DNA of 64,000 nt from positions 124,001-188,000 of the forward strand of contig CALXMP010000004.1 of the NCBI GenBank assembly GCA_944389505.1, in the 5' to 3' direction. Origin of the DNA: an uncultured Spirochaetaceae bacterium. Its GTDB lineage: Bacteria > Spirochaetota > Spirochaetia > Sphaerochaetales > Sphaerochaetaceae. This document shows, piece after piece, positions 1-64,000 of the stretch. Under the pieces are notes generated by a model. That model saw nothing but the letters and a program-made list of their open reading frames with translations. It was not told the DNA's origin and ran no database searches. Both the position numbers and the translations under genes were made by a program. Within the stretch, counting starts at the first letter, position 1, and each line of letters begins with the position of its first letter.

Positions 1-1731
1 GGCAAGGGCGGCAATGTATCGGACGATCTCTATCAGAGAGCGGAGAACACCAAGCTGCCCGAGGTATTCAGGAAGCAGGTGGACAAGGAGCTCGACAAGC
101 TCTCAGGGCTGGAGACGATGAACCCTGAGTACGCCATGACGAAGCTCTATATCGAGACGATACTCTCACTCCCCTTCTCCTTCGAGGACAAGGCTCCTGA
201 CTACAGCATATCAAAGGTGAAGAATGTCCTTGAGCATGACCACTATGGAATGAAGGATGTAAAGGAGAGAATACTCGAATTCCTTGCATCCCGCCTTAAG
301 GCCAGGAACGGAAAGGGTGCAATACTCTGCCTCTCTGGCCCTCCTGGGGTCGGAAAGACTTCGGTAGGCTATTCCATCGCCAGAGCGCTCGGCAAGAAGT
401 TCTACCGCTTCTCCGTCGGAGGCATGAGGGATGAGGCAGAGATCAAAGGACACAGGAGAACCTATGTCGGGGCGATGCCGGGCAAGATCATCCAGGCGAT
501 GAAGACCACCGGCGTCCCGGATCCAGTCATCCTTATCGATGAGATAGACAAGATGGGAGAATCATTCCAAGGAGATCCTGCCTCCGCGCTTCTCGAGGTC
601 CTTGACCCAGAGCAGAATACAAGCTTCCAGGATTTCTATGTCGATCTGCCGTATGATCTATCGCACGTGCTTTTCATCGTTACTGCGAATGATCCTTCGA
701 GGATCCCTGAGCCTCTTCTGGACAGGATGGAGATGATTGAGCTCTCAGGATATACCCCTGAGGAGAAGCTCCATATCGGACATGACTATCTTGTGCCAAG
801 GCTTCTGAAGAAGAATGGCCTTACATCAAAGGAGATCAGGTTCGACAGCAAGGCACTTGGGCTTATTGCTGAGGAGTACGCAAGGGAAGCTGGTGTCAGG
901 AATTACGAGAAGCTCATAGACAAGGTAATGAGGAAGGTTGCCCTTAAGATACTCCAGGAGAAGGATCTCAAGCTCCCTGTATACATAAGGGGCAATGGCG
1001 TTGAGAACTACCTTGGCAAGCCTGTCTTCCCTTCCGATGACATCATCAAGGCCGATAAGCCAGGAACAGCTATAGGACTTGCATGGACTAGCATGGGCGG
1101 GGATGTGCTTCTGATAGAAGCTGAGGCAATCCCGATGAAGGGAGAGCTGAAGGTCACGGGCCAGCTGGGATCTGTGATGCAGGAATCTGTATCGATTGCA
1201 TGGTCCTCGCTGAAGAAGGAAGCATATCTCAGAGGGCTCAACCTCGAGTTCTTCGATGATGAGACGGTGCATCTCCACATTCCTGAGGGCGCTGTACCGA
1301 AGGATGGTCCTTCAGCCGGCATAACGCTTTTTACAGCTCTCTGGTCGATGTTCCGCTCAGAGCCTGTGAAGGAAGGCCTTGCGATGACGGGAGAGCTCAC
1401 CCTTACAGGACGCGTGATGCCGATAGGAGGACTGAAGGAGAAGATCCTTGCAGCCCGCAGAAACAGGATCACGGAGATCATAATCCCAGAAAGGAACAAG
1501 GCTGATCTGGACAAGCTCGATAAGGAAGTCAAGGGCGATGTCATCTTCCATCTTGTCTCCGATATCTCTGAGGTCATCAGCATCGCTTTCCCTGAGGAGA
1601 GCACGAAGCGGCTCGATAAATCCATCCTCGATGCGATGATGATGGAGAAAAGGCGCAAGGAAGAGGAAGAGAGGGCGAAGTCCCAGCAGCGCCAGTCCGA
1701 AATCTATGAGAAGGTTATGAGATGGCAATAG
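1..1731 (+). CDS. lon: ATP-dependent Lon protease, 5' end missing
   Basis: LonA degrades misfolded and regulatory proteins in the cytoplasm as a ring of six. The reading frame is open from base 1, so the N-terminal substrate-binding domain and roughly 200 residues lie outside the window; 576 residues are visible. Seen directly: Walker A GPPGVGKT (residues about 116-123), Walker B VILIDEIDKM, an arginine-finger/sensor region near LLDRMEMI, and a C-terminal S16 protease domain with the catalytic serine in DGPSAG and the catalytic lysine in GGLKEKILAA. The protein ends in a charged tail rich in K, E and R, which extends beyond the usual end of the protease domain. The stop overlaps the start of the next gene by 10 bp, so the two are probably translationally coupled. 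Identification is secure. Confidence 0.97.
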   Translation, partial: GKGGNVSDDLYQRAENTKLPEVFRKQVDKELDKLSGLETMNPEYAMTKLYIETILSLPFSFEDKAPDYSISKVKNVLEHDHYGMKDVKERILEFLASRLKARNGKGAILCLSGPPGVGKTSVGYSIARALGKKFYRFSVGGMRDEAEIKGHRRTYVGAMPGKIIQAMKTTGVPDPVILIDEIDKMGESFQGDPASALLEVLDPEQNTSFQDFYVDLPYDLSHVLFIVTANDPSRIPEPLLDRMEMIELSGYTPEEKLHIGHDYLVPRLLKKNGLTSKEIRFDSKALGLIAEEYAREAGVRNYEKLIDKVMRKVALKILQEKDLKLPVYIRGNGVENYLGKPVFPSDDIIKADKPGTAIGLAWTSMGGDVLLIEAEAIPMKGELKVTGQLGSVMQESVSIAWSSLKKEAYLRGLNLEFFDDETVHLHIPEGAVPKDGPSAGITLFTALWSMFRSEPVKEGLAMTGELTLTGRVMPIGGLKEKILAARRNRITEIIIPERNKADLDKLDKEVKGDVIFHLVSDISEVISIAFPEESTKRLDKSILDAMMMEKRRKEEEERAKSQQRQSEIYEKVMRWQ

Positions 1732-2954
1732 AGTTACTTGCTCCTGCAGGAAATGCGGAAAAACTCAGAACGGCATTTGCCTATGGCGCAGATGCCGCTT
1801 ATATGGGTCTTACGGAGTTCTCGCTGAGAAAGAATGCGGGGAATTTCTCCGATCAGGAACTCGATGAGGTGAGAGAGCTCAGAAAGTCGACGGGGAAGAA
1901 GATCTACTGCACGATGAACATCCTCTTCCATGAGGATCAGATCCAGAAGCTCAGGACTATGAAGGATGAGATTGCCAGATGGCCTTTCGATGCCTTTATC
2001 GTCTCTGATATCGGCACGGTATCATTCCTGAAGGAGAACTTCCCTGAAAAAGAGCTCCACCTCTCCACCCAGGCTTCATGCATCAACAGCGAGAGCGCGA
2101 AGATGTACAGTAAGATGGGTTTTGATCGTGTGATTCTCGGCAGGGAGGCTTCCCTTGATGATATTAAGCGCATAAAGGATGCTGTCCCGGAACTGGAGCT
2201 TGAAGCGTTTGTGCATGGTGCGATGTGCATGGCCTACTCCGGCAGATGCCTTCTCTCCGCACACCTTGCGGGAAGAAGCGGGAACCAGGGGGACTGCTCC
2301 CATACATGCCGCTGGAACTATAAGCTCCACTACGCTCTCGAAGAGGAGGAACGTCCAGGTATCTACTATCCTATCGAGGAAGAGGATGGATACACGACAA
2401 TCCTCTCATCAAAGGATCTCTGCATGATCGACCACGTCAAGGAGCTTGAGGATGCAGGGCTCTCATCGCTGAAGATCGAGGGAAGGATGAAGTCGGTGTA
2501 CTACGTTGCAGTCGTCACCAGGGCATACAGGAAGGCAATCGACAGAGCTCCCGATCTTGATATGTACAAGCGTGATCTCTTCGATGTCTCTCACAGGGAG
2601 TACACCACAGGATTCTTCTTCTCATCCGGTGCCATCGATACAGCAGATGTCTCCAGGCCTACAAGCTATGGCTATGAAAGGAATTACATATTCCTTGGCA
2701 GTGTAAGGGAGAAAACCGGTGACAACACCTATCTGCTGGATATACGCAACCAGATAAAGAAGGGAGACAATCTTGAGTTCATCGGACCGGATGTTCCCCT
2801 CCTCTCAGACAGCTCATTCACACTCCTCGATGGAGATGGGAACGAGGTGGAACAGCTTGACCATGGCAAGGCAGGAAGCATACGGACATCGCTTCCGCTG
2901 AAAGAGGGCTATATAATGAGGAAGCTCTCTGAGGATGGAAGCATAGTCAAGTGA
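1722..2954 (+). CDS. Peptidase U32 family protein, TrhP-like (tRNA U34 hydroxylation)
   Basis: The protein has 410 residues, a normal length for the short U32 family (YegQ/TrhP, YrrO). It begins with the typical MAIELLAPAGN motif and carries the U32 signature around EAFVHGAMCMAYSGRCLLS (residues about 165-183), with further cysteines in GDCSHTCRW. U32 proteins of this size are now known mostly as tRNA-modifying factors that make 5-hydroxyuridine at position 34; older annotations call them collagenases or proteases. The assignment to TrhP rather than RlhA or UbiU/V is inferred from length and the presence of a C-terminal beta-barrel-like segment. The gene overlaps lon by 10 bp. A hairpin directly after the stop probably terminates the lon-U32 transcript. 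Confidence 0.85.
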   Translation: MAIELLAPAGNAEKLRTAFAYGADAAYMGLTEFSLRKNAGNFSDQELDEVRELRKSTGKKIYCTMNILFHEDQIQKLRTMKDEIARWPFDAFIVSDIGTVSFLKENFPEKELHLSTQASCINSESAKMYSKMGFDRVILGREASLDDIKRIKDAVPELELEAFVHGAMCMAYSGRCLLSAHLAGRSGNQGDCSHTCRWNYKLHYALEEEERPGIYYPIEEEDGYTTILSSKDLCMIDHVKELEDAGLSSLKIEGRMKSVYYVAVVTRAYRKAIDRAPDLDMYKRDLFDVSHREYTTGFFFSSGAIDTADVSRPTSYGYERNYIFLGSVREKTGDNTYLLDIRNQIKKGDNLEFIGPDVPLLSDSSFTLLDGDGNEVEQLDHGKAGSIRTSLPLKEGYIMRKLSEDGSIVK

Positions 2955-2960
2955 TAGATA

Positions 2961-2980
2961 ATGCCCGGGAAACCGGGCAT
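2961..2980. terminator. Bidirectional hairpin terminator candidate
   Basis: A perfect 8-bp stem (ATGCCCGG / CCGGGCAT) closes a GAAA tetraloop between two convergent genes whose stop codons lie within 10 bp on either side. A strong U tract is lacking, so termination efficiency is uncertain, but the position between converging genes fits a shared terminator. Confidence 0.6.
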
Positions 2981-2984
2981 CTTC

Positions 2985-4130
2985 TCACTCCTGGGGAACT
3001 TCCTTCCCGCACCTCTTGATCTCATCCTCGAACATCGCAATCATCATATCGACAGATTTATCGAGCGAGTAATTCGCGGCTGATTCTGAATAGAGCGGCT
3101 CCATGCGCTTTCTCTCCTCCGGATGCTCAATCCACCAGTCAATCTTCGCCGCAAGGTCGGTGCTGTCTCCAGCCTTGAACACAGAGCGCTCATCAAGCGC
3201 GAACTGCGATGCCGCGGATCTAGGGCTATCGGAGATGATAGGAACAAGACCTGATGCGAACGCCTCCATGCAGCTCATTGCCTCGATATCGATATCAGAA
3301 GCATGGACATAGAGATCAGCCTCGCCAAGAAGCTCTATGAGATCCTTTGTCGACAGGAACTGCATCATGATCGGATTCGGAAGTCCTTCAGCGAGCTTCT
3401 CGTACTCCTCCCTCTTCGGTCCCTGACCGGCAAGATAAAGCTGGATCTTATCCGCATACTTTGACTTCTTCACTGCGTTTATAAGGATATCCTGGCGCTT
3501 CTCCCTGGAAAGCCTTCCGCTCATCACAACGACGAACCTGTCCTGGAACTCCTTCCGCTTCGGGCACTTATGGTACTTGAATTCCGTGAGCGATATTCCA
3601 TTGGATATGATCCTCATCTCAGCCTTGTATCCATGGGACTTGAGCATGTTGGAGATCATACGGCTGGGACAGTGGATGTAGTGGAAATAGCGGAATATGT
3701 AGCGGTTCGCAAACCAGTATGTGAAGTTTATCAGAGGCATGAAGTTGCCAAGCCCGACAGATGACCAGATATTCTCAGGCTGGATATGGAACGCTCCAGT
3801 GCATGGAATGCCATCGCGGACCGCAATCCTCGTCGCAAGCTTCCCAAGCGGGAATGGCATCATCACATGGACGATATCGGCCCAGTGCACAGCCTCCGCC
3901 ATCTTCTTCTCATCGGGGATTCCGAACATGAATCCATGGGCGGATATAAGCTTGTCGAAAACAGGGACATGGTATACACCGAAGCCCCACTTCCCATCAT
4001 ATGTCTCTCCCGATGCGGCAATCCTCACCTCATGCCCTCTTGCCCGGAGATTATCCGCAAGATGATGCGCTGATATAGTATTGCCGTTCGAGGCTCCATC
4101 ATATAGTTCAAGAACCAGTAAAATCTTCAT
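2985..4130 (-). CDS. Glycosyltransferase family 4 (GT-B fold)
   Basis: A 381-residue cytoplasmic GT-B enzyme expected to transfer a sugar from a nucleotide sugar to a glycolipid or glycan acceptor. The N-terminal GT4 donor-side motif ELYDGASNGNTISAHHLADN (residues about 8-27) and the C-terminal nucleotide-sugar half with VVMSGRLSREKRQDILI and the E-x7-E region near DIDIEAMSCMEAFASGLVPI are visible. There is no signal peptide or membrane segment. It lies 48 bp downstream of the secreted TatT-like gene on the same strand and probably shares its transcript. The start ATG is preceded by a purine-rich stretch (AGGAGGAGAGGG) that sits rather far upstream, so the exact start is slightly uncertain. 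The acceptor cannot be told from sequence; the nearby Wzi-like and GT2 genes suggest envelope glycan synthesis. Confidence 0.85.
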   Translation of the reverse strand: MKILLVLELYDGASNGNTISAHHLADNLRARGHEVRIAASGETYDGKWGFGVYHVPVFDKLISAHGFMFGIPDEKKMAEAVHWADIVHVMMPFPLGKLATRIAVRDGIPCTGAFHIQPENIWSSVGLGNFMPLINFTYWFANRYIFRYFHYIHCPSRMISNMLKSHGYKAEMRIISNGISLTEFKYHKCPKRKEFQDRFVVVMSGRLSREKRQDILINAVKKSKYADKIQLYLAGQGPKREEYEKLAEGLPNPIMMQFLSTKDLIELLGEADLYVHASDIDIEAMSCMEAFASGLVPIISDSPRSAASQFALDERSVFKAGDSTDLAAKIDWWIEHPEERKRMEPLYSESAANYSLDKSVDMMIAMFEDEIKRCGKEVPQE

Positions 4131-4178
4131 AAAACCGGGACTAGCCCTCTCCTCCTATCTCCCGTGCAGGCTGCGATG

Positions 4179-4946
4179 TCACTTCTCCAGTATCTCATTC
4201 ACAGTAGCATCCGCCGTATATATACTGGCGGCAAGCTCTGCATACGGCACGGCCTGCTCATGCTTCTTTGTCCTGTCATAACCATATGCTATACCGCTGT
4301 AGACTGTAAACCTGTCCCATTCGGCAGCACCGTTCTCATCCATGACCTTCTCAGCCTCAAGGAACATATCGCGGCCCTTCGCGATATTCCCGCCGACGAT
4401 TCCCGGCGAATGCAGGTAGCGGTCGGCAGAGAGAAGAAGAACATGGAAATCCTCAGGATGTTCTTTGTAGAGATTATCGACCATCTTCGGGAATTTCATT
4501 GCCTTCGAGATCGAACCATCGACAAGATACCAGAATGAGAAGGAAAGAGCTTCAAGGACACCCACCGTTGATTCTGGAGCACCTTCATCCCTGAGGCCAG
4601 CGATGATGCTGTCGGCATTCTCCATATACTGCGATGCCTCTCCCTTCATATCGGACTCGGAGAGATCCTTCGCAACGATAAGGGAAGCCCTGGCAAGGGC
4701 AGCATCCTTCAGCCACTGGTCATAGTCTGCGCTCTCCATATGAGCCTCAAGAGCCTCATACAGGCTTATTGCCCCATCTGTATCTCCCCCATCGAAAATG
4801 TGCTTCAGAAGCGCGCCATAGGCCTCATCCTCCATCATGGGAGCAAGATGGTTCACGCTCCCCGGCACAGCATCGGCATATATGGATGTGGCAAGAATGG
4901 CGATAAGAAGAACGAAAAGGGTGGAAAATCTAGTCAAATGGTTCAT
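4179..4946 (-). CDS. Secreted helical-repeat protein, TatT/TPR-like
   Basis: A 255-residue protein with an N-terminal signal sequence (hydrophobic core FVLLIAILATSIYA, cleavage likely after ADA) and an otherwise almost entirely helical composition, with repeated alanine-rich helices typical of TPR-like folds. In treponemes a helical T component (TatT) partners a TRAP solute-binding protein; similarity in size and character suggests that family, but no TRAP gene is adjacent here, so this is a loose resemblance. The near-consensus promoter sits only 7 bp upstream of the ATG, without a Shine-Dalgarno sequence, so the mRNA may be leaderless. It is divergent from the Wzi-like gene and is followed by the GT4 gene. 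Confidence 0.65.
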   Translation of the reverse strand: MNHLTRFSTLFVLLIAILATSIYADAVPGSVNHLAPMMEDEAYGALLKHIFDGGDTDGAISLYEALEAHMESADYDQWLKDAALARASLIVAKDLSESDMKGEASQYMENADSIIAGLRDEGAPESTVGVLEALSFSFWYLVDGSISKAMKFPKMVDNLYKEHPEDFHVLLLSADRYLHSPGIVGGNIAKGRDMFLEAEKVMDENGAAEWDRFTVYSGIAYGYDRTKKHEQAVPYAELAASIYTADATVNEILEK

Positions 4947-4953
4947 AGGAATA

Positions 4954-4982
4954 ATTATCTCAGAAGATAAGGATGGTGTCTA
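4954..4982 (-). promoter_or_regulatory. Sigma-70-type promoter for the TatT-like gene
   Basis: On the minus strand, -35 TAGACA (4982-4977), a 17-bp spacer, and -10 GATAAT (4959-4954). Only 7 nt separate the -10 box from the ATG at 4946, which would place the transcription start at the start codon. Confidence 0.6.
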
Positions 4983-4991
4983 TCCCACGAT

Positions 4992-5019
4992 TTGACTTAA
5001 CCATCGCATTGAAGATAAT
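4992..5019 (+). promoter_or_regulatory. Sigma-70-type promoter for the Wzi-like gene
   Basis: -35 TTGACT (4992-4997), a 16-bp spacer, and -10 GATAAT (5014-5019). The ATG at 5028 follows 8 nt after the -10 box, with no clear Shine-Dalgarno sequence between them. Confidence 0.6.
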
Positions 5020-5027
5020 CTTCAGGT

Positions 5028-6851
5028 ATGAGACGATGCCGATCCGTTCTGGCTATGCTTCTGCTTGCCGTAGCTATGCTCTCTGCCGGAACAGTAAATG
5101 ACAATAGACAGAAGATATTCGATATAGATTCCGATGCATACAGAGCTGTGAAGACGCTTTATATCTCGCATGGCTATGCCCTTCCCTCCACCTCCGGTCC
5201 ATGGTCGGGGGCAGAGCTGGAGATGATGCTCCAGAGACTGGACGATGCCTGTCTGTCAGCGGAGGAAGAGCGGATCTACAGCTACGCAGAGAGCCTTATA
5301 ACGGAAAAGCCGAGATTCTCTCCCAACGATATGTTCGGATTCGGCATTGAGGGAATCATCAATGGAGAGGTCTATCTCCATGCCAATAAGGACTCATTCA
5401 CAGATCCCGATGAATATGCTATGAAGCCTGGGATGTTCTTCGGCGATTACAATACGCCAGTTCCACTTGTGAAGCTTCCATTCGAGACCTGGATATCGGA
5501 CTCGGTATATGGCTATATGTCACTCGACCTCGGGACTGTGAGGAATGTCCATAGCCTTACCGATTCCGTAGTTGATGATAATGGGAATATTATCGGATAC
5601 AAGTACAAAGGCTCTGTCATCAGCCACAACCTCATATTCATCCCGCCTACGGCATTCTCCGACTTCAACATGAACTTCCCCTACCGCGCATTCGGCTCAT
5701 TCGGAGGAAGCTGGTGGAATGTTGCGATAGGACGCGACAGACTGAGCTGGGGCCCGGGAGAGACTGGCAATTTCGTGATAGGCGACCAGCTGCCGTACCA
5801 CAACAATGCAAGGGTCTCATTCTTCACGGACTCATTCAAATACATCTTCTCCGCAAGCGCATTCATCCATCCGATGAACTACATGAAGGATTTCTACGGG
5901 GATGGAAGATACTACTACTCTCCTGAGTTCTCCCAGCTTCTGGAGAGGCAGGGAGTGAGAATGTTCATCTCCCACCGTCTTGAATGGAGGATATTCAACA
6001 AGGTGAATATGGCCCTGACAGAGGGCATAATGTACCAGAGCGAGAATACATTCGATCCGCTTGTGCTGAGCCCCACCGCCATATTCCACAACTACTATAT
6101 CAGAGGGAATGCCAACTCGATCCTGTCGCTGGAGATCGACTGGGCAGTCGCTCCTCACTGGAATCTCTACGGCCAGTTCGTCCTCGATGAGCTCCAGATG
6201 TTCGGCGAGTATACATCGGAAGGCACAGCCCCGTCTGGACTGGGATACATGCTTGGAACGAAGTTCTCCTATCCTATGGGAGATGGAGTGCTATACGGAT
6301 CGATAGAAGCTGTCTACACCGATCCCTATCTCTATCTCAGGGATGATGGCACAAGCTATAAGGGAGACAGGTATGGCAACAACTTCGTCGTCGCATTCCC
6401 TGAATTCGTCTCAGAGGACAAGACGGACAGGAATCTTGCCTCCTATGCGCTCCAGTTCCTTGGCTACCGCTATGGCGGCGATGCGATCGTAGCGAATATA
6501 AACACGGGGTATGAAGTGTTCGGCAAGTGGTATGCAGAGGGCAATCTCATGTACATGGTGCATGGAGCATTCAACGAGCTCACAAGGTGGAAGAAGGTCC
6601 AGGAAGGCAAGAATCCATCCACGCCGACCTCATCGCTGCCTGATTCCGAAAGCTATGACCTGACATATGAGGGGAACGCAGATGCGCCTGAGCATTTCCT
6701 CATATTCACGCTCGAGGGCGGCATTGAGCCTGTCAGGAAGCTTGAGCTATACAGCAGATCGGATCTTGTCCTGATATGGAACAAGGATAATGTGCAGGGC
6801 GATTTCGCTGCGGACTTCCAGTTCACGGCAGGGGTGAGATACTCAATCTGA
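5028..6851 (+). CDS. Outer-membrane beta-barrel protein, Wzi (capsule assembly) family-like
   Basis: A 607-residue protein with a signal peptide (core SVLAMLLLAVAMLSA) followed by alternating aromatic/polar strands typical of an outer-membrane barrel, ending in GVRYSI. The segment around GRDRLSWGPGETGNFVIG (residues about 238-255) resembles the conserved core of Wzi-like proteins, which in enteric bacteria hold capsule at the cell surface. That homology is a judgement from pattern, not a search. It is fused by a TGATG overlap to the downstream GT2 gene, so a role in surface polysaccharide is plausible. An alternative is a general spirochaete outer-membrane porin. Confidence 0.7.
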   Translation: MRRCRSVLAMLLLAVAMLSAGTVNDNRQKIFDIDSDAYRAVKTLYISHGYALPSTSGPWSGAELEMMLQRLDDACLSAEEERIYSYAESLITEKPRFSPNDMFGFGIEGIINGEVYLHANKDSFTDPDEYAMKPGMFFGDYNTPVPLVKLPFETWISDSVYGYMSLDLGTVRNVHSLTDSVVDDNGNIIGYKYKGSVISHNLIFIPPTAFSDFNMNFPYRAFGSFGGSWWNVAIGRDRLSWGPGETGNFVIGDQLPYHNNARVSFFTDSFKYIFSASAFIHPMNYMKDFYGDGRYYYSPEFSQLLERQGVRMFISHRLEWRIFNKVNMALTEGIMYQSENTFDPLVLSPTAIFHNYYIRGNANSILSLEIDWAVAPHWNLYGQFVLDELQMFGEYTSEGTAPSGLGYMLGTKFSYPMGDGVLYGSIEAVYTDPYLYLRDDGTSYKGDRYGNNFVVAFPEFVSEDKTDRNLASYALQFLGYRYGGDAIVANINTGYEVFGKWYAEGNLMYMVHGAFNELTRWKKVQEGKNPSTPTSSLPDSESYDLTYEGNADAPEHFLIFTLEGGIEPVRKLELYSRSDLVLIWNKDNVQGDFAADFQFTAGVRYSI

Positions 6852-7996
6852 TGGAAATCTGGCTGTCACTCTACATTGCATTGATGTCCATACTCGGGAT
6901 CTACGGTATCGTGAATGTGATACTCAATCTCATCTATTTCCATATCATGGGGAAGGCGGAGAAGCATACGGACGGTCCACTGATCTCGGTTGTGATACCT
7001 GCAAGGAATGAGGAAGGGAACATCGGCAACCTGCTTGATTCCATGGTCTCGCAGGACTACGGGAATATCGAGATCCTTGTGATAAACGACCAGAGCACTG
7101 ATCGGACGGGAGAGATACTTGAGGAGTACAGGAAGAAGGACAGCAGAATCCATGTATTCAGCACCGATCCAGGAAGGCAGTACCATGTGAATGGGAAGAT
7201 CAATGCCCTTCTCCAGCTCATTCCGCACGCCAAGGGCGAATACATATTGGCAACCGATGCCGACACAGTGCACAAAAGCGACTGCATATCATTCGCATAC
7301 TCGGTGATGAAGGCGCATTCGCTCGATATAATCTCCGGATTCCCGAAGGAGCTCTGCCATTCATACTTCGGGAACATCTGCATGTCCGCAATGATGCTCA
7401 CAACAGTCTTCATCCCGCAGTGGTTCATCCACAGATTCCCCATTCCTGCAGCCTCATTCGCAATCGGGCAGTTCATAATGATGAAGAAGAGCGCCTATGA
7501 TGAGACTGGAGGATACGACAGGATAAAGGGCGAGATCTGCGATGATATCGGGATAGTAAGGCTCTTTGTACGAAGCGGGAAGAAATACTCATTCATAGAT
7601 CTCTCGAAGCACTCTGCATGCCTTATGTACAGGACAGCGAAGGAATCATTCAAAGGCATTGAACGGTCAATCGCTGGAGTGATCCCGCCGAAGATCACAA
7701 TGCTTCTCCCTATCGTCATCGCTGTGGTAGTACTGCTCCATATAGCGCTCTCCCCCATCGCAGCTCTAATGCTGCTTCTGTCCGAAGGGCTGACCACAGG
7801 ATCTGCTACAATGCTTGCTGGTACAGTGCTCTTCATAGCAGGCTGGTTCATCGGATGCAAGGCATTCAGATGGCAGAAGCGCATCTCCATCTCATGCCCC
7901 CTCACGCTCATTGTCGTATGCGCAATGTACATCCATGGCCTCTTCAGAAGCATCACAGGAAAGGGTTTTGAGTGGAAAGGACGCATTATCCACTGA
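6851..7996 (+). CDS. Membrane-bound glycosyltransferase family 2
   Basis: A 381-residue GT-A enzyme anchored by an N-terminal membrane helix (residues about 3-30) and three or four C-terminal helices (from about 285). Catalytic-domain signatures are SVVIPARNEEGNIGNLLDSM, the nucleotide-binding DQSTDRTG, the DxD-type motif ATDADT, and a later DDIGI segment. This architecture is typical of enzymes that move a sugar to a lipid carrier or make a surface polysaccharide or glycolipid. The start codon overlaps the stop of the Wzi-like gene by one base, indicating coupled translation. A near-consensus promoter for the next gene follows directly. Confidence 0.88.
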   Translation: MEIWLSLYIALMSILGIYGIVNVILNLIYFHIMGKAEKHTDGPLISVVIPARNEEGNIGNLLDSMVSQDYGNIEILVINDQSTDRTGEILEEYRKKDSRIHVFSTDPGRQYHVNGKINALLQLIPHAKGEYILATDADTVHKSDCISFAYSVMKAHSLDIISGFPKELCHSYFGNICMSAMMLTTVFIPQWFIHRFPIPAASFAIGQFIMMKKSAYDETGGYDRIKGEICDDIGIVRLFVRSGKKYSFIDLSKHSACLMYRTAKESFKGIERSIAGVIPPKITMLLPIVIAVVVLLHIALSPIAALMLLLSEGLTTGSATMLAGTVLFIAGWFIGCKAFRWQKRISISCPLTLIVVCAMYIHGLFRSITGKGFEWKGRIIH

Positions 7997-7999
7997 CTT

Positions 8000-8028
8000 T
8001 TGATTGTATTCCTACCACATTATGGTAT
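8000..8028 (+). promoter_or_regulatory. Promoter of the Hc1-like gene
   Basis: -35 TTGATT (8000-8005), a 17-bp spacer, and -10 TGGTAT (8023-8028). A Shine-Dalgarno sequence AAGGAG lies at 8053-8058, before the ATG at 8066. Confidence 0.55.
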
Positions 8029-8065
8029 CATTCATATTTGAAATCAGACATAAAGGAGAATCGGC

Positions 8066-8248
8066 ATGACAATTCACGAGGAACTTGTCTCACAGTTTGA
8101 GACGTATCTTGCTGAAAGCAAGAGATTCGAAGAGAAAGGAATCAAGGCTTCAGGAATGAGGGCAAGGAAGGCTCTGGCAGAAATAGCAAAGCTCTGCAAG
8201 GAAAGAAGGAAGGAAATACAGGAAGCGAAATCAGGAGAGGACGCTTAA
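8066..8248 (+). CDS. Histone H1-like DNA-binding protein (Hc1 type)
   Basis: A 60-residue, strongly basic and helical protein with lysines and arginines spaced along the sequence and a core of the form GIKASGMRARKALAEIAKLC. This matches small histone H1-like proteins known from chlamydiae, treponemes and other bacteria, which bind DNA nonspecifically and may compact it. It has its own promoter, a good ribosome-binding site 7 nt before the ATG, and its own intrinsic terminator, so it forms a single-gene transcript, consistent with an abundant structural protein. Family assignment is by pattern and length. Confidence 0.75.
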   Translation: MTIHEELVSQFETYLAESKRFEEKGIKASGMRARKALAEIAKLCKERRKEIQEAKSGEDA

Positions 8249-8267
8249 TTCCTTCATCACAATCTGC

Positions 8268-8295
8268 CGCCTCCCAGTCCATGGAGGCGTTTTTT
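8268..8295 (+). terminator. Intrinsic terminator of the Hc1-like gene
   Basis: Stem CGCCTCC / GGAGGCG (7 bp) with an 8-nt loop, followed by six T residues (8290-8295), 20 bp after the stop codon. Confidence 0.88.
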
Positions 8296-8336
8296 ATGCA
8301 TTCTGTCTTTTTCTACTAGCCAAGAGGGGATACCAC

Positions 8337-8433
8337 TGCTATTATTGCCCTTGCATCCCCGGCGTTGCCGGGAGTCTAAGAATAGAGGAACCGGCTAGGC
8401 CGGAAAGATAATATGGAATAAGGACAGAAAGGA
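8337..8433 (+). promoter_or_regulatory. Extended -10 promoter and hairpin-rich leader of the diaminobutyrate operon
   Basis: TGC-TATTAT at 8337-8345 looks like an extended -10 element. The following leader of about 80 nt contains two GC-rich hairpins with 3-nt loops: CCCGGC-GTT-GCCGGG (8358-8372) and CCGGC-TAG-GCCGG (8391-8403). The right arm of the first is also complementary to the left arm of the second, so the two could form mutually exclusive structures. No known riboswitch consensus was recognised. Confidence 0.45.
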
Positions 8434-9786
8434 ATGGACAGGCACACAAATAAGTACTTCACTGACCGGCAGAATGACTTCGAGTCATCAGCAAGGAGCT
8501 ATCCGAGGAAATTCCCCGTTGCTCTCACAAAGGCAAAAGGATCCTGGGTTGAGGATGCGGACGGAAAGAGGTATCTCGATTTCCTCTGCGGAGCTGGAAC
8601 GCTCGCCCTCGGACACAATGATGATGAAGTGAACAATGCGATGATTGACCTCATCTCATCAGGAGCTCCGCTTCATACCCTGGACCTCACAACACCAGTA
8701 AAAGACAGATTCGTAGAGACAATCTTCTCTACCCTCCCAGAAAAACTCAGATCAAATGCAAAGATACAGTTCTGCTCTCCATCAGGCACTGATGCGACAG
8801 ATGCTGCCATAAAGCTCTGCAAGACCGCTACAGGAAGAGGAACGGTAATGGCGTTCTCCGGCGGCTATCATGGGATGGGACACGGAGCACTTGCCCTGAC
8901 AGGCAACCACAATGCAAAGAACAGGGTGCAGAATCTGATGCCGGGCGTGCAGTTCATGCCATATCCATATTCATACAGATGTCCTTTCGGACTCGGAGGA
9001 GAAGCCGGAGCGAAAGCCGCTTCCGCCTACTTTGAGAGGATGCTGAAGGATCCTGAGAGCGGAGTCACCCGCCCTGCGGCTGTAATCCTTGAGGCAATCC
9101 AGGGAGAGGGAGGCGTAATCCCGGCTCCTGCATCATTCCTCCAGACTGTCAGAAGGGTCACAGAGGAGCTCTCCATTCCTCTCATCCTCGACGAGATACA
9201 GTGCGGCATGGGACGCTCAGGGAATATCTGGGCATTTGAGGAATCTGGAATCGTTCCGGATGTCATCCTCATGAGCAAGGCAATCGGCGGCAGCCAGCCA
9301 ATGAGCGTCGTTGTCTACAATAAGGATCTCGACAAATGGTCAGCAGGAGCACATGCTGGCACGTTCCGCGGCAACCAGCTTGCGATGGCAGCAGGTACCG
9401 TCGTGCTGAACAGGATCTCCGATCAGAACTTCCTTGACGAGGTCAGAAGAAAGGGCAATGTCATCAAGGATGCAATGCTGAAGCTCAAGTCCTCCGTCTC
9501 GATAATCGGAGATGTCTGCGGCAGAGGCCTGATGCTTGGAATCGAGTTCATAGATCCCAATGGGAGCAAGGACATAATGGGCAATCCGGAACCATCCGGT
9601 GAGATTGCAGCGGAGATCCAGAGAAGATGCTTTGAGAAAGGCCTCATAATGGAGAAAGGCGGCAGGAACGGAAGCGTCATGAGATGCCTCTGTGCGCTTA
9701 CCGTCTCCGATAGCGAGATATCAACAATGCTGGATATCTTCTCATCAGCAGCAATGGAGATTGACCGTGAGATCACTGGTAGATGA
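8434..9786 (+). CDS. dat: L-2,4-diaminobutyrate:2-oxoglutarate aminotransferase
   Basis: A PLP-dependent class III aminotransferase of 450 residues that interconverts aspartate 4-semialdehyde plus glutamate with 2,4-diaminobutyrate plus 2-oxoglutarate. Visible landmarks: the substrate-site start FLCGAGTLALGHND, the PLP-phosphate loop CSPSGTDATDAA, the PLP-ring aspartate region LDEIQCGMGRSG, the Schiff-base lysine in MSKAIGGSQPM, and the GTFRGNQLAMAA segment. EctB of ectoine synthesis is very similar, but the next gene is a diaminobutyrate decarboxylase rather than ectA/ectC, so the 1,3-diaminopropane route is favoured. The end overlaps the decarboxylase start by 20 bp. Confidence 0.9.
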   Translation: MDRHTNKYFTDRQNDFESSARSYPRKFPVALTKAKGSWVEDADGKRYLDFLCGAGTLALGHNDDEVNNAMIDLISSGAPLHTLDLTTPVKDRFVETIFSTLPEKLRSNAKIQFCSPSGTDATDAAIKLCKTATGRGTVMAFSGGYHGMGHGALALTGNHNAKNRVQNLMPGVQFMPYPYSYRCPFGLGGEAGAKAASAYFERMLKDPESGVTRPAAVILEAIQGEGGVIPAPASFLQTVRRVTEELSIPLILDEIQCGMGRSGNIWAFEESGIVPDVILMSKAIGGSQPMSVVVYNKDLDKWSAGAHAGTFRGNQLAMAAGTVVLNRISDQNFLDEVRRKGNVIKDAMLKLKSSVSIIGDVCGRGLMLGIEFIDPNGSKDIMGNPEPSGEIAAEIQRRCFEKGLIMEKGGRNGSVMRCLCALTVSDSEISTMLDIFSSAAMEIDREITGR

Positions 9787-11197
9787 TGTAACAGTCCTAT
9801 CCGATGGCAGAAAGGAAAAGGAAGCATTCATGTCGGCTGTCATGGAGACAGCCGAGGCTATCATCGAGTCGATAACGGACGGGAAAGCCTATTCGGGAAT
9901 CGGTCCTTATGACCTCAGAGCTATCATCGATGAGCTGCCCATTCTTCCGGATAACGGAGATGGATGGACAAGGATGATGGAGAGCGTGAAGACAGCAATA
10001 CTTCCGAACATGCTCAGGACATGGTCACAGTCCTATATGCCTCACCTCCACTCCCCTGTCCTGCTCGAGACCATTGCCTCTGAGCTCATAATCGCAAGCT
10101 TCAACAGCAGCATGGATAGCTGGGACCAGGGACCAGCTGCTACGGAGATTGAGGTGAAGGTCGTAAATGAGCTTCTCTCCCTCTTCGGATACGGAAGCGG
10201 CTCGGATGGCACATTCACATCAGGAGGCAGCCAGTCGAATATCTCTGCCCTGATAATCCACCGTGACAGATTCCTCCAGAGGCGTGGATACGATGTGAAG
10301 AAGAATGGTCTTCCCCCTGATTTCAATAAGCTCAGGATCTATGTATCGGAGATATCGCACTTCTCATTCGATAAGGGTGCCCATATTGCAGGGCTTGGAT
10401 ACGAGGCTGTATCGAAGCTCCCTGTCGAAGATCTCTGCCGCATAGATATAAAGAAAGCAGAGGAAATCATACGGAGGGATGCTGAGAATGGGCTTATTCC
10501 TTTCATGATTGCTGCTACTGTTGGCACTACCGACTTCGGAAGCATTGATGAGATAAAAGCACTGAGGAGAATCGCGGATGAATACGGCATGCTTCTGCAT
10601 GCGGATGCCGCTTATGGCTCAGGTGCAATACTGTCATCCTACTCAGACAGAGTATCCGATCTCAGCCTTGCAGACTCGATTACCGTTGATTTCCACAAGA
10701 TGTTCCTAATCCCGATCAGCGCCTCTGCCCTCCTTGTCAAAGACGGAACAGAGCTTAATGCTTTCCAGCTCCATGCGGACTACCTCAACAGAGAGGAAGA
10801 CGAGGAAGAGGGATTCATAAACCTTGTAGGCAAATCTATGCAGACGACAAGGCGCTTTGATGCGCTGAAGGTCTATATGGCATTCAGGATGAGAGGACGC
10901 GATGGATACAGGAGGATCATCGATACGATGATAGACAATGCATCCTACTTCTTCTCATGCATCAGCAGGGATGATGAATTCATCGCCCCTGTAAAACCAG
11001 AGCTGAGTTCTGTCGTATTCGCCCTCAGAGGCGGAGATGACAGGAACAGGAATGCCAGGAAGAAGCTCATGAGCGAAGGAACAATCATCGGTCAGACTGT
11101 ATACAAGGGAAAGGTGATGCTCAAGTTCACACTCCTCAATCCATCACTTACTAAAGAGCATATCGATGGACTGATTGAAAGAATCAGAAGATTCTGA
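9767..11197 (+). CDS. ddc: L-2,4-diaminobutyrate decarboxylase (PLP group II)
   Basis: A 476-residue group II amino-acid decarboxylase. It is paired with the diaminobutyrate aminotransferase, so the likely product is 1,3-diaminopropane, a polyamine precursor. Landmarks: SGGSQSNISALIIHRDRF (PLP-phosphate loop), HADAAYGSGAILS (PLP-ring histidine and aspartate), and VDFHKMF with the Schiff-base lysine. I chose the GTG at 9767 because GGAG lies 7 nt upstream (9756-9759), it overlaps the aminotransferase end as coupled genes often do, and it keeps N-terminal sequence expected in the family. An ATG at 9830, also with a GGAAG upstream, is the alternative and would cost 21 residues. Confidence 0.88.
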   Translation: MRSLVDDVTVLSDGRKEKEAFMSAVMETAEAIIESITDGKAYSGIGPYDLRAIIDELPILPDNGDGWTRMMESVKTAILPNMLRTWSQSYMPHLHSPVLLETIASELIIASFNSSMDSWDQGPAATEIEVKVVNELLSLFGYGSGSDGTFTSGGSQSNISALIIHRDRFLQRRGYDVKKNGLPPDFNKLRIYVSEISHFSFDKGAHIAGLGYEAVSKLPVEDLCRIDIKKAEEIIRRDAENGLIPFMIAATVGTTDFGSIDEIKALRRIADEYGMLLHADAAYGSGAILSSYSDRVSDLSLADSITVDFHKMFLIPISASALLVKDGTELNAFQLHADYLNREEDEEEGFINLVGKSMQTTRRFDALKVYMAFRMRGRDGYRRIIDTMIDNASYFFSCISRDDEFIAPVKPELSSVVFALRGGDDRNRNARKKLMSEGTIIGQTVYKGKVMLKFTLLNPSLTKEHIDGLIERIRRF

Positions 11198-11271
11198 TTG
11201 CATAATTTACTTCAGGCTTTTCAAAGCATATAAGAGCTGGCATATCCAAGATTATATGGATGCCAGTTTTT

Positions 11272-11643
11272 TCAGCTCGGGTTCTCCCATGGGCATGTGA
11301 CATGCATAAGGGATTCTATCATGCTGTGCAATAAACGTGTCTTATCGTTATCCACAGCCTTGTAATAGACCTCTTTGCCGCTGCGTCTGCTTTCTATAAG
11401 ACCGCCGGCCTTCAGCTGCCGCAGATGATGAGAGACTGCAGGACTCGACATGTCAACCATGGAGGAGAGGTTTATGACACACTCCTCGCAGTGGCAGAGT
11501 ATCCAGAAGATCCTCAGCCTGCTCTCATCTCCAAGCTGGCTGAAGATATCCGAAAGCGTATTGAAGCTTTCAGCTGATGGTATATGATCAATGAGCTTCT
11601 CTGCGTTCTGCCCATGATCATGCGGCAATGATGGATACGTCAT
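11272..11643 (-). CDS. ArsR/SmtB-family metal-sensing repressor
   Basis: A winged-helix dimeric repressor of 123 residues. The sensor helix carries a cysteine-rich motif, LCHCEECVINLSSM, in the position of the alpha-3 metal site of CadC/SmtB-type proteins, and recognition-helix sequence SSPAVSHHLRQLKAGGLIE follows. The N-terminus has a His/Asp-rich patch (PHDHGQ) that may add ligands. Binding of Cd, Pb or Zn would release DNA and turn on the adjacent efflux genes. The frame continues upstream to a TTG at 11733 inside the operator, but I chose the ATG at 11643 because a TATTAT -10 box (11656-11651) lies exactly 7 nt before it. It is divergent from the HMA/ATPase pair. Confidence 0.88.
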   Translation of the reverse strand: MTYPSLPHDHGQNAEKLIDHIPSAESFNTLSDIFSQLGDESRLRIFWILCHCEECVINLSSMVDMSSPAVSHHLRQLKAGGLIESRRSGKEVYYKAVDNDKTRLLHSMIESLMHVTCPWENPS

Positions 11644-11721
11644 ACTACGGATAATATTATTTTCCAGAGATTTCGGAAATAGCCTCTTCCCTATTGACGA
11701 CAGGCAGAAAGAGAGATAGTA

Positions 11722-11754
11722 TTGAATCAACAATTAAACGATTGCTTAATTGTT
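11722..11754 (+). promoter_or_regulatory. Metal-efflux promoter with ArsR-type operator
   Basis: A perfect 9-bp inverted repeat, AACAATTAA (11729-11737) and TTAATTGTT (11746-11754), is separated by 8 bp and lies between the repressor and the HMA gene. It overlaps a candidate promoter for the rightward genes (TTGAAT 11722-11727, 18-bp spacer, TTAATT 11746-11751), so repressor binding would block it. The imperfect-palindrome, AT-rich form fits ArsR/SmtB operators. Confidence 0.7.
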
Positions 11755-11768
11755 AAAGAGAGGCATAT

Positions 11769-11987
11769 ATGAAAAAGACATATGGTATCGAAGTCGATTG
11801 CGCAAACTGCGCCAATAAAATGGAGAATGCTGCAAGGAAGACGGAGGGAGTCAAGGACTGCACGGTTAACTTCATGATGCAGAAGATGATAGTGGAATTC
11901 CAGGAAGGCGCTGACAGGAACTCCGTCATGGAGAACGTCAGGAACAACTGCAAGAGAGTCGAAAGCGACTGCGAAGTCTTCATCTGA
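11769..11987 (+). CDS. Stand-alone heavy-metal-associated (HMA) domain protein
   Basis: A 72-residue ferredoxin-fold metal chaperone domain. The metal-binding loop is VDCANCANKME, giving the CxxC ligand pair, followed by the usual GVKDCTVNF strand. Sequence style matches the N-terminal HMA domain of CadA/ZntA-type ATPases rather than copper chaperones (MxCxxC). The ATPase immediately downstream (15-bp gap) lacks such a domain, so this gene probably supplies the detached metal-delivery domain in trans. The Shine-Dalgarno sequence is AGAGAGG at about 11756-11762. Confidence 0.88.
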   Translation: MKKTYGIEVDCANCANKMENAARKTEGVKDCTVNFMMQKMIVEFQEGADRNSVMENVRNNCKRVESDCEVFI

Positions 11988-12002
11988 TGTGAGGTAAATG
12001 AA

Positions 12003-13886
12003 ATGAACCGCAAGCAGAGGATTATGCTTATCCGCATCCTGATCTCAGCGGCAATGGTCATTGCGCTTTCCTTTATTCCAGTCACTGGCCTGCCCCGCTT
12101 TGTACTGTATATGCTGTCCTACCTCATCGTAGGCTATGATATCCTCAGGAAAGCCATAAAGGGCATCATACGCGGACAGGTATTTGATGAATGCTTTCTG
12201 ATGGCTACTGCAACTGTTGGAGCAATCGCCCTCGCGATCTATGAGAGAAGCGGTGATTATACGGAAGCTGTAGCTGTAATGCTCTTCTACCAGATTGGAG
12301 AGCTGTTCCAGAGCTATGCGGTTGGAAAGAGCCGGAAGAACATAACCGAGCTGATGGATATACGTCCGGACTATGCGAATGTGGAGGTCAATGGAACCCT
12401 TGAGAAGGTCGACCCCGATGATGTCGGAATCGGAACGATCATAATCGTACAGCCTGGTGAGAAGGTTCCTATCGATGGTGTTGTAATCGAAGGGGATTCA
12501 TCGCTGAATACGAGCGCCCTGACAGGAGAAAGTCTTCCTAGAGAGATACATCAGGGCGATGAGATCATCTCTGGCTCGATAAACATGACAGGACTTCTCA
12601 AGGTTAGGACAACGAAGGAGTTCGGTGACTCCACCGTATCGAAGATCCTTGATCTGGTTGAGAATGCAAGCTCCAGAAAGTCAAAGTCGGAAGACTTCAT
12701 CTCCAAATTCGCAAGGATATATACCCCTGCTGTATGTCTCAGTGCCCTCGCGCTTGCCATTCTGCCTCCGGTTGTATCTATGATCATGGGAGGGAGCGCA
12801 GGCTGGGAGGTATGGATCTATAGAGCGCTTACATTCCTCGTCATAAGCTGTCCATGTGCTCTTGTTATATCTATCCCACTGTCGTTCTTCGCAGGAATCG
12901 GAGGAGCAAGCAACGCAGGCATACTGATCAAGGGATCGAACTACCTTGAGACGCTTTCAAAGACGAAGATCGTAGTCTTCGATAAGACAGGAACGCTTAC
13001 CCAGGGAGTATTCGAAGTCAATGCAATACACCATGGCACAATCGATGACGAGAGGATAATCGAGTATGCAGCCCTGGCAGAGAGTGCTTCATCCCATCCG
13101 ATATCCAGAAGCCTGCAGAAAGCCTATGGGAAGGCAATAGACCGCTCAAGGGTCTCTCATATCGAGGAGATCAGCGGCAATGGTGTGAAAGCTATCGTTG
13201 ATGGCCATGAGATTGCATGCGGCAATGACAAGCTCATGCATCTGCTCGGCATCGAACCGATAATGTGCCACAGCATCGGAACAATCATCCATGTTGCGAT
13301 TGATGGCATATATTCCGGGCATATCGTTATATCCGACGTGGTTAAACCTCATTCAGCAGAGGCTATCCAGTCCCTCAGGAAAATCGGAATCAGGAAGGCC
13401 GTGATGCTCACAGGCGATGCAAAGAAGGTCGCTGAAAGTGTAGCAGAGAAACTCGGCATCGATACTGTCTACAGTGAGCTTCTCCCTGCTGATAAAGTCG
13501 ACAAGGTTGAAGAGCTTATTGCCTCGAAATCCGATGATGAAAAGCTTGTATTCGTCGGCGATGGCATAAACGATGCGCCTGTTCTCGGCAGGGCTGATAT
13601 AGGAATCGCGATGGGAGCAATGGGATCCGATGCAGCAATCGAAGCTGCGGATGTCGTTCTCATGGATGATGATCCACTGAAGATACCCAAGGCCATAAAG
13701 ATCTCGCAGAAATGCCTGAGGATTGTCTATGAGAACATAGTATTCGCTATCGGTGTGAAGCTTATATGCCTCGCCCTCGGAGCTCTTGGCATAGCGAACA
13801 TGTGGCTTGCGATCTTTGCCGATGTCGGAGTGATGATCATCGCTGTCCTCAATGCGATAAGAGCACTCTATGTAAAGAGTCTTTAA
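12003..13886 (+). CDS. P1B-type heavy-metal ATPase (CadA/ZntA-like)
   Basis: A 627-residue inner-membrane pump for export of Zn, Cd or Pb driven by ATP. Motifs in order: two N-terminal membrane pairs, the actuator TGES in ALTGESLPRE, the ion-path CPC in ISCPCALVIS, the phosphorylated aspartate in FDKTGTLTQG, the nucleotide-site HP in SSHPISRS, and the hinge GDGINDAPVLGRADIG. The N-terminal HMA domain usual in CadA/ZntA is missing and is encoded by the preceding gene. The CPC motif with divalent-type HMA and ArsR partners favours Zn/Cd/Pb over Cu. The stop codon is inside the left arm of an 80-bp foldback. Confidence 0.95.
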   Translation: MNRKQRIMLIRILISAAMVIALSFIPVTGLPRFVLYMLSYLIVGYDILRKAIKGIIRGQVFDECFLMATATVGAIALAIYERSGDYTEAVAVMLFYQIGELFQSYAVGKSRKNITELMDIRPDYANVEVNGTLEKVDPDDVGIGTIIIVQPGEKVPIDGVVIEGDSSLNTSALTGESLPREIHQGDEIISGSINMTGLLKVRTTKEFGDSTVSKILDLVENASSRKSKSEDFISKFARIYTPAVCLSALALAILPPVVSMIMGGSAGWEVWIYRALTFLVISCPCALVISIPLSFFAGIGGASNAGILIKGSNYLETLSKTKIVVFDKTGTLTQGVFEVNAIHHGTIDDERIIEYAALAESASSHPISRSLQKAYGKAIDRSRVSHIEEISGNGVKAIVDGHEIACGNDKLMHLLGIEPIMCHSIGTIIHVAIDGIYSGHIVISDVVKPHSAEAIQSLRKIGIRKAVMLTGDAKKVAESVAEKLGIDTVYSELLPADKVDKVEELIASKSDDEKLVFVGDGINDAPVLGRADIGIAMGAMGSDAAIEAADVVLMDDDPLKIPKAIKISQKCLRIVYENIVFAIGVKLICLALGALGIANMWLAIFADVGVMIIAVLNAIRALYVKSL

Positions 13887-13962
13887 TTACAAAACATGCC
13901 TGACCTCATTGATAAACCTCTCTCTCCCAAGAGGCAATCCGAGCGTCAGGCTTTGTAATTAA
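13883..13962. repeat. 80-bp foldback element; bidirectional terminator candidate
   Basis: Nested complementary arms: TTAATTACAAA (13883-13893) with TTTGTAATTAA (13952-13962), then GCCTGAC (13898-13904) with GTCAGGC (13945-13951), CTC with GAG, ATTG with CAAT, and CCTCT (13917-13921) with AGAGG (13930-13934). It lies between two convergent genes and contains the ATPase stop codon. A/T-rich outer arms would give a U tract in either direction, so a shared terminator is the simplest reading. Confidence 0.65.
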
Positions 13963-13972
13963 CAGTTCAATA

Positions 13973-14440
13973 TCATATAGCGCCTTCGCCTAGCAGATAA
14001 TCCGTATACCAGTCAGCGGCCAGGAAGAAATTATTGACCATGCTGATGAGGAGATTGTCATCCAGACCATCCGCAGGATACATCAAGTCATAATCACAGT
14101 AGAAGGTCCGGACCATCGGCTCATACCAGCAGCGAGCGAAAAGAAGATTCCTGTTGCTTTCATTCACAAGGCCATATGCTTCCCTGCTTGTAATATCATC
14201 GGTAGCAAGCCAGCATGACTGTATCCAGAGCCTATTCTCCTCAGGATAGGCAATGATCCAGTATTCCATGCCGTATTGGTCATATACCGCGACATCGCCA
14301 TCTGCATCGAGCACTGCATCATACCCTCTTTCCAAAAGAAGCGAGAGGATACTATCAGCACTGACATTCTCTGCCGGAATGGCAGAAAGACCTGATACAG
14401 CAAACAAAGCTAAGGATACAATCAAAAGGAATCTTCTCAT
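13973..14440 (-). CDS. Secreted YbjN-like protein
   Basis: A 155-residue protein with a clear signal peptide (core FLLIVSLALFAVSG, cleavage near LSA). The mature part resembles YbjN-domain proteins: an N-terminal helix containing LLERGYDAVLDADGD, central strands with EYWIIAYPEENRLWIQS, a helix NESNRNLLFARCW, and a final helix LLISMVNNFFLAADWY. YbjN domains have a secretion-chaperone-like fold and no agreed function. It lies 34 bp downstream of aroH on the same strand. Family assignment is by pattern only. Confidence 0.6.
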   Translation of the reverse strand: MRRFLLIVSLALFAVSGLSAIPAENVSADSILSLLLERGYDAVLDADGDVAVYDQYGMEYWIIAYPEENRLWIQSCWLATDDITSREAYGLVNESNRNLLFARCWYEPMVRTFYCDYDLMYPADGLDDNLLISMVNNFFLAADWYTDYLLGEGAI

Positions 14441-14474
14441 GCTATAAGTCTAGCATGGATTTCCGATGCAGCTA

Positions 14475-14831
14475 TCACCTTTTCCAGTCAGGACGGAGCA
14501 CAGAAGCTCCCTTCAAGTAGACCATTGCAGGATTCTTCTCTTCCTTATCCACAGTGATCATCACACGCACAGCAAGAGGAAGAGCGCCTTCAGTATCTGC
14601 CTCCTGGACACAGAAGAGAGGAACTTCCTTGCAGAATCCCCCTTTGCGGCATGCTGCGGCAGCGTTCCTGCTTCTTATATCCTTCGTCTGGGAGAAGATG
14701 ACGGAGACGATATCATCATCGGAAAGGCTGTTAGCTCCATAAAGCTCCGACATAAGCTCCTTGACTGCGATGTCGACATCCTCCGCTCTGTCGGAATCGA
14801 CCGTTATAGCTCCGCGTATTGCATAGATCAT
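14475..14831 (-). CDS. aroH: Chorismate mutase, AroH class
   Basis: A 118-residue trimeric chorismate mutase making prephenate for phenylalanine and tyrosine. Key AroH residues are visible: Arg in MIYAIRGAITV, Cys and Glu in FCVQEAD, Arg in LAVRVMI, and Tyr in MVYLKGASVLRPD. Length is close to the B. subtilis enzyme. The start at 14831 overlaps the stop of the upstream membrane protein by ATGA. A longer reading frame upstream is discarded because it lacks family similarity. The ordering next to thiamine pyrophosphokinase has no evident pathway logic. Confidence 0.93.
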   Translation of the reverse strand: MIYAIRGAITVDSDRAEDVDIAVKELMSELYGANSLSDDDIVSVIFSQTKDIRSRNAAAACRKGGFCKEVPLFCVQEADTEGALPLAVRVMITVDKEEKNPAMVYLKGASVLRPDWKR

Positions 14832-15181
14832 GGTGTACCTCCCCCATATGAGAAACCGCTTACGATTATCGTATTCAGGATATCGAGGACAATCGATATG
14901 ACGAAGTATGCTCCAAGCCGGAGCAGTGTCATAAGCACCGGTGCGATGCATGCGACATGCGAGAAGAAGAACTGGTACACCGATGCGAGGATTATCCAGC
15001 ATCCTTCAAGGAATATGGTCCATCCAAGCACCATCTGGCAGGCTGTTACGAATGTGACAAGTATCTCGCTTACAGGAAAGTAGAGAAACAGCACAAAGAG
15101 CAGCGCGAAGAAAAGATAAAGCGCCAGAAGATAGGAATGAATCCTCGAAGAGAATGCGAGTATCCTTCTGAATGCAAGCAT
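14828..15181 (-). CDS. Small integral membrane protein of unknown function
   Basis: A 117-residue protein with three or four hydrophobic segments: about residues 15-38 (LLALYLFFALLFVLFLYF), 43-68, 73-90 and 88-108. No family was recognised; the size recalls YggT-like proteins but their conserved motifs are not evident. It overlaps aroH by 4 bp and lies 24 bp downstream of the thiamine pyrophosphokinase gene, so it is probably cotranscribed with both. Confidence 0.6.
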   Translation of the reverse strand: MLAFRRILAFSSRIHSYLLALYLFFALLFVLFLYFPVSEILVTFVTACQMVLGWTIFLEGCWIILASVYQFFFSHVACIAPVLMTLLRLGAYFVISIVLDILNTIIVSGFSYGGGTP

Positions 15182-15205
15182 ACAGGAATAATAGCACCCT
15201 GTCTT

Positions 15206-15829
15206 TCACCGGGCAACAGGGCGTACCTGAAGCTCTCTGAAGACATCGGGAGAGACACGCGCCATGACAATGCCATCGGCATCGATAAATATATGGCCGG
15301 TATCCGTCCTGTTTGACAGCGATACGGCTGTCGAGGAGAGAGGGAATCCATCCAGCTCCCAGACAAGCCCCTCAGTATGGGCATGGACCGTACCTGAAAG
15401 CGCGAAGAATGATATATCGGTTCCTGCCGGAGCGGAGATCTCTGTCGCCGTATCTATGCGGAATACCGTATCAGATGCCATATACCACACAGCAGGAGCT
15501 CCAAGCCTCTGCATCATCGACAACAGCTCAAGGGTATGGTCTATCCTCCCCTCGCCTCCGCCTATCAGGTCATAATCCCCGCTGCCACTGCGAACTGCAA
15601 GCTCTGTATCGGAACAGTCCTTGTCATGCGAGCATGGCACGAAACCTTTCCCGATGAGCTCACCCCGCAGATCCGTTGAATCGAAATCCCCGACAGCCGA
15701 ATCGATCTCTATCCCAAGCTTCCGGGCTGTATCATAACCTGAATCCGCGGCAATCACCTCGGAATAGCTATTCATGTCTATATCAAGCTTATCCGGAGCC
15801 TTGCCCCCGACTATAATCAAACGCTTCAT
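15206..15829 (-). CDS. Thiamine pyrophosphokinase
   Basis: A 207-residue enzyme that transfers pyrophosphate from ATP to thiamine to form thiamine diphosphate. Motifs: RLIIVGGKAPD at the N-terminus, ADSGYDTARKLGI and the metal/ATP site VGDFDST, CSDTELAV, and GGGEGRIDHTLELLSM. C-terminal residues form the expected thiamine-binding sandwich. The ATG at 15829 is the best match to the family; no strong Shine-Dalgarno sequence precedes it, and an ATG at 15847 would add six residues. It diverges from the DUF1015 gene and heads an operon with the membrane protein and aroH. Confidence 0.88.
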   Translation of the reverse strand: MKRLIIVGGKAPDKLDIDMNSYSEVIAADSGYDTARKLGIEIDSAVGDFDSTDLRGELIGKGFVPCSHDKDCSDTELAVRSGSGDYDLIGGGEGRIDHTLELLSMMQRLGAPAVWYMASDTVFRIDTATEISAPAGTDISFFALSGTVHAHTEGLVWELDGFPLSSTAVSLSNRTDTGHIFIDADGIVMARVSPDVFRELQVRPVAR

Positions 15830-15859
15830 GCATAAAAAATACAACATTGCGTTCTCTAC

Positions 15860-15868
15860 TGCTATAAT
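15860..15868 (+). promoter_or_regulatory. Extended -10 promoter of the DUF1015 gene
   Basis: TGC-TATAAT, a consensus extended -10 element with no good -35 hexamer. GGAGGA at 15875-15880 then serves the ATG at 15884. The reverse strand here also reads TATTAT, so divergent promoters may overlap. Confidence 0.5.
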
Positions 15869-15883
15869 ATGCACGGAGGATTT

Positions 15884-17173
15884 ATGAAGGATCTTGGATT
15901 TTCACCTGCAGACATACTCATTCCGGCAGAAGGAATCGATCTTGAGAAATGGGCAGTAGTTGCCTGCGACCAGTTCACATCCGACAGAGGGTACTGGAAG
16001 AAAGCGGAGGAGTTCATAGGCGGCAGCCCTTCAACGCTCCACATAACGCTCCCCGAGGTCTACCTTGAGGATGATGACAAAGAAGAGAGAATCGGGGCAA
16101 TTGACAGGACGATGGAAGACTATCTGGCTAATGGCGTATTAAGGACACTTCCTTCAGCCTTCATCCTGGTAGAAAGGAAGACGGAATCCGGTACAAGATA
16201 TGGCCTTGTCGGAAAACTTGATCTTGAAGAATATGACTACAGCCCAGACTCGCTTTCCCTGATAAGGGCCACCGAAGGGACTATCCTCTCAAGAATCCCG
16301 CCAAGGAAGGAGATCAGGAAGAATGCCGTGCTCGAGGTTCCTCATATCATGGTGCTTATCTCCGATCCAGCACGGGCTGTAATCGAACCGCTCAGGGACA
16401 GGAGAGAGAGTCTTGAGGTTGTCTATGATACAGACCTGATGCTCGGCGGCGGACACCTTACGGGATACCTTGTGTCATCAGAGAAGGATATATCCTCCGT
16501 TCTTTCCGCAATCGAAGGCATATACAGCACTCTGGACAAATCCAACCCGCTGCTTTTTGCAATGGGCGATGGCAACCACAGTCTTGCCACGGCAAAGAGC
16601 TCCTGGGAGGATATCAAGAAGACAATCCCGGAATCAGAGCAGAAGGATCATCCAGCACGCTATGCGCTTGTAGAGATTGAGAACATCTTCGACGAAGGCC
16701 TTATGTTCGAGCCGATACACAGAGTCTTCTTCGGGCTCGATACGGAAACGTTCGAGAAAGCTCTCTCAAAGCACTGCGCATCATTCAGCAAGCATGATAC
16801 GTCCAATCTCGAAGATGGCATAAAGGCCATAAACGAAGGACAGGGGCGGTTCCTCTTCACGGATAGCAGCGGCAGATTCACCGTATATGTGACAGATGGG
16901 ACGAAGAAATCACTCTCTGCATGGACAATCCAGAGCGTGATCGACACGCTTCTTGAGGAGAATGCATGCAAGATCGATTACATCCACGGAGCTTCTGAGA
17001 CCGTATCGCTCGCCGCTGAGGATGGGAATATAGGGATAATCCTCCCTGATATCCACAAGGAGACATTCTTCGATGCCATCCTCCACGATAAAGCCTATCC
17101 AAGGAAGACATTCTCTATAGGACATGCAGAGGAAAAGCGGTACTACATGGAAGCCAGGAAGATCGTCAGATGA
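15884..17173 (+). CDS. DUF1015 family protein
   Basis: A 429-residue cytoplasmic protein with the hallmark GDGNHSLATAK motif (residues about 227-237) and the family opening ILIPAEGIDLEKWAVVACDQF. DUF1015 proteins are widespread in anaerobes and have no established activity; nearby serine or amino-acid genes are common in other genomes, but that is not seen here. I chose the ATG at 15884 because of the strong GGAGGA 4 nt before it; an upstream ATG at 15869 lies too close to the -10 box. It converges with and overlaps the tsaC-like gene by 8 bp. Confidence 0.88.
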   Translation: MKDLGFSPADILIPAEGIDLEKWAVVACDQFTSDRGYWKKAEEFIGGSPSTLHITLPEVYLEDDDKEERIGAIDRTMEDYLANGVLRTLPSAFILVERKTESGTRYGLVGKLDLEEYDYSPDSLSLIRATEGTILSRIPPRKEIRKNAVLEVPHIMVLISDPARAVIEPLRDRRESLEVVYDTDLMLGGGHLTGYLVSSEKDISSVLSAIEGIYSTLDKSNPLLFAMGDGNHSLATAKSSWEDIKKTIPESEQKDHPARYALVEIENIFDEGLMFEPIHRVFFGLDTETFEKALSKHCASFSKHDTSNLEDGIKAINEGQGRFLFTDSSGRFTVYVTDGTKKSLSAWTIQSVIDTLLEENACKIDYIHGASETVSLAAEDGNIGIILPDIHKETFFDAILHDKAYPRKTFSIGHAEEKRYYMEARKIVR

Positions 17174-17714
17174 TATACGCTCCCTGGCGGAGTACTCTGT
17201 AAGGCTCTGATGTAGCATCGATCAGCGTAGAAGGCATCCCTCCCGAGACGGAGGGATCCTTTACGATGAAATCAACGAGCGAATCGAATACTGGCAGGAT
17301 ATCCTCGAAAGTGAGGAGGCTCTTCTCCCCGGAGAAGTTCACAGATGTGGAATAAATCGGACCTGCGGCTTTGAGTATCTGCTGCATATAGCTGTCATCT
17401 GGAACGCGTACAGCATGCGTGGTCCCCTTCCCGTCTGAAAGAATTGCAGTGAGCGGAGCCGGCCATCGCTTGAGGATATCATCGGGAACGATGAGGCCAG
17501 AGGTTAAGAGATCCTCCTTTGCCATAAGCGTTATGAATGACTTTGACTGAGGACGTCTCTTGATCTCATAAAGGCGTTCCGACACAGTTTCGCCAACGCA
17601 TCCAGAGAGGCCATATATGGTATCGCATGGGATGATTCCCACCTTCCCTTCCCTCAAGAGGGCCGCAGTCCTGGCCGCGCTTCCTTCCTCGCTTTTGTCT
17701 ATGATGATTGCCAT
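17166..17714 (-). CDS. tsaC: L-threonylcarbamoyladenylate synthase (Sua5/YciO/YrdC family)
   Basis: A 182-residue YrdC-fold enzyme that makes threonylcarbamoyl-AMP from threonine, bicarbonate and ATP for the universal t6A37 tRNA modification. Landmarks: LREGKVGIIPCDTIYGLSG near the N-terminus, IKRRPQSKSFITLMA with the conserved KxR/SK nucleotide-binding residues, and STSVNFSGEKSL plus STLIDATSEPYRVLRQGA near the end. The short form lacks the C-terminal Sua5 domain. The start is set at 17714 because GGAGG lies 6 nt upstream. YciO-type paralogues of unknown role are a possible alternative. Confidence 0.88.
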   Translation of the reverse strand: MAIIIDKSEEGSAARTAALLREGKVGIIPCDTIYGLSGCVGETVSERLYEIKRRPQSKSFITLMAKEDLLTSGLIVPDDILKRWPAPLTAILSDGKGTTHAVRVPDDSYMQQILKAAGPIYSTSVNFSGEKSLLTFEDILPVFDSLVDFIVKDPSVSGGMPSTLIDATSEPYRVLRQGAYII

Positions 17715-17821
17715 AAGCATCCTCCACTTCAAGGTCCCTTCCCTATGCCTGCATCTATGAAAAACATGCGGAAAATCATTGCAAGAAGGGAAATACGCCC
17801 GATAAAAGCAAAATTTAATCC

Positions 17822-17850
17822 TTGTTTTCGTTATATGACAATGCTATGAT
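17822..17850 (+). promoter_or_regulatory. Strong sigma-70-type promoter
   Basis: -35 TTGTTT (17822-17827), a 17-bp spacer and TGC-TATGAT (-10 at 17845-17850). CTATG and CATAG arms flank the -10 region (17844-17860), a possible small operator. A ribosome-binding site, GGAGGA, lies 5 nt before the ATG at 17888. Confidence 0.65.
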
Positions 17851-17887
17851 AACAGCATAGGCGTACTTTGGTATACACGGAGGAAAC

Positions 17888-18835
17888 ATGGCCAGACCTT
17901 CAAACACTGCAAAGCTTGTCATAACAAGCATAATAATCTCACTTATTGTGCTTGCCGTATTCGTTCTTATCTTCATCAGCTATATCGTCCCTGCATACCA
18001 GATTACGGAAGAGCAGATCTACTCTGTTCTGGTCAAGCTGTTCCCGGTACTTATCGGGCTTGTACTGATACAGATCGGTGTCATGGCAGGCAGAAGGGGT
18101 GAACCCGATTACAGCGAGACAATCGACAAGCTGGCTCCGAACGCCTATGACAGTCCGCTCTATACTTCTCCGAAGGATGATCCGATGGCTCGCGGCAAGG
18201 TTGATGCATCAGCACTCAGCACTGGCACTGAGGAAGGCGCGAAGGTCGTTGAGAGAATCGTAGAGAAGGAAGTACCTGTTGAAGTTGTAAAGGAAGTACC
18301 GGTAGAGGTGATCAAGACCGTTGAGGTTCCTGTTGAGATCATTCGTGAAGTACAGGTTCCTGTCGAGGTTGTGAAGGAAGTCACAGTCGAGAAGGAAGTG
18401 CCTGTAGAGGTAATAAAGGAAGTCGTCGTAGAGAAGCAGGTTCCGGTTGAAGTCGTGAAGGAAGTCCCTGTAGAGATCATAAAAGAGGTCCAGGTTCCAG
18501 TCGAGGTCGAGAAAGCTGTCGAGAAGGCATCTGAGTTGCTTGGCTTCCATGATGTCCTCAAGACTGAGGCGGATGATGCTATCAAGGGATGCTATGATCT
18601 TTCCATCGTTGCTGTGAAGGAAAGGGATGGACTTACCGAGGATGGCGTTGAGGCTGCATTCGGAGAGGATACGCTCGTATTCGGAGAGAATGGATGGTTC
18701 TATGCTATCCTTCCGCTTTACAGCAAGGAAGAGGCAGAATGGGCCTCGAAGGATCTGGAGCCTTGCGGCATCTCATCGCTTGCAGGTAGGAGCATCGACG
18801 GAGAGACACTTCTCCGGGAAGCATCTGCCCAGTGA
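17888..18835 (+). CDS. Membrane-anchored protein with VPVE repeat stalk
   Basis: A 315-residue protein of unknown function in three parts. An N-terminal membrane segment (about residues 10-36) and a second hydrophobic stretch (48-63) anchor it. Residues about 121-214 form a low-complexity stalk with eight copies of VPVE separated by [VI][VI][KR]E-type linkers. A compact C-terminal domain (about 215-315) includes SIVAVKERDGLTEDGVEAAF and FGENGWFYAILPLYS. Valine-glutamate-lysine repeats of this kind are found as spacers in other membrane proteins. It has its own promoter. The terminator hairpin right after it carries the ribosome-binding site of the chromate transporter. Confidence 0.75.
   Translation: MARPSNTAKLVITSIIISLIVLAVFVLIFISYIVPAYQITEEQIYSVLVKLFPVLIGLVLIQIGVMAGRRGEPDYSETIDKLAPNAYDSPLYTSPKDDPMARGKVDASALSTGTEEGAKVVERIVEKEVPVEVVKEVPVEVIKTVEVPVEIIREVQVPVEVVKEVTVEKEVPVEVIKEVVVEKQVPVEVVKEVPVEIIKEVQVPVEVEKAVEKASELLGFHDVLKTEADDAIKGCYDLSIVAVKERDGLTEDGVEAAFGEDTLVFGENGWFYAILPLYSKEEAEWASKDLEPCGISSLAGRSIDGETLLREASAQ
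18251..18520 (+). repeat. In-frame degenerate repeat encoding VPVE units
   Basis: Eight copies of a GTxCCxGTxGAx unit encode VPVE (residues about 129-206), spaced 8, 10, 12 or 14 codons apart. Codon choice varies between copies, so the repeat is kept at protein level rather than by recent DNA duplication. Confidence 0.85.
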
Positions 18836-18841
18836 TGCAGG

Positions 18842-18867
18842 ACCTCCCCTAGCGGGAGGTTTTCTTT
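18842..18867 (+). terminator. Hairpin terminator overlapping the chrA ribosome-binding site
   Basis: Stem ACCTCCC (18842-18848) and GGGAGGT (18854-18860), 5-nt loop, followed by TTTCTTT. The GGAGG at 18855-18859 in the right arm is also the best Shine-Dalgarno sequence for the TTG start at 18866. Confidence 0.75.
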
Positions 18868-19429
18868 GGCACTTATGGAAGATAGCAAGCTAAGAAAATA
18901 CGCGACTCTGTTCTCCTCCGTCTTCATGATAAGCGCATTCACATTCGGGGGTGGCTTTGTCATTGTCCCCCTTATGAAACGGAAGTTCGTTGATGATCTA
19001 GGATGGCTTGGCGAGGAGGAGATGCTTGACCTGACAGCGATAGCGCAGTCCTCTCCCGGAGCAATAGCTGTCAATGCTTCAATCCTGATAGGATACAAGA
19101 CACTAGGAATTCCTGGCGCGTTTACAGCGATTCTGGGAACCATAATTCCCCCCTTCGTGATCATCTCTGTTATATCCATGTTCTATGTGGCATTCCGTGA
19201 CAACAGATTCGTATCGATGGCAATGGCAGGAATGCTTGCAGGGGTTGCTGCGGTAGTCACCGATGTTGTGATAACAATGGCAGCATCGATTCTGAAGGAG
19301 AAGAGGCTCATACCTGTTCTCGTGCTTATAGCTGCATTCATAGCGCTCCGCATATTCAATGTCAGCATCATACTGATAATCCTCATAGCAGGCGCTATCG
19401 GATACATCACATCAAGGAGGAAGGCATGA
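18866..19429 (+). CDS. Chromate transporter, first half protein (CHR family)
   Basis: A 187-residue membrane protein with about five or six helices and the CHR motifs FGGGFVIVPLMKRKFVDD, SSPGAIAVNASILIGYK and GTIIPPFVI. Split CHR systems made of two ~190-residue proteins act together, like the fused ChrA, to export chromate or another oxyanion. I start at TTG 18866 since GGAGG lies 6 nt upstream; an ATG at 18875 is the alternative, with spacing of 15 nt. It overlaps the second half gene by ATGA. Confidence 0.88.
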   Translation: MALMEDSKLRKYATLFSSVFMISAFTFGGGFVIVPLMKRKFVDDLGWLGEEEMLDLTAIAQSSPGAIAVNASILIGYKTLGIPGAFTAILGTIIPPFVIISVISMFYVAFRDNRFVSMAMAGMLAGVAAVVTDVVITMAASILKEKRLIPVLVLIAAFIALRIFNVSIILIILIAGAIGYITSRRKA

Positions 19430-19989
19430 TCTACCTTGACCTCCTTCTTGCATTCATGCAGATCGGGCTCTTCAGCATAGGCGGAGGATATGCGGCGATG
19501 CCTCTTATCCAGCACCAGACAATCGATGTCCACTCCTGGCTCACGATGTCCGAATTCGCTGATATCATGACGATATCAGAAATGACACCGGGACCGATAG
19601 CGATAAACAGCGCAACATTCGTCGGAATACAGGTAGCAGGAATACCTGGGGCACTTGCTGCAACGCTTGGCTGCATCCTCCCCTCCTGCTTCATTGTCAC
19701 ATTCCTTGCTTTCATCTACTACAAGGCGCGAGGACTCTCATCGATACAGGGAATACTCAAGGGAATCAGGCCAGCTGTTATCGCAATGATTGCATCTGCA
19801 GCCTTCTCCCTGATAACAATGGCGCTGTATGGAACGAGGTATCTTCCTTCCGACTACAGCAGCATAGACTGGATAGCAGCAGCGCTCTTTGTCCTATCTC
19901 TGGTAATACTCAGGAAATGGAAACCGAATCCGATTGCTGTCATGGCGGGATGCGGATGTGCGGGAATAATCCTCTATATGATCTTCTGA
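19426..19989 (+). CDS. Chromate transporter, second half protein (CHR family)
   Basis: A 187-residue membrane protein, partner of the preceding gene with which it overlaps by 4 bp. Motifs: FSIGGGYAAMPLIQHQTID, EMTPGPIAINSATFVG and LGCILPSCFIVTFLAFIYYK. Together the two proteins give the duplicated topology of a full ChrA. The actual substrate in an anaerobe may be sulfate-like oxyanions rather than chromate. The stop codon directly abuts the end of the convergent rnz gene with no gap. Confidence 0.88.
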   Translation: MIYLDLLLAFMQIGLFSIGGGYAAMPLIQHQTIDVHSWLTMSEFADIMTISEMTPGPIAINSATFVGIQVAGIPGALAATLGCILPSCFIVTFLAFIYYKARGLSSIQGILKGIRPAVIAMIASAAFSLITMALYGTRYLPSDYSSIDWIAAALFVLSLVILRKWKPNPIAVMAGCGCAGIILYMIF

Positions 19990-20925
19990 TCAGCCTTCCA
20001 CATTATCCTTCAGAGGGATATCAAAGGCCATGCGGTCACGCGTGAGCACTGTCTCAGGGAATACCTCCTGTGCATCGCGGAGAAGAATCTTGAGCTCCTT
20101 GTCGCTATAGCGCGGGGAATAATGCTGGAGACAGAGCTTAAGGCTTCCGCTGTCTCGTGCAACAAGCCCAGCTTCATAAGCAGTCATATGCTTCTTCTCC
20201 CTTGCAGTGTCCGCAAGAGATTTTTCGAACATTCCCTCACAGAAGAGGATGTCTGAATCATGGACATAATCCGCAATCTCAGGAAAATACATTGTATCCG
20301 TCACATAGCTGATCTTCCGCGCTTCCCTTGGCGGTCCCATGACCATATCGCTGGTTATGACCCTGCCATCATCGAGCGTGACGGGAGTTCCGCTCTGCAG
20401 CGTTCCCCAGAGCTTGCCCTTGGGAACTCCGAGCTCGATTGCTTTATCGGGGAAGAACTCCCCCTTCCTCCTCTCCTCGACCAATGAATAGCCGAAGCAT
20501 GGTTTCGTATGCATAAGAGGGAAAGCCTGTATCGTGAAGCCGTCTCCTGTGTAGACAATACCGGTATCGACAGGAATGACCTTGATTTCATAGTTGATGT
20601 ACATATCGAGTATGCGGCGCTGCGACTCAATGTAATCCTGCAGCTTGCTTGGTCCGAAAATATACAGCGGCTCCGTTCTGTCAACCTGTGAAGAGAGCAT
20701 AAGCATCCCAGGCAGCCCTGTAACATGATCAGCATGCATATGGGAGATGAATATAGCGGAGATCTTCTTCCAGCGGAGATTCAGCATCTTCATCGAGACC
20801 TGCGTCCCCTCTCCCGAATCGAAGAGGAACAGATCACCATCGCGGCGGACTAGTACAGATGTAAGAAAACGCCCAGGAAGCGGCATCATGCCGCTGGTAC
20901 CGAGCTGGAAAGCTTCAAGGTTCAC
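19990..20925 (-). CDS. rnz: Ribonuclease Z
   Basis: A 311-residue metallo-beta-lactamase-fold endonuclease that removes the 3' trailer from tRNA precursors. The zinc motif is FISHMHADHVTGLPG, with a later CEGMFEKSLADTAREKKHMTA segment and the family end motif LQHYSPRY. The N-terminal opening LGTSGMMPLPGRFLTSVLV is typical. The start is GTG at 20925, with no Shine-Dalgarno sequence; a TAGTAT -10-like box (20937-20932) lies 6 nt upstream, so this is another possible leaderless start. Confidence 0.93.
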   Translation of the reverse strand: MNLEAFQLGTSGMMPLPGRFLTSVLVRRDGDLFLFDSGEGTQVSMKMLNLRWKKISAIFISHMHADHVTGLPGMLMLSSQVDRTEPLYIFGPSKLQDYIESQRRILDMYINYEIKVIPVDTGIVYTGDGFTIQAFPLMHTKPCFGYSLVEERRKGEFFPDKAIELGVPKGKLWGTLQSGTPVTLDDGRVITSDMVMGPPREARKISYVTDTMYFPEIADYVHDSDILFCEGMFEKSLADTAREKKHMTAYEAGLVARDSGSLKLCLQHYSPRYSDKELKILLRDAQEVFPETVLTRDRMAFDIPLKDNVEG

Positions 20926-20995
20926 GATGAAATACTATCAGGCTACAGCGTTGTCTGCAATATGCCCCACGAAGACGGCTCGAATGATACTGCTT

Positions 20996-21244
20996 TTATT
21001 TTACCGAGGTCGAATTTTCGTAAAGATGCTCTGGTGCTATATCACTGTCATCAGGCCAGACAACTGTCCCATAGAGAGCCTTCGCCTGCATGAAAAAATC
21101 TATGTTCTGCTGTTTTCTGAATACCGGGCGTGACAGATCGGGACGGAAATCATAGATACCATTCTTCCCATCTTCAAATGTAAGAAGAAGGGTATAGTCT
21201 TTTCGTGGAATGACCTTTTTAACAACCCAGGCAGGATTTCCCAT
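20996..21244 (-). CDS. DUF2442 family protein
   Basis: An 82-residue protein whose pattern fits DUF2442: a first strand WVVKKVIPRKDYTLLLTFEDG, YDFRPDLSRPVFRKQQ, then the characteristic GTVVWPDDSDIAPEHLYE near the end. DUF2442 genes often sit beside a DUF4160 gene and are suspected toxin-antitoxin components; no partner is present here. The start is ATG 21244 because AAGGAG lies 6 nt upstream; a longer frame to 21319 lacks family similarity. Confidence 0.8.
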   Translation of the reverse strand: MGNPAWVVKKVIPRKDYTLLLTFEDGKNGIYDFRPDLSRPVFRKQQNIDFFMQAKALYGTVVWPDDSDIAPEHLYENSTSVK

Positions 21245-21352
21245 ACCAGACTCCTTCTTCTTATCTAGGGAGATTATAGCATAACCGCAGGCATGTATTT
21301 TCCAAAACATTCTATCCATGCCAGTTAATACAGTTATATAAAAATTGGTCTT

Positions 21353-22489
21353 TTATACCTTTTTCTCTTTGATTGTCCGCCTCAGCGAGATCTCAACGCT
21401 TATTGCTGCTATTGCAACTATGAGTAGCAGCATCAATGCGATTCTCAGCCAGGGAAAGCTTATCGTGAATGATGTTACATAGTAGCTGAGGATCTCTGGA
21501 TTATATGATGCGATGATTCTGAATATATATGGGGAAACGAGACCGATTGCTGTTCCAAGCATCGTTCCTGCAATGACAGCGAAGGCAGTTCCTGCCATCG
21601 TTATCCGCAGATAGATTCCCCGCATCATGCCAACCGATGCGCCAAGCATCATCATTGTGCTTATATCCCGTCTGTCCCTTGAGACATATACATCGGCAGC
21701 ATCCGATGCAAAGTACGCTGCGAGAAGCGCTACAGCCATGAATACTGCATAGAGAGCATCGAGCGAGGAGACAGCATTGGTATATATGCCGCTGTACATC
21801 TCCATGTAGCTTGAGAAGCTGCAGCCTGAAGCTCCAAGCTTCCTTTCCACTACCTCTGTATCACTGCCGGGAGGGAGCAGTACCTCGTATCCATCTGGAT
21901 CATAGCCCGATGTCTCAAGAGGGATATAGAGAAGATTGCTATCAAGCTGAGGATAGACAGATGGGAATATCCCAGCGATTGTCAGGAGGACAGGACGGGT
22001 CCTCCCGCTCTCCTCCTCATAAAGGAGGAGCGTCATCCTATCCCCAGCCTTTATGCCAAGCTTATCGGCAAAGGACGATGATACAACAGAGGGATTGAGT
22101 ACATCCTTGTCACCCATAATGAGTCCAAGCTCCCTCCCGCGCATACCGCTGAAGTAATCAGGGCCGACAGCATGGATGATAGCAGCCCCCTCCCCATCTT
22201 CGGAGTAGACAAGCCCTTCAAGCATGCGCGATGGACTGATCTCAGCGCTATCAGGCAGCAAGGAAGCATCAGGCGGTGTCTCTGCATAGACATATATGGT
22301 TCCCTGTCCAAGGATCTCAAGCATGCGCTCAATCGTACCTGAGACAGAGTCTATGAAGATCAAGGCAAAAACGAGAACGGACGTGATCAGAAGGATCATC
22401 AGCATGGGAAGGATGAAGGCAATCTTCCTGTCCCGGCCAAGGCCTGCTCCGCACTTTCTAGGTATATACAGAGAGTAAAGGTCAGACAT
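21353..22489 (-). CDS. FtsX-like ABC transporter permease (LolC/E or MacB type)
   Basis: A 378-residue permease with one N-terminal membrane helix (residues about 26-50), a periplasmic MacB-like domain, and three C-terminal helices, the FtsX/MacB layout. The start at 22489 overlaps the ATPase stop by 8 bp. With the ATPase and the second permease it makes a LolCDE-like exporter with two different permeases. Candidate cargo is lipoproteins destined for the outer membrane, or a small molecule or peptide. It is the last gene of the long minus-strand run; no clear terminator hairpin follows. Confidence 0.85.
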   Translation of the reverse strand: MSDLYSLYIPRKCGAGLGRDRKIAFILPMLMILLITSVLVFALIFIDSVSGTIERMLEILGQGTIYVYAETPPDASLLPDSAEISPSRMLEGLVYSEDGEGAAIIHAVGPDYFSGMRGRELGLIMGDKDVLNPSVVSSSFADKLGIKAGDRMTLLLYEEESGRTRPVLLTIAGIFPSVYPQLDSNLLYIPLETSGYDPDGYEVLLPPGSDTEVVERKLGASGCSFSSYMEMYSGIYTNAVSSLDALYAVFMAVALLAAYFASDAADVYVSRDRRDISTMMMLGASVGMMRGIYLRITMAGTAFAVIAGTMLGTAIGLVSPYIFRIIASYNPEILSYYVTSFTISFPWLRIALMLLLIVAIAAISVEISLRRTIKEKKV

Positions 22490-23162
22490 CGGAGAGCCGT
22501 CCTTCGGAGAGGAGGAGGGTTCTGTCAGCTCTGGAAGCGAATGCGCTGTTATGCGTGACATAGACAAGAGCTGCGCCCGTGCTCCTTGCCGCATCAAGAA
22601 GCATATCCTCAACGATATCCGCACTCTTCTCATCCAGAGATCCTGTAGGCTCATCTGCGAAGATGATTCTAGGGGAGATGGCAAGTGCCCTGGCTATCGC
22701 AACACGCTGTCTTTCACCCCCAGAGAGTCTATCCGGACGATGGTCCTTCCTCTCCGACAGCCCCAGCATCGAAAGCATGCGGAGGGCTCTGTCATATGCC
22801 TCCGACCTGCTCCTGCCCTGTATCAGCAGTGGCATTGCAGCATTCTCAAGCGCGGTGAAGTCCGAAAGGAGGAGGGATGACTGGAATACAAAGCCGATGC
22901 TTGTACGCCGCATCGCCAGCTGTTCGTCCCTTCCCATATCCAAAGCACTCCGCCCAAGAAGTTCAACTATACCGCTGTCATACGGGGAAAGAAGCGCCGC
23001 GACATAGAGCAATGTGGATTTGCCGGATCCGCTCCTGCCCTCTATAGCAACGATCTCACCTTCCTTTACCGCGAGATCAACCCCGGAGAGAATCTCCAGG
23101 CTTCCACCTGCAGGGGAAGGAAATGATTTACGCACATTCTCAAGCCTGAGCACATCATTCAT
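22482..23162 (-). CDS. ABC transporter ATP-binding protein, LolD/MacB type
   Basis: A 226-residue ATPase with Walker A GRSGSGKST, signature LSGGERQRVAIARALA, Walker B IIFADEPTGSLDEKS and the H-loop VYVTHNSAFA. These motifs place it in the LolD/MacB/FtsE group that powers FtsX-like permeases. It overlaps both neighbouring permease genes by 8 bp, so the three are translated together in near-equal amounts. Confidence 0.93.
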   Translation of the reverse strand: MNDVLRLENVRKSFPSPAGGSLEILSGVDLAVKEGEIVAIEGRSGSGKSTLLYVAALLSPYDSGIVELLGRSALDMGRDEQLAMRRTSIGFVFQSSLLLSDFTALENAAMPLLIQGRSRSEAYDRALRMLSMLGLSERKDHRPDRLSGGERQRVAIARALAISPRIIFADEPTGSLDEKSADIVEDMLLDAARSTGAALVYVTHNSAFASRADRTLLLSEGRLSDV

Positions 23163-24219
23163 GCAGAATATCCTCCAGAGGCGATCTCTCTGCCCTTCTT
23201 CCAGCCTTCACTGTGAATGCAAATGTTACGGCAAACAGGAAGAGGGAAAGGAAAAGAAGTCCATCATATGGTACTCGGAGTCCTCTGCCGCGATGGAAGA
23301 TGGCATCAAGGTAGTTCCCGGCTACCGGCATGAGAACCAGGGCAAGGACGTATCCAGCAAGTATGCCTATTGCGAGAATCATCATGAATGACAGCCTGAA
23401 TGACATTCTGACAGTCCTTGCATTCATTCCGAGAATCATGAGCTCCGCAATCTCCGGCGTTCTCTCCTCGTAGAAGATCCTCACAGTCTGCTTCATCGAT
23501 ACCGATATGATTATAAAGAGAAGAAGGAGCACCATATACATCATCATCTTCTCGAGCATGAAGGCTGAGTAGAGAGCACTCTCCAATTCCTTCCAGCTTA
23601 CCGCATCATAACCGATGGCGCTAAGCTCCTTGGAGACATCCCTGCCCTTCACGGCTGTATGCATACCGATGCCTGCAGGCATGGAGTCCAGTGGCATGAA
23701 TGCATATAGCTCATCGAATTCGCGTCCCATTGCTGTAGTATACACCCCGCTTATCGGGAAGCTGTATGAGGAAGGAAGCACTCTGCCGCTCTTTCCTTCC
23801 GAGAGAAGCATGACAGATGCTGAATGGCTGTCAGGGAGGGAAAAGAGCATTGGGTATGAGACTACAAGGGAATCCATCTCCCCGCCAAGCATCATCACAC
23901 CCCCGTCGTAATCATCATCGATGAAGCGGATACGTGCCGCATGGCCTGAGATCAGGGCATCAGCCTCGCCATATGAGAATACCTCAAAGTCTGGATAGAG
24001 AGCGCTTATCTCATCAGTGAAATCCCCCTCTACCACAGTATCGAAGGAACGGACATCCCTGATTCTCTCAAGCCTTCCTTCCTGGAGAAACTCCATAATG
24101 GATATGATGATCAGCACAGCTGCCATAGATACAGCAATTGTGAATGCAAGGCGTATGCTCCTGGAGCGATGCCGACCCTGCGGAGAGAAGCTGTACCTCA
24201 TAGCAAGCCATAGCGTCAT
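23155..24219 (-). CDS. FtsX-like ABC transporter permease, second subunit
   Basis: A 354-residue permease with an N-terminal helix (about residues 24-43), an extracytoplasmic domain, and three C-terminal membrane helices (about 212-236, 265-290 and 310-330). It is the second, non-identical permease of the three-gene exporter. The start overlaps the stop of the upstream secreted-protein gene by ATGA and the end overlaps the ATPase by 8 bp. Confidence 0.83.
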   Translation of the reverse strand: MTLWLAMRYSFSPQGRHRSRSIRLAFTIAVSMAAVLIIISIMEFLQEGRLERIRDVRSFDTVVEGDFTDEISALYPDFEVFSYGEADALISGHAARIRFIDDDYDGGVMMLGGEMDSLVVSYPMLFSLPDSHSASVMLLSEGKSGRVLPSSYSFPISGVYTTAMGREFDELYAFMPLDSMPAGIGMHTAVKGRDVSKELSAIGYDAVSWKELESALYSAFMLEKMMMYMVLLLLFIIISVSMKQTVRIFYEERTPEIAELMILGMNARTVRMSFRLSFMMILAIGILAGYVLALVLMPVAGNYLDAIFHRGRGLRVPYDGLLFLSLFLFAVTFAFTVKAGRRAERSPLEDILHE

Positions 24220-25127
24220 CGGAAATTCTCCACCCTGCGGATCCTGAGACCATCGCTGTCGAAGAGTATGAGGCTCTTCTTCACGCCATCGCTGTATCTT
24301 ATCTCCTCCATCGATCCGTCCTCATTGTATGTACGGCTGGTCTGGATCACTCCATTGGTATAGATATCGCTATGGACAAGTCTTCCCTCCGAATACTCAG
24401 AGACAGTCCTGGTGTCTCCCTCCGTCACATCGGAAGAGGATAGCTCTCCATCCTCATCGTAGGAATAGAGCTCAGTCCTGTCCCCGAGCGTCAGGGAAAG
24501 GAGCTTGCCATCGGGGGAGTAAACCCGTTCTGCCCCGTCCTCTGCTGAGGTTCCGGTCCAGTTCCCATCCTCATCGATGGTGTATACGGAAGGATCGGGG
24601 ATGAATTCCGCCTCTTCGTCCCCTGCATGGAGCGATACCTTCACCTCATCCCCGTCAAGGGAATAGACATAGAAGTATGGTGTAAGATAGCCGCTCTCAT
24701 CTCCGGCAAGACCTGCAAGATGGCCCTGCGGCGTATCGATGTACTCTATTATCCTGCTGATTCCATCGCCATCTGTGATTGCAACGGATGAGAGCCTATC
24801 GCCATCATAGCTGTATACGCGCTCCGTGATAGCCCTATCATCATCCACCCTATCGCTTATCCTGCGTCCGGAACTATCGAGGGTTACGGATTCCGTATAG
24901 CCATCTTCCGTAACGGTATAGCCATTCTCCGTTTCCACACGCTCCCTTACGACTCCCCCGTCAAGATAGATGACGGTACGACCATTGTTCACCTCCCCCT
25001 CATAGCCAGTGCCGGAAAGGCTTTCTTTACTGGCAATGAACTGTCCCAGCGCATTCGACTCGAAGTACGATGCATTGAGAGGGAGAAGGAACAGAAGCAT
25101 GGAAAGAATGGCTATATGCTTTCTCAT
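24216..25127 (-). CDS. Secreted protein with RHS/YD-like repeats
   Basis: A 303-residue protein with a signal peptide (core IAILSMLLFLLPLNA) and no lipobox cysteine. The mature part is built of short repeating strands with G-x-x-x-x-x-x-Y/R-x-Y-D style units such as RVYSYDGDRLSSV, RVYSPDGKLLSLT, LYSYDEDGELSSS and SRTYNEDGSMEEI, as in YD/RHS or MORN-like proteins. Function is unknown. Its place between ftsY and the LolCDE-like exporter, with 4-bp overlaps on both sides, suggests it works with that exporter, perhaps as a periplasmic partner or cargo. Confidence 0.65.
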   Translation of the reverse strand: MRKHIAILSMLLFLLPLNASYFESNALGQFIASKESLSGTGYEGEVNNGRTVIYLDGGVVRERVETENGYTVTEDGYTESVTLDSSGRRISDRVDDDRAITERVYSYDGDRLSSVAITDGDGISRIIEYIDTPQGHLAGLAGDESGYLTPYFYVYSLDGDEVKVSLHAGDEEAEFIPDPSVYTIDEDGNWTGTSAEDGAERVYSPDGKLLSLTLGDRTELYSYDEDGELSSSDVTEGDTRTVSEYSEGRLVHSDIYTNGVIQTSRTYNEDGSMEEIRYSDGVKKSLILFDSDGLRIRRVENFR

Positions 25128-26002
25128 TGATCAAGTCCAAGAAGCGAGTTCAGGAAGCTGTCCTTATCGAATCTCCTGATATCATCATAGCCCTCGCCGA
25201 CACAGACGAAGACCACAGGAAGACCAAGCGTGCGCCCGATCTGTATCAGAGCGCCGCCCTTTGCTGCGCTGTCATACTTTGTCAGGATGATGCCATCAAG
25301 ATGCACAGCCTCATTGAAGAGGTGTGCCTGTGAAACCCCATTCTGGCCCGTTGTGGAATCTATCACGAGGAACTTCTTGTAGCGTCCTTCCTCGATTCCC
25401 TTGGCATGTATGACCTTATCCATCTTCTTGAGCTCCTTCATCAGGTTCTCCTTGTTATGCATACGGCCTGCCGTATCGGCAAGGATAAGATCATCATGAT
25501 GGGCCTCTGCAGAGGTTATCGCATCAAAGATGACAGCGCCTGGATCGGAACCCATCTGCTGCTTCACAATCCTCATTCCGAGTCTCTCTGCGTGTATATC
25601 GAGCTGGTCAACAGCAGCTGCACGGAACGTATCGCCTGCAGCCATCACGACGCTCAGCCCCTTCTCCGTGAAGTACTTCGACATCTTTGCAATCGTCGTT
25701 GTCTTGCCGACACCATTCACTCCGAGGATCATATATACAGTCAGATGGCCCTTCTCGGGATCCTCATCGTAGCCTGAGATGTATCCGGAGAGGATATCCT
25801 TCATCCTGGACTGGAGATCTGAAGCTTCGGTAAGCCCTTCCCGCTTCGCCACCTCCCTCAGCTCAGTGACGATCTCATCTGTCAGGCGTGCTCCAAGGTC
25901 CCCTTCTATGAGGGTATCCTCAAGCTCCTCGAAGAACGCTTCATCTATCTTCCTTCCTCCGAAGAGGCTCTTTATCTTCTCACCGAATTTCCTAAAGAAC
26001 AT
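25124..26002 (-). CDS. ftsY: Signal recognition particle receptor FtsY
   Basis: A 292-residue SRP-type GTPase that docks SRP-bound ribosomes at the inner membrane. The N domain ([15 protein letters not shown]) precedes the G domain with G1 [13 protein letters not shown], the [14 protein letters not shown]3 motif, G4 TKYD and the closing [17 protein letters not shown]. The acidic A domain of E. coli FtsY is absent; only a short basic N-terminal helix ([16 protein letters not shown]) remains, as in many bacteria, and it may bind membrane. The FtsY rather than Ffh identity is set by this N-terminus and by the lack of an M domain. Confidence 0.95.
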
Positions 26003-26010
26003 TCTTCCTC

Positions 26011-27237
26011 CTACATTCCAAGCTTTGCCGCTTGGAAATAATCGAATGCCGAATCAAAAAGCTCAACGAGCTGGACAATGCTTATACCAGCGAATACCGC
26101 CCCGACGGGAGCTATGCCCCAGTCAGGGAATATATCGGATACAGAGTTGGCCGCAACCTGCAGACCGAACGAGACGAGCGTAGAAAGAAGCAGCGAATAG
26201 AATCTGTCCTTCGAGCGCTCTATCATATCATTCTCACCCATCCATGCCGGGCGGAGCTCTATATTCACACGTGAATACGGAGCGACCGTGGACTGGACGG
26301 AATAAGGAGCGAAACCATCCCTTATCGCAGTGACGGTGAATGGCACTGAGCCATTTCCGGCAATATGGTTATCGACCTTCACACCCTGGTAGTATATATC
26401 AGCATCAAATGGGACGGAATGTATGAACATGGGACCGGAGAATATGGGCACAAGAACAGGTTCCAGCACCGTATTCTCATCGACCTGCACAGTCTCCTTT
26501 GCCGCATGGTATACAGGAGAGCCATATGAGAATTCATGCTCACCCTTCTCCAGAGCAATATAGCCATTGACAGGAGAGACAGCCTCGCCATCGATAGAAA
26601 GCGATACGGTCCTCGGTATATCCACAGGGATAATGATCGTATCGCTGTTCTTCAGGTATGGCATGAGAGCATTGGACAGCTGCAGGAACTCCTCCGCCTC
26701 ATCTGATGAAATATAGATAGCCTCATGTATGAGCTCACCATTGGCATATACGCGGGAGTGGCTCATGAGACCTTCCTCCTCGACATTGGCTACGACAAGG
26801 AGGTCCAGGTTCTTCAGAAGCCTCAGATACTCATCCGCATAGCGGTCACCGTCAAGGAGGTACTCCATCTCACTATCGGTGAACGTCTCCTCGACGACCT
26901 CCAGCACAAGCTCCTCGTCCACTTCCGTGCTCTCAGGCTCGGTATAGCTCTCAAGCGATGAGAATGATTCAGAGACTCTGTAGCCGGAAAGGGTGCTGTC
27001 CTTCGCATACTCAGCATCAAGGATGCTCTGCTCATGATAGGCCTCCACAGCCTCAGGCGATGTGACATCGCCCGCAAGCAGCGACAGGGCGGATAGCATG
27101 ACCTGGAGATACCCCTGGTCATTTGATACCGCCGCTGTCCTGTATCCAGCGCCCCAGACAGGAAAAGCAAGGAGCGCCAGGATAATGAGGATGCTAAGCT
27201 TCCTTCTGGAAGTGGAGATAGGCTTCGATGAAATCAT
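26011..27237 (-). CDS. Membrane/envelope protein with a PEGA-like domain
   Basis: A protein of 408 residues with an N-terminal signal/anchor (core LSILIILALLAFPVWGA), a helical domain (about 40-160), a PEGA-like beta segment (about residues 190-320, including VSLSIDGEAVSPVNGYIALE and the PFDADIYYQGVKV unit), and a C-terminal hydrophobic pair (about 350-395). PEGA domains are short surface-protein modules common in spirochaetes. The start at 27237 lies inside the end of prfB (44-bp overlap) because no later start codon precedes the signal sequence; GTG/TTG alternatives were not found. Function unknown. Confidence 0.7.
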   Translation of the reverse strand: MISSKPISTSRRKLSILIILALLAFPVWGAGYRTAAVSNDQGYLQVMLSALSLLAGDVTSPEAVEAYHEQSILDAEYAKDSTLSGYRVSESFSSLESYTEPESTEVDEELVLEVVEETFTDSEMEYLLDGDRYADEYLRLLKNLDLLVVANVEEEGLMSHSRVYANGELIHEAIYISSDEAEEFLQLSNALMPYLKNSDTIIIPVDIPRTVSLSIDGEAVSPVNGYIALEKGEHEFSYGSPVYHAAKETVQVDENTVLEPVLVPIFSGPMFIHSVPFDADIYYQGVKVDNHIAGNGSVPFTVTAIRDGFAPYSVQSTVAPYSRVNIELRPAWMGENDMIERSKDRFYSLLLSTLVSFGLQVAANSVSDIFPDWGIAPVGAVFAGISIVQLVELFDSAFDYFQAAKLGM

Positions 27238-28292
27238 CAATACCCCCATCCATCACAGCCTGGATGTTGCCTGTACTGAAACCTGTGCGGTGATCCTTGA
27301 CAAGCGTATATGGCTGGAAGACGTAGCTCCTGATCTGATTTCCCCAGGAGATATCCTTCTTTGCAATAGCATCCTTCTGATGCTCCTCTTCCCTCTTCTT
27401 CTGATAGTACTCGTAAAGCCTTGAACGCAGCATCTTGAATGCCACATCCTTGTTCATGAACTGGCTTCTCTCATTCTGGCACTGTACAACGATGCCGGTA
27501 GCGTAGTGGGTGATCCTGACAGCGCTGTCTGTCTTGTTGACGTGCTGTCCGCCGGCTCCTCCTGCACGGTAGGTATCCAGTCTGTAATCCTCAGGCTTGA
27601 GCTCTATCTCGATATCATCATCGACCTCGGGAGAGGCATATACGGAAGCAAACGACGTATGGCGCCTCTTTGCTGCATCGAACGGAGAGATCCTGACGAG
27701 CCTGTGGACACCAGCCTCGCCTTTGAGATAGCCGAAGGCATATGGGCCGGAAATCTTCATCGATACGCTCTTTATGCCGCCCTCGTCCTCCTGCAGGTCA
27801 AGCACCTCGCACTTGAAGCCATGGCGCTCCGCCCAGCGCGTATACATACGCGTAAGCATCTGAGTCCAGTCAGAAGCCTCGTTTCCGCCTGCTCCTGAAT
27901 GGACTGAGAGGAAGACATTGTTCTTATCGTTCTTGCCATCGAGAAGCGTCTTGAGCCTGAGCGGGCGGAACTTCTCATCGAGGGCATTGATCTGCCCTTC
28001 AAGCTCTGCCCTGAGACTCTCATCATCCTCAGAGGAATAGAGCTCGATAAGCTCACCCAGCTCATCGATCTCCGCAACAAGATCCTTCCAGGGATAGTAT
28101 CCATCCTTGAGCGCAGAAAGCTCAGAGAAGACCTTCTCAGCCTTCTCCTTGTCATTCCAGAAATCCGGAGCGAGGGTCTCCTCCTCGAGCTTCTTTATCT
28201 TATCTTCAGTCCCGGCCTGTTCAAAGACGCCTCCATACAGTATAGGCTTCTTCCTTGATATCCTCGAACTTTGATCTGTTTTCAATGAACAT
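27194..28292 (-). CDS. prfB: Peptide chain release factor 2, expressed by +1 frameshift
   Basis: Release factor 2 recognises UGA and UAA and releases the finished protein. The gene starts at ATG 28292 with a strong AAGGAG upstream, reads 23 codons to an in-frame TGA (28223-28221), then needs a +1 shift at CTT-TGA to continue in the long frame; the product is about 365 residues. The catalytic GGQ is visible in YRAGGAGGQHVNKTDSAVR, and the codon-recognition region corresponding to SPF is RISPFDAAKRR. It lies 1 bp after the GH57-like gene and overlaps the next gene, within the long minus-strand run. Confidence 0.95.
28221..28233 (-). other. Programmed +1 frameshift site of prfB
   Basis: On the minus strand the order is GGAGG, CGT, CTT, TGA, A. 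The Shine-Dalgarno-like GGAGG sits 3 nt before the CTT slippery codon, as in the E. coli site (AGGGGG-TAT-CTT-TGA-C). After slipping, the next codon is GAA (Glu). Confidence 0.9.
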
Positions 28293-28293
28293 G

Positions 28294-30117
28294 TTATTCC
28301 TTCTCCTTTGAACTGGTATCTGCAGCACGGGCTATGAGGCGATACATCCTGGCCTCTCCCTTCTTCAGGGATAGCGGGAAGGAGATATCAAGGCGCGTAT
28401 AGAGCCCGAATGACTCCAGTCCTATCGATGTATACTGGCTCTGCATCACCCTTTCCTCGGATAGCGAGAAGCTGTCCGTCGATGAGAAGGAGATGACAAG
28501 CCCTGCTGACTGGTCAGTATACCTGACGGTACGCACATCATCAAGAAGGCCGAGCATCAGAAGCCTGCGCTGGTCAAGCGATGCAAGCTCCATATCGGTA
28601 TCGGAGAGATAGAACGGAACGATATACCTTCCCTCTATATCCTCATCGGCCGTTATCACGCTCTCCATGATCACCGTCTGGCTTCTCAGCTTGAAGTGCT
28701 TCAGCACCGAAACCTTTCCATCCGCAAGCGTTGCGGAGAACTGGTATTCACCGCGTGTACGTGAAATGATATCCGCATCATAGATCGTATCGGTACCGTC
28801 GAAGAATGAACCATCGGAGAATGAGAAGCGGTCTGAGAAGGACTTATTCATCGACACATACGGGAATTCCTTCACGAAAGGAGTCCTCGTATCGATGAGG
28901 TTCATCGCAAGCGGTCTGAACGACAGCTCCGCAAGCCCTCCCCCCTTCGGGGAGAATACAGCGATATATGTCTTATTGCGGGCAATGTAATCATTGACCC
29001 GCGCCTCCTCGAAGTCATACTCCCTATAGAGAGCTGCGCTATCTGAATCCCAGATCTTCCCCTCCGACTCGATGATGGCCTTCCAGAAAAGCCTCCGCTC
29101 AGCCTGCCTCATCGGAGCACACTGGGCATCATGGATAAAGAGCGTTCCAAGCGATACATGAAAGAGGTCCGCGGCAGCATCGCGCTTCGTCGCCTTATCC
29201 TTCTTGAACGATGCGATGAAGTCCGACAGCGCGATATACCTGTTGAACATATACCTGAAGCTCTCATTGCGGACGAAGATATCATTGAACGAAGTGAGTC
29301 CGCGCGCCCATGCATCACGTCCATACCAGCCGGAATCAAGATAGCCGGGGCGGGATGCATCGACAGCGGAAAGGGGGATTATCGAGGAGGAATAGTCAGA
29401 CAGGATGGATATGAAGAGATCCTTTATCCTGTCATCGCTTCCGTCCCTTGCAGCGCCTTCAAGGAGCTGGTCTATATTGATGAAGAACACGACATCGCCG
29501 CTTGCCTTATCCAGTATGGCCCTGAGCCCTGACTGGAGCTCATCGAAGCCGATCTTACCCTGAGCATAGTGGGAGACAAGAGCCGCGGCATCATCGGAAG
29601 GCACATGTATCTTCACGCGCTTCCCGAGCTCATTCATGATGAACGATCCCCTCTCTATCGTCTCTCTCTGAGGAGCCCTGTATGCGGATATCACCACAGA
29701 GGAGATGCCTGAGTTGCGGAGCGGATGGATGAATGACGGAGACCAGATCTGGCCATAGAAGAAGCAAGATGTTGCCCTTACTCCGTAATAGCGCCTGATC
29801 ATGGTTGTCATCTTCTCGATCTGGAGGCTTCTGTCCTTGGGCGGATTGAGGGAGATTATCGTCTGGCTGTAGGAGCCGGTGATGATCTCAAGATCCGAGC
29901 GCTTTGCAAGGGAAGCCAGGAGGAAATTGACCTCGGTGCATCCGGAGCTGTCTATATGGCGTATCATTGCCGCACTCTGATAGAGCGACATCTTGAGGCC
30001 GGGATTGTTGTACAGATACGAGAACACAGGCCTGTAGATAAGAGCCAGCGCCCTGCGGAATGCAGGGGCCGGCGTCGACATAGACATCTCTGTATATATA
30101 CCGAGAGCGAGCCTCAC
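28294..30117 (-). CDS. GH57 4-alpha-glucanotransferase homologue lacking catalytic residues
   Basis: A 607-residue protein whose order of segments follows GH57 amylase/4-alpha-glucanotransferases: an N-terminal LALGIYTEMSM in place of the usual GIHNHQP, LEIITGSYSQTIISL, KDRSLQIEKM, IWSPSFIHPLRNSGISSVVIS, then C-terminal beta domains with AVFSPKGGGLAELSF. In active enzymes the nucleophile glutamate is in a WLxERVWxP motif; here the aligned stretch reads FFYGQIWSP, without that glutamate. The HDDGEKF motif carrying the second acid is also replaced (FINIDQLLEG). It is probably non-catalytic, perhaps a glycan-binding or regulatory protein. It sits between rnfB (3-bp gap) and prfB (1-bp gap). Confidence 0.75.
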   Translation of the reverse strand: MRLALGIYTEMSMSTPAPAFRRALALIYRPVFSYLYNNPGLKMSLYQSAAMIRHIDSSGCTEVNFLLASLAKRSDLEIITGSYSQTIISLNPPKDRSLQIEKMTTMIRRYYGVRATSCFFYGQIWSPSFIHPLRNSGISSVVISAYRAPQRETIERGSFIMNELGKRVKIHVPSDDAAALVSHYAQGKIGFDELQSGLRAILDKASGDVVFFINIDQLLEGAARDGSDDRIKDLFISILSDYSSSIIPLSAVDASRPGYLDSGWYGRDAWARGLTSFNDIFVRNESFRYMFNRYIALSDFIASFKKDKATKRDAAADLFHVSLGTLFIHDAQCAPMRQAERRLFWKAIIESEGKIWDSDSAALYREYDFEEARVNDYIARNKTYIAVFSPKGGGLAELSFRPLAMNLIDTRTPFVKEFPYVSMNKSFSDRFSFSDGSFFDGTDTIYDADIISRTRGEYQFSATLADGKVSVLKHFKLRSQTVIMESVITADEDIEGRYIVPFYLSDTDMELASLDQRRLLMLGLLDDVRTVRYTDQSAGLVISFSSTDSFSLSEERVMQSQYTSIGLESFGLYTRLDISFPLSLKKGEARMYRLIARAADTSSKEKE

Positions 30118-30120
30118 CTA

Positions 30121-30915
30121 TCAGCTCCTCTTTATGATGCACTTCTGCGGACATGCCTCAGCTGCGGCAGGCGCGGCATCCTGAGGAGCATGGTAATCAT
30201 TGACAGAAAGGAAATCGGTTACGGTGAATGGAGAACCGGGGACCTTTGTCTGGCAGATCTTGCATCCGATGCATCCGACCTGACAGATCTTCCTGACCTT
30301 TCCGCCCGGCTCATGGTTGTTGCATGCCACGATATACTCTGCGCTGTATGGCACAAGCTTGATGACATGGTTCGGACAGACTGCCGTGCACTTTCCACAG
30401 CCTATGCACGCTTCCTTATCCACCACGATATTCCCATCGCTGTCCTTCGATATAGCGCCGACAGGACATACGGATATGCAGGAACCGAGATGGAGACAGC
30501 CTTCCTTGCAGGCATTTGGACCACCCTGCAGAAGAGCTGCAGCATTGCAGTCCGCCATTCCCTTGTACTCATAGTCAGGCTTCGTGACATCCTTTCCGCC
30601 GCGGCAGAAGACGAATGCGACCATCTTTTCCTTGGCTTCGACCTTCACTCCGAGAATCTCTCCCATCTTCGCAGCAAGAGCCGCGCCTCCGGGTGAGCAG
30701 AGTCCTGGCTCCGCCTCCCCTTTGTAGACAGCATCAGCGTATGCGGTACAGCCTGCGAATCCGCAGCCGCCGCAGTTCGCGCCCGGCATTGCCTCCTCAA
30801 GCGCGATAAGCTTCTCATCCTTCTCGATGGCAAGCTTCTTATCCGCAATGGCAAGGCCAAGACCAAGAAGAAGCCCGAGCACGCCGACAATAATGAATGC
30901 AATAACAATACTCAT
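30121..30915 (-). CDS. rnfB: Rnf complex subunit RnfB
   Basis: A 264-residue iron-sulfur subunit that takes electrons from ferredoxin and passes them into the Rnf complex. It has an N-terminal membrane helix (residues about 2-26), the four-cysteine cluster region ANCGGCGFAGCTAYADAV, and several ferredoxin motifs (CIGCGKCTAVCP, CIGCKICQ) ending in ACPQKCIIKR. Last gene of rnfCDGEAB; 10 bp after rnfA. Confidence 0.95.
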   Translation of the reverse strand: MSIVIAFIIVGVLGLLLGLGLAIADKKLAIEKDEKLIALEEAMPGANCGGCGFAGCTAYADAVYKGEAEPGLCSPGGAALAAKMGEILGVKVEAKEKMVAFVFCRGGKDVTKPDYEYKGMADCNAAALLQGGPNACKEGCLHLGSCISVCPVGAISKDSDGNIVVDKEACIGCGKCTAVCPNHVIKLVPYSAEYIVACNNHEPGGKVRKICQVGCIGCKICQTKVPGSPFTVTDFLSVNDYHAPQDAAPAAAEACPQKCIIKRS

Positions 30916-30925
30916 CGCTTCCTCC

Positions 30926-31519
30926 TCATACGAGACCGAGATTGGTCAGAAGACTCTTATCGAACATCATGAATGCAAGTGCCATGAGACCTGCGGAGAT
31001 GAATGCGATAGGAACACCCTGGAAAACCTTCCTCACAGGAGTCATATCTAGCTTCTCGCGGATATTGCTCATGAGGATGATTGCCATCGTGAAGCCAAGA
31101 CCTGCTGCAAGACCTGCAGTGAAGCTCTCGAGAAGGTTGTAGCCGTTATCGATATTGATGATAGCGATACCGAGGACCGCACAGTTGGTCGTGATGAGCG
31201 GGAGATAGATTCCAAGAGCCTTGTACAGGCCTGGGCTCATCTTTCTGATAACCATCTCGACAAGCTGCACGAGTGCTGCAATGACGAGGATGAAGGAGAT
31301 TGTCCTGAGGTATTCAAGCCCGAATGGAGCGAGCAGGAATGTATGGACAGCCCAGCAGACTACTGATGCGATTGCGGTGACGAATGTTACAGCAACACCC
31401 ATTCCTATTGCGCTCTCGCTGTTCTTCGATACGCCGATGAACGGACAGAGGCCAAGGAACTGCACAAGGATGAAGTTCTGGACGAATATATATGTTACCA
31501 GTATGCCGATATAGCTCAT
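30926..31519 (-). CDS. rnfA: Rnf complex subunit RnfA
   Basis: A 197-residue integral membrane subunit with six predicted helices. Typical RnfA/NqrE features are YIFVQNFILVQFLGLCPFIG near the start and the inverted repeat of the fold with ITTNCAVLGIAI, each half carrying a cysteine proposed to hold a membrane-embedded iron-sulfur site. The start at 31519 overlaps the rnfE stop by ATGA; a longer frame upstream is a shadow of the rnfE end. Confidence 0.95.
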   Translation of the reverse strand: MSYIGILVTYIFVQNFILVQFLGLCPFIGVSKNSESAIGMGVAVTFVTAIASVVCWAVHTFLLAPFGLEYLRTISFILVIAALVQLVEMVIRKMSPGLYKALGIYLPLITTNCAVLGIAIINIDNGYNLLESFTAGLAAGLGFTMAIILMSNIREKLDMTPVRKVFQGVPIAFISAGLMALAFMMFDKSLLTNLGLV

Positions 31520-32142
31520 GCCTTTCCTCCCTTGGAGCTCTTCCATGCGAAGAATGCCTTAAGGTATCCCATGAGAAGAAGAGCACCTGCCGCAAGCGTC
31601 ATGACCCTCACAGGGCTTGCGGAAAGCCCGGGGAGCGTAATGGTACCGCTGAATGAACCGATTGGGAAGAGCGTTATCGTACCAGCTCCGATGACCTCTC
31701 TGATGAGAGCGATGAATGAGAGCGACATCGTGAATCCGATTCCCATTCCGATTCCATCAAGGGCACTGTCAAGGACACCATTCTTTCCTGCGAAAGCCTC
31801 TGCACGGCCAAGGATGATGCAGTTGACGACTATGAGCGGGAGATAGACTCCGAGCGCTTCATAGATTGCCGGGACGTACGCATGCATGACCATCTCAACA
31901 ACGGTAACGAACGATGCGATTATAACGATGTAGGAAGGAATCCTTATCGAATCAGGGATGATCTTCCTCAGCATCGAGATGAAGATATTCGAGCATGTGA
32001 GGACGAATATTACGGCGACGCCCATTCCGAGCGCATTCGAGACCTGGGTCGAAACACTCAGAGTCGGACACATGCCGAGCATGATTATGAATGTAGGGTT
32101 CTCCTTGAAAAGACCCTTTGTAAGTTCCTTCATGTGGCTCAT
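31516..32142 (-). CDS. rnfE: Rnf complex subunit RnfE
   Basis: A 208-residue integral membrane subunit homologous to RnfA, with six helices. Motifs include NPTFIIMLGMCPTLSVS and LIVVNCIILGRAEAFA, the latter the equivalent of the RnfA cysteine site. The start overlaps the rnfG stop and its stop overlaps the rnfA start, both by 4 bp. Confidence 0.95.
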   Translation of the reverse strand: MSHMKELTKGLFKENPTFIIMLGMCPTLSVSTQVSNALGMGVAVIFVLTCSNIFISMLRKIIPDSIRIPSYIVIIASFVTVVEMVMHAYVPAIYEALGVYLPLIVVNCIILGRAEAFAGKNGVLDSALDGIGMGIGFTMSLSFIALIREVIGAGTITLFPIGSFSGTITLPGLSASPVRVMTLAAGALLLMGYLKAFFAWKSSKGGKA

Positions 32143-32696
32143 ACAGCACCTCCGAGACCCTTTACGAACTCCGAGCCGCTTCTGAGAGCCGCAGTGATAC
32201 CGGAGAATGTTATCGATGCCCCTGATATCAATGCGCTCTGCTCAGACGGAAGATCATTCTTCGAGACAGGGATAGGATCATCGGCGCCAAGGCCCTTGAA
32301 CATATCCATATACCAGTCATTCTCAGCTTTCTTACCGATTCCCGGTGATTCGGAGTTCGTCGTGAGCTTGGCTGCCATTATCGAACCATCGAGGGAATAT
32401 GATGCGATGATATCCATCGCTCCGCCGTAACCCTTGCCCGTAAGGCCGAGGATGTATCCGGCAACAGCGCCGGTATCATCGGTGAGCGCTATGGCATAAT
32501 TGACGGCATCCCCGTCACCCTCCTGCTGCTCCCCTATCGTAAAGCCAGAAGAGACAGCTTCGAGAGCCGCAATCCTGTCATTCTCGTTGTTCGCAGCGAT
32601 TACAGGAGCCGTGGCATTATTCACGAGCGCACAGAGAAGCGTACAGACAGCGGAGATGAGGAAAAGCGTAACAGCGGTCTTGATATACTTTGTCAT
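32139..32696 (-). CDS. rnfG: Rnf complex subunit RnfG, covalent FMN carrier
   Basis: A 185-residue periplasm-facing subunit with one N-terminal membrane helix (about residues 8-28). The flavinylation motif is SGASIT near residues 151-156, whose last threonine would carry covalent FMN. The GKGYGGAMDIIASY strand is typical of FMN-binding domains. Fourth in the operon order C-D-G-E-A-B, overlapping both neighbours by 4 bp. Confidence 0.95.
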   Translation of the reverse strand: MTKYIKTAVTLFLISAVCTLLCALVNNATAPVIAANNENDRIAALEAVSSGFTIGEQQEGDGDAVNYAIALTDDTGAVAGYILGLTGKGYGGAMDIIASYSLDGSIMAAKLTTNSESPGIGKKAENDWYMDMFKGLGADDPIPVSKNDLPSEQSALISGASITFSGITAALRSGSEFVKGLGGAV

Positions 32697-33757
32697 GCCT
32701 TTGCCTCCTTTGCCTTCTTCTCAGGCTTCACATAGCCGAAATGCTTAGTCTTCACGAATCTCTCGATCGTAGGTGTGATGATATTCATCAGGATGATTGC
32801 AAGTGATACGCCCTCGGGAAGCGCTCCGAAGTACCTGATGAGGAATGTGAAGAATCCACAGCCGAATGCGAAGATAATCTCTCCCTTTGGCGTTGTCGGG
32901 GTCGTTACCCAGTCGGTAGCCATGAAGAATGCACCGAGCATCAGACCACCGGAGAATACAGGAAGGAGGATCTCTCCATGGAAAGCTCCAAGGCCATACG
33001 GGATTCCACCGAATACCCATGAGAGCACGGCAAATGACCCGATATAGACAACAGGAATCCTCCATGTGATGATCTTCATGCAGAGAAGGAATATTCCGCC
33101 TGCAAGCAGAAGAAGCGCAGAGACCTCGCCGATACATCCGCCGACATTGCCGAAGAATGCATCAACAGCGTATGGGGATATCCCAAGCTTATCGGAGAGA
33201 GAGGCTGCGAAATCGGTGACAGGAAGCGTCAGGAGATCCGAGCTTCTGCCTGCACCGCCTGCAGACATCGCGGTCTTCATCGCTGAAAGCGGAGTCGCCG
33301 ATGTCACTGCATCGGAAAGGAATACGCGCGGAGTGCGGAATGTCGACATCTGAGACGTGAACGAGAAGAACACGAAGACACGGCCTGCAAGGGCTGGATT
33401 CATCCAGTTGCACCCGAGTCCGCCGAAAGTCCACTTCACAACGCCGATCGCGAATGCCGATGCGATAAGCGGGATATAGAACTGATGGAACTCAAGCGGT
33501 GGCATGTTCATTCCCACAAGCAGTCCCGTCACAAGCGCAGATCCATCGCGGAGCGTGAACTCCTTGGAGACCTTTCCGAGAAGGTACTCTGTGAGAAGGG
33601 CACCCGCAATCGATACAATCAGCACGAAGAGCGCTCTCAGGCCAAAAGACCATACACCCCAGAGCGCGGCGGGAAGGAGCGCGATGACTACCATAAGCAT
33701 CGCTTTATCGGTCCTCAGACTCCCGTGGATATGAGGACTTGTGCGTACTGTCATCAT
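32693..33757 (-). CDS. rnfD: Rnf complex subunit RnfD
   Basis: A 354-residue integral membrane subunit with nine or ten helices. It begins SPHIHGSLRTDKAML and carries the flavinylation motif SDAVTSATPL (around residues 184-193). The start is ATG 33757, which overlaps the rnfC stop by ATGA; a longer frame further upstream only shadows the rnfC C-terminus. Confidence 0.95.
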   Translation of the reverse strand: MMTVRTSPHIHGSLRTDKAMLMVVIALLPAALWGVWSFGLRALFVLIVSIAGALLTEYLLGKVSKEFTLRDGSALVTGLLVGMNMPPLEFHQFYIPLIASAFAIGVVKWTFGGLGCNWMNPALAGRVFVFFSFTSQMSTFRTPRVFLSDAVTSATPLSAMKTAMSAGGAGRSSDLLTLPVTDFAASLSDKLGISPYAVDAFFGNVGGCIGEVSALLLLAGGIFLLCMKIITWRIPVVYIGSFAVLSWVFGGIPYGLGAFHGEILLPVFSGGLMLGAFFMATDWVTTPTTPKGEIIFAFGCGFFTFLIRYFGALPEGVSLAIILMNIITPTIERFVKTKHFGYVKPEKKAKEAKA

Positions 33758-35061
33758 TTCTTCTTCCTCCCGAGTTTCTTGCCAAGCTTGAAGCCCTGGA
33801 CAAGCGGCAGATGCGAAGGACATGTATAGGCACAGCAGCCGCATTCCTTGCAGTCCATCAGCCCAAGATCCATCGCTGCCTGATAATTCCCGTACTTTAT
33901 GTTCCTGAACATCTTGTTCGGCTGGAGTCCCATCGGACAGTGCTGCACGCACTTTCCGCAGAGTACGCATGGGAATGATACATCTTCGATCATCTTAGGA
34001 AGCATCAGGACACCGCCTGAGCCCTTCACCATCGGCGTATCGGGATCTGCTACGGCAAAGCCCATCATCGGGCCTCCTCCGATAAGCGATACAAGATCCT
34101 CCTTCGCGCCTCCCGCGTATGCAATAAGATCGGAGAACTTCGTTCCGATAGGAGCGATTACGTTCTTCGGGTTATTGACCGATTCGCCGGAGATTGTGCA
34201 GATACGCTCAAAAAGCGGCTTATGGAAGCGTACAGCTTCATAGATGGCATAGGCTGTTGATGCATTGCAGACGACGGCTCCCACATCCAGAGGGAGCTTG
34301 CCGGATGGCACTTCCCTTCCGATCGTGGCCTTGAGAAGCTGCTTCTCATCGCCCTGCGGATACTTCATCTGCAGTCTCTGGACCGTTATTGAATAGCCAT
34401 TTGATGCTATCTTCTGCTCAAGCAGCTCAGCAGCATCGAGCTTGTTTGCCTCGATTCCGATTATTATGCGATCAGGGCTGAGTATCTTGGCAGCAGCCAT
34501 CACACCCTCGAGCATCTCATCCGGGCGCTCGAGCATCAGCCTGTAGTCCGAAGTAAGATATGGCTCGCATTCTACGCCGTTTATGACGAGAGCATCGACC
34601 TTCTTGCCCATCGGAACGGTGAGTTTGACATCCGTCGGGAACGTAGCTCCACCCATGCCGACGATGCCCATGGATCTGATGAGCTTGAGAAGCTCCTCGG
34701 GGCTCTCGCTCCTCCAGTCATAGCTTTCTGTGAACGGGTCCGATTGCTCCTCATCGCATTTGATCACGATAGCATCAGCTACCGCGCCGGATGCAACCCT
34801 AACCTTACGGATATCCGTAACCACACCATCAGCAGGGCTATGAACATCTGCCGATACATACGATGAGGCGGAACCTATCACCTCACCCTTTCTTACGGTA
34901 TCACCTTTCTTCTTCAATGGCGTTGCCGGGGCACCGAGATGCTGGGACATGGAAACAATAAGCTCTGAAGGAAGAGGCAGTCTTTCGATTGCCTTATCCT
35001 TTGATAGCTCCTTCCTGTCAGCCGGATGCACACCGCCTCGCCTGAAAGTAGCCAGTTTCAT
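33754..35061 (-). CDS. rnfC: Rnf complex subunit RnfC, NADH/flavin-binding
   Basis: A 435-residue peripheral subunit that binds NAD(H) and FMN and carries two 4Fe-4S clusters. Landmarks: FRRGGVHPADRKELS, a biotinyl-lipoyl-like domain with GDTVRKGEVIGS, GMGGATFPTDVKL, the glycine-rich nucleotide region, and clusters CVLCGKCVQHCPMGLQP and CKECGCCAYTCPSHLP. First gene of rnfCDGEAB, which couples ferredoxin oxidation to NAD reduction and Na+ or H+ export. Its start codon overlaps a 3-codon ORF (ATG-GTT-AGA-TGA) that has its own AGGAG. The 172 bp upstream hold a dctM terminator and an ATAGG-CGAA-CCTAT hairpin (35125-35138). Confidence 0.95.
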   Translation of the reverse strand: MKLATFRRGGVHPADRKELSKDKAIERLPLPSELIVSMSQHLGAPATPLKKKGDTVRKGEVIGSASSYVSADVHSPADGVVTDIRKVRVASGAVADAIVIKCDEEQSDPFTESYDWRSESPEELLKLIRSMGIVGMGGATFPTDVKLTVPMGKKVDALVINGVECEPYLTSDYRLMLERPDEMLEGVMAAAKILSPDRIIIGIEANKLDAAELLEQKIASNGYSITVQRLQMKYPQGDEKQLLKATIGREVPSGKLPLDVGAVVCNASTAYAIYEAVRFHKPLFERICTISGESVNNPKNVIAPIGTKFSDLIAYAGGAKEDLVSLIGGGPMMGFAVADPDTPMVKGSGGVLMLPKMIEDVSFPCVLCGKCVQHCPMGLQPNKMFRNIKYGNYQAAMDLGLMDCKECGCCAYTCPSHLPLVQGFKLGKKLGRKKK

Positions 35062-35182
35062 CTAACCATCACACTCCTAAGAAGTCTATGGAATAGATGA
35101 TAAACCCCTTTGCTCTCCGGAACAATAGGCGAACCTATCTATTTAGCACATCGGGAAATCGATAAAAAATTATAAGTATATG

Positions 35183-35212
35183 GAAAAGGAAGAGACCCGC
35201 ATCGCTGCGGGC
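35183..35212 (-). terminator. Intrinsic terminator after dctM
   Basis: Minus strand: CCCGCA, GCGA loop, TGCGGG (35211-35196), followed by the pyrimidine-rich TCTCTTCCTTTTCC. Lies 22 bp after the dctM stop. Confidence 0.8.
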
Positions 35213-35233
35213 CTCCATTGATTCCATAATGTA

Positions 35234-36640
35234 TCAGTATCCGAAGAGAGGGATCTTGAAGATGAATGGAATGTATGTGACGAGCATGAGGACGATGATC
35301 ATGACCGCAAAGAGCGGGAGCATCTTCTTCGATGTCGCCTCAAGCGATGTCTTTCCGACCGCGCATCCGACGAAGAGAGCAGAACCTACAGGAGGTGTGC
35401 AGAGGCCGATTGCGAGGTTGAAGATAAGCATGATTCCGAAATGGACCGTGCTCATGTCGAATGTCTGGACGACAGGGAGCAGGATCGGAGTCATGATCAT
35501 GATGAGCGGAGCCATATCCATGAAGCATCCAAGGATCATCAGCAGGATGTTGATGATGAGGAGGATGACATATGGATTGTCTGAGAATCCGATGAGACCA
35601 TTCGTGATAGCCATAGGAATCCTGAGACGTGTCATCATGTATGCGAAAGCCTTAGCCGATGCGATAAGCGTAAGAACGACAGCGAGCGTCTTGAGCGAGT
35701 TTCTGATGACCTTTCCGAAATCCCTGATCTTCGCAGCTCTGAATACGAAGTATGTGAGGATGAAGGTGTAGAAACATGCTACAGCGGAGCTCTCTGTTGC
35801 TGTGAAGATACCAACACCGGTTCCGACCATGATGATGACAAGCGTGAACATCGGGAGGATAGCTACGCAGAGAACGCGCATTGCCTTTCCCATCTCGAGC
35901 TCGAACGCAGGTGTTCCGAGGGAGAACCAAGAGGCAGGATTCTTATGGGCATAGAAGCCGCCCTGGGACTTGTGGAAGGAGATCCAGCGCACCTTATCGT
36001 TCTTGAACATCTTCTCGCCCTTCGGGAAGTTGTACTTCTTGCCGAGGAGCATACACATAAGGATGAATCCGCATCCGAGTCCGATGCCAGGAACAAAGCC
36101 AGCATAGAAGAGCTGTCCGATCGATACACCGCCGCCAGCTGCGAGAGCGTAGATGACCATGTTGTGTGATGGCGGGATGAGAACACCCTGGCAAGCAGTC
36201 GTTACTGTAAGGCCTACGGTGAATTCCCTGTCATAGCCCTGCTTCTCCATCATCGGGATAACGACGGAACCGAGGGATGATACATCTGCTACAGCTGAGC
36301 CGGAGATACCTCCGAAGAACATCGAGTCGAGACAGTTCACGTATGCAAGACCGCCGCGGAAGCGTCCGACCGCGAGATTCGCGAGATCGACGATCTTATC
36401 GGAGATCTGGCCGACTGCCATTATCTCACCCATAACGATGAAGAACGGGATAGCAAGCATCGTGAAGTTGCTGACACCGTCGAACATCATTCTGATGATT
36501 GTCGTAGGATTGGTTCCCGGGATGCAGAGCATCGACAGGAATGTTGAGATCAGCATTGCGAAGGTAACAGGTACCTTGAATGCCATCAAGAGGAAAAATC
36601 CGCCAATGAGAATGATTCCTGCAAGTAAATTCATATCCAT
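35234..36640 (-). CDS. dctM: TRAP transporter large permease DctM
   Basis: A 468-residue membrane protein with about twelve hydrophobic segments, the size of a DctM subunit. It transports a carboxylate using the sodium gradient, with substrate delivered by DctP. Typical motifs include FFIVMGEIMAVG, FGGISGSAVADVSSLG and VLIPPSHNMVIYAL. A GAMMGxxxx-type C-terminal half with PPVGSALFVGCAVG is also present. The start overlaps the dctQ stop by TAATG and has AAAGGAGG upstream. The last gene of the dctPQM set, closed by a terminator. Confidence 0.95.
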   Translation of the reverse strand: MDMNLLAGIILIGGFFLLMAFKVPVTFAMLISTFLSMLCIPGTNPTTIIRMMFDGVSNFTMLAIPFFIVMGEIMAVGQISDKIVDLANLAVGRFRGGLAYVNCLDSMFFGGISGSAVADVSSLGSVVIPMMEKQGYDREFTVGLTVTTACQGVLIPPSHNMVIYALAAGGGVSIGQLFYAGFVPGIGLGCGFILMCMLLGKKYNFPKGEKMFKNDKVRWISFHKSQGGFYAHKNPASWFSLGTPAFELEMGKAMRVLCVAILPMFTLVIIMVGTGVGIFTATESSAVACFYTFILTYFVFRAAKIRDFGKVIRNSLKTLAVVLTLIASAKAFAYMMTRLRIPMAITNGLIGFSDNPYVILLIINILLMILGCFMDMAPLIMIMTPILLPVVQTFDMSTVHFGIMLIFNLAIGLCTPPVGSALFVGCAVGKTSLEATSKKMLPLFAVMIIVLMLVTYIPFIFKIPLFGY

Positions 36641-37284
36641 TAGTTCGTTCCTCCTTTAGCGCGCTCTGCAGCCTGCTCTTTTACAAGATCCTGGTAATCG
36701 ACTTCCTTCTCGCTGTAGAGAAGATCATCCGGATCCAGGATGTGGAACAGGAACAGGAGAGAATCGAATATCATGAGGAATCCGCCAAGCGGAGCCGGGA
36801 TGTACTGGATCCATGTCGGCCAGCCTGTCATAGGAAGCGTACCCGGGCGGAGACGCGAAATGAACATGATTCCATAGTAGAAGATGATGAAACCGCAGAG
36901 AAGCGTTGCGAAATCCGCAAGGAAGTCCATGAACTTCCTCATCTTCCCACCCTTCGGGAATCTGTTATAGACCATTGTTACAGAGATGTGCATATGGTCC
37001 CTGACTCCGATCGCACATGCGAGGAAGGAGAAGAGAACGACCAGAAGCCTGGGGATCTCCTCCGCCCATGTGATACCGGAATTGAAGCAGAAGCGGAGCA
37101 CGACATTCATGAAGACAGTACAGAGCATTATGATAACCGCAATCTGGGCAATGGTGAGAATCACCTTATGGCACCAGTGGTTGAGAAGAATGATGTATGC
37201 CTTGAATGGAACGCCGTTTGGATAATCCGCCTTGTTGATGATGAGCTTATTCTCCAAAGCCCATTTTGATAGTTTAGAACCCAT
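36640..37284 (-). CDS. dctQ: TRAP transporter small permease DctQ
   Basis: A 214-residue protein with four membrane helices and the family WAEEIPRLLVV motif. It helps the large permease. I chose the ATG at 37284 because GGAGG lies 5 nt upstream; an ATG at 37296 overlaps that ribosome-binding site and is less likely. A hairpin lies between dctP and this gene. Confidence 0.93.
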   Translation of the reverse strand: MGSKLSKWALENKLIINKADYPNGVPFKAYIILLNHWCHKVILTIAQIAVIIMLCTVFMNVVLRFCFNSGITWAEEIPRLLVVLFSFLACAIGVRDHMHISVTMVYNRFPKGGKMRKFMDFLADFATLLCGFIIFYYGIMFISRLRPGTLPMTGWPTWIQYIPAPLGGFLMIFDSLLFLFHILDPDDLLYSEKEVDYQDLVKEQAAERAKGGTN

Positions 37285-37311
37285 CCAGTCCTCCATTTAT
37301 TAAACGATAAG

Positions 37312-37336
37312 AGGGGAGAAGAAGGCCCTCTCCCCT
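37312..37336 (-). other. Intercistronic hairpin between dctP and dctQ
   Basis: Arms AGGGGAGA and TCTCCCCT form a perfect 8-bp stem with a 9-nt loop, with no U tract on the minus strand. Such stems after solute-binding-protein genes commonly protect the upstream mRNA or partly reduce downstream expression. Confidence 0.65.
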
Positions 37337-37358
37337 TTTAAATACAAGTCAAGCAGGA

Positions 37359-38354
37359 TTAAAGTCCTGTGTTGATGATCTCCTGGATGAGATCCTCGTA
37401 TCCAGCGCCGTACTCCTCGTAGATAGGAGCCATTCTCTCCTGGAAGCGTGCGATTTCCTCAGCAGGAAGCTCGATGACTGTTACGCCAGCTGCAACGACC
37501 TTCTCTCTGGAAGTCTCTTCGCGGAGATTCCACTGCTCGATCTCGTAAGCCTGTGTCTCCTTTGCGCACTCCTTGATGATCTCGATATCAGCTGGGTCGA
37601 GAGTCTCGAGAACAGCCTCGGATGCAAGAAGAATCTCAGGAACTCTTGTGTGTCCGTCGAGTGTGAAGTAAGGAGCTGCCTCATAGTCGCCCATGGACTC
37701 ATATGTCGGCCAGTTGTTCTCTGCGCCGTCGATCGTGCCCTGGGAGATAGCTGAGTAAACCTCGTTAGGTCCGATACCAGTAACGCCATTACCGCCGAGA
37801 AGCTGAACCATCTCAACCATCATTGCGTTGTTCTGGAGTCTGATCTTGAGGCCGTTCATGTCCTCAACCTTTGAAACTGGCTTTGTCGTATAGAAGTTTC
37901 TAGCACCAGCGTCGTAGTAGCAGAGACCTACGAGACCTGAACCGGACTCCTGAATCTCAGCAAGCATGTCCTGGCCGATAGGTCCATTGAGAACCTGCCA
38001 CATGTGATCAGCATCTCTGTAGAGATAAGGAAGCTGGATGATGTTGAGAGCTGGAACATATGATGCAACAGGAGATGCGGAAACACGTGCAAATGCGAGG
38101 TCGCCGATCTGGAGAGCCTCGATAGATCCTGTCTCCTCACCATAGAGCGTTCCGCCAGAATATACATCGATCTGGATTCTTCCCTCGGTTCTCTCATTCA
38201 CAAGCTCTGCGAACCTGTAGTCAGCGAGCGTTGTAGGATAACCTTCAGCATGGACCTCAGAGAGCGTAAGAACCGTTGTCTCGGAGCTGCCGCCTGCGAA
38301 TGCAGGAAGTGCGATAAGACATACCAAGCAGAGAGCTGCAAGTATTTTCTTCAT
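37359..38354 (-). CDS. dctP: TRAP transporter solute-binding protein DctP
   Basis: A 331-residue periplasmic substrate-binding protein with an N-terminal signal peptide (core ILAALCLVCLIALPAFA). The binding domain includes SGGTLYGEETGSIEALQIGD, the substrate-carboxylate arginine region LKIRLQNNAMMVEMVQLLGG and VYSAISQGTIDGAENNWPTY. The substrate cannot be named; sugar acids and C4 or keto acids are typical. GGAGG lies 5 nt before the ATG. An inverted repeat right upstream may be a repressor operator. Confidence 0.95.
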   Translation of the reverse strand: MKKILAALCLVCLIALPAFAGGSSETTVLTLSEVHAEGYPTTLADYRFAELVNERTEGRIQIDVYSGGTLYGEETGSIEALQIGDLAFARVSASPVASYVPALNIIQLPYLYRDADHMWQVLNGPIGQDMLAEIQESGSGLVGLCYYDAGARNFYTTKPVSKVEDMNGLKIRLQNNAMMVEMVQLLGGNGVTGIGPNEVYSAISQGTIDGAENNWPTYESMGDYEAAPYFTLDGHTRVPEILLASEAVLETLDPADIEIIKECAKETQAYEIEQWNLREETSREKVVAAGVTVIELPAEEIARFQERMAPIYEEYGAGYEDLIQEIINTGL

Positions 38355-38368
38355 TTATACCTCCATGA

Positions 38369-38385
38369 GTCAGACAGAGTCTGAC
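38369..38385 (-). promoter_or_regulatory. Palindromic operator candidate upstream of dctP
   Basis: GTCAGAC-AGA-GTCTGAC, a perfect 7-bp inverted repeat with a 3-bp centre, ending 14 bp before the dctP start codon and immediately before its ribosome-binding site. Could be a GntR-type operator or a 5'-UTR hairpin. Confidence 0.5.
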
Positions 38386-38456
38386 CTATTTATTATGTGA
38401 GTCAAATGCACAAAAAGAAAAGGACTTTTTTACGCAAAATCAGCAAAATGTAAAGA

Positions 38457-39371
38457 TTATCGGGGCTTTTCAGCCTCCAATGCTCTAAGAATTCTATATA
38501 CAGAATCCTGATGAGGAACCGGGATGCCATGCTTTTCAGCCGTCCTCACGACATACCCTGATATATAATCGCACTCGGTTTTCCTTCCCGATGATATATC
38601 AGCAGCGATGGATGTGATTCCTCCAGGATTGGACAGTGAGACATTCTTCACATTCTCCTTTGCCTTCTCTGGATCGAGCTTCACACCTTCGCTCTCTGCT
38701 GCAAGGGTGACCTCATCGATCAGGGCCTGGCAGAGGGTCCATGCATCGGGACAGGATGCGATGAATGACATATCCGAAGCCAGTACAGCCGTGAGTGCGC
38801 TGAGCGATGCATTGACAGTGAGCTTCTCCCAGATCAGGGCAGAGACGCTATCGTGGAGGATGGGAGTGAATCCGGCAGCGGAGAGTGAGGATGAGAGCTT
38901 TGCTATGAAATCTCCATCGATACCTGCCGTGCCTATATTCGTGCGCCCCTCCCCTCCTCTTGCGATGTGTCCAAGGCCGAGGACATGGCCGTTATCCTCA
39001 GTCGTACCGAGAATCGCATGGGCTGAATCCGTATATTTCAGGAGATCCTCGTCATGGCCTCCGCCGTTCTGCAGGCTCATGAGATATGTATCGAGCCCGA
39101 TCAATCCCTTTGCAGCTGAAAGAGCGGCATCGGTATACGGTGACTTGACGAATACGATGATCAGGTCAACAGGATCAATGCCCTCAGAAGAAACAGCTGC
39201 CCTCGGATAGTAGATTCTATCCTCTCCCTTATAGGCAATGCACAGTCCTTCTGAGTTTATATGATTGACAAGCGCCTTGTTTGTATCGATGAGCGTCACA
39301 TCATCGTGTACGGAGAGAAGACCTCCGTACACAGATCCCATGGCTCCTGCCCCGATTACTGCAATCCGCAT
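38457..39371 (-). CDS. Ketopantoate reductase-family dehydrogenase (PanE/ApbA-like)
   Basis: A 304-residue NADPH-dependent 2-oxoacid reductase with the Rossmann opening MRIAVIGAGAMGSVYGGLLS, LIIVFVKSPYTDAAL, and the helical C-terminal domain with WEKLTVNASLSALTAVL. In a pantothenate pathway this makes pantoate, but no other coenzyme A gene is near. The location between a cyclase-family hydrolase and a TRAP transporter suggests it acts on the 2-oxo or 2-hydroxy acid taken up. Its start overlaps the cyclase stop by TGATG. Confidence 0.83.
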   Translation of the reverse strand: MRIAVIGAGAMGSVYGGLLSVHDDVTLIDTNKALVNHINSEGLCIAYKGEDRIYYPRAAVSSEGIDPVDLIIVFVKSPYTDAALSAAKGLIGLDTYLMSLQNGGGHDEDLLKYTDSAHAILGTTEDNGHVLGLGHIARGGEGRTNIGTAGIDGDFIAKLSSSLSAAGFTPILHDSVSALIWEKLTVNASLSALTAVLASDMSFIASCPDAWTLCQALIDEVTLAAESEGVKLDPEKAKENVKNVSLSNPGGITSIAADISSGRKTECDYISGYVVRTAEKHGIPVPHQDSVYRILRALEAEKPR

Positions 39372-40057
39372 CAGGAGAATTCCTTCAGGCCTTCGATGGC
39401 ATATGCCCTAACAGGGCTGGAATCGAGGCCGATGATCGGAAGCGGGGAATATGACATGAAGAATACCTTCTTCTCAAGCTTCTCAAGATTCTTGAGAACC
39501 TCGATGAAGAGAATATTCTCAGCAAGGAGGATATCGTGGAAAGGCTTCACATCATCATTCGAGTTCTCTATCGATACACCATCACCGAAGCCAATTGCCT
39601 TTGCCTTATGGGCAAGGAACCACTTTGCTGTCTCGCCATTGACGAAGAGCCTCTTGTCCTCTGCCGTATTCGTCTTAGGCGTGAACGGCGGAAGCTTGTA
39701 AGGGCTGTCAAGGATTACGATTGTATCATCCTCCATCAGAGGGAGGCAGAACTTATCGAGAAGCTCCGGGGTAATGTATGAGTTAGGCTCAGTTCCATCG
39801 ATCGAAACATAGATTGCTCTTCCCATGAATGATGTAAGGGGAACCTCCGCAACGCTCGGCCAGTTGTCATCGTGATGATACGGGCACTCTGCATGCGTTC
39901 CGAGATGGCTCATGAGATCCATATTCGTATGGAAATCAGGGATGGGACCGCCTGTATTGAAGCGGTTGAGGGAGCATCTCCTAGTCTCTGTCGCTGGGTC
40001 AATGATCTTGGACAGATCAACGATTCTCAATCCATTCATGCTGTAAACACAATCCAT
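39371..40057 (-). CDS. Cyclase-family metal-dependent hydrolase (kynurenine formamidase-like)
   Basis: A 228-residue protein of the cyclase family (PF04199), which includes kynurenine formamidase and isatin hydrolase. The metal motif is read as HLGTHAECPYH (around residues 51-61); the usual HxGTHxD has Glu in place of Asp. A later GDGVSIE segment fits the family end. I chose ATG 40057 because AAGGAG lies 6 nt upstream and the longer frame adds no family sequence. It lies 10 bp after trkH and is coupled to the PanE-like gene. Confidence 0.8.
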   Translation of the reverse strand: MDCVYSMNGLRIVDLSKIIDPATETRRCSLNRFNTGGPIPDFHTNMDLMSHLGTHAECPYHHDDNWPSVAEVPLTSFMGRAIYVSIDGTEPNSYITPELLDKFCLPLMEDDTIVILDSPYKLPPFTPKTNTAEDKRLFVNGETAKWFLAHKAKAIGFGDGVSIENSNDDVKPFHDILLAENILFIEVLKNLEKLEKKVFFMSYSPLPIIGLDSSPVRAYAIEGLKEFS

Positions 40058-40067
40058 GTTCTTCTCC

Positions 40068-41522
40068 TTATCTTTTCCAGAATGAGTATGTGAATATCGA
40101 GTAGACGGTAAAAAGCTCAAGACGTCCGACAAGCATCAGGAATGAGAATACCCAGAGGGCCCAGTCAGGGAATACATCGAATGTCATCGACATTCCGATG
40201 CCTCCAAGCCCTATTCCGATATTCCCAAGGCAAAGTATAACAGATGTGAAGCAGGTCAGAAAATCGAGATCGGCAAGTGAGATGATCGCAGTACCGATAA
40301 GCATCGTGAGAAGATACACACCTACGAATCCTGCTATCGATGAGGCCGTTGACGGCTCAACCTTTATGTTTCCGAGCTTTACCGAGCAGACAGCATTCGG
40401 ATGGATGCGCTTGACCATCTCATTATGTCCGAGTTTGAAGAGCGTCCCGACTCTTATGACCTTTATGCCGCCTCCAGCACTGCCGGCGCATCCTCCGACA
40501 AAGCATGTGAGGAGGATGAGAATCTGGGAGAACATCGGCCATGCTGTATAGTCAGAAGCACTGAATCCCGTGGTCGTTATGAACGATACTATATGGAAGG
40601 CTGCCTGCCTGAATGATTCCGAGAAAGTGCTGTAAACGCCGCGTGAGAAGAGCTGTATCGCAGCAAGCAGCGAGAAAAGCCCGATTATCCCAAGATAGAG
40701 CCTGAGCTCTCCATCTTCCGTCACTTTGCGGAACTCCCTCTTGAGTATGAAGAAATACAGTGAGAAGTTCGCGCCTGCAAGGATCATGAAGATGATGCAG
40801 ACCCATTCAATGTATGCACTATGATAGCCGCCTATGGACGCATTCAATGGAGCGAATCCCGCAGCTCCCATCGTTCCGAACATGACCGTGAACGCATTGA
40901 AGAGGTCCAGTCCTCCGAAAAGAAGCAGCACGACCTGGAGCATCGAGATTCCTATGTAGATACCCCACAAGGACATAGCTGTACGCTGTATCGTCGGTGT
41001 AAGCTTTGACTTTGTTGGCCCGACCGACTCTGCTCCCACAAGTGCTGTTCCCTTCACTCCGAAGATCGGCAGGACAGCGATGAAGAGGACAACGACGCCC
41101 ATGCCTCCAAGCCAGTTCGTGAGATTGCGCCAGAAAAGGAGAGACATATCCTGTATCTCGATATCAGGCATCGCAGTCGCCCCTGTTGTCGTGAATCCGG
41201 ACATTATCTCGAAATAGCAGGCTGCATAGCTCCTCATCGAATCGGTGAAGTAGATGGGAAGAGCCCCGAACGCTGTCATGATCACCCACGTCAGCGTAAC
41301 AATCAGCATGCTCTCCCTCGCCCCTATCCTGAGCTCCTTCTGCTTTCTGGTGAGGATTATGCAGAAAATGGAGAATGCTAGCATTATCGCCATCGTAAGC
41401 AGGAAGGCCTCAAGCGACTCCGGCTCATCGTAGTAAACAGCAAGAGCAACAGGCACGAGGAGTATCAGCGCCACGAAGAGCATTATATATGCCAGGAAGC
41501 GGAATACAGATGCTATATTCAT
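40068..41522 (-). CDS. trkH: Potassium uptake protein TrkH
   Basis: A 484-residue membrane channel subunit of the Trk K+ uptake system. Four pore-loop repeats can be recognised, including SGFTTTGATAMPD, GAAGFAPLNAS, FITTTGFSASDYT and LGNIGIGLGGIGM. It overlaps the trkA stop by ATGA and works with the TrkA regulator encoded just upstream. Confidence 0.95.
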   Translation of the reverse strand: MNIASVFRFLAYIMLFVALILLVPVALAVYYDEPESLEAFLLTMAIMLAFSIFCIILTRKQKELRIGARESMLIVTLTWVIMTAFGALPIYFTDSMRSYAACYFEIMSGFTTTGATAMPDIEIQDMSLLFWRNLTNWLGGMGVVVLFIAVLPIFGVKGTALVGAESVGPTKSKLTPTIQRTAMSLWGIYIGISMLQVVLLLFGGLDLFNAFTVMFGTMGAAGFAPLNASIGGYHSAYIEWVCIIFMILAGANFSLYFFILKREFRKVTEDGELRLYLGIIGLFSLLAAIQLFSRGVYSTFSESFRQAAFHIVSFITTTGFSASDYTAWPMFSQILILLTCFVGGCAGSAGGGIKVIRVGTLFKLGHNEMVKRIHPNAVCSVKLGNIKVEPSTASSIAGFVGVYLLTMLIGTAIISLADLDFLTCFTSVILCLGNIGIGLGGIGMSMTFDVFPDWALWVFSFLMLVGRLELFTVYSIFTYSFWKR

Positions 41523-42895
41523 TGCTTCTCCGCTCCATGGGAGGAAAAGAGATCCTGGACGAAATCAAAATTCTGATGCGTCGATGCAACGAGGAGCGTA
41601 TCCCCCTCGGAGAATGCATAGGATCCATCAGGAATGAAGTTGTTCCCGGCAGCGCTCTTTACGCCCGCGATGATGGCCTTTCCCTTGAGGCTGACATCTG
41701 AGAGCTTTCTGCCGATATACCTGAAATCAGGGCTTACGGCGTACTCATAGACCTCAAGATCGCCATCGAAGATGCTATGGAGCGATTGAATGCCCGCACC
41801 TCTGAGATACTTTGTTATCGTATCGACCGTCGCATCAGTTATCGAGATTGCCGCATCTATATCCATCGCTTCAGCAAGCTGCAGATAGTTGTTGTTTGTC
41901 TTTATCAGAGCGATTGACCGCCTTACGCCGATACGTTTAGCGTAGCTTGCCACGATTATATTAAGCTCATCATTCTCCGTAATCGCGACGATAAGATCAT
42001 AGGAGCCGATTCTCTCCTCATCCCAGAAGGCCTCGTCGGTTATCGAGCCATTGAGGACAAGAAGACCGGGGAAATCAGAGACGAACTTTTCGCAGACATC
42101 TGCCGATTTATCAATCAGAGTGATGCGCTTGAGCTCATACTCATCCATCTGGGTGAACATGTAGTTCGCGATGCGGGTTCCGCCTACGATTGCTATCCTG
42201 AAGAGTTTGTCATCGATGATCTCTGTTATGGATCTGAGCGTATCATTGGACTCATCGTCGTCTACGATTATCGCGACCTCGTCCCCTTCCCTTATCACAG
42301 TATCGCCGCTCGGGGTGAATACATGGCCCTTGCGCCTCACTCCGGGAAGGACGTACCGTCCGGGGATTTCCTTCCTTATATCCGCAAGCGTCTTGCCTGT
42401 GAATGGTCCGTTGGTCCTGACCTTCCTTGTGAACATAACGAACTGCGCATCGGGGAAATACTCGAAATCACGGAAAACACCAGTCTCAAGGATACCTGTT
42501 ATCCTGGACGCAGCCTCCTGCTCCGGATTTACAATATGGCTGATGCCGAGAATGGCTGTATCGAGCCCACCGCGCCCAAGGTAGCTTATTGCCCTTATCG
42601 CCGCAATCGTCTGCTTGACCTTAGGGAACTCAGCCGCGACTATACCGCAGGAGACGAGATTTGTCTCATCGCTATCGGTAACGGAGATGACAGCATCGGC
42701 ATCCTCACACCCTGCCTCTTTGAGCATATCAAGATCGGTAGCCGAGCCACAGACCGCCAGGCAATCCAGTTTCGCAACCGCTGCTGCACAGCGTTCCGAT
42801 GATGCATCGAGGAATACGACCTGCTTCTTCTCCTCAATGAGATGGCGAGCAAGACGGAGACCTCTTCTGCCAGCACCGAATATAACAACTTTCAC
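41519..42895 (-). CDS. trkA: Potassium uptake regulator TrkA
   Basis: A 458-residue cytoplasmic gating subunit with two tandem RCK_N/RCK_C units. The first NAD-binding fold starts VVIFGAGRRGLRLARHLIEE and the second is IAIVGGTRIANYMFTQ; SVTDSDETNLVSCGI and AITENDELNIIVASYAK are the matching beta-4 segments of the two halves. The start is GTG 42895, with GGAGG 7 nt upstream. Binding of NAD(H)/ATP controls TrkH. Confidence 0.95.
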   Translation of the reverse strand: MKVVIFGAGRRGLRLARHLIEEKKQVVFLDASSERCAAAVAKLDCLAVCGSATDLDMLKEAGCEDADAVISVTDSDETNLVSCGIVAAEFPKVKQTIAAIRAISYLGRGGLDTAILGISHIVNPEQEAASRITGILETGVFRDFEYFPDAQFVMFTRKVRTNGPFTGKTLADIRKEIPGRYVLPGVRRKGHVFTPSGDTVIREGDEVAIIVDDDESNDTLRSITEIIDDKLFRIAIVGGTRIANYMFTQMDEYELKRITLIDKSADVCEKFVSDFPGLLVLNGSITDEAFWDEERIGSYDLIVAITENDELNIIVASYAKRIGVRRSIALIKTNNNYLQLAEAMDIDAAISITDATVDTITKYLRGAGIQSLHSIFDGDLEVYEYAVSPDFRYIGRKLSDVSLKGKAIIAGVKSAAGNNFIPDGSYAFSEGDTLLVASTHQNFDFVQDLFSSHGAEKQ

Positions 42896-42991
42896 AGATA
42901 ATCCTCCACGAAATCGTGCTTATTAGGCATTCTAGACAAAAACCCATGATTAGTGAATAAGAAACCTGCATCGCTTTTTTGCCCAGAGTTA

Positions 42992-43020
42992 TTGACGCAC
43001 TTAATACTTTCTGCTAAATT
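42992..43020 (+). promoter_or_regulatory. Promoter of the tRNA-Thr gene
   Basis: -35 TTGACG (42992-42997), 17-bp spacer, TGC-TAAATT with the -10 at 43015-43020. Transcription would begin about 18 bp before the mature tRNA. Confidence 0.75.
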
Positions 43021-43044
43021 CCTTTCCGTTGCTGAAAAGCACTT

Positions 43045-43118
43045 GCCGCCTTAGCTCAGCTGGCCAGAGCACGTGACTTGTAATCTCGGGGTCGTTGGTT
43101 CGAATCCGACAGGCGGCT
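43045..43118 (+). tRNA. tRNA-Thr (anticodon TGT)
   Basis: A 74-nt cloverleaf: acceptor GCCGCCT/AGGCGGC with T as discriminator, D arm GCTC/GAGC, anticodon loop CTTGTAA, T arm GTTGG-TTCGAAT-CCGAC. The anticodon UGU reads ACA (and ACG by wobble). The anticodon stem CGTGA/TCTCG contains a T-T mismatch at its third pair. CCA is not encoded. Confidence 0.95.
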
Positions 43119-43128
43119 AGCAGATCTA

Positions 43129-43162
43129 CCAGATAGTTCCCAAAGGAATTATCTGGTTTTTT
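43129..43162 (+). terminator. Intrinsic terminator of the tRNA-Thr gene
   Basis: A 12-bp stem (CCAGATAGTTCC / GGAATTATCTGG, one G-T pair) closing a CAAA loop, followed by TTTTTTC. Confidence 0.93.
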
Positions 43163-43220
43163 CATTCTTGCATTCTGCTGCACAGTAAGCTAGGCTATAA
43201 TTCCAGAAATGGAGGCACGA

Positions 43221-43601
43221 ATGAGGCATATTCCAGTTCTGGTAGCAATCCTTCTTGTATTAGCCATCATTTCAGGATGCAGCGCAAACGGTAATGCGCT
43301 CCCGGTCCCATCCGCAATGGTAGGTTCATGGTATGACAGCAACAGCGGCTCAACGGTCAGTGCAACCGAGGATAACATAATCCTGCATATATCGGACGTA
43401 TCGACCCTTCCAAGCTACAACTTCAGAAGCATGATTGAGTCAGCTCCTCAGGCATATAATGTGAGCGGCAATGAGTCATCGCTCTCAATCCGCCTTGCGG
43501 GAATGCATGATTCAGGATACTTCTTCACAGTAGATAGAGATACGCTAAGGCTCAGGATTACGGCAGGAACAAGCATAACTCTGACATTCGAAAGGCAATA
43601 G
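43221..43601 (+). CDS. Small lipoprotein of unknown function
   Basis: A 126-residue exported lipoprotein with signal VLVAILLVLAIISGC, where the cysteine follows a good lipobox (ISG-C). The mature part has beta-rich character (SWYDSNSGSTVSATEDN, STLPSYNFRSM, ITLTFERQ) without recognised family. A consensus TATAAT at 43196-43201 lies upstream. ATG 43221 has GGAGG 5 nt before it; an ATG at 43209, exactly 7 nt after the -10 box, is the alternative. Confidence 0.75.
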   Translation: MRHIPVLVAILLVLAIISGCSANGNALPVPSAMVGSWYDSNSGSTVSATEDNIILHISDVSTLPSYNFRSMIESAPQAYNVSGNESSLSIRLAGMHDSGYFFTVDRDTLRLRITAGTSITLTFERQ

Positions 43602-43604
43602 GTA

Positions 43605-44690
43605 TCAGAAATAACCGTTGTAGACTATCCTGTTCTTCATGTGCCTGGCCTGCAGGAATACATCGGCAGCGCTGCCACGGTCCACATGCATCTCCCTGAT
43701 GCTGTCAGCTCCATCAAATGCCATCATGTCGATATTAACAAGCGACAGAGGAAGGGAAACGGCTCCGATGCTGGAACCTGCAAAGACTTCCCTGCCGATT
43801 GAGGTAATACCGGAGGGAAGCTGTACGCACATTATCGATGCATCCCGGAATGCCTCGTCAGCAATCGATGATGTCCCCTGCGGAACTGTGTACATGATAG
43901 CCTTTCTTGCTGAAGGATATGCAAGAAGCGTTCCAGAAGATGAGAACAGGACACCATCGACTGACCGGTAATGGGTATTGGATCTATCGACATTGATGCT
44001 TTCAAGGCCTTTTGCATTATCTTCAAGCCCCTTTTTCACCGAGCCCGGCACGGAGAGCATCCGGAGATTGGAGGAGAATCCAGAGCATATCTCCTCAACT
44101 CCATCGGGAATTGAGTATGATACCGAGTGCTTTGCTGCAGGATAGAAAACAAGCTTCTTTCCTTTGAAAAGAACTCCCTCCGATACTTTCATTGACTTCA
44201 TATCCCCTTCCTGCACAATCTCTTCAAGAGCAGGAAGCGAAGCAGGATTGACTGAAAATGATGACAGCTGACCTGAAACATAGATTCTATTCAGTGATAC
44301 TGCTGACTGGAACGCTGTCTCTTCAACAGAGCTCACAGAAGATGGAAGCACGAATCCATCTCCCTGGTGCTTCGGAGGATAGAAGAGCAATGTCTTTTTG
44401 CCGCCATCATAAAGGACGCCATCGACCGATGAGAGTCTCTTACCGGAAACCTCAACAGCCGCCATATTCCTCCAGGTGGAAAATGCCTGAGGATTGATTG
44501 CCTCGACAGACGGCGGAAGGATCAGTTTCTCCACCTTATTGGATTTCCTAAGAAACTGGACACCTATCTGCACGATCCTGTAGCCATCAATCTCCTCAGG
44601 CACCGTTACGGCAGTGTCCGATCCTGTATATTTTGAAACCTCAGCGATTCCTTTACCTGTTCTCTTTATCTCAAAGTCACCAGCGCGCAT
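43605..44690 (-). CDS. BspA-type leucine-rich repeat protein
   Basis: A 361-residue protein made of LRR_5 (BspA) repeats of roughly 23 residues, with units such as VEAINPQAFSTW, VSSVEETAFQSAV, TSSIADEAFRDAS and ITSIGREVFAGSS. Units are interrupted by VDGVLYDGGKKTLLFYPP, VLFKGKKLVFYPA and VDGVLFSSSGTLLAYPSA, a form also typical of BspA proteins. BspA proteins of spirochaetes are mostly surface adhesins, but no signal peptide is seen here, so it may be cytoplasmic or secreted by another route. An ATG at 44708 is an alternative start. Confidence 0.85.
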   Translation of the reverse strand: MRAGDFEIKRTGKGIAEVSKYTGSDTAVTVPEEIDGYRIVQIGVQFLRKSNKVEKLILPPSVEAINPQAFSTWRNMAAVEVSGKRLSSVDGVLYDGGKKTLLFYPPKHQGDGFVLPSSVSSVEETAFQSAVSLNRIYVSGQLSSFSVNPASLPALEEIVQEGDMKSMKVSEGVLFKGKKLVFYPAAKHSVSYSIPDGVEEICSGFSSNLRMLSVPGSVKKGLEDNAKGLESINVDRSNTHYRSVDGVLFSSSGTLLAYPSARKAIMYTVPQGTSSIADEAFRDASIMCVQLPSGITSIGREVFAGSSIGAVSLPLSLVNIDMMAFDGADSIREMHVDRGSAADVFLQARHMKNRIVYNGYF

Positions 44691-44736
44691 GATGCGATGG
44701 TAGCACACACAACCGTCAATGGCGAGTATGCCAACG

Positions 44737-45345
44737 CTATTTGATCGCTTCCATCAAAAGCCATGGTCCATGCGCATTAACTATGGATACTTCCGTAAAA
44801 CCGGCATCAAGGAGTGCGTCGGAAAGGTCGGAAGGAGTCCTTACATTGATATGCTCCGAACCAAGTACCCATCCCGGTGCATCGCCCCTGTCTGAAAGCT
44901 CCGATGCGATATAGAACACGCCGCCAGGCTTCAGCACCCTGCATATCTCCCTGAAGGCACTGTGGATATCATCCCAATAGATCACTGTATCTGCAGCAAG
45001 GACCACATCATAAGCCTCACTATCGAATGGAAGATCATCTGCCGGCGCTGTCATGATTGTGCACCTGTCCCTATATACCGATGTCCGCTTTAGCGCTACA
45101 GCCACGCTTTCTGCAGAGATATCCGCTCCATCGGCTCTGGTACATCCCCTCTTCAGAAGCTCTCTTATATACAGTCCGGAGCCACAGCCGATATCGAGAA
45201 CGGAACCAGCCTTCTCCATACCAGATGATGCAAGAACCCATGAACGGAACGGACGGTGCCAGATATCCATCAGGGAAAGGACGATTCTTCCCGATAATCC
45301 ATGGGGCTTTCTGCACTGAAGGATGTACTTTGTCTTTAACATCAT
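44737..45345 (-). CDS. Class I SAM-dependent methyltransferase
   Basis: A 202-residue Rossmann methyltransferase with motif I VLDIGCGSGLYIRELLK, the post-I acidic residue in ADGADISAESVAVALKR, and DVVLAADTVIYWDD followed by LKPGGVFYIASEL. The pattern matches UbiE/Methyltransf_11-type small-molecule methyltransferases; substrate unknown. A TATAAT lies 10 nt upstream of the first ATG (45345), so the leader would be very short; a second ATG follows immediately (45342). Confidence 0.83.
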   Translation of the reverse strand: MMLKTKYILQCRKPHGLSGRIVLSLMDIWHRPFRSWVLASSGMEKAGSVLDIGCGSGLYIRELLKRGCTRADGADISAESVAVALKRTSVYRDRCTIMTAPADDLPFDSEAYDVVLAADTVIYWDDIHSAFREICRVLKPGGVFYIASELSDRGDAPGWVLGSEHINVRTPSDLSDALLDAGFTEVSIVNAHGPWLLMEAIK

Positions 45346-45363
45346 CGGAAACAGGATTATATT
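45335..45363 (+). promoter_or_regulatory. Promoter of pta
   Basis: -35 TTTAAC (45335-45340), 17-bp spacer, -10 TATATT (45358-45363). The region is AT-rich and divergent with the methyltransferase gene, so the two promoters overlap. Confidence 0.45.
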
Positions 45364-45409
45364 ATAAAGGGTAATTATAACAAACGGATAATCCTAAGGA
45401 GTGATTGCG

Positions 45410-46411
45410 ATGACATTTGCTGAAAAGATGAAGGGTCTTGCTAGAGAAGCTGGCAAGCATCTCGTACTTGCAGAGGGTCTTGAGCCAAGAACAGTAAAGG
45501 CTGCAAGGATGATTATGGACGAGAAGATCGCAAAGTCTGTCACGCTTGTAGGCAGGACAGATGAGGTAAAGGACAATGCTGCGAAGCTCGGTGTCTCTCT
45601 TGATGGTATTGATATCAGCGATCCGGAGACAAGCGAGAAGAAGGCAGAGTTCGCACATGAGTACTATGAGCTCAGGAAGCATAAGGGAATGACAGAGGAG
45701 CAGGCAGCTTCCGATATTCTCGATCCTCTCAGATGGAGCGCAATGCTTGTCCACCTCGGATACGCAGATGCGATGGTTGCAGGCGCAGAATCAACAACAG
45801 CGAATGTCCTCAGGGCAGCACTTACAATCATAAAGACAAAGCCTGGCATCAAGAGCGCATCATCATGCTTTGTCATGGCAACCGACAAGAAGGAATTTGG
45901 AGTAAACGGCTCTCTCATCTTTGCTGACTGCGCAACGATTCCTAACCCGACTTCCGAGCAGCTTGCTGAGATCGCAGAGGAAGCAGCTAACAGCTGCCGC
46001 GTCTTCCTTGGCGCAGAGCCTGTTGTATCGCTCCTCTCCTATTCCACAAAGGGATCTGCAAAGGGTGAGCTGATCGACAAGGTCACAACAGCACTCTCAC
46101 TTGTAAAGGCAAAGTGCCCGGATCTCAAGATTGATGGAGAGCTCCAGCTCGATGCATCAATCGTTCCATCCGTTGCTGCTCTCAAGGCCAAGGGATCCGA
46201 TGTTGCTGGACATGCGAATACGCTTGTATTCCCTGACCTTCAGGCTGGGAATATCGGATACAAACTCGTACAGCGCTTTGCTGGAGCCGAGGCATATGGC
46301 CCGATCCTCCAGGGATTCGCAAAGCCTGTATCAGACCTCTCCAGAGGATGCTCTGCCGAGGATATCGTGGTCACATCCGCAATCACGCTCGCACAGGCAG
46401 CAACAGTTTAA
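45410..46411 (+). CDS. pta: Phosphate acetyltransferase
   Basis: A 333-residue enzyme interconverting acetyl-CoA and acetyl phosphate, central to acetate fermentation with acetate kinase. Motifs: LVLAEGLEPRTVKAARM near the start, AGAESTTANVLRAALTII, DCATIPNPTSEQLAEIA, FDGELQLDAS-like KIDGELQLDASIVPSVA, and NTLVFPDLQAGNIGYKLVQR near the end. I take the ATG at 45410 because AAGGAG lies 8 nt upstream; a GTG at 45401 overlaps that site. ackA is not adjacent. Confidence 0.95.
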   Translation: MTFAEKMKGLAREAGKHLVLAEGLEPRTVKAARMIMDEKIAKSVTLVGRTDEVKDNAAKLGVSLDGIDISDPETSEKKAEFAHEYYELRKHKGMTEEQAASDILDPLRWSAMLVHLGYADAMVAGAESTTANVLRAALTIIKTKPGIKSASSCFVMATDKKEFGVNGSLIFADCATIPNPTSEQLAEIAEEAANSCRVFLGAEPVVSLLSYSTKGSAKGELIDKVTTALSLVKAKCPDLKIDGELQLDASIVPSVAALKAKGSDVAGHANTLVFPDLQAGNIGYKLVQRFAGAEAYGPILQGFAKPVSDLSRGCSAEDIVVTSAITLAQAATV

Positions 46412-46431
46412 GCCGTGGCTTAACATTATGG

Positions 46432-46460
46432 GCAGGACTTCATCAGAGGTCCTGCTTTTT
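46432..46460 (+). terminator. Intrinsic terminator of pta
   Basis: Stem GCAGGAC (46432-46438) with GTCCTGC (46449-46455) followed by TTTTT. It overlaps the stop of the convergent rsmA gene. The arms are the same as those of the hairpin at 59990-60009. Confidence 0.85.
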
Positions 46461-47291
46461 CATTGCCCTGAAAAGAGAAAGCAAGATAGGAGTATCCAGA
46501 ACCTCTGCTCTCTCGCCACCTGTCAGACCCGCAGAAGCGAACGCAGCCTCCATGCTGTCACGCGAGAACTGCCTGGAAGAGAGTATATTATTCCGGATGG
46601 TCTTCCGCCGCTGCCCGAAAAGCACACGGATAAATGCAAGGAACCCATCCCTCTCATCATCATCCACATAGGATTCCTTCCTCCTCATTACTATGACGGC
46701 GCTATCAACGCGCGGGGCGGGGAAGAATGATCCTGCCTTTATCGTAAATGGAACTGTATTGTCATAGTCGAGCTGCGTAAGGACGGAGAATGAGGAGTAA
46801 TCCTCAGAGCCGGGCTTAGCCATCATCCTCAGCGCGACCTCCTTCTGCAGCGTGAAGACCATCATAGGAGGAAGACATCTTCTCTCAATCAGCCTGGCTA
46901 TGATCTCCGATCCTACATTATATGGAAGATTGCCCATTACCCTGTCCGCATCAAACGGGATTGAGAAGAGCGTCTCAAGGGCATCACCCTCAATAAGTGT
47001 GAAATCCTCATCCGGAAAAGCCTTATCACGGAGCACTGAGGCAAATCCATGATCGATCTCGAATGCCTTCACAGCAACCCCCGCCTTAAGCAGAAGATGG
47101 GTTATGGCACCAAGCCCCGGACCGATCTCCCAGACATCCATCCCTGGACTGACCATGGCAGCAGATACAATCCTCGCCCTTGCCTCCGGATTGATAAGGA
47201 AGTTCTGCCCGAACTTCTTCGTCATGGCAAGCCCGTTCTCCGAAAGCACCGCTGAGATTTCATTTATGCTGCTGTAGTTGAGATTCCACAT
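46443..47291 (-). CDS. rsmA: 16S rRNA (A1518/A1519-N6)-dimethyltransferase
   Basis: KsgA/RsmA dimethylates two adenines in helix 45 of 16S rRNA and checks 30S assembly. The 282-residue protein has KKFGQNFLINPEARARIV, motif I DVWEIGPGLGAITHLLL, and the catalytic VMGNLPYNVGS. A cluster of RKTIRNNIL and the C-terminal helical domain follow. The start (47291) lies inside the last codons of the ComEC-like gene (32-bp overlap), so the two are coupled. Confidence 0.95.
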   Translation of the reverse strand: MWNLNYSSINEISAVLSENGLAMTKKFGQNFLINPEARARIVSAAMVSPGMDVWEIGPGLGAITHLLLKAGVAVKAFEIDHGFASVLRDKAFPDEDFTLIEGDALETLFSIPFDADRVMGNLPYNVGSEIIARLIERRCLPPMMVFTLQKEVALRMMAKPGSEDYSSFSVLTQLDYDNTVPFTIKAGSFFPAPRVDSAVIVMRRKESYVDDDERDGFLAFIRVLFGQRRKTIRNNILSSRQFSRDSMEAAFASAGLTGGERAEVLDTPILLSLFRAMKKQDL

Positions 47292-48591
47292 AACGAACAG
47301 AGGATAAACGATAGGCAATATCGATGGCAATCAGCGATAGGGATATAATCGCAAGCACGATATACCCTGAATAGTCTTCAGATACCGGGAACAATGCCGA
47401 GACGCTGAAGAATATCTCGATACCGCTATACACGGTCTCAAGAACCGTTCCGAATGGTGGAAAAAGAAGCGTTATTATCGAAAGCCCCATATACAGCGAT
47501 ATCAGCACCGATGCGATGAACGATGTGAATACCGTTCCAAGCTGGTAGCATCCGAAGACATCCAGCGTCAGCGGAACAGAGAAAAGCAATGCAGCCATCG
47601 ATGCAGCGAATGAGGAGGACAGAGACTTCGGAACAGGCAGAATAAGCCTGATTCCCCTATCAATCGGCCCGGAGAGCATGAATATCCCTCCCAATGATAT
47701 AAATGAATAAACTGAGCCTAAATCGGAACATGAATAAGGGAATATTATCTGAAGAATCAGGAAAGAAAGCAGGAATGCTGTATCGCGGTCTTCCGCATAC
47801 TCCAGAGAGAATCTGAAGATAAGCGCTCTGACCAGTGAGGGCCTCCATCCGGAGAGGAAGGAGAAGAGTACGAGGAATATGCTGATAAAACGCATCCTGA
47901 ATGGCAGGGGAAGGAAGAAAAGGGAGAATGAGATCATCGACGAAAGTATAGACAGGTGCATTCCCGAGAGTGCAAGCACATGCATAAGCCCTGCTTCCGC
48001 GGCATCTTCGGAGAGACTGAAGACACCTCTTTCACCATAGCCAAGGAGGAGCCTCATTCCAAGCTCTCCTGCCTCACCCGATGCCCTGAGTCTGGTACGG
48101 ATAAGGTCGACAGCCCTGTTACGCAGGCTCTGGATCTCCGGGCTCTGATGGAGAGTTATCGAATATGCGCTGAAGACGGGACCGGAGAATGATCCATGGA
48201 CCGATATGCCATCACCATAGCGCACATCGGAGTTGTCCGATGAGATATATACAGTACCTGAGGCGGAAAAGAGCGCATTGCCATCTCCCGCAGCATATGC
48301 CTGCATCATGAAACCACCTCTCCTTCCCTTCTTCATTGCACTATCCTGCAAGGCCTTCCCATATAGCACGGTGACGTATCCGTGGTCACAATCCACAGAG
48401 ATACTCCCCGGAGCCTCCATCAGCAGGAGAAAGGCAAGAAGAACGGCGAGCATGCATGCCGCAGGTCTATGCAATGAGAGCCATGCAAGAATGATTACCG
48501 AGCATATCGGGATGACGGCAAGGGGTCTTGCGAATACCCAGGGAATGAAGTGATGAAGATAAAGAAAAAGCGTCACCAGTGCGTAGCTCAT
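47260..48591 (-). CDS. ComEC/Rec2-like membrane channel protein (no metallo-lactamase domain)
   Basis: A 443-residue multi-pass protein with the Competence (PF03772) core HVLALSGMHLSIL and GWRPSLVRALIFRF, the region that forms the DNA-uptake channel in ComEC. Two N-terminal helices precede an OB-like soluble segment (about residues 65-155). The C-terminal metallo-beta-lactamase domain of full ComEC (usually 700+ residues) is absent. It could be a shortened competence channel or a remnant; no other com gene is in the window. A TATAAT lies 2 nt upstream of the ATG, which is too close for a normal start, so the start is uncertain. Confidence 0.78.
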   Translation of the reverse strand: MSYALVTLFLYLHHFIPWVFARPLAVIPICSVIILAWLSLHRPAACMLAVLLAFLLLMEAPGSISVDCDHGYVTVLYGKALQDSAMKKGRRGGFMMQAYAAGDGNALFSASGTVYISSDNSDVRYGDGISVHGSFSGPVFSAYSITLHQSPEIQSLRNRAVDLIRTRLRASGEAGELGMRLLLGYGERGVFSLSEDAAEAGLMHVLALSGMHLSILSSMISFSLFFLPLPFRMRFISIFLVLFSFLSGWRPSLVRALIFRFSLEYAEDRDTAFLLSFLILQIIFPYSCSDLGSVYSFISLGGIFMLSGPIDRGIRLILPVPKSLSSSFAASMAALLFSVPLTLDVFGCYQLGTVFTSFIASVLISLYMGLSIITLLFPPFGTVLETVYSGIEIFFSVSALFPVSEDYSGYIVLAIISLSLIAIDIAYRLSSVRYVESQLQQHK

Positions 48592-48630
48592 ATATTATAT
48601 ACGCAGCAGATGACGCTTTATGACAGTCCA

Positions 48631-50346
48631 TCAGAGAGCTTTCTGGAATTCTTCCTTTATTCTCCCTGCCGATTCCTCAAGAGCTTTCCTTCCACCCTCT
48701 CCCTCCGTAAGGAAGAGATAGTACTTGATCTTGGGCTCTGTACCGGAAGGCCTGACGACAAGCTTCTCTCCGGATTCGAAGCGGAATATCATGACATCGG
48801 ACTTCGGGAATCCCGTATTCTCTCCAAGAAGATCCTCGGATGACGCGATCTTCCTTCCAGCTATCTCACTGCCCTTGCCGAGCTTTCTGAGACCTGCCAT
48901 GATGCTCTTCATCTTCTCCTTACCCTCAGCACCATCGTACTCATTGGAGAAAACGACCTCGGTTGAATATCCATACTCAGAATAGATCTCATCAAGCCTC
49001 TGCTGGAGGGTCTTGCCGATTGATGCATAGTAGCACATCATCTCTACAGCAGCGACGGAGGATGATACAGCATCCTTGTCATGCACATCTGTCACTGTCA
49101 GGAAGCCATAGCTCTCCTCGCAGCCAAAGAGGAAATAGCGACCAGGATTGTTGCCGCTCTCAATGCGCTCAATCTCCTCCGCGATATACTTGAAGCCCGT
49201 AAGGACATCCTTGCACTCCCCGCCATTCCTCTCTGCAATCTTCCTTACAAGATCGGTTGTAACGAGTGATTTAGCGATAAATGGGATACCCTCCCTCTTC
49301 AGCTCCTTGGATGTCTGGATAAGATAATCTGCAAAGAGCGTAGCAATCTGGTTTCCTGTGAGAAGGAGATAATCCTTCTTCGATGGATCGGTCGGTATCG
49401 CTATTCCAAGCCTGTCCGCATCGGGATCGGTTCCAAGGACGATATCAGCACCGGTCTTCTTCGCAAGCTCGATGACGGAGCGCATTGCCTCCGCGCTCTC
49501 AGGGTTTGGAAGCTTGACGGTCGGGAATCTGCCATCTGGAAGCTCCTGCTCCTTCACGACCTCGCAGCTCATGCCAAGCTCGGAGAGCATATGGCGCACC
49601 GGCACATTGCCCGATCCATGGAGCGGTGTATATGCGACTGTTATCTTCTGCGTCTTTATCAGCTCAGGGCGCCTGAGAGATGAGAGCACCATGCTGTAAT
49701 AAGCCTTGTCGACGTCCTCGGGGACCGATGAAAGGCGGCCGGAAGCCCTAGCCTCATCCTCAGCCATATCCTTTATTGCGGATGCGGTGACCTTGTTCGC
49801 AAGATCGGCGATACCGATATCATGCGGAGGAGTTACCTGTCCGCCATGGCCCCAGTAGACCTTGTATCCATTGTATTTCGATGGATTATGGGATGCTGTG
49901 ACGACGATTCCCGCACTTGCCTTCAGATAGCGGACCGCAAAAGAGAGCATCGGTACAGGATGGAGCGTATCATACAGATAGACACGCACACCATTCGCAG
50001 CGAGGACACATGCTGCGCTGGCAGCAAAAGAGGATGAGAAAAGACGAGAATCATATGCGATGACAACAGATGGAGATGAGACATTCGCAAGAAGGTACTC
50101 GCTCAGTCCCTGCGTCACCTTGCGTACCATATATGTGTTTATCCTGTTCGTTCCCCCGCCTATGACGCCGCGCATTCCCGCAGTACCGAATGCAAGCGAG
50201 GTGTAGAACCTGTCATAAAGACCTTCCCAATCCCCCATTCCGATAGCGTTCTCGACCTCTTCGCGGAATACCGGATCGGTCTCTGCTTCGATATACTCTT
50301 TAGCCTGGGACAGGACTTCTTCTTTCATTTTATCTGTGAATTCCAT
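48631..50346 (-). CDS. Phosphoglucomutase/phosphomannomutase
   Basis: A 571-residue alpha-D-phosphohexomutase (PgcA type). The substrate phosphate-binding FGTAGMRGVIGGGTNRIN, the catalytic phosphoserine in VVTASHNPSKYNGYK, the metal loop GTDPDADRLGIA, the sugar-ring motif FGCEESYGF and the final RPSGTEPKIKYY are all intact. The last is an arginine/serine phosphate-binding motif. It interconverts glucose 1- and 6-phosphate, or the mannose equivalents, for glycan synthesis. AAGGAGG lies 6 nt before the ATG at 50346. Confidence 0.95.
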   Translation of the reverse strand: MEFTDKMKEEVLSQAKEYIEAETDPVFREEVENAIGMGDWEGLYDRFYTSLAFGTAGMRGVIGGGTNRINTYMVRKVTQGLSEYLLANVSSPSVVIAYDSRLFSSSFAASAACVLAANGVRVYLYDTLHPVPMLSFAVRYLKASAGIVVTASHNPSKYNGYKVYWGHGGQVTPPHDIGIADLANKVTASAIKDMAEDEARASGRLSSVPEDVDKAYYSMVLSSLRRPELIKTQKITVAYTPLHGSGNVPVRHMLSELGMSCEVVKEQELPDGRFPTVKLPNPESAEAMRSVIELAKKTGADIVLGTDPDADRLGIAIPTDPSKKDYLLLTGNQIATLFADYLIQTSKELKREGIPFIAKSLVTTDLVRKIAERNGGECKDVLTGFKYIAEEIERIESGNNPGRYFLFGCEESYGFLTVTDVHDKDAVSSSVAAVEMMCYYASIGKTLQQRLDEIYSEYGYSTEVVFSNEYDGAEGKEKMKSIMAGLRKLGKGSEIAGRKIASSEDLLGENTGFPKSDVMIFRFESGEKLVVRPSGTEPKIKYYLFLTEGEGGRKALEESAGRIKEEFQKAL

Positions 50347-50376
50347 CAATTCCTCCTTTTCACATCAGATATAATT

Positions 50377-51051
50377 TTACCATGGCTTTAGGAAATAAGC
50401 ACTCAGCGAAGAGGCCAGCTCCTCCGTATTTTCCAGAGTTTTTTCAATTCCTGCAGCCTCCAGCTCCTCCTTCCTCCTGAAGCCATATGAGACAATGAAT
50501 GTATTGATACCGGCCCTCTTTCCCGTTTCGGCATCCACCTCGCTGTCACCCACATAGACAGAATGGGCCGCATCAGAACCCACTGCTTCGATAGCATGGA
50601 GAAGCAGGGAGGGATCTGGCTTAAGGGGGTAATCGCTTCTCTGTCCGGAGACAAAGCCGAAACTGTATCCATAGTGCTCAATAACAGCCTTCACCAGATC
50701 ATCGGTCTTATTCGATACGACACCTACTGCAATGCCATTCTGGACAAGATTCCCAAGCAGCTCTGGTATTCCGGGGTATGGAACGGTATATACGCATGGA
50801 TGATTCCTGTAATAGCCCATCATCAGCTGGAGCATGAGCTCGAACTCCCCCTCATCGGAAAGAGGTGGGCAATGCTCAGCCACGGCCTGTGCCAGAGCAC
50901 GCCGCAGGCCTCTGCCCACATAGCGCCTGACCTCATCGGGAGATGCCTCCGTACCATCATACGCCTTTAGCGCATAGTTGATTGCTGCCCTGATATCCTC
51001 AAGCGTATCGAACAAAGTACCATCAAGATCAAAGAAAACCGAATGTACCAT
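50377..51051 (-). CDS. HAD-family phosphatase, phosphoglycolate phosphatase-like
   Basis: A 224-residue HAD hydrolase with nucleophile motif FFDLDGTLFDT, GVVSNKTDD as motif II, lysine in RSDYPLKPDPSLL and the acidic motif VGDSEVDAETGKRAG. A four-helix cap (about 20-95) marks subclass I, as in Gph. It may hydrolyse phosphoglycolate or another small phosphate ester. The start is ATG 51051: a TATGAT -10 box (51064-51059) lies 7 nt before it, and ATG 51063, inside that box, is rejected. Confidence 0.88.
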   Translation of the reverse strand: MVHSVFFDLDGTLFDTLEDIRAAINYALKAYDGTEASPDEVRRYVGRGLRRALAQAVAEHCPPLSDEGEFELMLQLMMGYYRNHPCVYTVPYPGIPELLGNLVQNGIAVGVVSNKTDDLVKAVIEHYGYSFGFVSGQRSDYPLKPDPSLLLHAIEAVGSDAAHSVYVGDSEVDAETGKRAGINTFIVSYGFRRKEELEAAGIEKTLENTEELASSLSAYFLKPW

Positions 51052-51058
51052 GTTCCAC

Positions 51059-51110
51059 ATCATAATCAGAGTGATTGAGATTGACCACAGGCAAAATCGG
51101 TTGGTACGAT
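51059..51110. promoter_or_regulatory. Divergent overlapping promoters sharing the -35 region
   Basis: Minus strand: -35 TGGTCA (51087-51082), 17-bp spacer, -10 TATGAT (51064-51059), 7 nt before the HAD start. Plus strand: -35 TTGACC (51081-51086), 18-bp spacer, -10 TACGAT (51105-51110), 6 nt before the RlmI start at 51117. The two -35 hexamers occupy the same bases, so RNA polymerase could serve only one at a time. Confidence 0.55.
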
Positions 51111-51116
51111 AATCCT

Positions 51117-52349
51117 ATGCCATATAAAGTGACGCTTAAGAAAGGAAAGGAAAAGCTGCCGATGAAGCACCATCCATGGGTCTTCTCCGGTGCGATCAGC
51201 AGCGTGGAACCGGGATTTGCAGAAGGAGACTGGGCGGAAGTCTATGCATCCGATGGAAGATTCATCGCCCATGGCTGGTATGATGAGAAAAGCCATATCA
51301 TCCTCCATCTCATCTCCTGGATGAAAGACAGCAGGATGGATGATGGTTTCATCAGGGATCTTGTACTGAAGAGCGTCGAAAGGCGCAATGACCTGATGAG
51401 GGATCAGCGCACAAACGCACTGAGGCTCATACACGGCGAAGCGGACTTCCTTCCAGGTGTTGCCGCTGATTTCTACGCAGAGAAGATCAGAATCGTCATC
51501 TCCTCCCGCTTTGGGTATCACTTCCTTCCTGTCATTGCCAGCGCACTTCAGGAATCGATGGATCCGGAGATCATAGAAGCTGTGGTAGATAGATCCTATG
51601 CCGGTTCTGAAGGGCTGAAGGAAGGAGTACGCAGATTCATCAACGGCAAGGAGACGGACAAGAAGTTCGAGGTAGAGAACGACTGGGTCTTCCTTGAGGA
51701 CAACCTGCTGTACTGCATTGAGCCGGGCTGTGGACAGAAGACAGGGTTCTACTGCGACCAGAGGGATAACAGGATGATTGCAGAGCGCTATGCGGAAGGC
51801 CGCACGGTGCTCGACCTCTTCTCATTCACCGGAGGATTCACGATGCATATGCTCCGCGGAAACTGCAGCAGCGTGACATCCGTCGATTCATCTGCACCAG
51901 CCCTGCAGCAGCTTCTCTACCATGCAAGGGAGAATGAGCTGCAGATGCTGCTCCCGGAAGGCTCTGCTGACAAGATAACAGTCGTCACCGATGACTGCTT
52001 CAGCTACCTGCGGTCCGTGAAAGAGGATCAGTACGATATGATGATCCTCGACCCACCGAAGCTTGCGAAGACCAAGGGCGCGCTTGAGAATGCGCTCAAG
52101 GCCTACAAGGATCTGAACAGGGTTGCGATGCTGAAGATCAGGAATGGAGGGATAATAGCGACATTCTCATGCTCAGGTGCGCTCTCAAGAGAGGACTTCA
52201 GGATGGTTCTCGGATGGGCTGCAACAGATGCAGGTGTCGAGATCCAGATACTCCACTCATTAAGCGCAGGAGCCGACCATCCTGTCAGGCTTTCATTCCC
52301 TGAAAGCGAATACCTGAAAGGATTCATCATAAAGGTGCTGAAGGATTAA
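51117..52349 (+). CDS. 23S rRNA methyltransferase, RlmI-like
   Basis: A 410-residue protein with an N-terminal PUA domain (HHPWVFSGAIS, AEVYASDGRFIAHGWY) and a class I methyltransferase domain (GQKTGFYCDQRDNRMIAERY, DLFSFTGGFTMHML, MILDPPKLAK). RlmI makes m5C1962 in 23S rRNA; RlmK paralogues are close. The frame extends upstream, but ATG 51117 is the first codon with family sequence and follows the -10 box by 6 nt, so it may be leaderless. It converges with corA and overlaps it by 4 bp. Confidence 0.9.
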   Translation: MPYKVTLKKGKEKLPMKHHPWVFSGAISSVEPGFAEGDWAEVYASDGRFIAHGWYDEKSHIILHLISWMKDSRMDDGFIRDLVLKSVERRNDLMRDQRTNALRLIHGEADFLPGVAADFYAEKIRIVISSRFGYHFLPVIASALQESMDPEIIEAVVDRSYAGSEGLKEGVRRFINGKETDKKFEVENDWVFLEDNLLYCIEPGCGQKTGFYCDQRDNRMIAERYAEGRTVLDLFSFTGGFTMHMLRGNCSSVTSVDSSAPALQQLLYHARENELQMLLPEGSADKITVVTDDCFSYLRSVKEDQYDMMILDPPKLAKTKGALENALKAYKDLNRVAMLKIRNGGIIATFSCSGALSREDFRMVLGWAATDAGVEIQILHSLSAGADHPVRLSFPESEYLKGFIIKVLKD

Positions 52350-53374
52350 TCCTCGCCCTCCAGCACTTCCTTCTTCCTTCTGAGGTATTTGATCTCAGAA
52401 GGAGTTCTCTCCTTCTTGCCGCGCTTTCTCTTCTCGCCAAGGTTCGCACGTATTATGGAACGGTTCTTCCTGTCTGAGATGATATAGCTTCCTATCAAGG
52501 CGGCTACAATGCAGAAACCAAGCAGGAATAGCCATGCCCATGGGCTGTCCGTCCCGGGAATCAGGACATTCATGCCGAAAAATCCTGTCACGAATGTAGG
52601 GAACATCAATGATAGGGATATCACAGTGAGCCGCTTCATAATCACGTTCATATTGTTTCCGATGACCGAAGCGAACGCATCCATCGTTCCTGTTAGGATA
52701 TCCGAATAGATATTAGCCATCGCGATAGCCTGCTTATTATCGGTGATGCTATCCTCGAGGAACTCTGCTTCATCCTCATTGTTGACGTGGAAAAGCGGCG
52801 TCTTCTGAAGCTTCTCGAGGAGAACCTCGTTATCCGTAAGCCCTGTTGTCAGGTATACCAGCGACTTCTGGATCTGCAGAAGCTGTATGAGCTCATAGTT
52901 CATGATCGACTTATGAAGCTGCTCCTCGACAAGGTCCTTCTGCCTGTTTATGTACTTGAGAAGACGTATATATACCAAGGCTGCGCGTCCGAGTATCGAT
53001 ATGACAAAGCCCTCCTTGGTGCTTACAGGGCATTGCCTGAATCTATGGCGCGCGAAATCATCGATGACAACGCTGTCTCCCCTGCATACCGTTATGACCT
53101 TATCGGGGAATAGAAGAATGCCAAGAGGTATCGAGGTGCGCTCAAGAGGCTTCTCATCGTCCTCCTCAGCTGATGGCAGACGGCAGATTATGACTGTATA
53201 GTCATCTTCCTTCTCGATACGGCTCTGCTCGTCAGCATCCATTATATCGGCAAGAAGCTCAGAAGAGATGAGGAACTCATCGGTAAGTACCGAGATATCA
53301 TCCTTATCGAGCTCCCTGACATCAATCCATGTGAATTTCTGGTCTGGTGCTAAATCTGTCCTTCGTGTGATCAT
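52346..53374 (-). CDS. corA: CorA-family magnesium/cobalt transporter
   Basis: A 342-residue homopentameric divalent-cation channel. The signature GMN is in TGFFGMNVLIPGTD between two C-terminal helices (about residues 252-272 and 285-305). The long cytoplasmic/periplasmic helical domain precedes them. The basic tail (KRGKKERTPSEIKYLRRKK) is longer than usual. A structured element 38 bp upstream of the start (53412-53473) may control it. Confidence 0.93.
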   Translation of the reverse strand: MITRRTDLAPDQKFTWIDVRELDKDDISVLTDEFLISSELLADIMDADEQSRIEKEDDYTVIICRLPSAEEDDEKPLERTSIPLGILLFPDKVITVCRGDSVVIDDFARHRFRQCPVSTKEGFVISILGRAALVYIRLLKYINRQKDLVEEQLHKSIMNYELIQLLQIQKSLVYLTTGLTDNEVLLEKLQKTPLFHVNNEDEAEFLEDSITDNKQAIAMANIYSDILTGTMDAFASVIGNNMNVIMKRLTVISLSLMFPTFVTGFFGMNVLIPGTDSPWAWLFLLGFCIVAALIGSYIISDRKNRSIIRANLGEKRKRGKKERTPSEIKYLRRKKEVLEGED

Positions 53375-53411
53375 CTGGCTCTCCTCAAGCCTTCAGACCT
53401 CTAGACAGCGG

Positions 53412-53473
53412 GGACGAAGGCTCTGCTTGTTTCGTAAGCTTTAGGTAAAGGGTTTATACTTCCGCCTTCGTCC
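53412..53473 (-). other. Structured element upstream of corA: 10-bp stem enclosing two hairpins
   Basis: GGACGAAGGC (53412-53421) and GCCTTCGTCC (53464-53473) are perfectly complementary and enclose two small hairpins, GCTT-GTTTCGT-AAGC (53425-53439) and TAAA-GGG-TTTA (53446-53456), a three-way-junction layout. It has no U tract for a terminator. It lies between pyrC and corA, both on the minus strand. It does not match any riboswitch consensus I know, including M-box. Regulatory leader RNA, small RNA or REP-like repeat are all possible. Confidence 0.5.
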
Positions 53474-53538
53474 ATTGCGTTCTCCTTTGTCAGAGGAATA
53501 CTATCACAAACAGGACAGCAAGGGAAAGCCATGCCAGA

Positions 53539-54573
53539 TCAGCTTCTGAACGGATCGAAAGGATACTCTCCCCTTATCCTATCATAGATCCCATAGGAAT
53601 CGGATGGAACGGATACAGGTTCACGATCCAGGCCGAATACCTCAGAGACCCTCGTGCCGAATATCGCAGAGAGACGGTCCTCACCGCATCCTGCTTTTCT
53701 GAGTCTATCGGCAAGGAGCAGCATGCCTGGAAGACCGGGGATTCCCGATGCGCCTTTCTCCTTGTCCTCGATTGTATGCGGAGCGTGGTCGGATTCAGCC
53801 CAGTCGATCGTACCATCGACCAGCGCCTTGAAGACAGCATCCCTGTCAGCACTGCTTCTCAGCGGAGGATTCATCTTGAGGTAGCGGTCATGCTCCTTTG
53901 CGTCAGTTACGGAAAGAAGCGCATGATGCGGCGTTGCGCCCATCGTTATCCTCATCCCGCTCTTTCTGAGCTCACGTACAAGCTCTATTGTGCCGGCACT
54001 TGATACATGGCATATATGGAGCGTTCCTTTGAAACCGGTCTCCGCAGCAATTGAAGCTATATCGCGGACACTCTCCGTCTCAGCCTCTGCTGGCCGTGCC
54101 TCAGAGTGCGTCTCAAACCTGCCAGGAACATACAGCTCCTTCCTGAGAAGCTCCTCCTTCTCGGCATGGACGGCAAGCACCCCGCTGTACCCGGATTCAG
54201 AAAGCGCCCTGAAGACCTTTCTCTGGTTATCAGGGCCTATTATTCCCATATTCCCCGTGCTCTGGCCAGCAAAGAGCTTCAGGCCTATCACCAGCGGAAA
54301 GAGCTCCGAATGGAGATCGACCATTGCCTTTATCTCATCGGGATCGGACGTAAGCCCTGCATAGAGATGATACGATACACCTGTCCTCTCCTCTGCCTCG
54401 CTCCCAGCTGCGAGACGGTCAAGGATAACACTCCTCGAAGTGCATGCCGGATCGGTATTCGGCATATCGAAAAGATCTGTGAAGCCAGCTGCAGCAGCAA
54501 CGCTCATGCCATGGAGGATGGTCTCCTTGCTGCTCTGCTTCCAGTCCCTCAGGTGAACATGGGGATCTATCAT
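53539..54573 (-). CDS. pyrC: Dihydroorotase
   Basis: A 344-residue amidohydrolase that closes carbamoyl aspartate to dihydroorotate. It has the metal motif DPHVHLRDW at the very N-terminus, GFTDLFDMPNTDP, histidines in LHICHVSSAGT and GATPHHALLS, and the catalytic aspartate in WAESDHAPHT. The start (54573) overlaps the pyrDK stop by ATGA; an upstream extension has no family similarity. Last gene of the pyr operon. Confidence 0.93.
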   Translation of the reverse strand: MIDPHVHLRDWKQSSKETILHGMSVAAAAGFTDLFDMPNTDPACTSRSVILDRLAAGSEAEERTGVSYHLYAGLTSDPDEIKAMVDLHSELFPLVIGLKLFAGQSTGNMGIIGPDNQRKVFRALSESGYSGVLAVHAEKEELLRKELYVPGRFETHSEARPAEAETESVRDIASIAAETGFKGTLHICHVSSAGTIELVRELRKSGMRITMGATPHHALLSVTDAKEHDRYLKMNPPLRSSADRDAVFKALVDGTIDWAESDHAPHTIEDKEKGASGIPGLPGMLLLADRLRKAGCGEDRLSAIFGTRVSEVFGLDREPVSVPSDSYGIYDRIRGEYPFDPFRS

Positions 54574-56237
54574 AGGACAGCTCCGTTTTCCTTGAGAGTC
54601 TTCCATGTGAAGAATGTGCCTTCCTTGCATGGCAGATGGCCTCCGCAAACGCACTCACCGCACATTCCTATGCCGCACATCGTATTCTTCTCCATGGAAA
54701 GGTAGATCCTGTCTGCAGGGAATCCCATCGCTTCTGCCTTCTCCGCAGCCTTCTCCATCATCTTCCCGGGGCCTACCACATAGAGCGCTGTATCGCCTGC
54801 AAGGTCGGATGGAACGATTGAATCGAGAACGCGGCCCGGCTTGCCATCATCAGGGACTGACATATAGCTGCCATAGGAAGAGAGAACATCCTCAAGAGGA
54901 TCCTTCCCCTCTTTTCTGACAACGCCGACCCTTATATCCATCCTGGTTCCATCAGCACTCAGCTTCTCTGCAATGAGAGGAAGGACAGCAGCTCCTGTGC
55001 CTCCGCCGATAAGAAGAGCCCTTTCCGTCTTCTCATAGACCATCGGACGACCATAGAGTCCTCTCGTATAGATCGTATCACCGGGTTCTATTCCGAAAAA
55101 TGCCGATGTGAATATGCCACGCTTCTTGATAAGGAATGTCAGAGGCTTGTTCACTGCAACGGAGAACGGCTTCTCACCCATTCCTGGGACCCATATGAAG
55201 ACAAATTCACCAGGATTGCATCCGACTTCCCCTGAAACGGTGATGACCATCACATCGTCACCATGCATCTCCTTCGTAAGCACCTTGTGCGGCGTATACT
55301 CCATGGCATTGCCAGAGAAAAGATAGGGAGATGTGTCGCCACCAGTTTTAAGGGCGTGGAAGAAGTTCTCGTAGTCTGAAGGCATGACACGGGACAGTGC
55401 AGATCCGACACCGACGCTGTCTGCTCCGGCCTCAATCATCATTCTGGCATCATCATATGAGGAGACGCCGCCCATTCCGAGGATGATCGGATCATCCCCG
55501 ATTGCATTCCTGATTGCCTTGATGCATCTGATTGCATCATCCTTCACCCACTCTCCTGATGCTCCGCCCTTTCCTCCAAGCTTATTGTTGAGGATGGGGG
55601 CACCGGAATGAGGCTCGATATAGAGCTTAGGTCCCACTGTATTGATGGCGGCAATGCCATCAGCCCCAGCCTCGATGACAGCCTTGGCAATTCCAGCTAT
55701 ATCATCGGCATTAGGGGTCAGCTTTATGATAAGAGGTGATTTCCTCTCCGGATATGCTTCCTGTATCCTCCTCACATACTCTGCAGCAGTGGCTTTATCG
55801 CTTCCAATCGAGGCGCCGAAGCCAGCGGCGGCGTGAGGACAGGAGAAATTGAGCTCAAGAAGGTCGGCCAGCGGGTCGAATGCCTTCACAAGCGTAATGA
55901 AGTTCTCGGGGGAATCAGCGGCAAGCGATACATTCAGAAACGCTCTGAGACCACGCCCACGAAGCCTCTTCAGCTCCGCAAGCGCCTCCTCCATTCCTGG
56001 ATTCCTCAGACCAACGGAGTTGCCGAAATCGCCAGGTGCTGGGGAGCAGATAACCGGCTCCCTATTTCCCGGTGTGGGAACAACCTGGAACGATTTTGTC
56101 GTTATGATATCAACAGAGGGGACGTGCTCGTCAAAGAGCCTGATCATCTCCTCCTTTGTCGTAAGGACACCTGAGACAGTCGCCGTTACGATTCTTCCGC
56201 TATCATGGTTCCTTCTGAGAAGTGTCCTTGCATCCAT
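54570..56237 (-). CDS. Fused dihydroorotate dehydrogenase and electron-transfer subunit (PyrD-PyrK)
   Basis: A 555-residue fusion. Residues about 1-300 form class 1 dihydroorotate dehydrogenase: GVLTTKEEMIRLF near the N-terminus, the catalytic cysteine in LELNFSCPHAAAGFGASIGS, then LIIKLTPN and GMGGVSSYDDARMMIEAGAD with FMN-binding glycines. From about residue 310 it is PyrK: FAD domain GEFVFIWVPGMGEKPFSVAV, NAD-binding GGGTGAAVLPLIAEKL, and a C-terminal 2Fe-2S site with four cysteines in MCGIGMCGECVCGGHLPC. The two subunits of type 1B enzyme are normally separate. It is one base after pyrF. Confidence 0.9.
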   Translation of the reverse strand: MDARTLLRRNHDSGRIVTATVSGVLTTKEEMIRLFDEHVPSVDIITTKSFQVVPTPGNREPVICSPAPGDFGNSVGLRNPGMEEALAELKRLRGRGLRAFLNVSLAADSPENFITLVKAFDPLADLLELNFSCPHAAAGFGASIGSDKATAAEYVRRIQEAYPERKSPLIIKLTPNADDIAGIAKAVIEAGADGIAAINTVGPKLYIEPHSGAPILNNKLGGKGGASGEWVKDDAIRCIKAIRNAIGDDPIILGMGGVSSYDDARMMIEAGADSVGVGSALSRVMPSDYENFFHALKTGGDTSPYLFSGNAMEYTPHKVLTKEMHGDDVMVITVSGEVGCNPGEFVFIWVPGMGEKPFSVAVNKPLTFLIKKRGIFTSAFFGIEPGDTIYTRGLYGRPMVYEKTERALLIGGGTGAAVLPLIAEKLSADGTRMDIRVGVVRKEGKDPLEDVLSSYGSYMSVPDDGKPGRVLDSIVPSDLAGDTALYVVGPGKMMEKAAEKAEAMGFPADRIYLSMEKNTMCGIGMCGECVCGGHLPCKEGTFFTWKTLKENGAVL

Positions 56238-56238
56238 C

Positions 56239-57120
56239 TTAGACAGCCGCCTCCTCAAGCAGTTTCCTTACTGCGGACATGACCTGATCAAGCCAGTCGT
56301 CCGGAGCTGCGCCCTTCTTCCAAGGATGGGTAAGGCCGGAAGAGGAGTTGATCCTCGCAAGAGTCCTGTCATAGCCTGCATCGGAGAGCCTCTTCATGAC
56401 CTCCTCTGCGCTGCCGCCCTGCGAACCTACGCCAGGGATAAGCATCGGTATATCCTTACCTGCATAGAAGCGTGCGATGTCCGAGAGCTCATCGGGGCTA
56501 GTAGCTCCTACAACGGCACCAAGTCCCGGATGCTCCTGTGCCCAGCGGGCAATCATATGGGCGACGGACATGTAGAGCGGATAGAGCTCCTTCTCATCGA
56601 TTCTATCGACAACAAGCTCATTCTGAAGCTCCTTAGCTCCGGGATTGGATGTGCGGTTCAGGATATAGACTCCCTTATCCTCATATGCGAACGGGAAGAC
56701 GGAATCGTGGCCCATATAGGGAGAAACTGTAACAGCCGTAGCTCCCCACTTATCGAAAGCCTCAACAGCGTAGTTGCCGCTCGAGCGTGCAATGTCACCG
56801 CGCTTTGAATCGAGTATGACGGGAATACCAGGGAAGTACGTGTCGAGCATATCGAGGATATCCACAAGAGCCAGAGAGCCATCGAAGTTCTCCTCCCTTG
56901 GATTATCCAGCGATGCATAGTACCCGATATTAGGTTTGAATGCTGCAGGTGAAAGCCCCTCAAGCCTCATTCTGCGGAATATCTCGGAGAAATAGCCATT
57001 AAGCCTTTCCCTTATGCCAGCGTCGGACTCCGGCAGCACATCCATCACAGGATCAAGTCCCATGCATACGATGTTCCCAGCCTCGGCAGCGCTCTTTCTC
57101 AGCGTATCGACATAGCTCAT
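56239..57120 (-). CDS. pyrF: Orotidine 5'-phosphate decarboxylase (type 2)
   Basis: A 293-residue TIM-barrel enzyme making UMP. The catalytic K-D-K-D array corresponds to VILDSKRGDIARSSGNYAVE; other landmarks are NIVCMGLDPVMDVLPE and FKPNIGYYAS for the ligand site and GAVVGATSPDELS and LIPGVGSQGG for the phosphate site. This longer form resembles type 2 (UMPS-like) decarboxylases. It overlaps pyrE by TAATG and has GGGAGG upstream of the ATG. Confidence 0.95.
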   Translation of the reverse strand: MSYVDTLRKSAAEAGNIVCMGLDPVMDVLPESDAGIRERLNGYFSEIFRRMRLEGLSPAAFKPNIGYYASLDNPREENFDGSLALVDILDMLDTYFPGIPVILDSKRGDIARSSGNYAVEAFDKWGATAVTVSPYMGHDSVFPFAYEDKGVYILNRTSNPGAKELQNELVVDRIDEKELYPLYMSVAHMIARWAQEHPGLGAVVGATSPDELSDIARFYAGKDIPMLIPGVGSQGGSAEEVMKRLSDAGYDRTLARINSSSGLTHPWKKGAAPDDWLDQVMSAVRKLLEEAAV

Positions 57121-57818
57121 TACCTTACCTCCCTTTTCCAGCCTCTCTTCTCGCCCCATCCGAACGGATCCTCCCTCCATTCATGGAGAGCTTCGGCATC
57201 GGAAGCGGAGATATATCCTGTCTCAGCTGCGGTCGCAACCATCACATCGTATGAAAGGATTGTATGAAATACACAGGCAGGATCGAGGGCGGCAAAGGCA
57301 TCCTCTGCTGTCTTGAATCCATATGTGAATATTGCAAGGCAGAGATTGCAGACGCCATCTGCCTGGCGGACAGCCTCGACAGCCTTGAGGGAGGAGGAGC
57401 CTGTGGAGATGAGATCCTCGATTAGAAGGACATTCTTGCCCTCGTATGAGCCATTTCTGCCAAGACCCTCGATCTGATGGCCAAGGCCATGGTCCTTGCT
57501 GGAGGAACGAACATATGTCAGCGGCTTGTAGAGCATATCGGCAAGGCTTGTGGCATGAGGAATGCCAGCAGTTGCCGTTCCCGCGATGTTATCTGGGTTC
57601 ACACCAAGCGATGAGAGCATGTCAGCAAACGCATCGCGGATGAGCGCCCTGTACTTAGGCATAGCAAGGAACTGCCTGTTGTCATTGTAGATCGGCATCC
57701 TGTAGCCTGAAGCCCAAGTGAATGGGTCGGAAGGAGATAGCCTGATCGCGCCAAGCTCAAACGCTCCCTTTGCAAGAAGCGGACCATAATATCCTGTTAT
57801 TTCTGTCAATGTCTTCAT
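57120..57818 (-). CDS. pyrE: Orotate phosphoribosyltransferase
   Basis: A 232-residue type I phosphoribosyltransferase that adds orotate to PRPP. The PRPP loop is VLLIEDLISTGSSSLKAVEA and the catalytic loop region is TYVRSSSKDHGLGHQIEG. It lies 19 bp after pyrBI and is coupled to pyrF. Confidence 0.95.
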   Translation of the reverse strand: MKTLTEITGYYGPLLAKGAFELGAIRLSPSDPFTWASGYRMPIYNDNRQFLAMPKYRALIRDAFADMLSSLGVNPDNIAGTATAGIPHATSLADMLYKPLTYVRSSSKDHGLGHQIEGLGRNGSYEGKNVLLIEDLISTGSSSLKAVEAVRQADGVCNLCLAIFTYGFKTAEDAFAALDPACVFHTILSYDVMVATAAETGYISASDAEALHEWREDPFGWGEKRGWKREVR

Positions 57819-57837
57819 AGTAGTATTCTAACCCCTT

Positions 57838-59424
57838 TCAGTGCTTTTTCCAGATTTCCTTGAACGAATGGAAGCGTCCGCAGTATGCGCAGGCGAAATG
57901 CCCGTCAGGCGTTCTGTAGAATGATGCGGGTACGCCCTCTCCGTTCACAGGATTCGATATGCATGCCTCATTCTGGCAGCAGAGATCATCGAAATTGTAG
58001 ATGCGCGGAGGCATGTGTGTCCTGTACTTCTCAAGGACCTTTCCATCCTTGATTATATTAAGCGTGCAATGCGGCGCGATTGCGGCAAGACGCTTCAGGT
58101 CCTTGCGCTCGAACTCCCTTGCACCCGGACGGAATATTATTCCCTTGTACTTGCCATCGGCACCGGAGGAGACCCACTCACCGCCCCTGGAATCATCGAG
58201 TCCGAGAACCGATGAGATAAGGCGCATATGATTCCTTATATCACCCGGATCATCGCCTTTGCAGATATGGTCGATGACTATTCCATCGGTGATGGGACGA
58301 ACACCCTCGGAGTAGTTCTTCTCCTTCTTCTTCTGGGATGGCTCGACCTTTATGATGTACTCCTCGGTCTTCCTGTCATCATCATGCTCGCCAGGAACAG
58401 GAATATAGTCATCGCCGATCCTTCCTCCGATTAGCGAGAGAAGCACGATTCTGCAGTACATGCCGTTTATAGCCTGTCTCTCCCATGCATTGAGAGGTGT
58501 CTTGTCGAGCCAGGTAGGAATCGTAGGATGCTCCTTGTGGCGCGGAAGCGGATGATAGAACTTCGTATTCTCCTTCAGAAGTGGCAGGAAATCGCGTCTG
58601 AATGTGATAGCTGAGCGGAGCATCTCCTGCTTCTGGAGTATCCTCTCACCCATTCTCTCAAGCTGCGGTCTTGTGAAATACCAGAGCCTTGCAGGATTGC
58701 CAGCTGCAAGATATTCATCGATTGATGGGTAGAGTGTGACATCAAATCCATTCTCCCTCATCTTCTCTATATAGCTCTCAGGCATCATAAGCTCATCGGG
58801 CGCGATGAGATCGACCTTGACATGATCGAATATCTTCAGCCCATCGGCCTTTGAATGGACGGTGCGTCCATGGTAGAGGTCTCCGACAAGAGCAACATGA
58901 ATCGAATCGAATGACATATCCAGATCCTCAAGGAAGGAGAACTCATCCAGGAGCTCCTGCGTCGGATGCTCATGCTTTCCATCCCCTGCATTTATGAATG
59001 CGGGCCTGTATGGAAGGTGGTTGCGCTCTGCGTATTCGCTGCACTCCTCCGAAAGCCATTTGGTAAGTCCCTCCACCTTGCTGCGGACGATGAATATCGA
59101 ATTATGGTAGCCGGAGAGCATATTGAATGTATCGGCATAGCTCTCTCCCTTGTTGATCGATGAGGATGTCGCAAGAAGCTCCGAGACCTTTGCATGATGG
59201 AACTCAGCGGCATTTCTGAAGGACTCCTTTGTCCTGGTGCTATCCTCGAGGAAGACCTCATAGATACCGAAATCCGGATCATTGATCCTGAAACGGGACA
59301 TTGTCTCCTCATCCCCTGCTTCGATAGCCTTCTTCAGTTCGCTGACCTTTCTGAAGAAATAACGGCGCTCATTGATTGAGAAATCCTCGATGATGTTCAG
59401 AGACCTAGACGCGAAAACGTTCAT
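57838..59424 (-). CDS. Fused aspartate carbamoyltransferase catalytic and regulatory chains (PyrB-PyrI)
   Basis: A 528-residue fusion. Residues about 1-340 form the catalytic subunit: carbamoyl phosphate site FLEDSTRTKESF, HPTQELLDEF, VGDLYHGRTVHS and FYHPLPRHKE. From about 380 it is a PyrI-like regulatory chain: VRPITDGIVIDHIC with the nucleotide-binding allosteric domain and a zinc site of four cysteines in CCQNEACI and ACAYCGRFHSF. Such PyrBI fusions are known from Thermotoga and treponemes. The ATG at 59424 has AAGGAG 6 nt upstream; an alternative GTG at 59430 is overlapped by it. First gene of the pyr operon. Confidence 0.95.
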   Translation of the reverse strand: MNVFASRSLNIIEDFSINERRYFFRKVSELKKAIEAGDEETMSRFRINDPDFGIYEVFLEDSTRTKESFRNAAEFHHAKVSELLATSSSINKGESYADTFNMLSGYHNSIFIVRSKVEGLTKWLSEECSEYAERNHLPYRPAFINAGDGKHEHPTQELLDEFSFLEDLDMSFDSIHVALVGDLYHGRTVHSKADGLKIFDHVKVDLIAPDELMMPESYIEKMRENGFDVTLYPSIDEYLAAGNPARLWYFTRPQLERMGERILQKQEMLRSAITFRRDFLPLLKENTKFYHPLPRHKEHPTIPTWLDKTPLNAWERQAINGMYCRIVLLSLIGGRIGDDYIPVPGEHDDDRKTEEYIIKVEPSQKKKEKNYSEGVRPITDGIVIDHICKGDDPGDIRNHMRLISSVLGLDDSRGGEWVSSGADGKYKGIIFRPGAREFERKDLKRLAAIAPHCTLNIIKDGKVLEKYRTHMPPRIYNFDDLCCQNEACISNPVNGEGVPASFYRTPDGHFACAYCGRFHSFKEIWKKH

Positions 59425-59442
59425 TGCCACTCCTTAAATTTC

Positions 59443-59464
59443 AAAAAAAAACCGGTAACACCGG
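59443..59464 (-). terminator. Attenuator terminator upstream of pyrBI
   Basis: Minus strand: CCGGT-GTT-ACCGG (59464-59452) followed by nine T residues, 18 bp before the pyrBI start codon. It directly follows a 38-codon leader ORF, whose stop lies 4 nt before the stem. This is the layout of the E. coli pyrBI attenuator. Confidence 0.8.
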
Positions 59465-59468
59465 CCAA

Positions 59469-59585
59469 TCAATACAAAACTGAATGATTATCCACCATAG
59501 ATCCTGATATGAAACAATCGATAGACCTGCAGCTCATCATCCACCTCTTCCCCTGAGAATAGCAGAAGGATAGGCCGATGTCCAT
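59469..59585 (-). CDS. Candidate pyr leader peptide
   Basis: An ORF of 38 codons beginning ATG-GAC-ATC (59585) and ending TGA just 4 nt ahead of the attenuator stem. It has no Shine-Dalgarno sequence at its first ATG, but tandem ATGs at 59540 and 59537 follow AAGAGGTGG, giving a 23- or 22-residue peptide ending SVLY. A U-rich stretch (GTTTTGTATTGATT) precedes the stem and could be the UTP-dependent pause. Function is inferred from position, not similarity. Confidence 0.45.
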   Translation of the reverse strand: MDIGLSFCYSQGKRWMMSCRSIDCFISGSMVDNHSVLY

Positions 59586-59662
59586 ACAACGGCACAGGAA
59601 AAGGAACTCTTCCAAAGTCTGGACTTTTGCAAAGCCCTCTTTTCCATTTCTTGAAACATTTT

Positions 59663-59953
59663 ATGACTGCAAGCAGTTCGGATATAATTATCTATTTTAA
59701 AATAGACTATTCTAAAATAGAGTATTTTAGGAGTCCAAATACAAAGCGCAGGGATTCATTCGATGTCGATGAGGCCAAGTATCTGTCATCTGCCCTATCT
59801 GAAAAGCTTATGGAAGAGGAAATCGGAAAGATCAAGGCAATTGAGGGAATAAGGATAGGAAGAATTGGCTTCGTCTCATTCTCTGGATTCGAGAAGGAAA
59901 TCGATGGCATTGATGAGATACCAGGAGAAGAACTGTATAGAGAGCTGCCGTGA
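59663..59953 (+). CDS. Doubtful ORF, possible ATPase C-terminal fragment
   Basis: A 96-residue reading frame from ATG 59663 (or 108 residues from 59627). The middle to end (about SFDVDEAKYLSSALSEK through IGFVSFSGFEKEI and EELYREL) loosely resembles the C-terminus of AAA-type ATP-binding proteins common in gut anaerobes. No Shine-Dalgarno sequence is seen, and its N-terminal part is encoded by the 15-bp palindromic repeats. A TATAAT (59683-59688) would start transcription inside it. It may be a gene remnant. Confidence 0.3.
   Translation: MTASSSDIIIYFKIDYSKIEYFRSPNTKRRDSFDVDEAKYLSSALSEKLMEEEIGKIKAIEGIRIGRIGFVSFSGFEKEIDGIDEIPGEELYRELP
59687..59715 (-). promoter_or_regulatory. Candidate pyr operon promoter
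   Basis: Minus strand: -35 TTAGAA (59715-59710), 17-bp spacer, -10 GATAAT (59692-59687). It implies a leader of about 255 nt that contains the leader ORF and attenuator. On the plus strand TATAAT at 59683-59688 overlaps it. Confidence 0.5.
59692..59733. repeat. Tandem 15-bp palindromic repeats
   Basis: CTATTTTAAAATAG (59692-59705, a perfect 14-bp palindrome) is repeated 15 bp on as CTATTCTAAAATAG (59707-59720), and a degenerate third copy GTATTTTAGGAG starts at 59722. They cover the candidate pyr promoter and could be a regulator-binding array. Confidence 0.6.
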
Positions 59954-59989
59954 ACCAAGGACGGCCATACGGCCTTCATCCATGCACAA

Positions 59990-60009
59990 AGCAGGACCGA
60001 AGTCCTGCT
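59990..60009. terminator. Hairpin terminator between convergent genes
   Basis: AGCAGGAC-CGAA-GTCCTGCT, a perfect 8-bp stem. On the minus strand the loop reads TTCG and is followed by TTTGTGC, fitting the HAD-RidA transcript. Confidence 0.7.
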
Positions 60010-60073
60010 CTCTATCGATTGATGTATGCTGTCGGTTCGATTTTTGCGACAGCTCATTTCCTGAGGGGCTTAA

Positions 60074-61093
60074 TCAGACAAGCGCTATGACCTCAATCTC
60101 CACCTGGACATCCTTCGGAAGCTTGCCAACCTGTACAGCAGAGCGCGCAGGAAGGACAGGAGAGGACTTGAATGCCTCTGCATATACCTCGTTCACTGCA
60201 CCGAAATCATCCATGCTCTTAAGGAATACAGTGGCCTTCACGACCTTTGTGATATCCGTGCCAGCAGCCTTGAGAACCTCATTTATATTCTTAAAAACCT
60301 GCTTTGCCTGATCTGCAGCACTGCCCTCGACAACATTGCCCGTTGCTGGATCAATTGGGATCTGGCCAGATGCGAATACCATTCCGCCGGCTTTCACGGC
60401 CTGGCTGTAAGGTCCGATTGCGGCAGGTGCCGACTTTGTCTCGATTTTCTCTATCATTTCAACTCCTTCAGGAAAAAGCACCCGGAGTATCCCTTCTGGG
60501 GAATCCGCATACCCCTCCCCTTTTCTGAATCCGAATCCATATCCGACACCGATGAAACCGGTACCGGCATCCAACGCCCCGCCCCTGTCTGTCTCGGTAT
60601 CGCCAACCATCACAGCTTCCTCAGGCAATATTCCGAGATCAGCAATCGCAAGTTTTATTATATCGCTCTTTGTCCTGGTTTCCACCTCATTCGATCCGCG
60701 GACGGTGTCAAAAAGAGAAAGAATGCCGAGATTATCAAGGCATTGCTTTACAAGCACCTCACCCTTGAATGTAGCGACAGCTAGCTTGATGCCCTTTGCC
60801 TTAAGCTCCGCAAGAAGCTTCTCCATGCCTGGATAAAGGGACATCATATGCATCCCTTTCCGCCTGTACTCCTCCCTGTAGATTGCTACGGCAGGATCGA
60901 GAAGAGCCTCTTCAAGGCCGAAAGCAACGGAGAAGCACATTCTCAGAGGCGGGCCGATGAAGCGCCTGAGCTCCTCATCGGTATACTCACGTTCTATACC
61001 GAGCTTTCTTACAGTATAGAGCGCTGTATGGAATATTCCCGGGGAGGAATCGGCAAGGGTCCCATCGAAATCAAAGAGAACTGCCTTAACCAT
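60074..61093 (-). CDS. In-frame fusion of a HAD phosphatase and RidA (enamine/imine deaminase)
   Basis: A 339-residue reading frame with two complete domains. Residues 1-210 are a HAD phosphatase: AVLFDFDGTLADS, cap, AVATFKGEVLVK, VMVGDTETDRGGALDAG. Residues 213-339 are RidA: MIEKIETKSAPAAIGPYSQAV, the VFASGQIPIDPATGNVV site, and the arginine and glutamate of PARSAVQVGKLPKDVQVEIE. No stop separates them. An AAGGAG (60468-60463) sits 5 nt before the Met213 codon (60457), so free RidA may also be made. Overlaps the upstream IMPase by 8 bp. Confidence 0.88.
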   Translation of the reverse strand: MVKAVLFDFDGTLADSSPGIFHTALYTVRKLGIEREYTDEELRRFIGPPLRMCFSVAFGLEEALLDPAVAIYREEYRRKGMHMMSLYPGMEKLLAELKAKGIKLAVATFKGEVLVKQCLDNLGILSLFDTVRGSNEVETRTKSDIIKLAIADLGILPEEAVMVGDTETDRGGALDAGTGFIGVGYGFGFRKGEGYADSPEGILRVLFPEGVEMIEKIETKSAPAAIGPYSQAVKAGGMVFASGQIPIDPATGNVVEGSAADQAKQVFKNINEVLKAAGTDITKVVKATVFLKSMDDFGAVNEVYAEAFKSSPVLPARSAVQVGKLPKDVQVEIEVIALV

Positions 61094-61859
61094 TTATGCA
61101 CCCCATCATCGCCTCATGGGCAGATGCAGAGGAAGCTGCGATCTCAATCCAGTCCTCATCCTCCGTAAGAAGCGTGACAGAACCTCCCGCTTCCCTGACT
61201 ATCACTATACCGGCAGCGCAGTCATAGATATGGAGACCGAGCTCATAGTACATGCTGACCCTGCCAGATGCTACATAGCAAAGGGATATAGCGGCAGATC
61301 CAAGGGATCTCATATCCGATATAACGTAATAGAACCGCTCCATCCTTTCCATATATTCACGCAGGTATCTATGATGCCTGTGAGGAGGCACAAGGATTGC
61401 AAGGGTCTCCTTCAGTGGCGTGGTCTCATCTGTATGGATTCTCTTCCCATTCAGCCATGCGCCCTCTCCTCTGAATGCTGAGAACTCCTCGTTCTGCCTG
61501 GGGACCATGACTATACCGAAGGCAAGCCCATCCTCATCCTCGAATGCGACAGAGATCGTATAATCCGGGAAGGATGCCATGAAATCGACAGTCCCGTCTA
61601 TCGGATCGATTATCCAGCGGCAGCGGCTCTCTCCATGCGTCCCGGATTCCTCTCCAAGGAACGAATCCTCAGGGAACTTCCCTGAAAGGGCTGACAGGAT
61701 AAGGCGCTCGCACTCCTTATCGGCAGATGTGACATAGTCATTCTCCGCCTTCGCGGTTATTGACGACCTCAGATCCTCATGGGACAGAAGGAAGATGGAA
61801 GCCTGATTGACAGCCTTCCTCGCCTCCTCGAATCTTGCATGGAGCGAAGCGTTATCCAT
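61086..61859 (-). CDS. Inositol monophosphatase-family protein
   Basis: A 257-residue Mg2+-dependent phosphatase related to inositol monophosphatase, SuhB and CysQ. The metal sites are visible as LGEESGTHG and WIIDPIDGTVDFMASFPDY, with the C-terminal DCAAGIVIVREAGGS. Substrates could be inositol phosphates, 3'-phosphoadenosine phosphate or fructose bisphosphate. Its start (59-codon spacing not relevant) overlaps the acidic gene by TGATG and its end overlaps the HAD-RidA gene by 8 bp. Confidence 0.92.
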   Translation of the reverse strand: MDNASLHARFEEARKAVNQASIFLLSHEDLRSSITAKAENDYVTSADKECERLILSALSGKFPEDSFLGEESGTHGESRCRWIIDPIDGTVDFMASFPDYTISVAFEDEDGLAFGIVMVPRQNEEFSAFRGEGAWLNGKRIHTDETTPLKETLAILVPPHRHHRYLREYMERMERFYYVISDMRSLGSAAISLCYVASGRVSMYYELGLHIYDCAAGIVIVREAGGSVTLLTEDEDWIEIAASSASAHEAMMGCING

Positions 61860-64000
61860 CACTTTCCTCTCTGGATAAGCTGTTCACCTATGATGGTGCA
61901 GATCTTCCAGTTCGACGGGGAGAAGGATGATGGCGTTATGACTGTCTCGAACGCATCCTCAAGCTCATAGGAGCTATTGATGACAAAAACAAGCGCATTC
62001 CACTCCTCCCGGTGCTTTGAGTACATGACCGCACCGGCATTGTTCAGGAGCTCCTCCTTCCTCAATTCGTCCCTGACCGCATTGGGCGATGCAAGGATCA
62101 CAGATATCGAGTAATCGAAGACTGAGAACATCTTATCCTTGCCATCGGCCTGCTGTTTCTCCCAGCTTGCCCTGATGACTCTGGAGAGATAATCGAGCAT
62201 ATCGCTCTCGGCGGAAGAGACGAAGCCCATGAATGCGCCTTTGCTGCTGAGATGGGAAGCAATCTCCCCGAGTATTCCATCAAGAGACAATGAAGGAGTC
62301 TCCTTCTCTTCATCATCCTCATCTTCGACTGCTGCAACCGGGGTCTCAGCACTTCCGGACATCACAAATACGCTCTGCCCGTCCTCCGTCTCGACCTTGC
62401 GCACAATGCCCTTGTCGATAAGGGATTCAGTGGTGATCTCCTCTGTCTCAGACTCCTCCTCACCTAAGTCTTCGGCTTCAGTCCCTTCAGGAACAGCTTC
62501 GGCAACATCCTTTGGATCAGGGGAATCAGAGGATTCCACGTCTTCCTGGAAGGACTCATCCTGCAGATTGCAGGGCCCGCTCTCTTCCTGGAAGGATTCA
62601 ACCTGCACGTCTTCCTCTGCAGGCTCATCAGATACCACACCGGAAACCTGAGAAGGAAGAGTATCATCGAATGGAACAGGAAGCACAACCTCGGGCGTCT
62701 CGCTCACATCGTAGATTGGGATCTGGATATCCAGAGGGACATCATCACGAAGAGGATCATCTGCCTCATCCTCCTCGCTCGCCATCTCTATCTCATCAGA
62801 AGGCATCTTCTCGGAGTCCGTTCTGGAGAACTCCTCAGCCTCATCGGCCTCCTTCATGTAAAGACTCTCTTCCTCCTCCGCATCGATCTCCGACTCGGTC
62901 TCGCTCAGAAGCTCATCGAGGAATGAAAGCTGGTCAGGGTCATCCTGAGTGGCCTGGTTATCATACTCATCATCCTTCTCGGCCTCATCGTAGATCTCCT
63001 CAGCCTCGCTCTCCGCATCATCGAGATCCTCATCGCTCTCCTGATCATCATACAGATAATCATCGTCATCGAGCTCTCTTTCGTACTCATCTGCCTCGCG
63101 TTCCTGCTCCTCATCCTTCTCGATGATGTCCTCCGTAAGCTCATACTTATCCTGAAGGGCACGGATTTCATCGGATCTTGAGGAGAGATCGTACTCTGCA
63201 GGCATATCCTCCTCCAGTTCCTTCTCCTTCTCCTCAAGAGTCCTTGCCTTCTCGTCATCATCCTGCTCATCGTACTCATACTCATCGGAGACGCTGTCAT
63301 CGAGCGGCTCATCGCCCTCGGCGGAGTAATCAAGCAGGTCCTCCTCAGCAGCCTCGAAGAACTTTGTCTCCTCATCTGCTTCCCCGAGATCAAGCGTACC
63401 AAAGATGTCGCGAAGCAGACTCGTCCTCGTCTCCTTATCCCTTACTGCCTTGAAGAGATGGTATGCGGATACAAGGAAGATTCCATCGCTTATCTTCTGG
63501 AGATCGGAAAAACCATCTGGATCGACAAAGAGAAGCTTATGCCCGGGCTGTGGCTTAGCCAGCATATCGTCCTGGCGCCTTCTGAGCCTGTCTTCATAGA
63601 ACTCGGGGGAGAGGAATGCATTCACCTCGGTAAGGGAGGATATCACATGGATATCTATCTTGTTCCCATCGAATGAATAGACATCAGGGACGCCGGTATT
63701 CGTGAATATCATCGAACAAGCATTGTAGGCAGCCTCGGTATCCGTAAGATAGAGAGAGGCATTCTCCGCAAGGATCCTTTCCCCATAGAAAAGGATATGG
63801 CTCGATACGAAGGAGTAGTACATGCTGCCGAATCTGAGGAACGGGAAGACCGTCGCAGGCCATATTCCCTTCTTCAGATACTCCATTATGTCGAGTGTGC
63901 CAGGATATACAGAGAGCGTCTCATACGCCTTCCCCGGGAGATCTGCCGCGAACTCCGGCCTGAAGAGATCGAAGTCATCGCGCTGGCCGGCAAGCCTGGA
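61859..64000 (-). CDS. Large acidic protein of unknown function, 5' end missing
   Basis: The frame is open to the right edge, so the N-terminus lies outside the window; about 713 residues are visible. An N-terminal globular part (to roughly 63300) includes FGSMYYSFVSSHILFYGE and VPDVYSFDGNKIDIHVISS. The middle, about 62500-63350, is a long, highly acidic low-complexity region rich in E and D with many EED and DDE runs. A C-terminal domain (about 61860-62300) with GFVSSAESDMLDYLSRVIRA and VVFVINSSYELEDAFETVI follows. Its end overlaps the IMPase start by TGATG. No family was recognised; such acidic proteins may be cation- or protein-binding. Confidence 0.75.
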   Translation of the reverse strand, partial: SRLAGQRDDFDLFRPEFAADLPGKAYETLSVYPGTLDIMEYLKKGIWPATVFPFLRFGSMYYSFVSSHILFYGERILAENASLYLTDTEAAYNACSMIFTNTGVPDVYSFDGNKIDIHVISSLTEVNAFLSPEFYEDRLRRRQDDMLAKPQPGHKLLFVDPDGFSDLQKISDGIFLVSAYHLFKAVRDKETRTSLLRDIFGTLDLGEADEETKFFEAAEEDLLDYSAEGDEPLDDSVSDEYEYDEQDDDEKARTLEEKEKELEEDMPAEYDLSSRSDEIRALQDKYELTEDIIEKDEEQEREADEYERELDDDDYLYDDQESDEDLDDAESEAEEIYDEAEKDDEYDNQATQDDPDQLSFLDELLSETESEIDAEEEESLYMKEADEAEEFSRTDSEKMPSDEIEMASEEDEADDPLRDDVPLDIQIPIYDVSETPEVVLPVPFDDTLPSQVSGVVSDEPAEEDVQVESFQEESGPCNLQDESFQEDVESSDSPDPKDVAEAVPEGTEAEDLGEEESETEEITTESLIDKGIVRKVETEDGQSVFVMSGSAETPVAAVEDEDDEEKETPSLSLDGILGEIASHLSSKGAFMGFVSSAESDMLDYLSRVIRASWEKQQADGKDKMFSVFDYSISVILASPNAVRDELRKEELLNNAGAVMYSKHREEWNALVFVINSSYELEDAFETVITPSSFSPSNWKICTIIGEQLIQRGK

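Follow-up and report, generated by a model that had tools for sequence, protein, structure and literature searches.

A probable translation-coupled attenuator and a covarying ribosome-binding-site hairpin in the pyrBI leader of Sphaerochaetaceae

Introduction

In the genome of an uncultured spirochaete, an intrinsic terminator stands between a promoter and pyrBI, the first gene of a pyrimidine operon, which raises the question of how transcription of the operon passes this barrier. Translation-coupled attenuation of pyrBI is a textbook mechanism of enteric bacteria, and a terminator upstream of a pyr operon is also the usual arrangement under the control of PyrR. In the Escherichia coli pyrL leader, low UTP makes the polymerase pause on a U-rich template, so that a coupled ribosome blocks folding of the terminator, while ample UTP leads to termination (PMC10135430, PMC5021804, PMC4824070). 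A first-pass annotation of the spirochaete DNA had proposed attenuation of this E. coli type. A search of open-access papers turned up no account of pyr attenuation in Sphaerochaetaceae, although an earlier mention may exist. The case bears on whether ribosome and polymerase are also closely coupled beyond Proteobacteria.

Results and Discussion

Organization of the pyr operon and its leader

The host genome is that of a 2.1-Mb spirochaete whose closest named relatives are Candidatus Ornithospirochaeta and Bullifex (Sphaerochaetaceae). The window, i.e. the whole stretch of 64,000 nucleotides that was analysed, carries on its minus strand a pyr gene set in the order pyrBI-E-F-DK-C (Table 1). 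In contrast to E. coli pyrBI, pyrB and pyrI are fused here and are followed by pyrE-F-DK-C. The pyrD-pyrK fusion forms a single 562-aa protein, and the TIGR00857 match to the pyrC-like gene spans G000:C4:177623–178576, corresponding to window positions 53623–54576.

Table 1. Features of the pyr operon and its leader, in window coordinates
Feature	Position	Strand	Basis
-35 hexamer TGGACA of the pyr promoter	59579–59584	-	9/12 promoter match with TG before the -10; TAGACA/TGGACA in relatives
-10 hexamer TATTCT, extended TG at 59564–59563	59556–59561	-	17-nt spacer; conserved in relatives
Leader Shine-Dalgarno (SD) sequence AAGAGGTGG	59541–59549	-	sequence; SD run of at least 4 in 63 relatives with a recognizable promoter
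5' arm of the leader ribosome-binding-site hairpin	59536–59548	-	window fold; cognate-arm test
Leader ORF, 23 codons MMSCRSIDCFISGSMVDNHSVLY, TGA at 59471–59469	59469–59540	-	frame conservation
3' arm of the leader ribosome-binding-site hairpin, just upstream of the terminator	59476–59488	-	window fold, arm test, pairing probability
U-rich stretch GTTTTGTATTGATT, candidate UTP-sensitive pause zone	59467–59480	-	sequence; T peak in relatives
Intrinsic terminator (attenuator), GGCCGGT-GTT-ACCGGTT stem and T tract	59443–59466	-	terminator scan, folding
pyrBI SD AAGGAG	59435–59430	-	sequence
pyrBI ATG	59424	-	sequence
pyrBI, fused aspartate carbamoyltransferase catalytic and regulatory chain	57838–59424	-	NCBIfam PRK13376, E 2.5e-240; Pfam PyrI and OTCace domains
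pyrE, orotate phosphoribosyltransferase, operon gene after pyrBI	57120–57818	-	
pyrF, orotidine-5'-phosphate decarboxylase	56239–57180	-	TIGR02127 above cut-off
Fused pyrD-pyrK, dihydroorotate dehydrogenase and electron-transfer part	54570–56258	-	
pyrC-like dihydroorotase, final gene of the pyr set	53539–54654	-	TIGR00857, E 8.7e-61, under the curated cut-off

Read 5' to 3', the region consists of the promoter, the leader SD, tandem ATGs (59540 and 59537), the 23-codon open reading frame (ORF), the U-rich stretch, the terminator and pyrBI. The transcription start predicted from the promoter spacing, at about 59549, lies upstream of the leader ORF and not downstream of 59464, a location that the first-pass annotation had regarded as incompatible with its reading. 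The hairpin described there, CCGGT-GTT-ACCGG followed by nine T residues (59451–59443) and then by an 18-nt interval up to the pyrBI ATG, is present in the sequence, and the leader ORF stops 4 nt upstream of the CCGGT stem as claimed. The full stem (59466–59450) has a folding energy of -8.3 kcal/mol (z -2.2 versus shuffles). A scan of 9 kb revealed no enrichment of terminator-like matches (5 observed, 5.9 expected); therefore, the significance of the terminator depends on its conservation among relatives. The U-rich stretch of the window is modest, with 8 T in 14 nt.

A leader ORF of 38 codons had originally been favoured. This ORF was rejected, as its ATG at 59585 overlaps the -35 hexamer of the conserved promoter; with a transcript predicted to start at about 59549, it would be absent from the RNA and untranslatable from the pyr promoter. 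In contrast, the short alternative, which begins at the tandem ATGs behind AAGAGGTGG, was retained and comprises 23 codons from 59540.

Conservation of the terminator and the leader ORF

The leader of the window was compared with those of 80 PyrBI relatives with upstream DNA, giving 81 leaders in total. A terminator hairpin with a T tract directly before pyrBI was detected in 78 of them, and in one more (L056) by eye. Most leaders also possess a promoter of the same type upstream of an SD and ATG, with the start 18–30 nt from the -10 hexamer.

To avoid bias in the frame test, the leader start was picked by SD and start codon alone, and a frame was counted as open when it ended no more than 9 nt upstream of the terminator stem or farther downstream. 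Of the 63 leaders with a recognizable promoter and SD, 62 have an open frame 0 by this measure, compared with 13 for frame +1 and 19 for frame +2. A similar outcome was obtained for the 37 leaders that are less than 65% alike, where frame 0 is open in 36 versus 7 and 14 for the other frames (14.4 expected from dinucleotide shuffles), and for a second set from other genomes (16/17 versus 6 and 4). Moreover, when 324 SD-bearing genes on the 81 loci were tested, all 63 combining a terminator with a leader ORF were pyrBI.

The end of the ORF varies in position, being located before the stem in the window, in the terminator loop in the Sphaerochaeta group and over the pyrBI start in L037 and L082. 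Across the leaders it falls just before, inside or after the terminator stem, which is what occlusion by a ribosome needs. The leader peptides are not conserved and differ even among relatives. Judged from these leaders, the conserved property is that a ribosome reaches the terminator, not the sequence of the peptide. Coupling to a ribosome is strongly implied, because the frame is conserved while the peptide varies freely. In addition, the T fraction in 37 representatives peaks at 0.58 at 11–15 nt before the terminator stem, compared with 0.22–0.24 around the leader start. The comparison with relatives suggested in the first-pass annotation thus found the ORF, its end at or past the terminator and the hairpin all kept.

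A second hairpin over the leader ribosome-binding site

Folding the leaders individually revealed a second hairpin that the first-pass annotation had missed. Here, the leader ribosome-binding site pairs with a 3' partner segment located about 10–30 nt upstream of the terminator stem. When 19 leaders aligned with MAFFT were analysed with RNAalifold, the terminator core alone was recovered, with no covariation, because the arms shift register; a permutation test on cognate arms was therefore used instead. Since the arm sequences are species-specific, we asked if the 5' arm of a leader pairs better with the 3' arm of the same leader than with 3' arms taken from other leaders. In 36 representatives, the cognate arms pair at -15.5 kcal/mol versus -11.2 kcal/mol for permuted arms (z -9.3), while z stayed between -1.8 and +1.7 in four control pairings. 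A wider 3' segment gave z -7.2, and z -7.0 when compared with shuffled 3' segments; ten further leaders gave a cognate-arm z of -1.8. The pairing probability reaches 0.53–0.68 at -16 to -30 nt from the terminator stem, compared with 0.16–0.17 after shuffling. In the window leader alone, the pairing of the arms is not significant (p 0.066). The SD core is paired slightly above shuffles (0.76 versus 0.68, p 0.012), so that occlusion of the site is likely, not proven.

This covarying hairpin, which joins the leader ribosome-binding site to the segment just before the terminator, is a new element. It is also a directly testable one with regard to how polymerase speed is read out. Together, promoter, leader ORF, terminator and hairpin are conserved features of the compared leaders.

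Distribution of the leader and of PyrR

The layout is broadly distributed in Sphaerochaetaceae. Outside this family, it was found in three genomes of one genus from another spirochaete family (L192–L194; two show a clear ORF, and in the third it was recognized by eye). It is missing from most of the remaining spirochaete families. Metagenome-assembled genomes of gut Clostridia (L081–L085) contain a fused pyrBI that shares about 70% identity with its spirochaete counterpart, together with a similar leader layout, which suggests that gene and leader moved together between gut bacteria. More generally, that the layout of a mechanism known from enteric bacteria recurs in spirochaetes and in some Clostridia of the gut points either to transfer or to an independent origin.

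Of 138 family genomes, five (G003, G004, G005, G029 and G030) have a PyrR match (NF003549) above the cut-off. In exactly these five, the pyrBI leader has a terminator and no SD-led leader ORF. The five genomes belong to one clade, so the contrast between ORF and PyrR may reflect a single event. Furthermore, three loci of genus g21 (L099, L105 and L108) and several others have neither, and the leader ORF is therefore not universal. For both reasons, the PyrR contrast is to be read as consistent support and not as proof.

The pyrBI loci of the PyrR-bearing genomes (L096, L100, L109, L118 and L119) and the three g21 loci share a distinct region upstream of pyrBI with CAGAGA-type motifs, and several of these regions contain a TACCGGT..ACCGGTA terminator. 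One genome, G013, holds two full pyrBI copies with different leaders, L045 (G013:C8) and L053 (G013:C7), due to either a duplication or a mixed bin.

Proposed mechanism and alternative explanations

We consider it likely that the leader region attenuates transcription of pyrBI-E-F-DK-C in a translation-coupled manner, and most likely in response to UTP. RNA polymerase would start at about 59549, and the leader RNA would be about 100 nt long. If UTP is ample, the polymerase would outrun any ribosome, whereupon the terminator would fold and transcription would stop before pyrBI. With scarce UTP, it would slow down in the U-rich stretch right before the terminator, and a ribosome started at 59540 on the 23-codon ORF could catch up. 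With its 5' side occupied or covered by this ribosome, the terminator could not form and the operon would be transcribed; the sequence of the leader peptide itself would be irrelevant. The E. coli-type attenuation proposed in the first-pass annotation is supported by the leader comparison, apart from the start codon of the longer ORF. We infer UTP as the signal from the function of the controlled genes, from the U-rich stretch and by analogy with E. coli. Such a mechanism would explain how a family largely without PyrR could regulate its pyrimidine synthesis and need no regulatory protein for it.

The order of promoter, SD-led leader ORF, U-rich zone, intrinsic terminator and pyrB is the same in E. 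coli, and the spirochaete leader probably works like the E. coli pyrBI attenuator; common descent is not claimed. By inspection, the spirochaete leader peptides have no sequence similarity to E. coli PyrL. The pyrL ORF (44 codons) covers the terminator, as do the ORFs of many relatives here, whereas the window has a shorter ORF that ends immediately upstream of the stem. Furthermore, the predicted start site lacks the initial T run for reiterative transcription, unlike that of E. coli.

Several other explanations start from the same terminator. In Bacillus and its relatives, PyrR-dependent attenuators likewise place one before the pyr operon, and PyrR does occur in five genomes of the family. 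Under such control, UMP-bound PyrR would bind the leader RNA and favour the terminator, and the leader ORF would be accidental. However, as the first-pass annotation had noted, pyrR is absent here: a profile search of the host genome gave no PyrR at the family cut-off, the best phosphoribosyltransferase matches scoring about 21 bits, and neither the window leader nor the test leaders match any Rfam family at the gathering score, PyrR-type RNA included. A leader ORF is conserved instead, its frame conservation requires translation, and it is precisely the PyrR genomes that lack it, which makes this explanation exceedingly improbable. Nearly as improbable is an amino-acid attenuator, in which a ribosome stalled at codons for a scarce amino acid picks between alternative hairpins. 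The leaders of trp and his operons do combine a leader ORF, a hairpin over the leader start and a terminator, as is the case here. In contrast to them, the spirochaete leader peptides share no run of control codons and are unremarkable in composition (Ser and Leu 10.7% each, Asp 4.3%), while an antiterminator pairing with the terminator was neither found nor required; the signal would presumably be UTP and not charged tRNA. A plain terminator shielding pyrBI from upstream read-through, with a leader ORF that just delivers ribosomes to the pyrBI start by translational coupling, appears very unlikely. It would suit L037, L038, L039 and L082, where the stop codon of the leader ORF either overlaps the start of pyrBI or directly adjoins it. 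However, transcription from the conserved promoter has to cross the terminator to enter the operon, since the promoter is the more upstream of the two. In the window as well as in many relatives, 38–50 nt separate the end of the ORF from pyrBI, and translation thus ends too early for simple coupling.

Within the attenuator model, we infer that the second hairpin either gates ribosome loading on the leader or holds the polymerase for a ribosome. In the first case, a fast polymerase would release the 3' arm, and the hairpin would then close the leader to new ribosomes, leading to repression, while a slow polymerase would retain the arm and leave the ribosome-binding site free. The U peak lies about 10 nt downstream of the 3' arm centre; a polymerase slowed there would still cover most of the arm, and so the site would stay open. 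In this way, leader translation would depend on polymerase speed, and the hairpin would act as the UTP sensor, perhaps hidden in E. coli too. We put this kinetic gate forward tentatively, its chances being somewhat short of even. To our knowledge, none has been described for pyrBI as a UTP sensor on ribosome loading. For E. coli, a pairing between the leader ribosome-binding site and TTCTTCCC is predicted (one sequence, z -2.0), whereas the spirochaete hairpin covaries.

In the second case, the same attenuator would use the hairpin as a polymerase pause hairpin alone, as in trp and his leaders: the polymerase would be held until an initiating ribosome opens the hairpin, which would not close the leader. 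The 3' arm ends about 10–16 nt before the terminator stem, a spacing known from hairpin-stabilized pauses. A hairpin pause of E. coli pyrL is also described in work cited in PMC10135430. However, the E. coli pyrL pause studied in PMC9291695 was neither stabilized by NusA nor rescued by compensatory changes. This role is conceivable, if slightly less likely than the gate; both fit the data, and sequence by itself cannot tell them apart.

Other observations around the operon

Elsewhere in the host genome, carA, a second pyrC and the uracil permease gene were searched for a preceding terminator, and none was found. Two overlapping ORFs on opposite strands, at 59707–60057 and 59627–59953 (116 and 108 aa), have no Pfam match and are not obviously genes. 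Between the ridA-like gene and the pyr promoter, an AT-rich inverted repeat is present at 59683–59729 with 23-nt arms that are 83% complementary; it could be an operator or the terminator of ridA.
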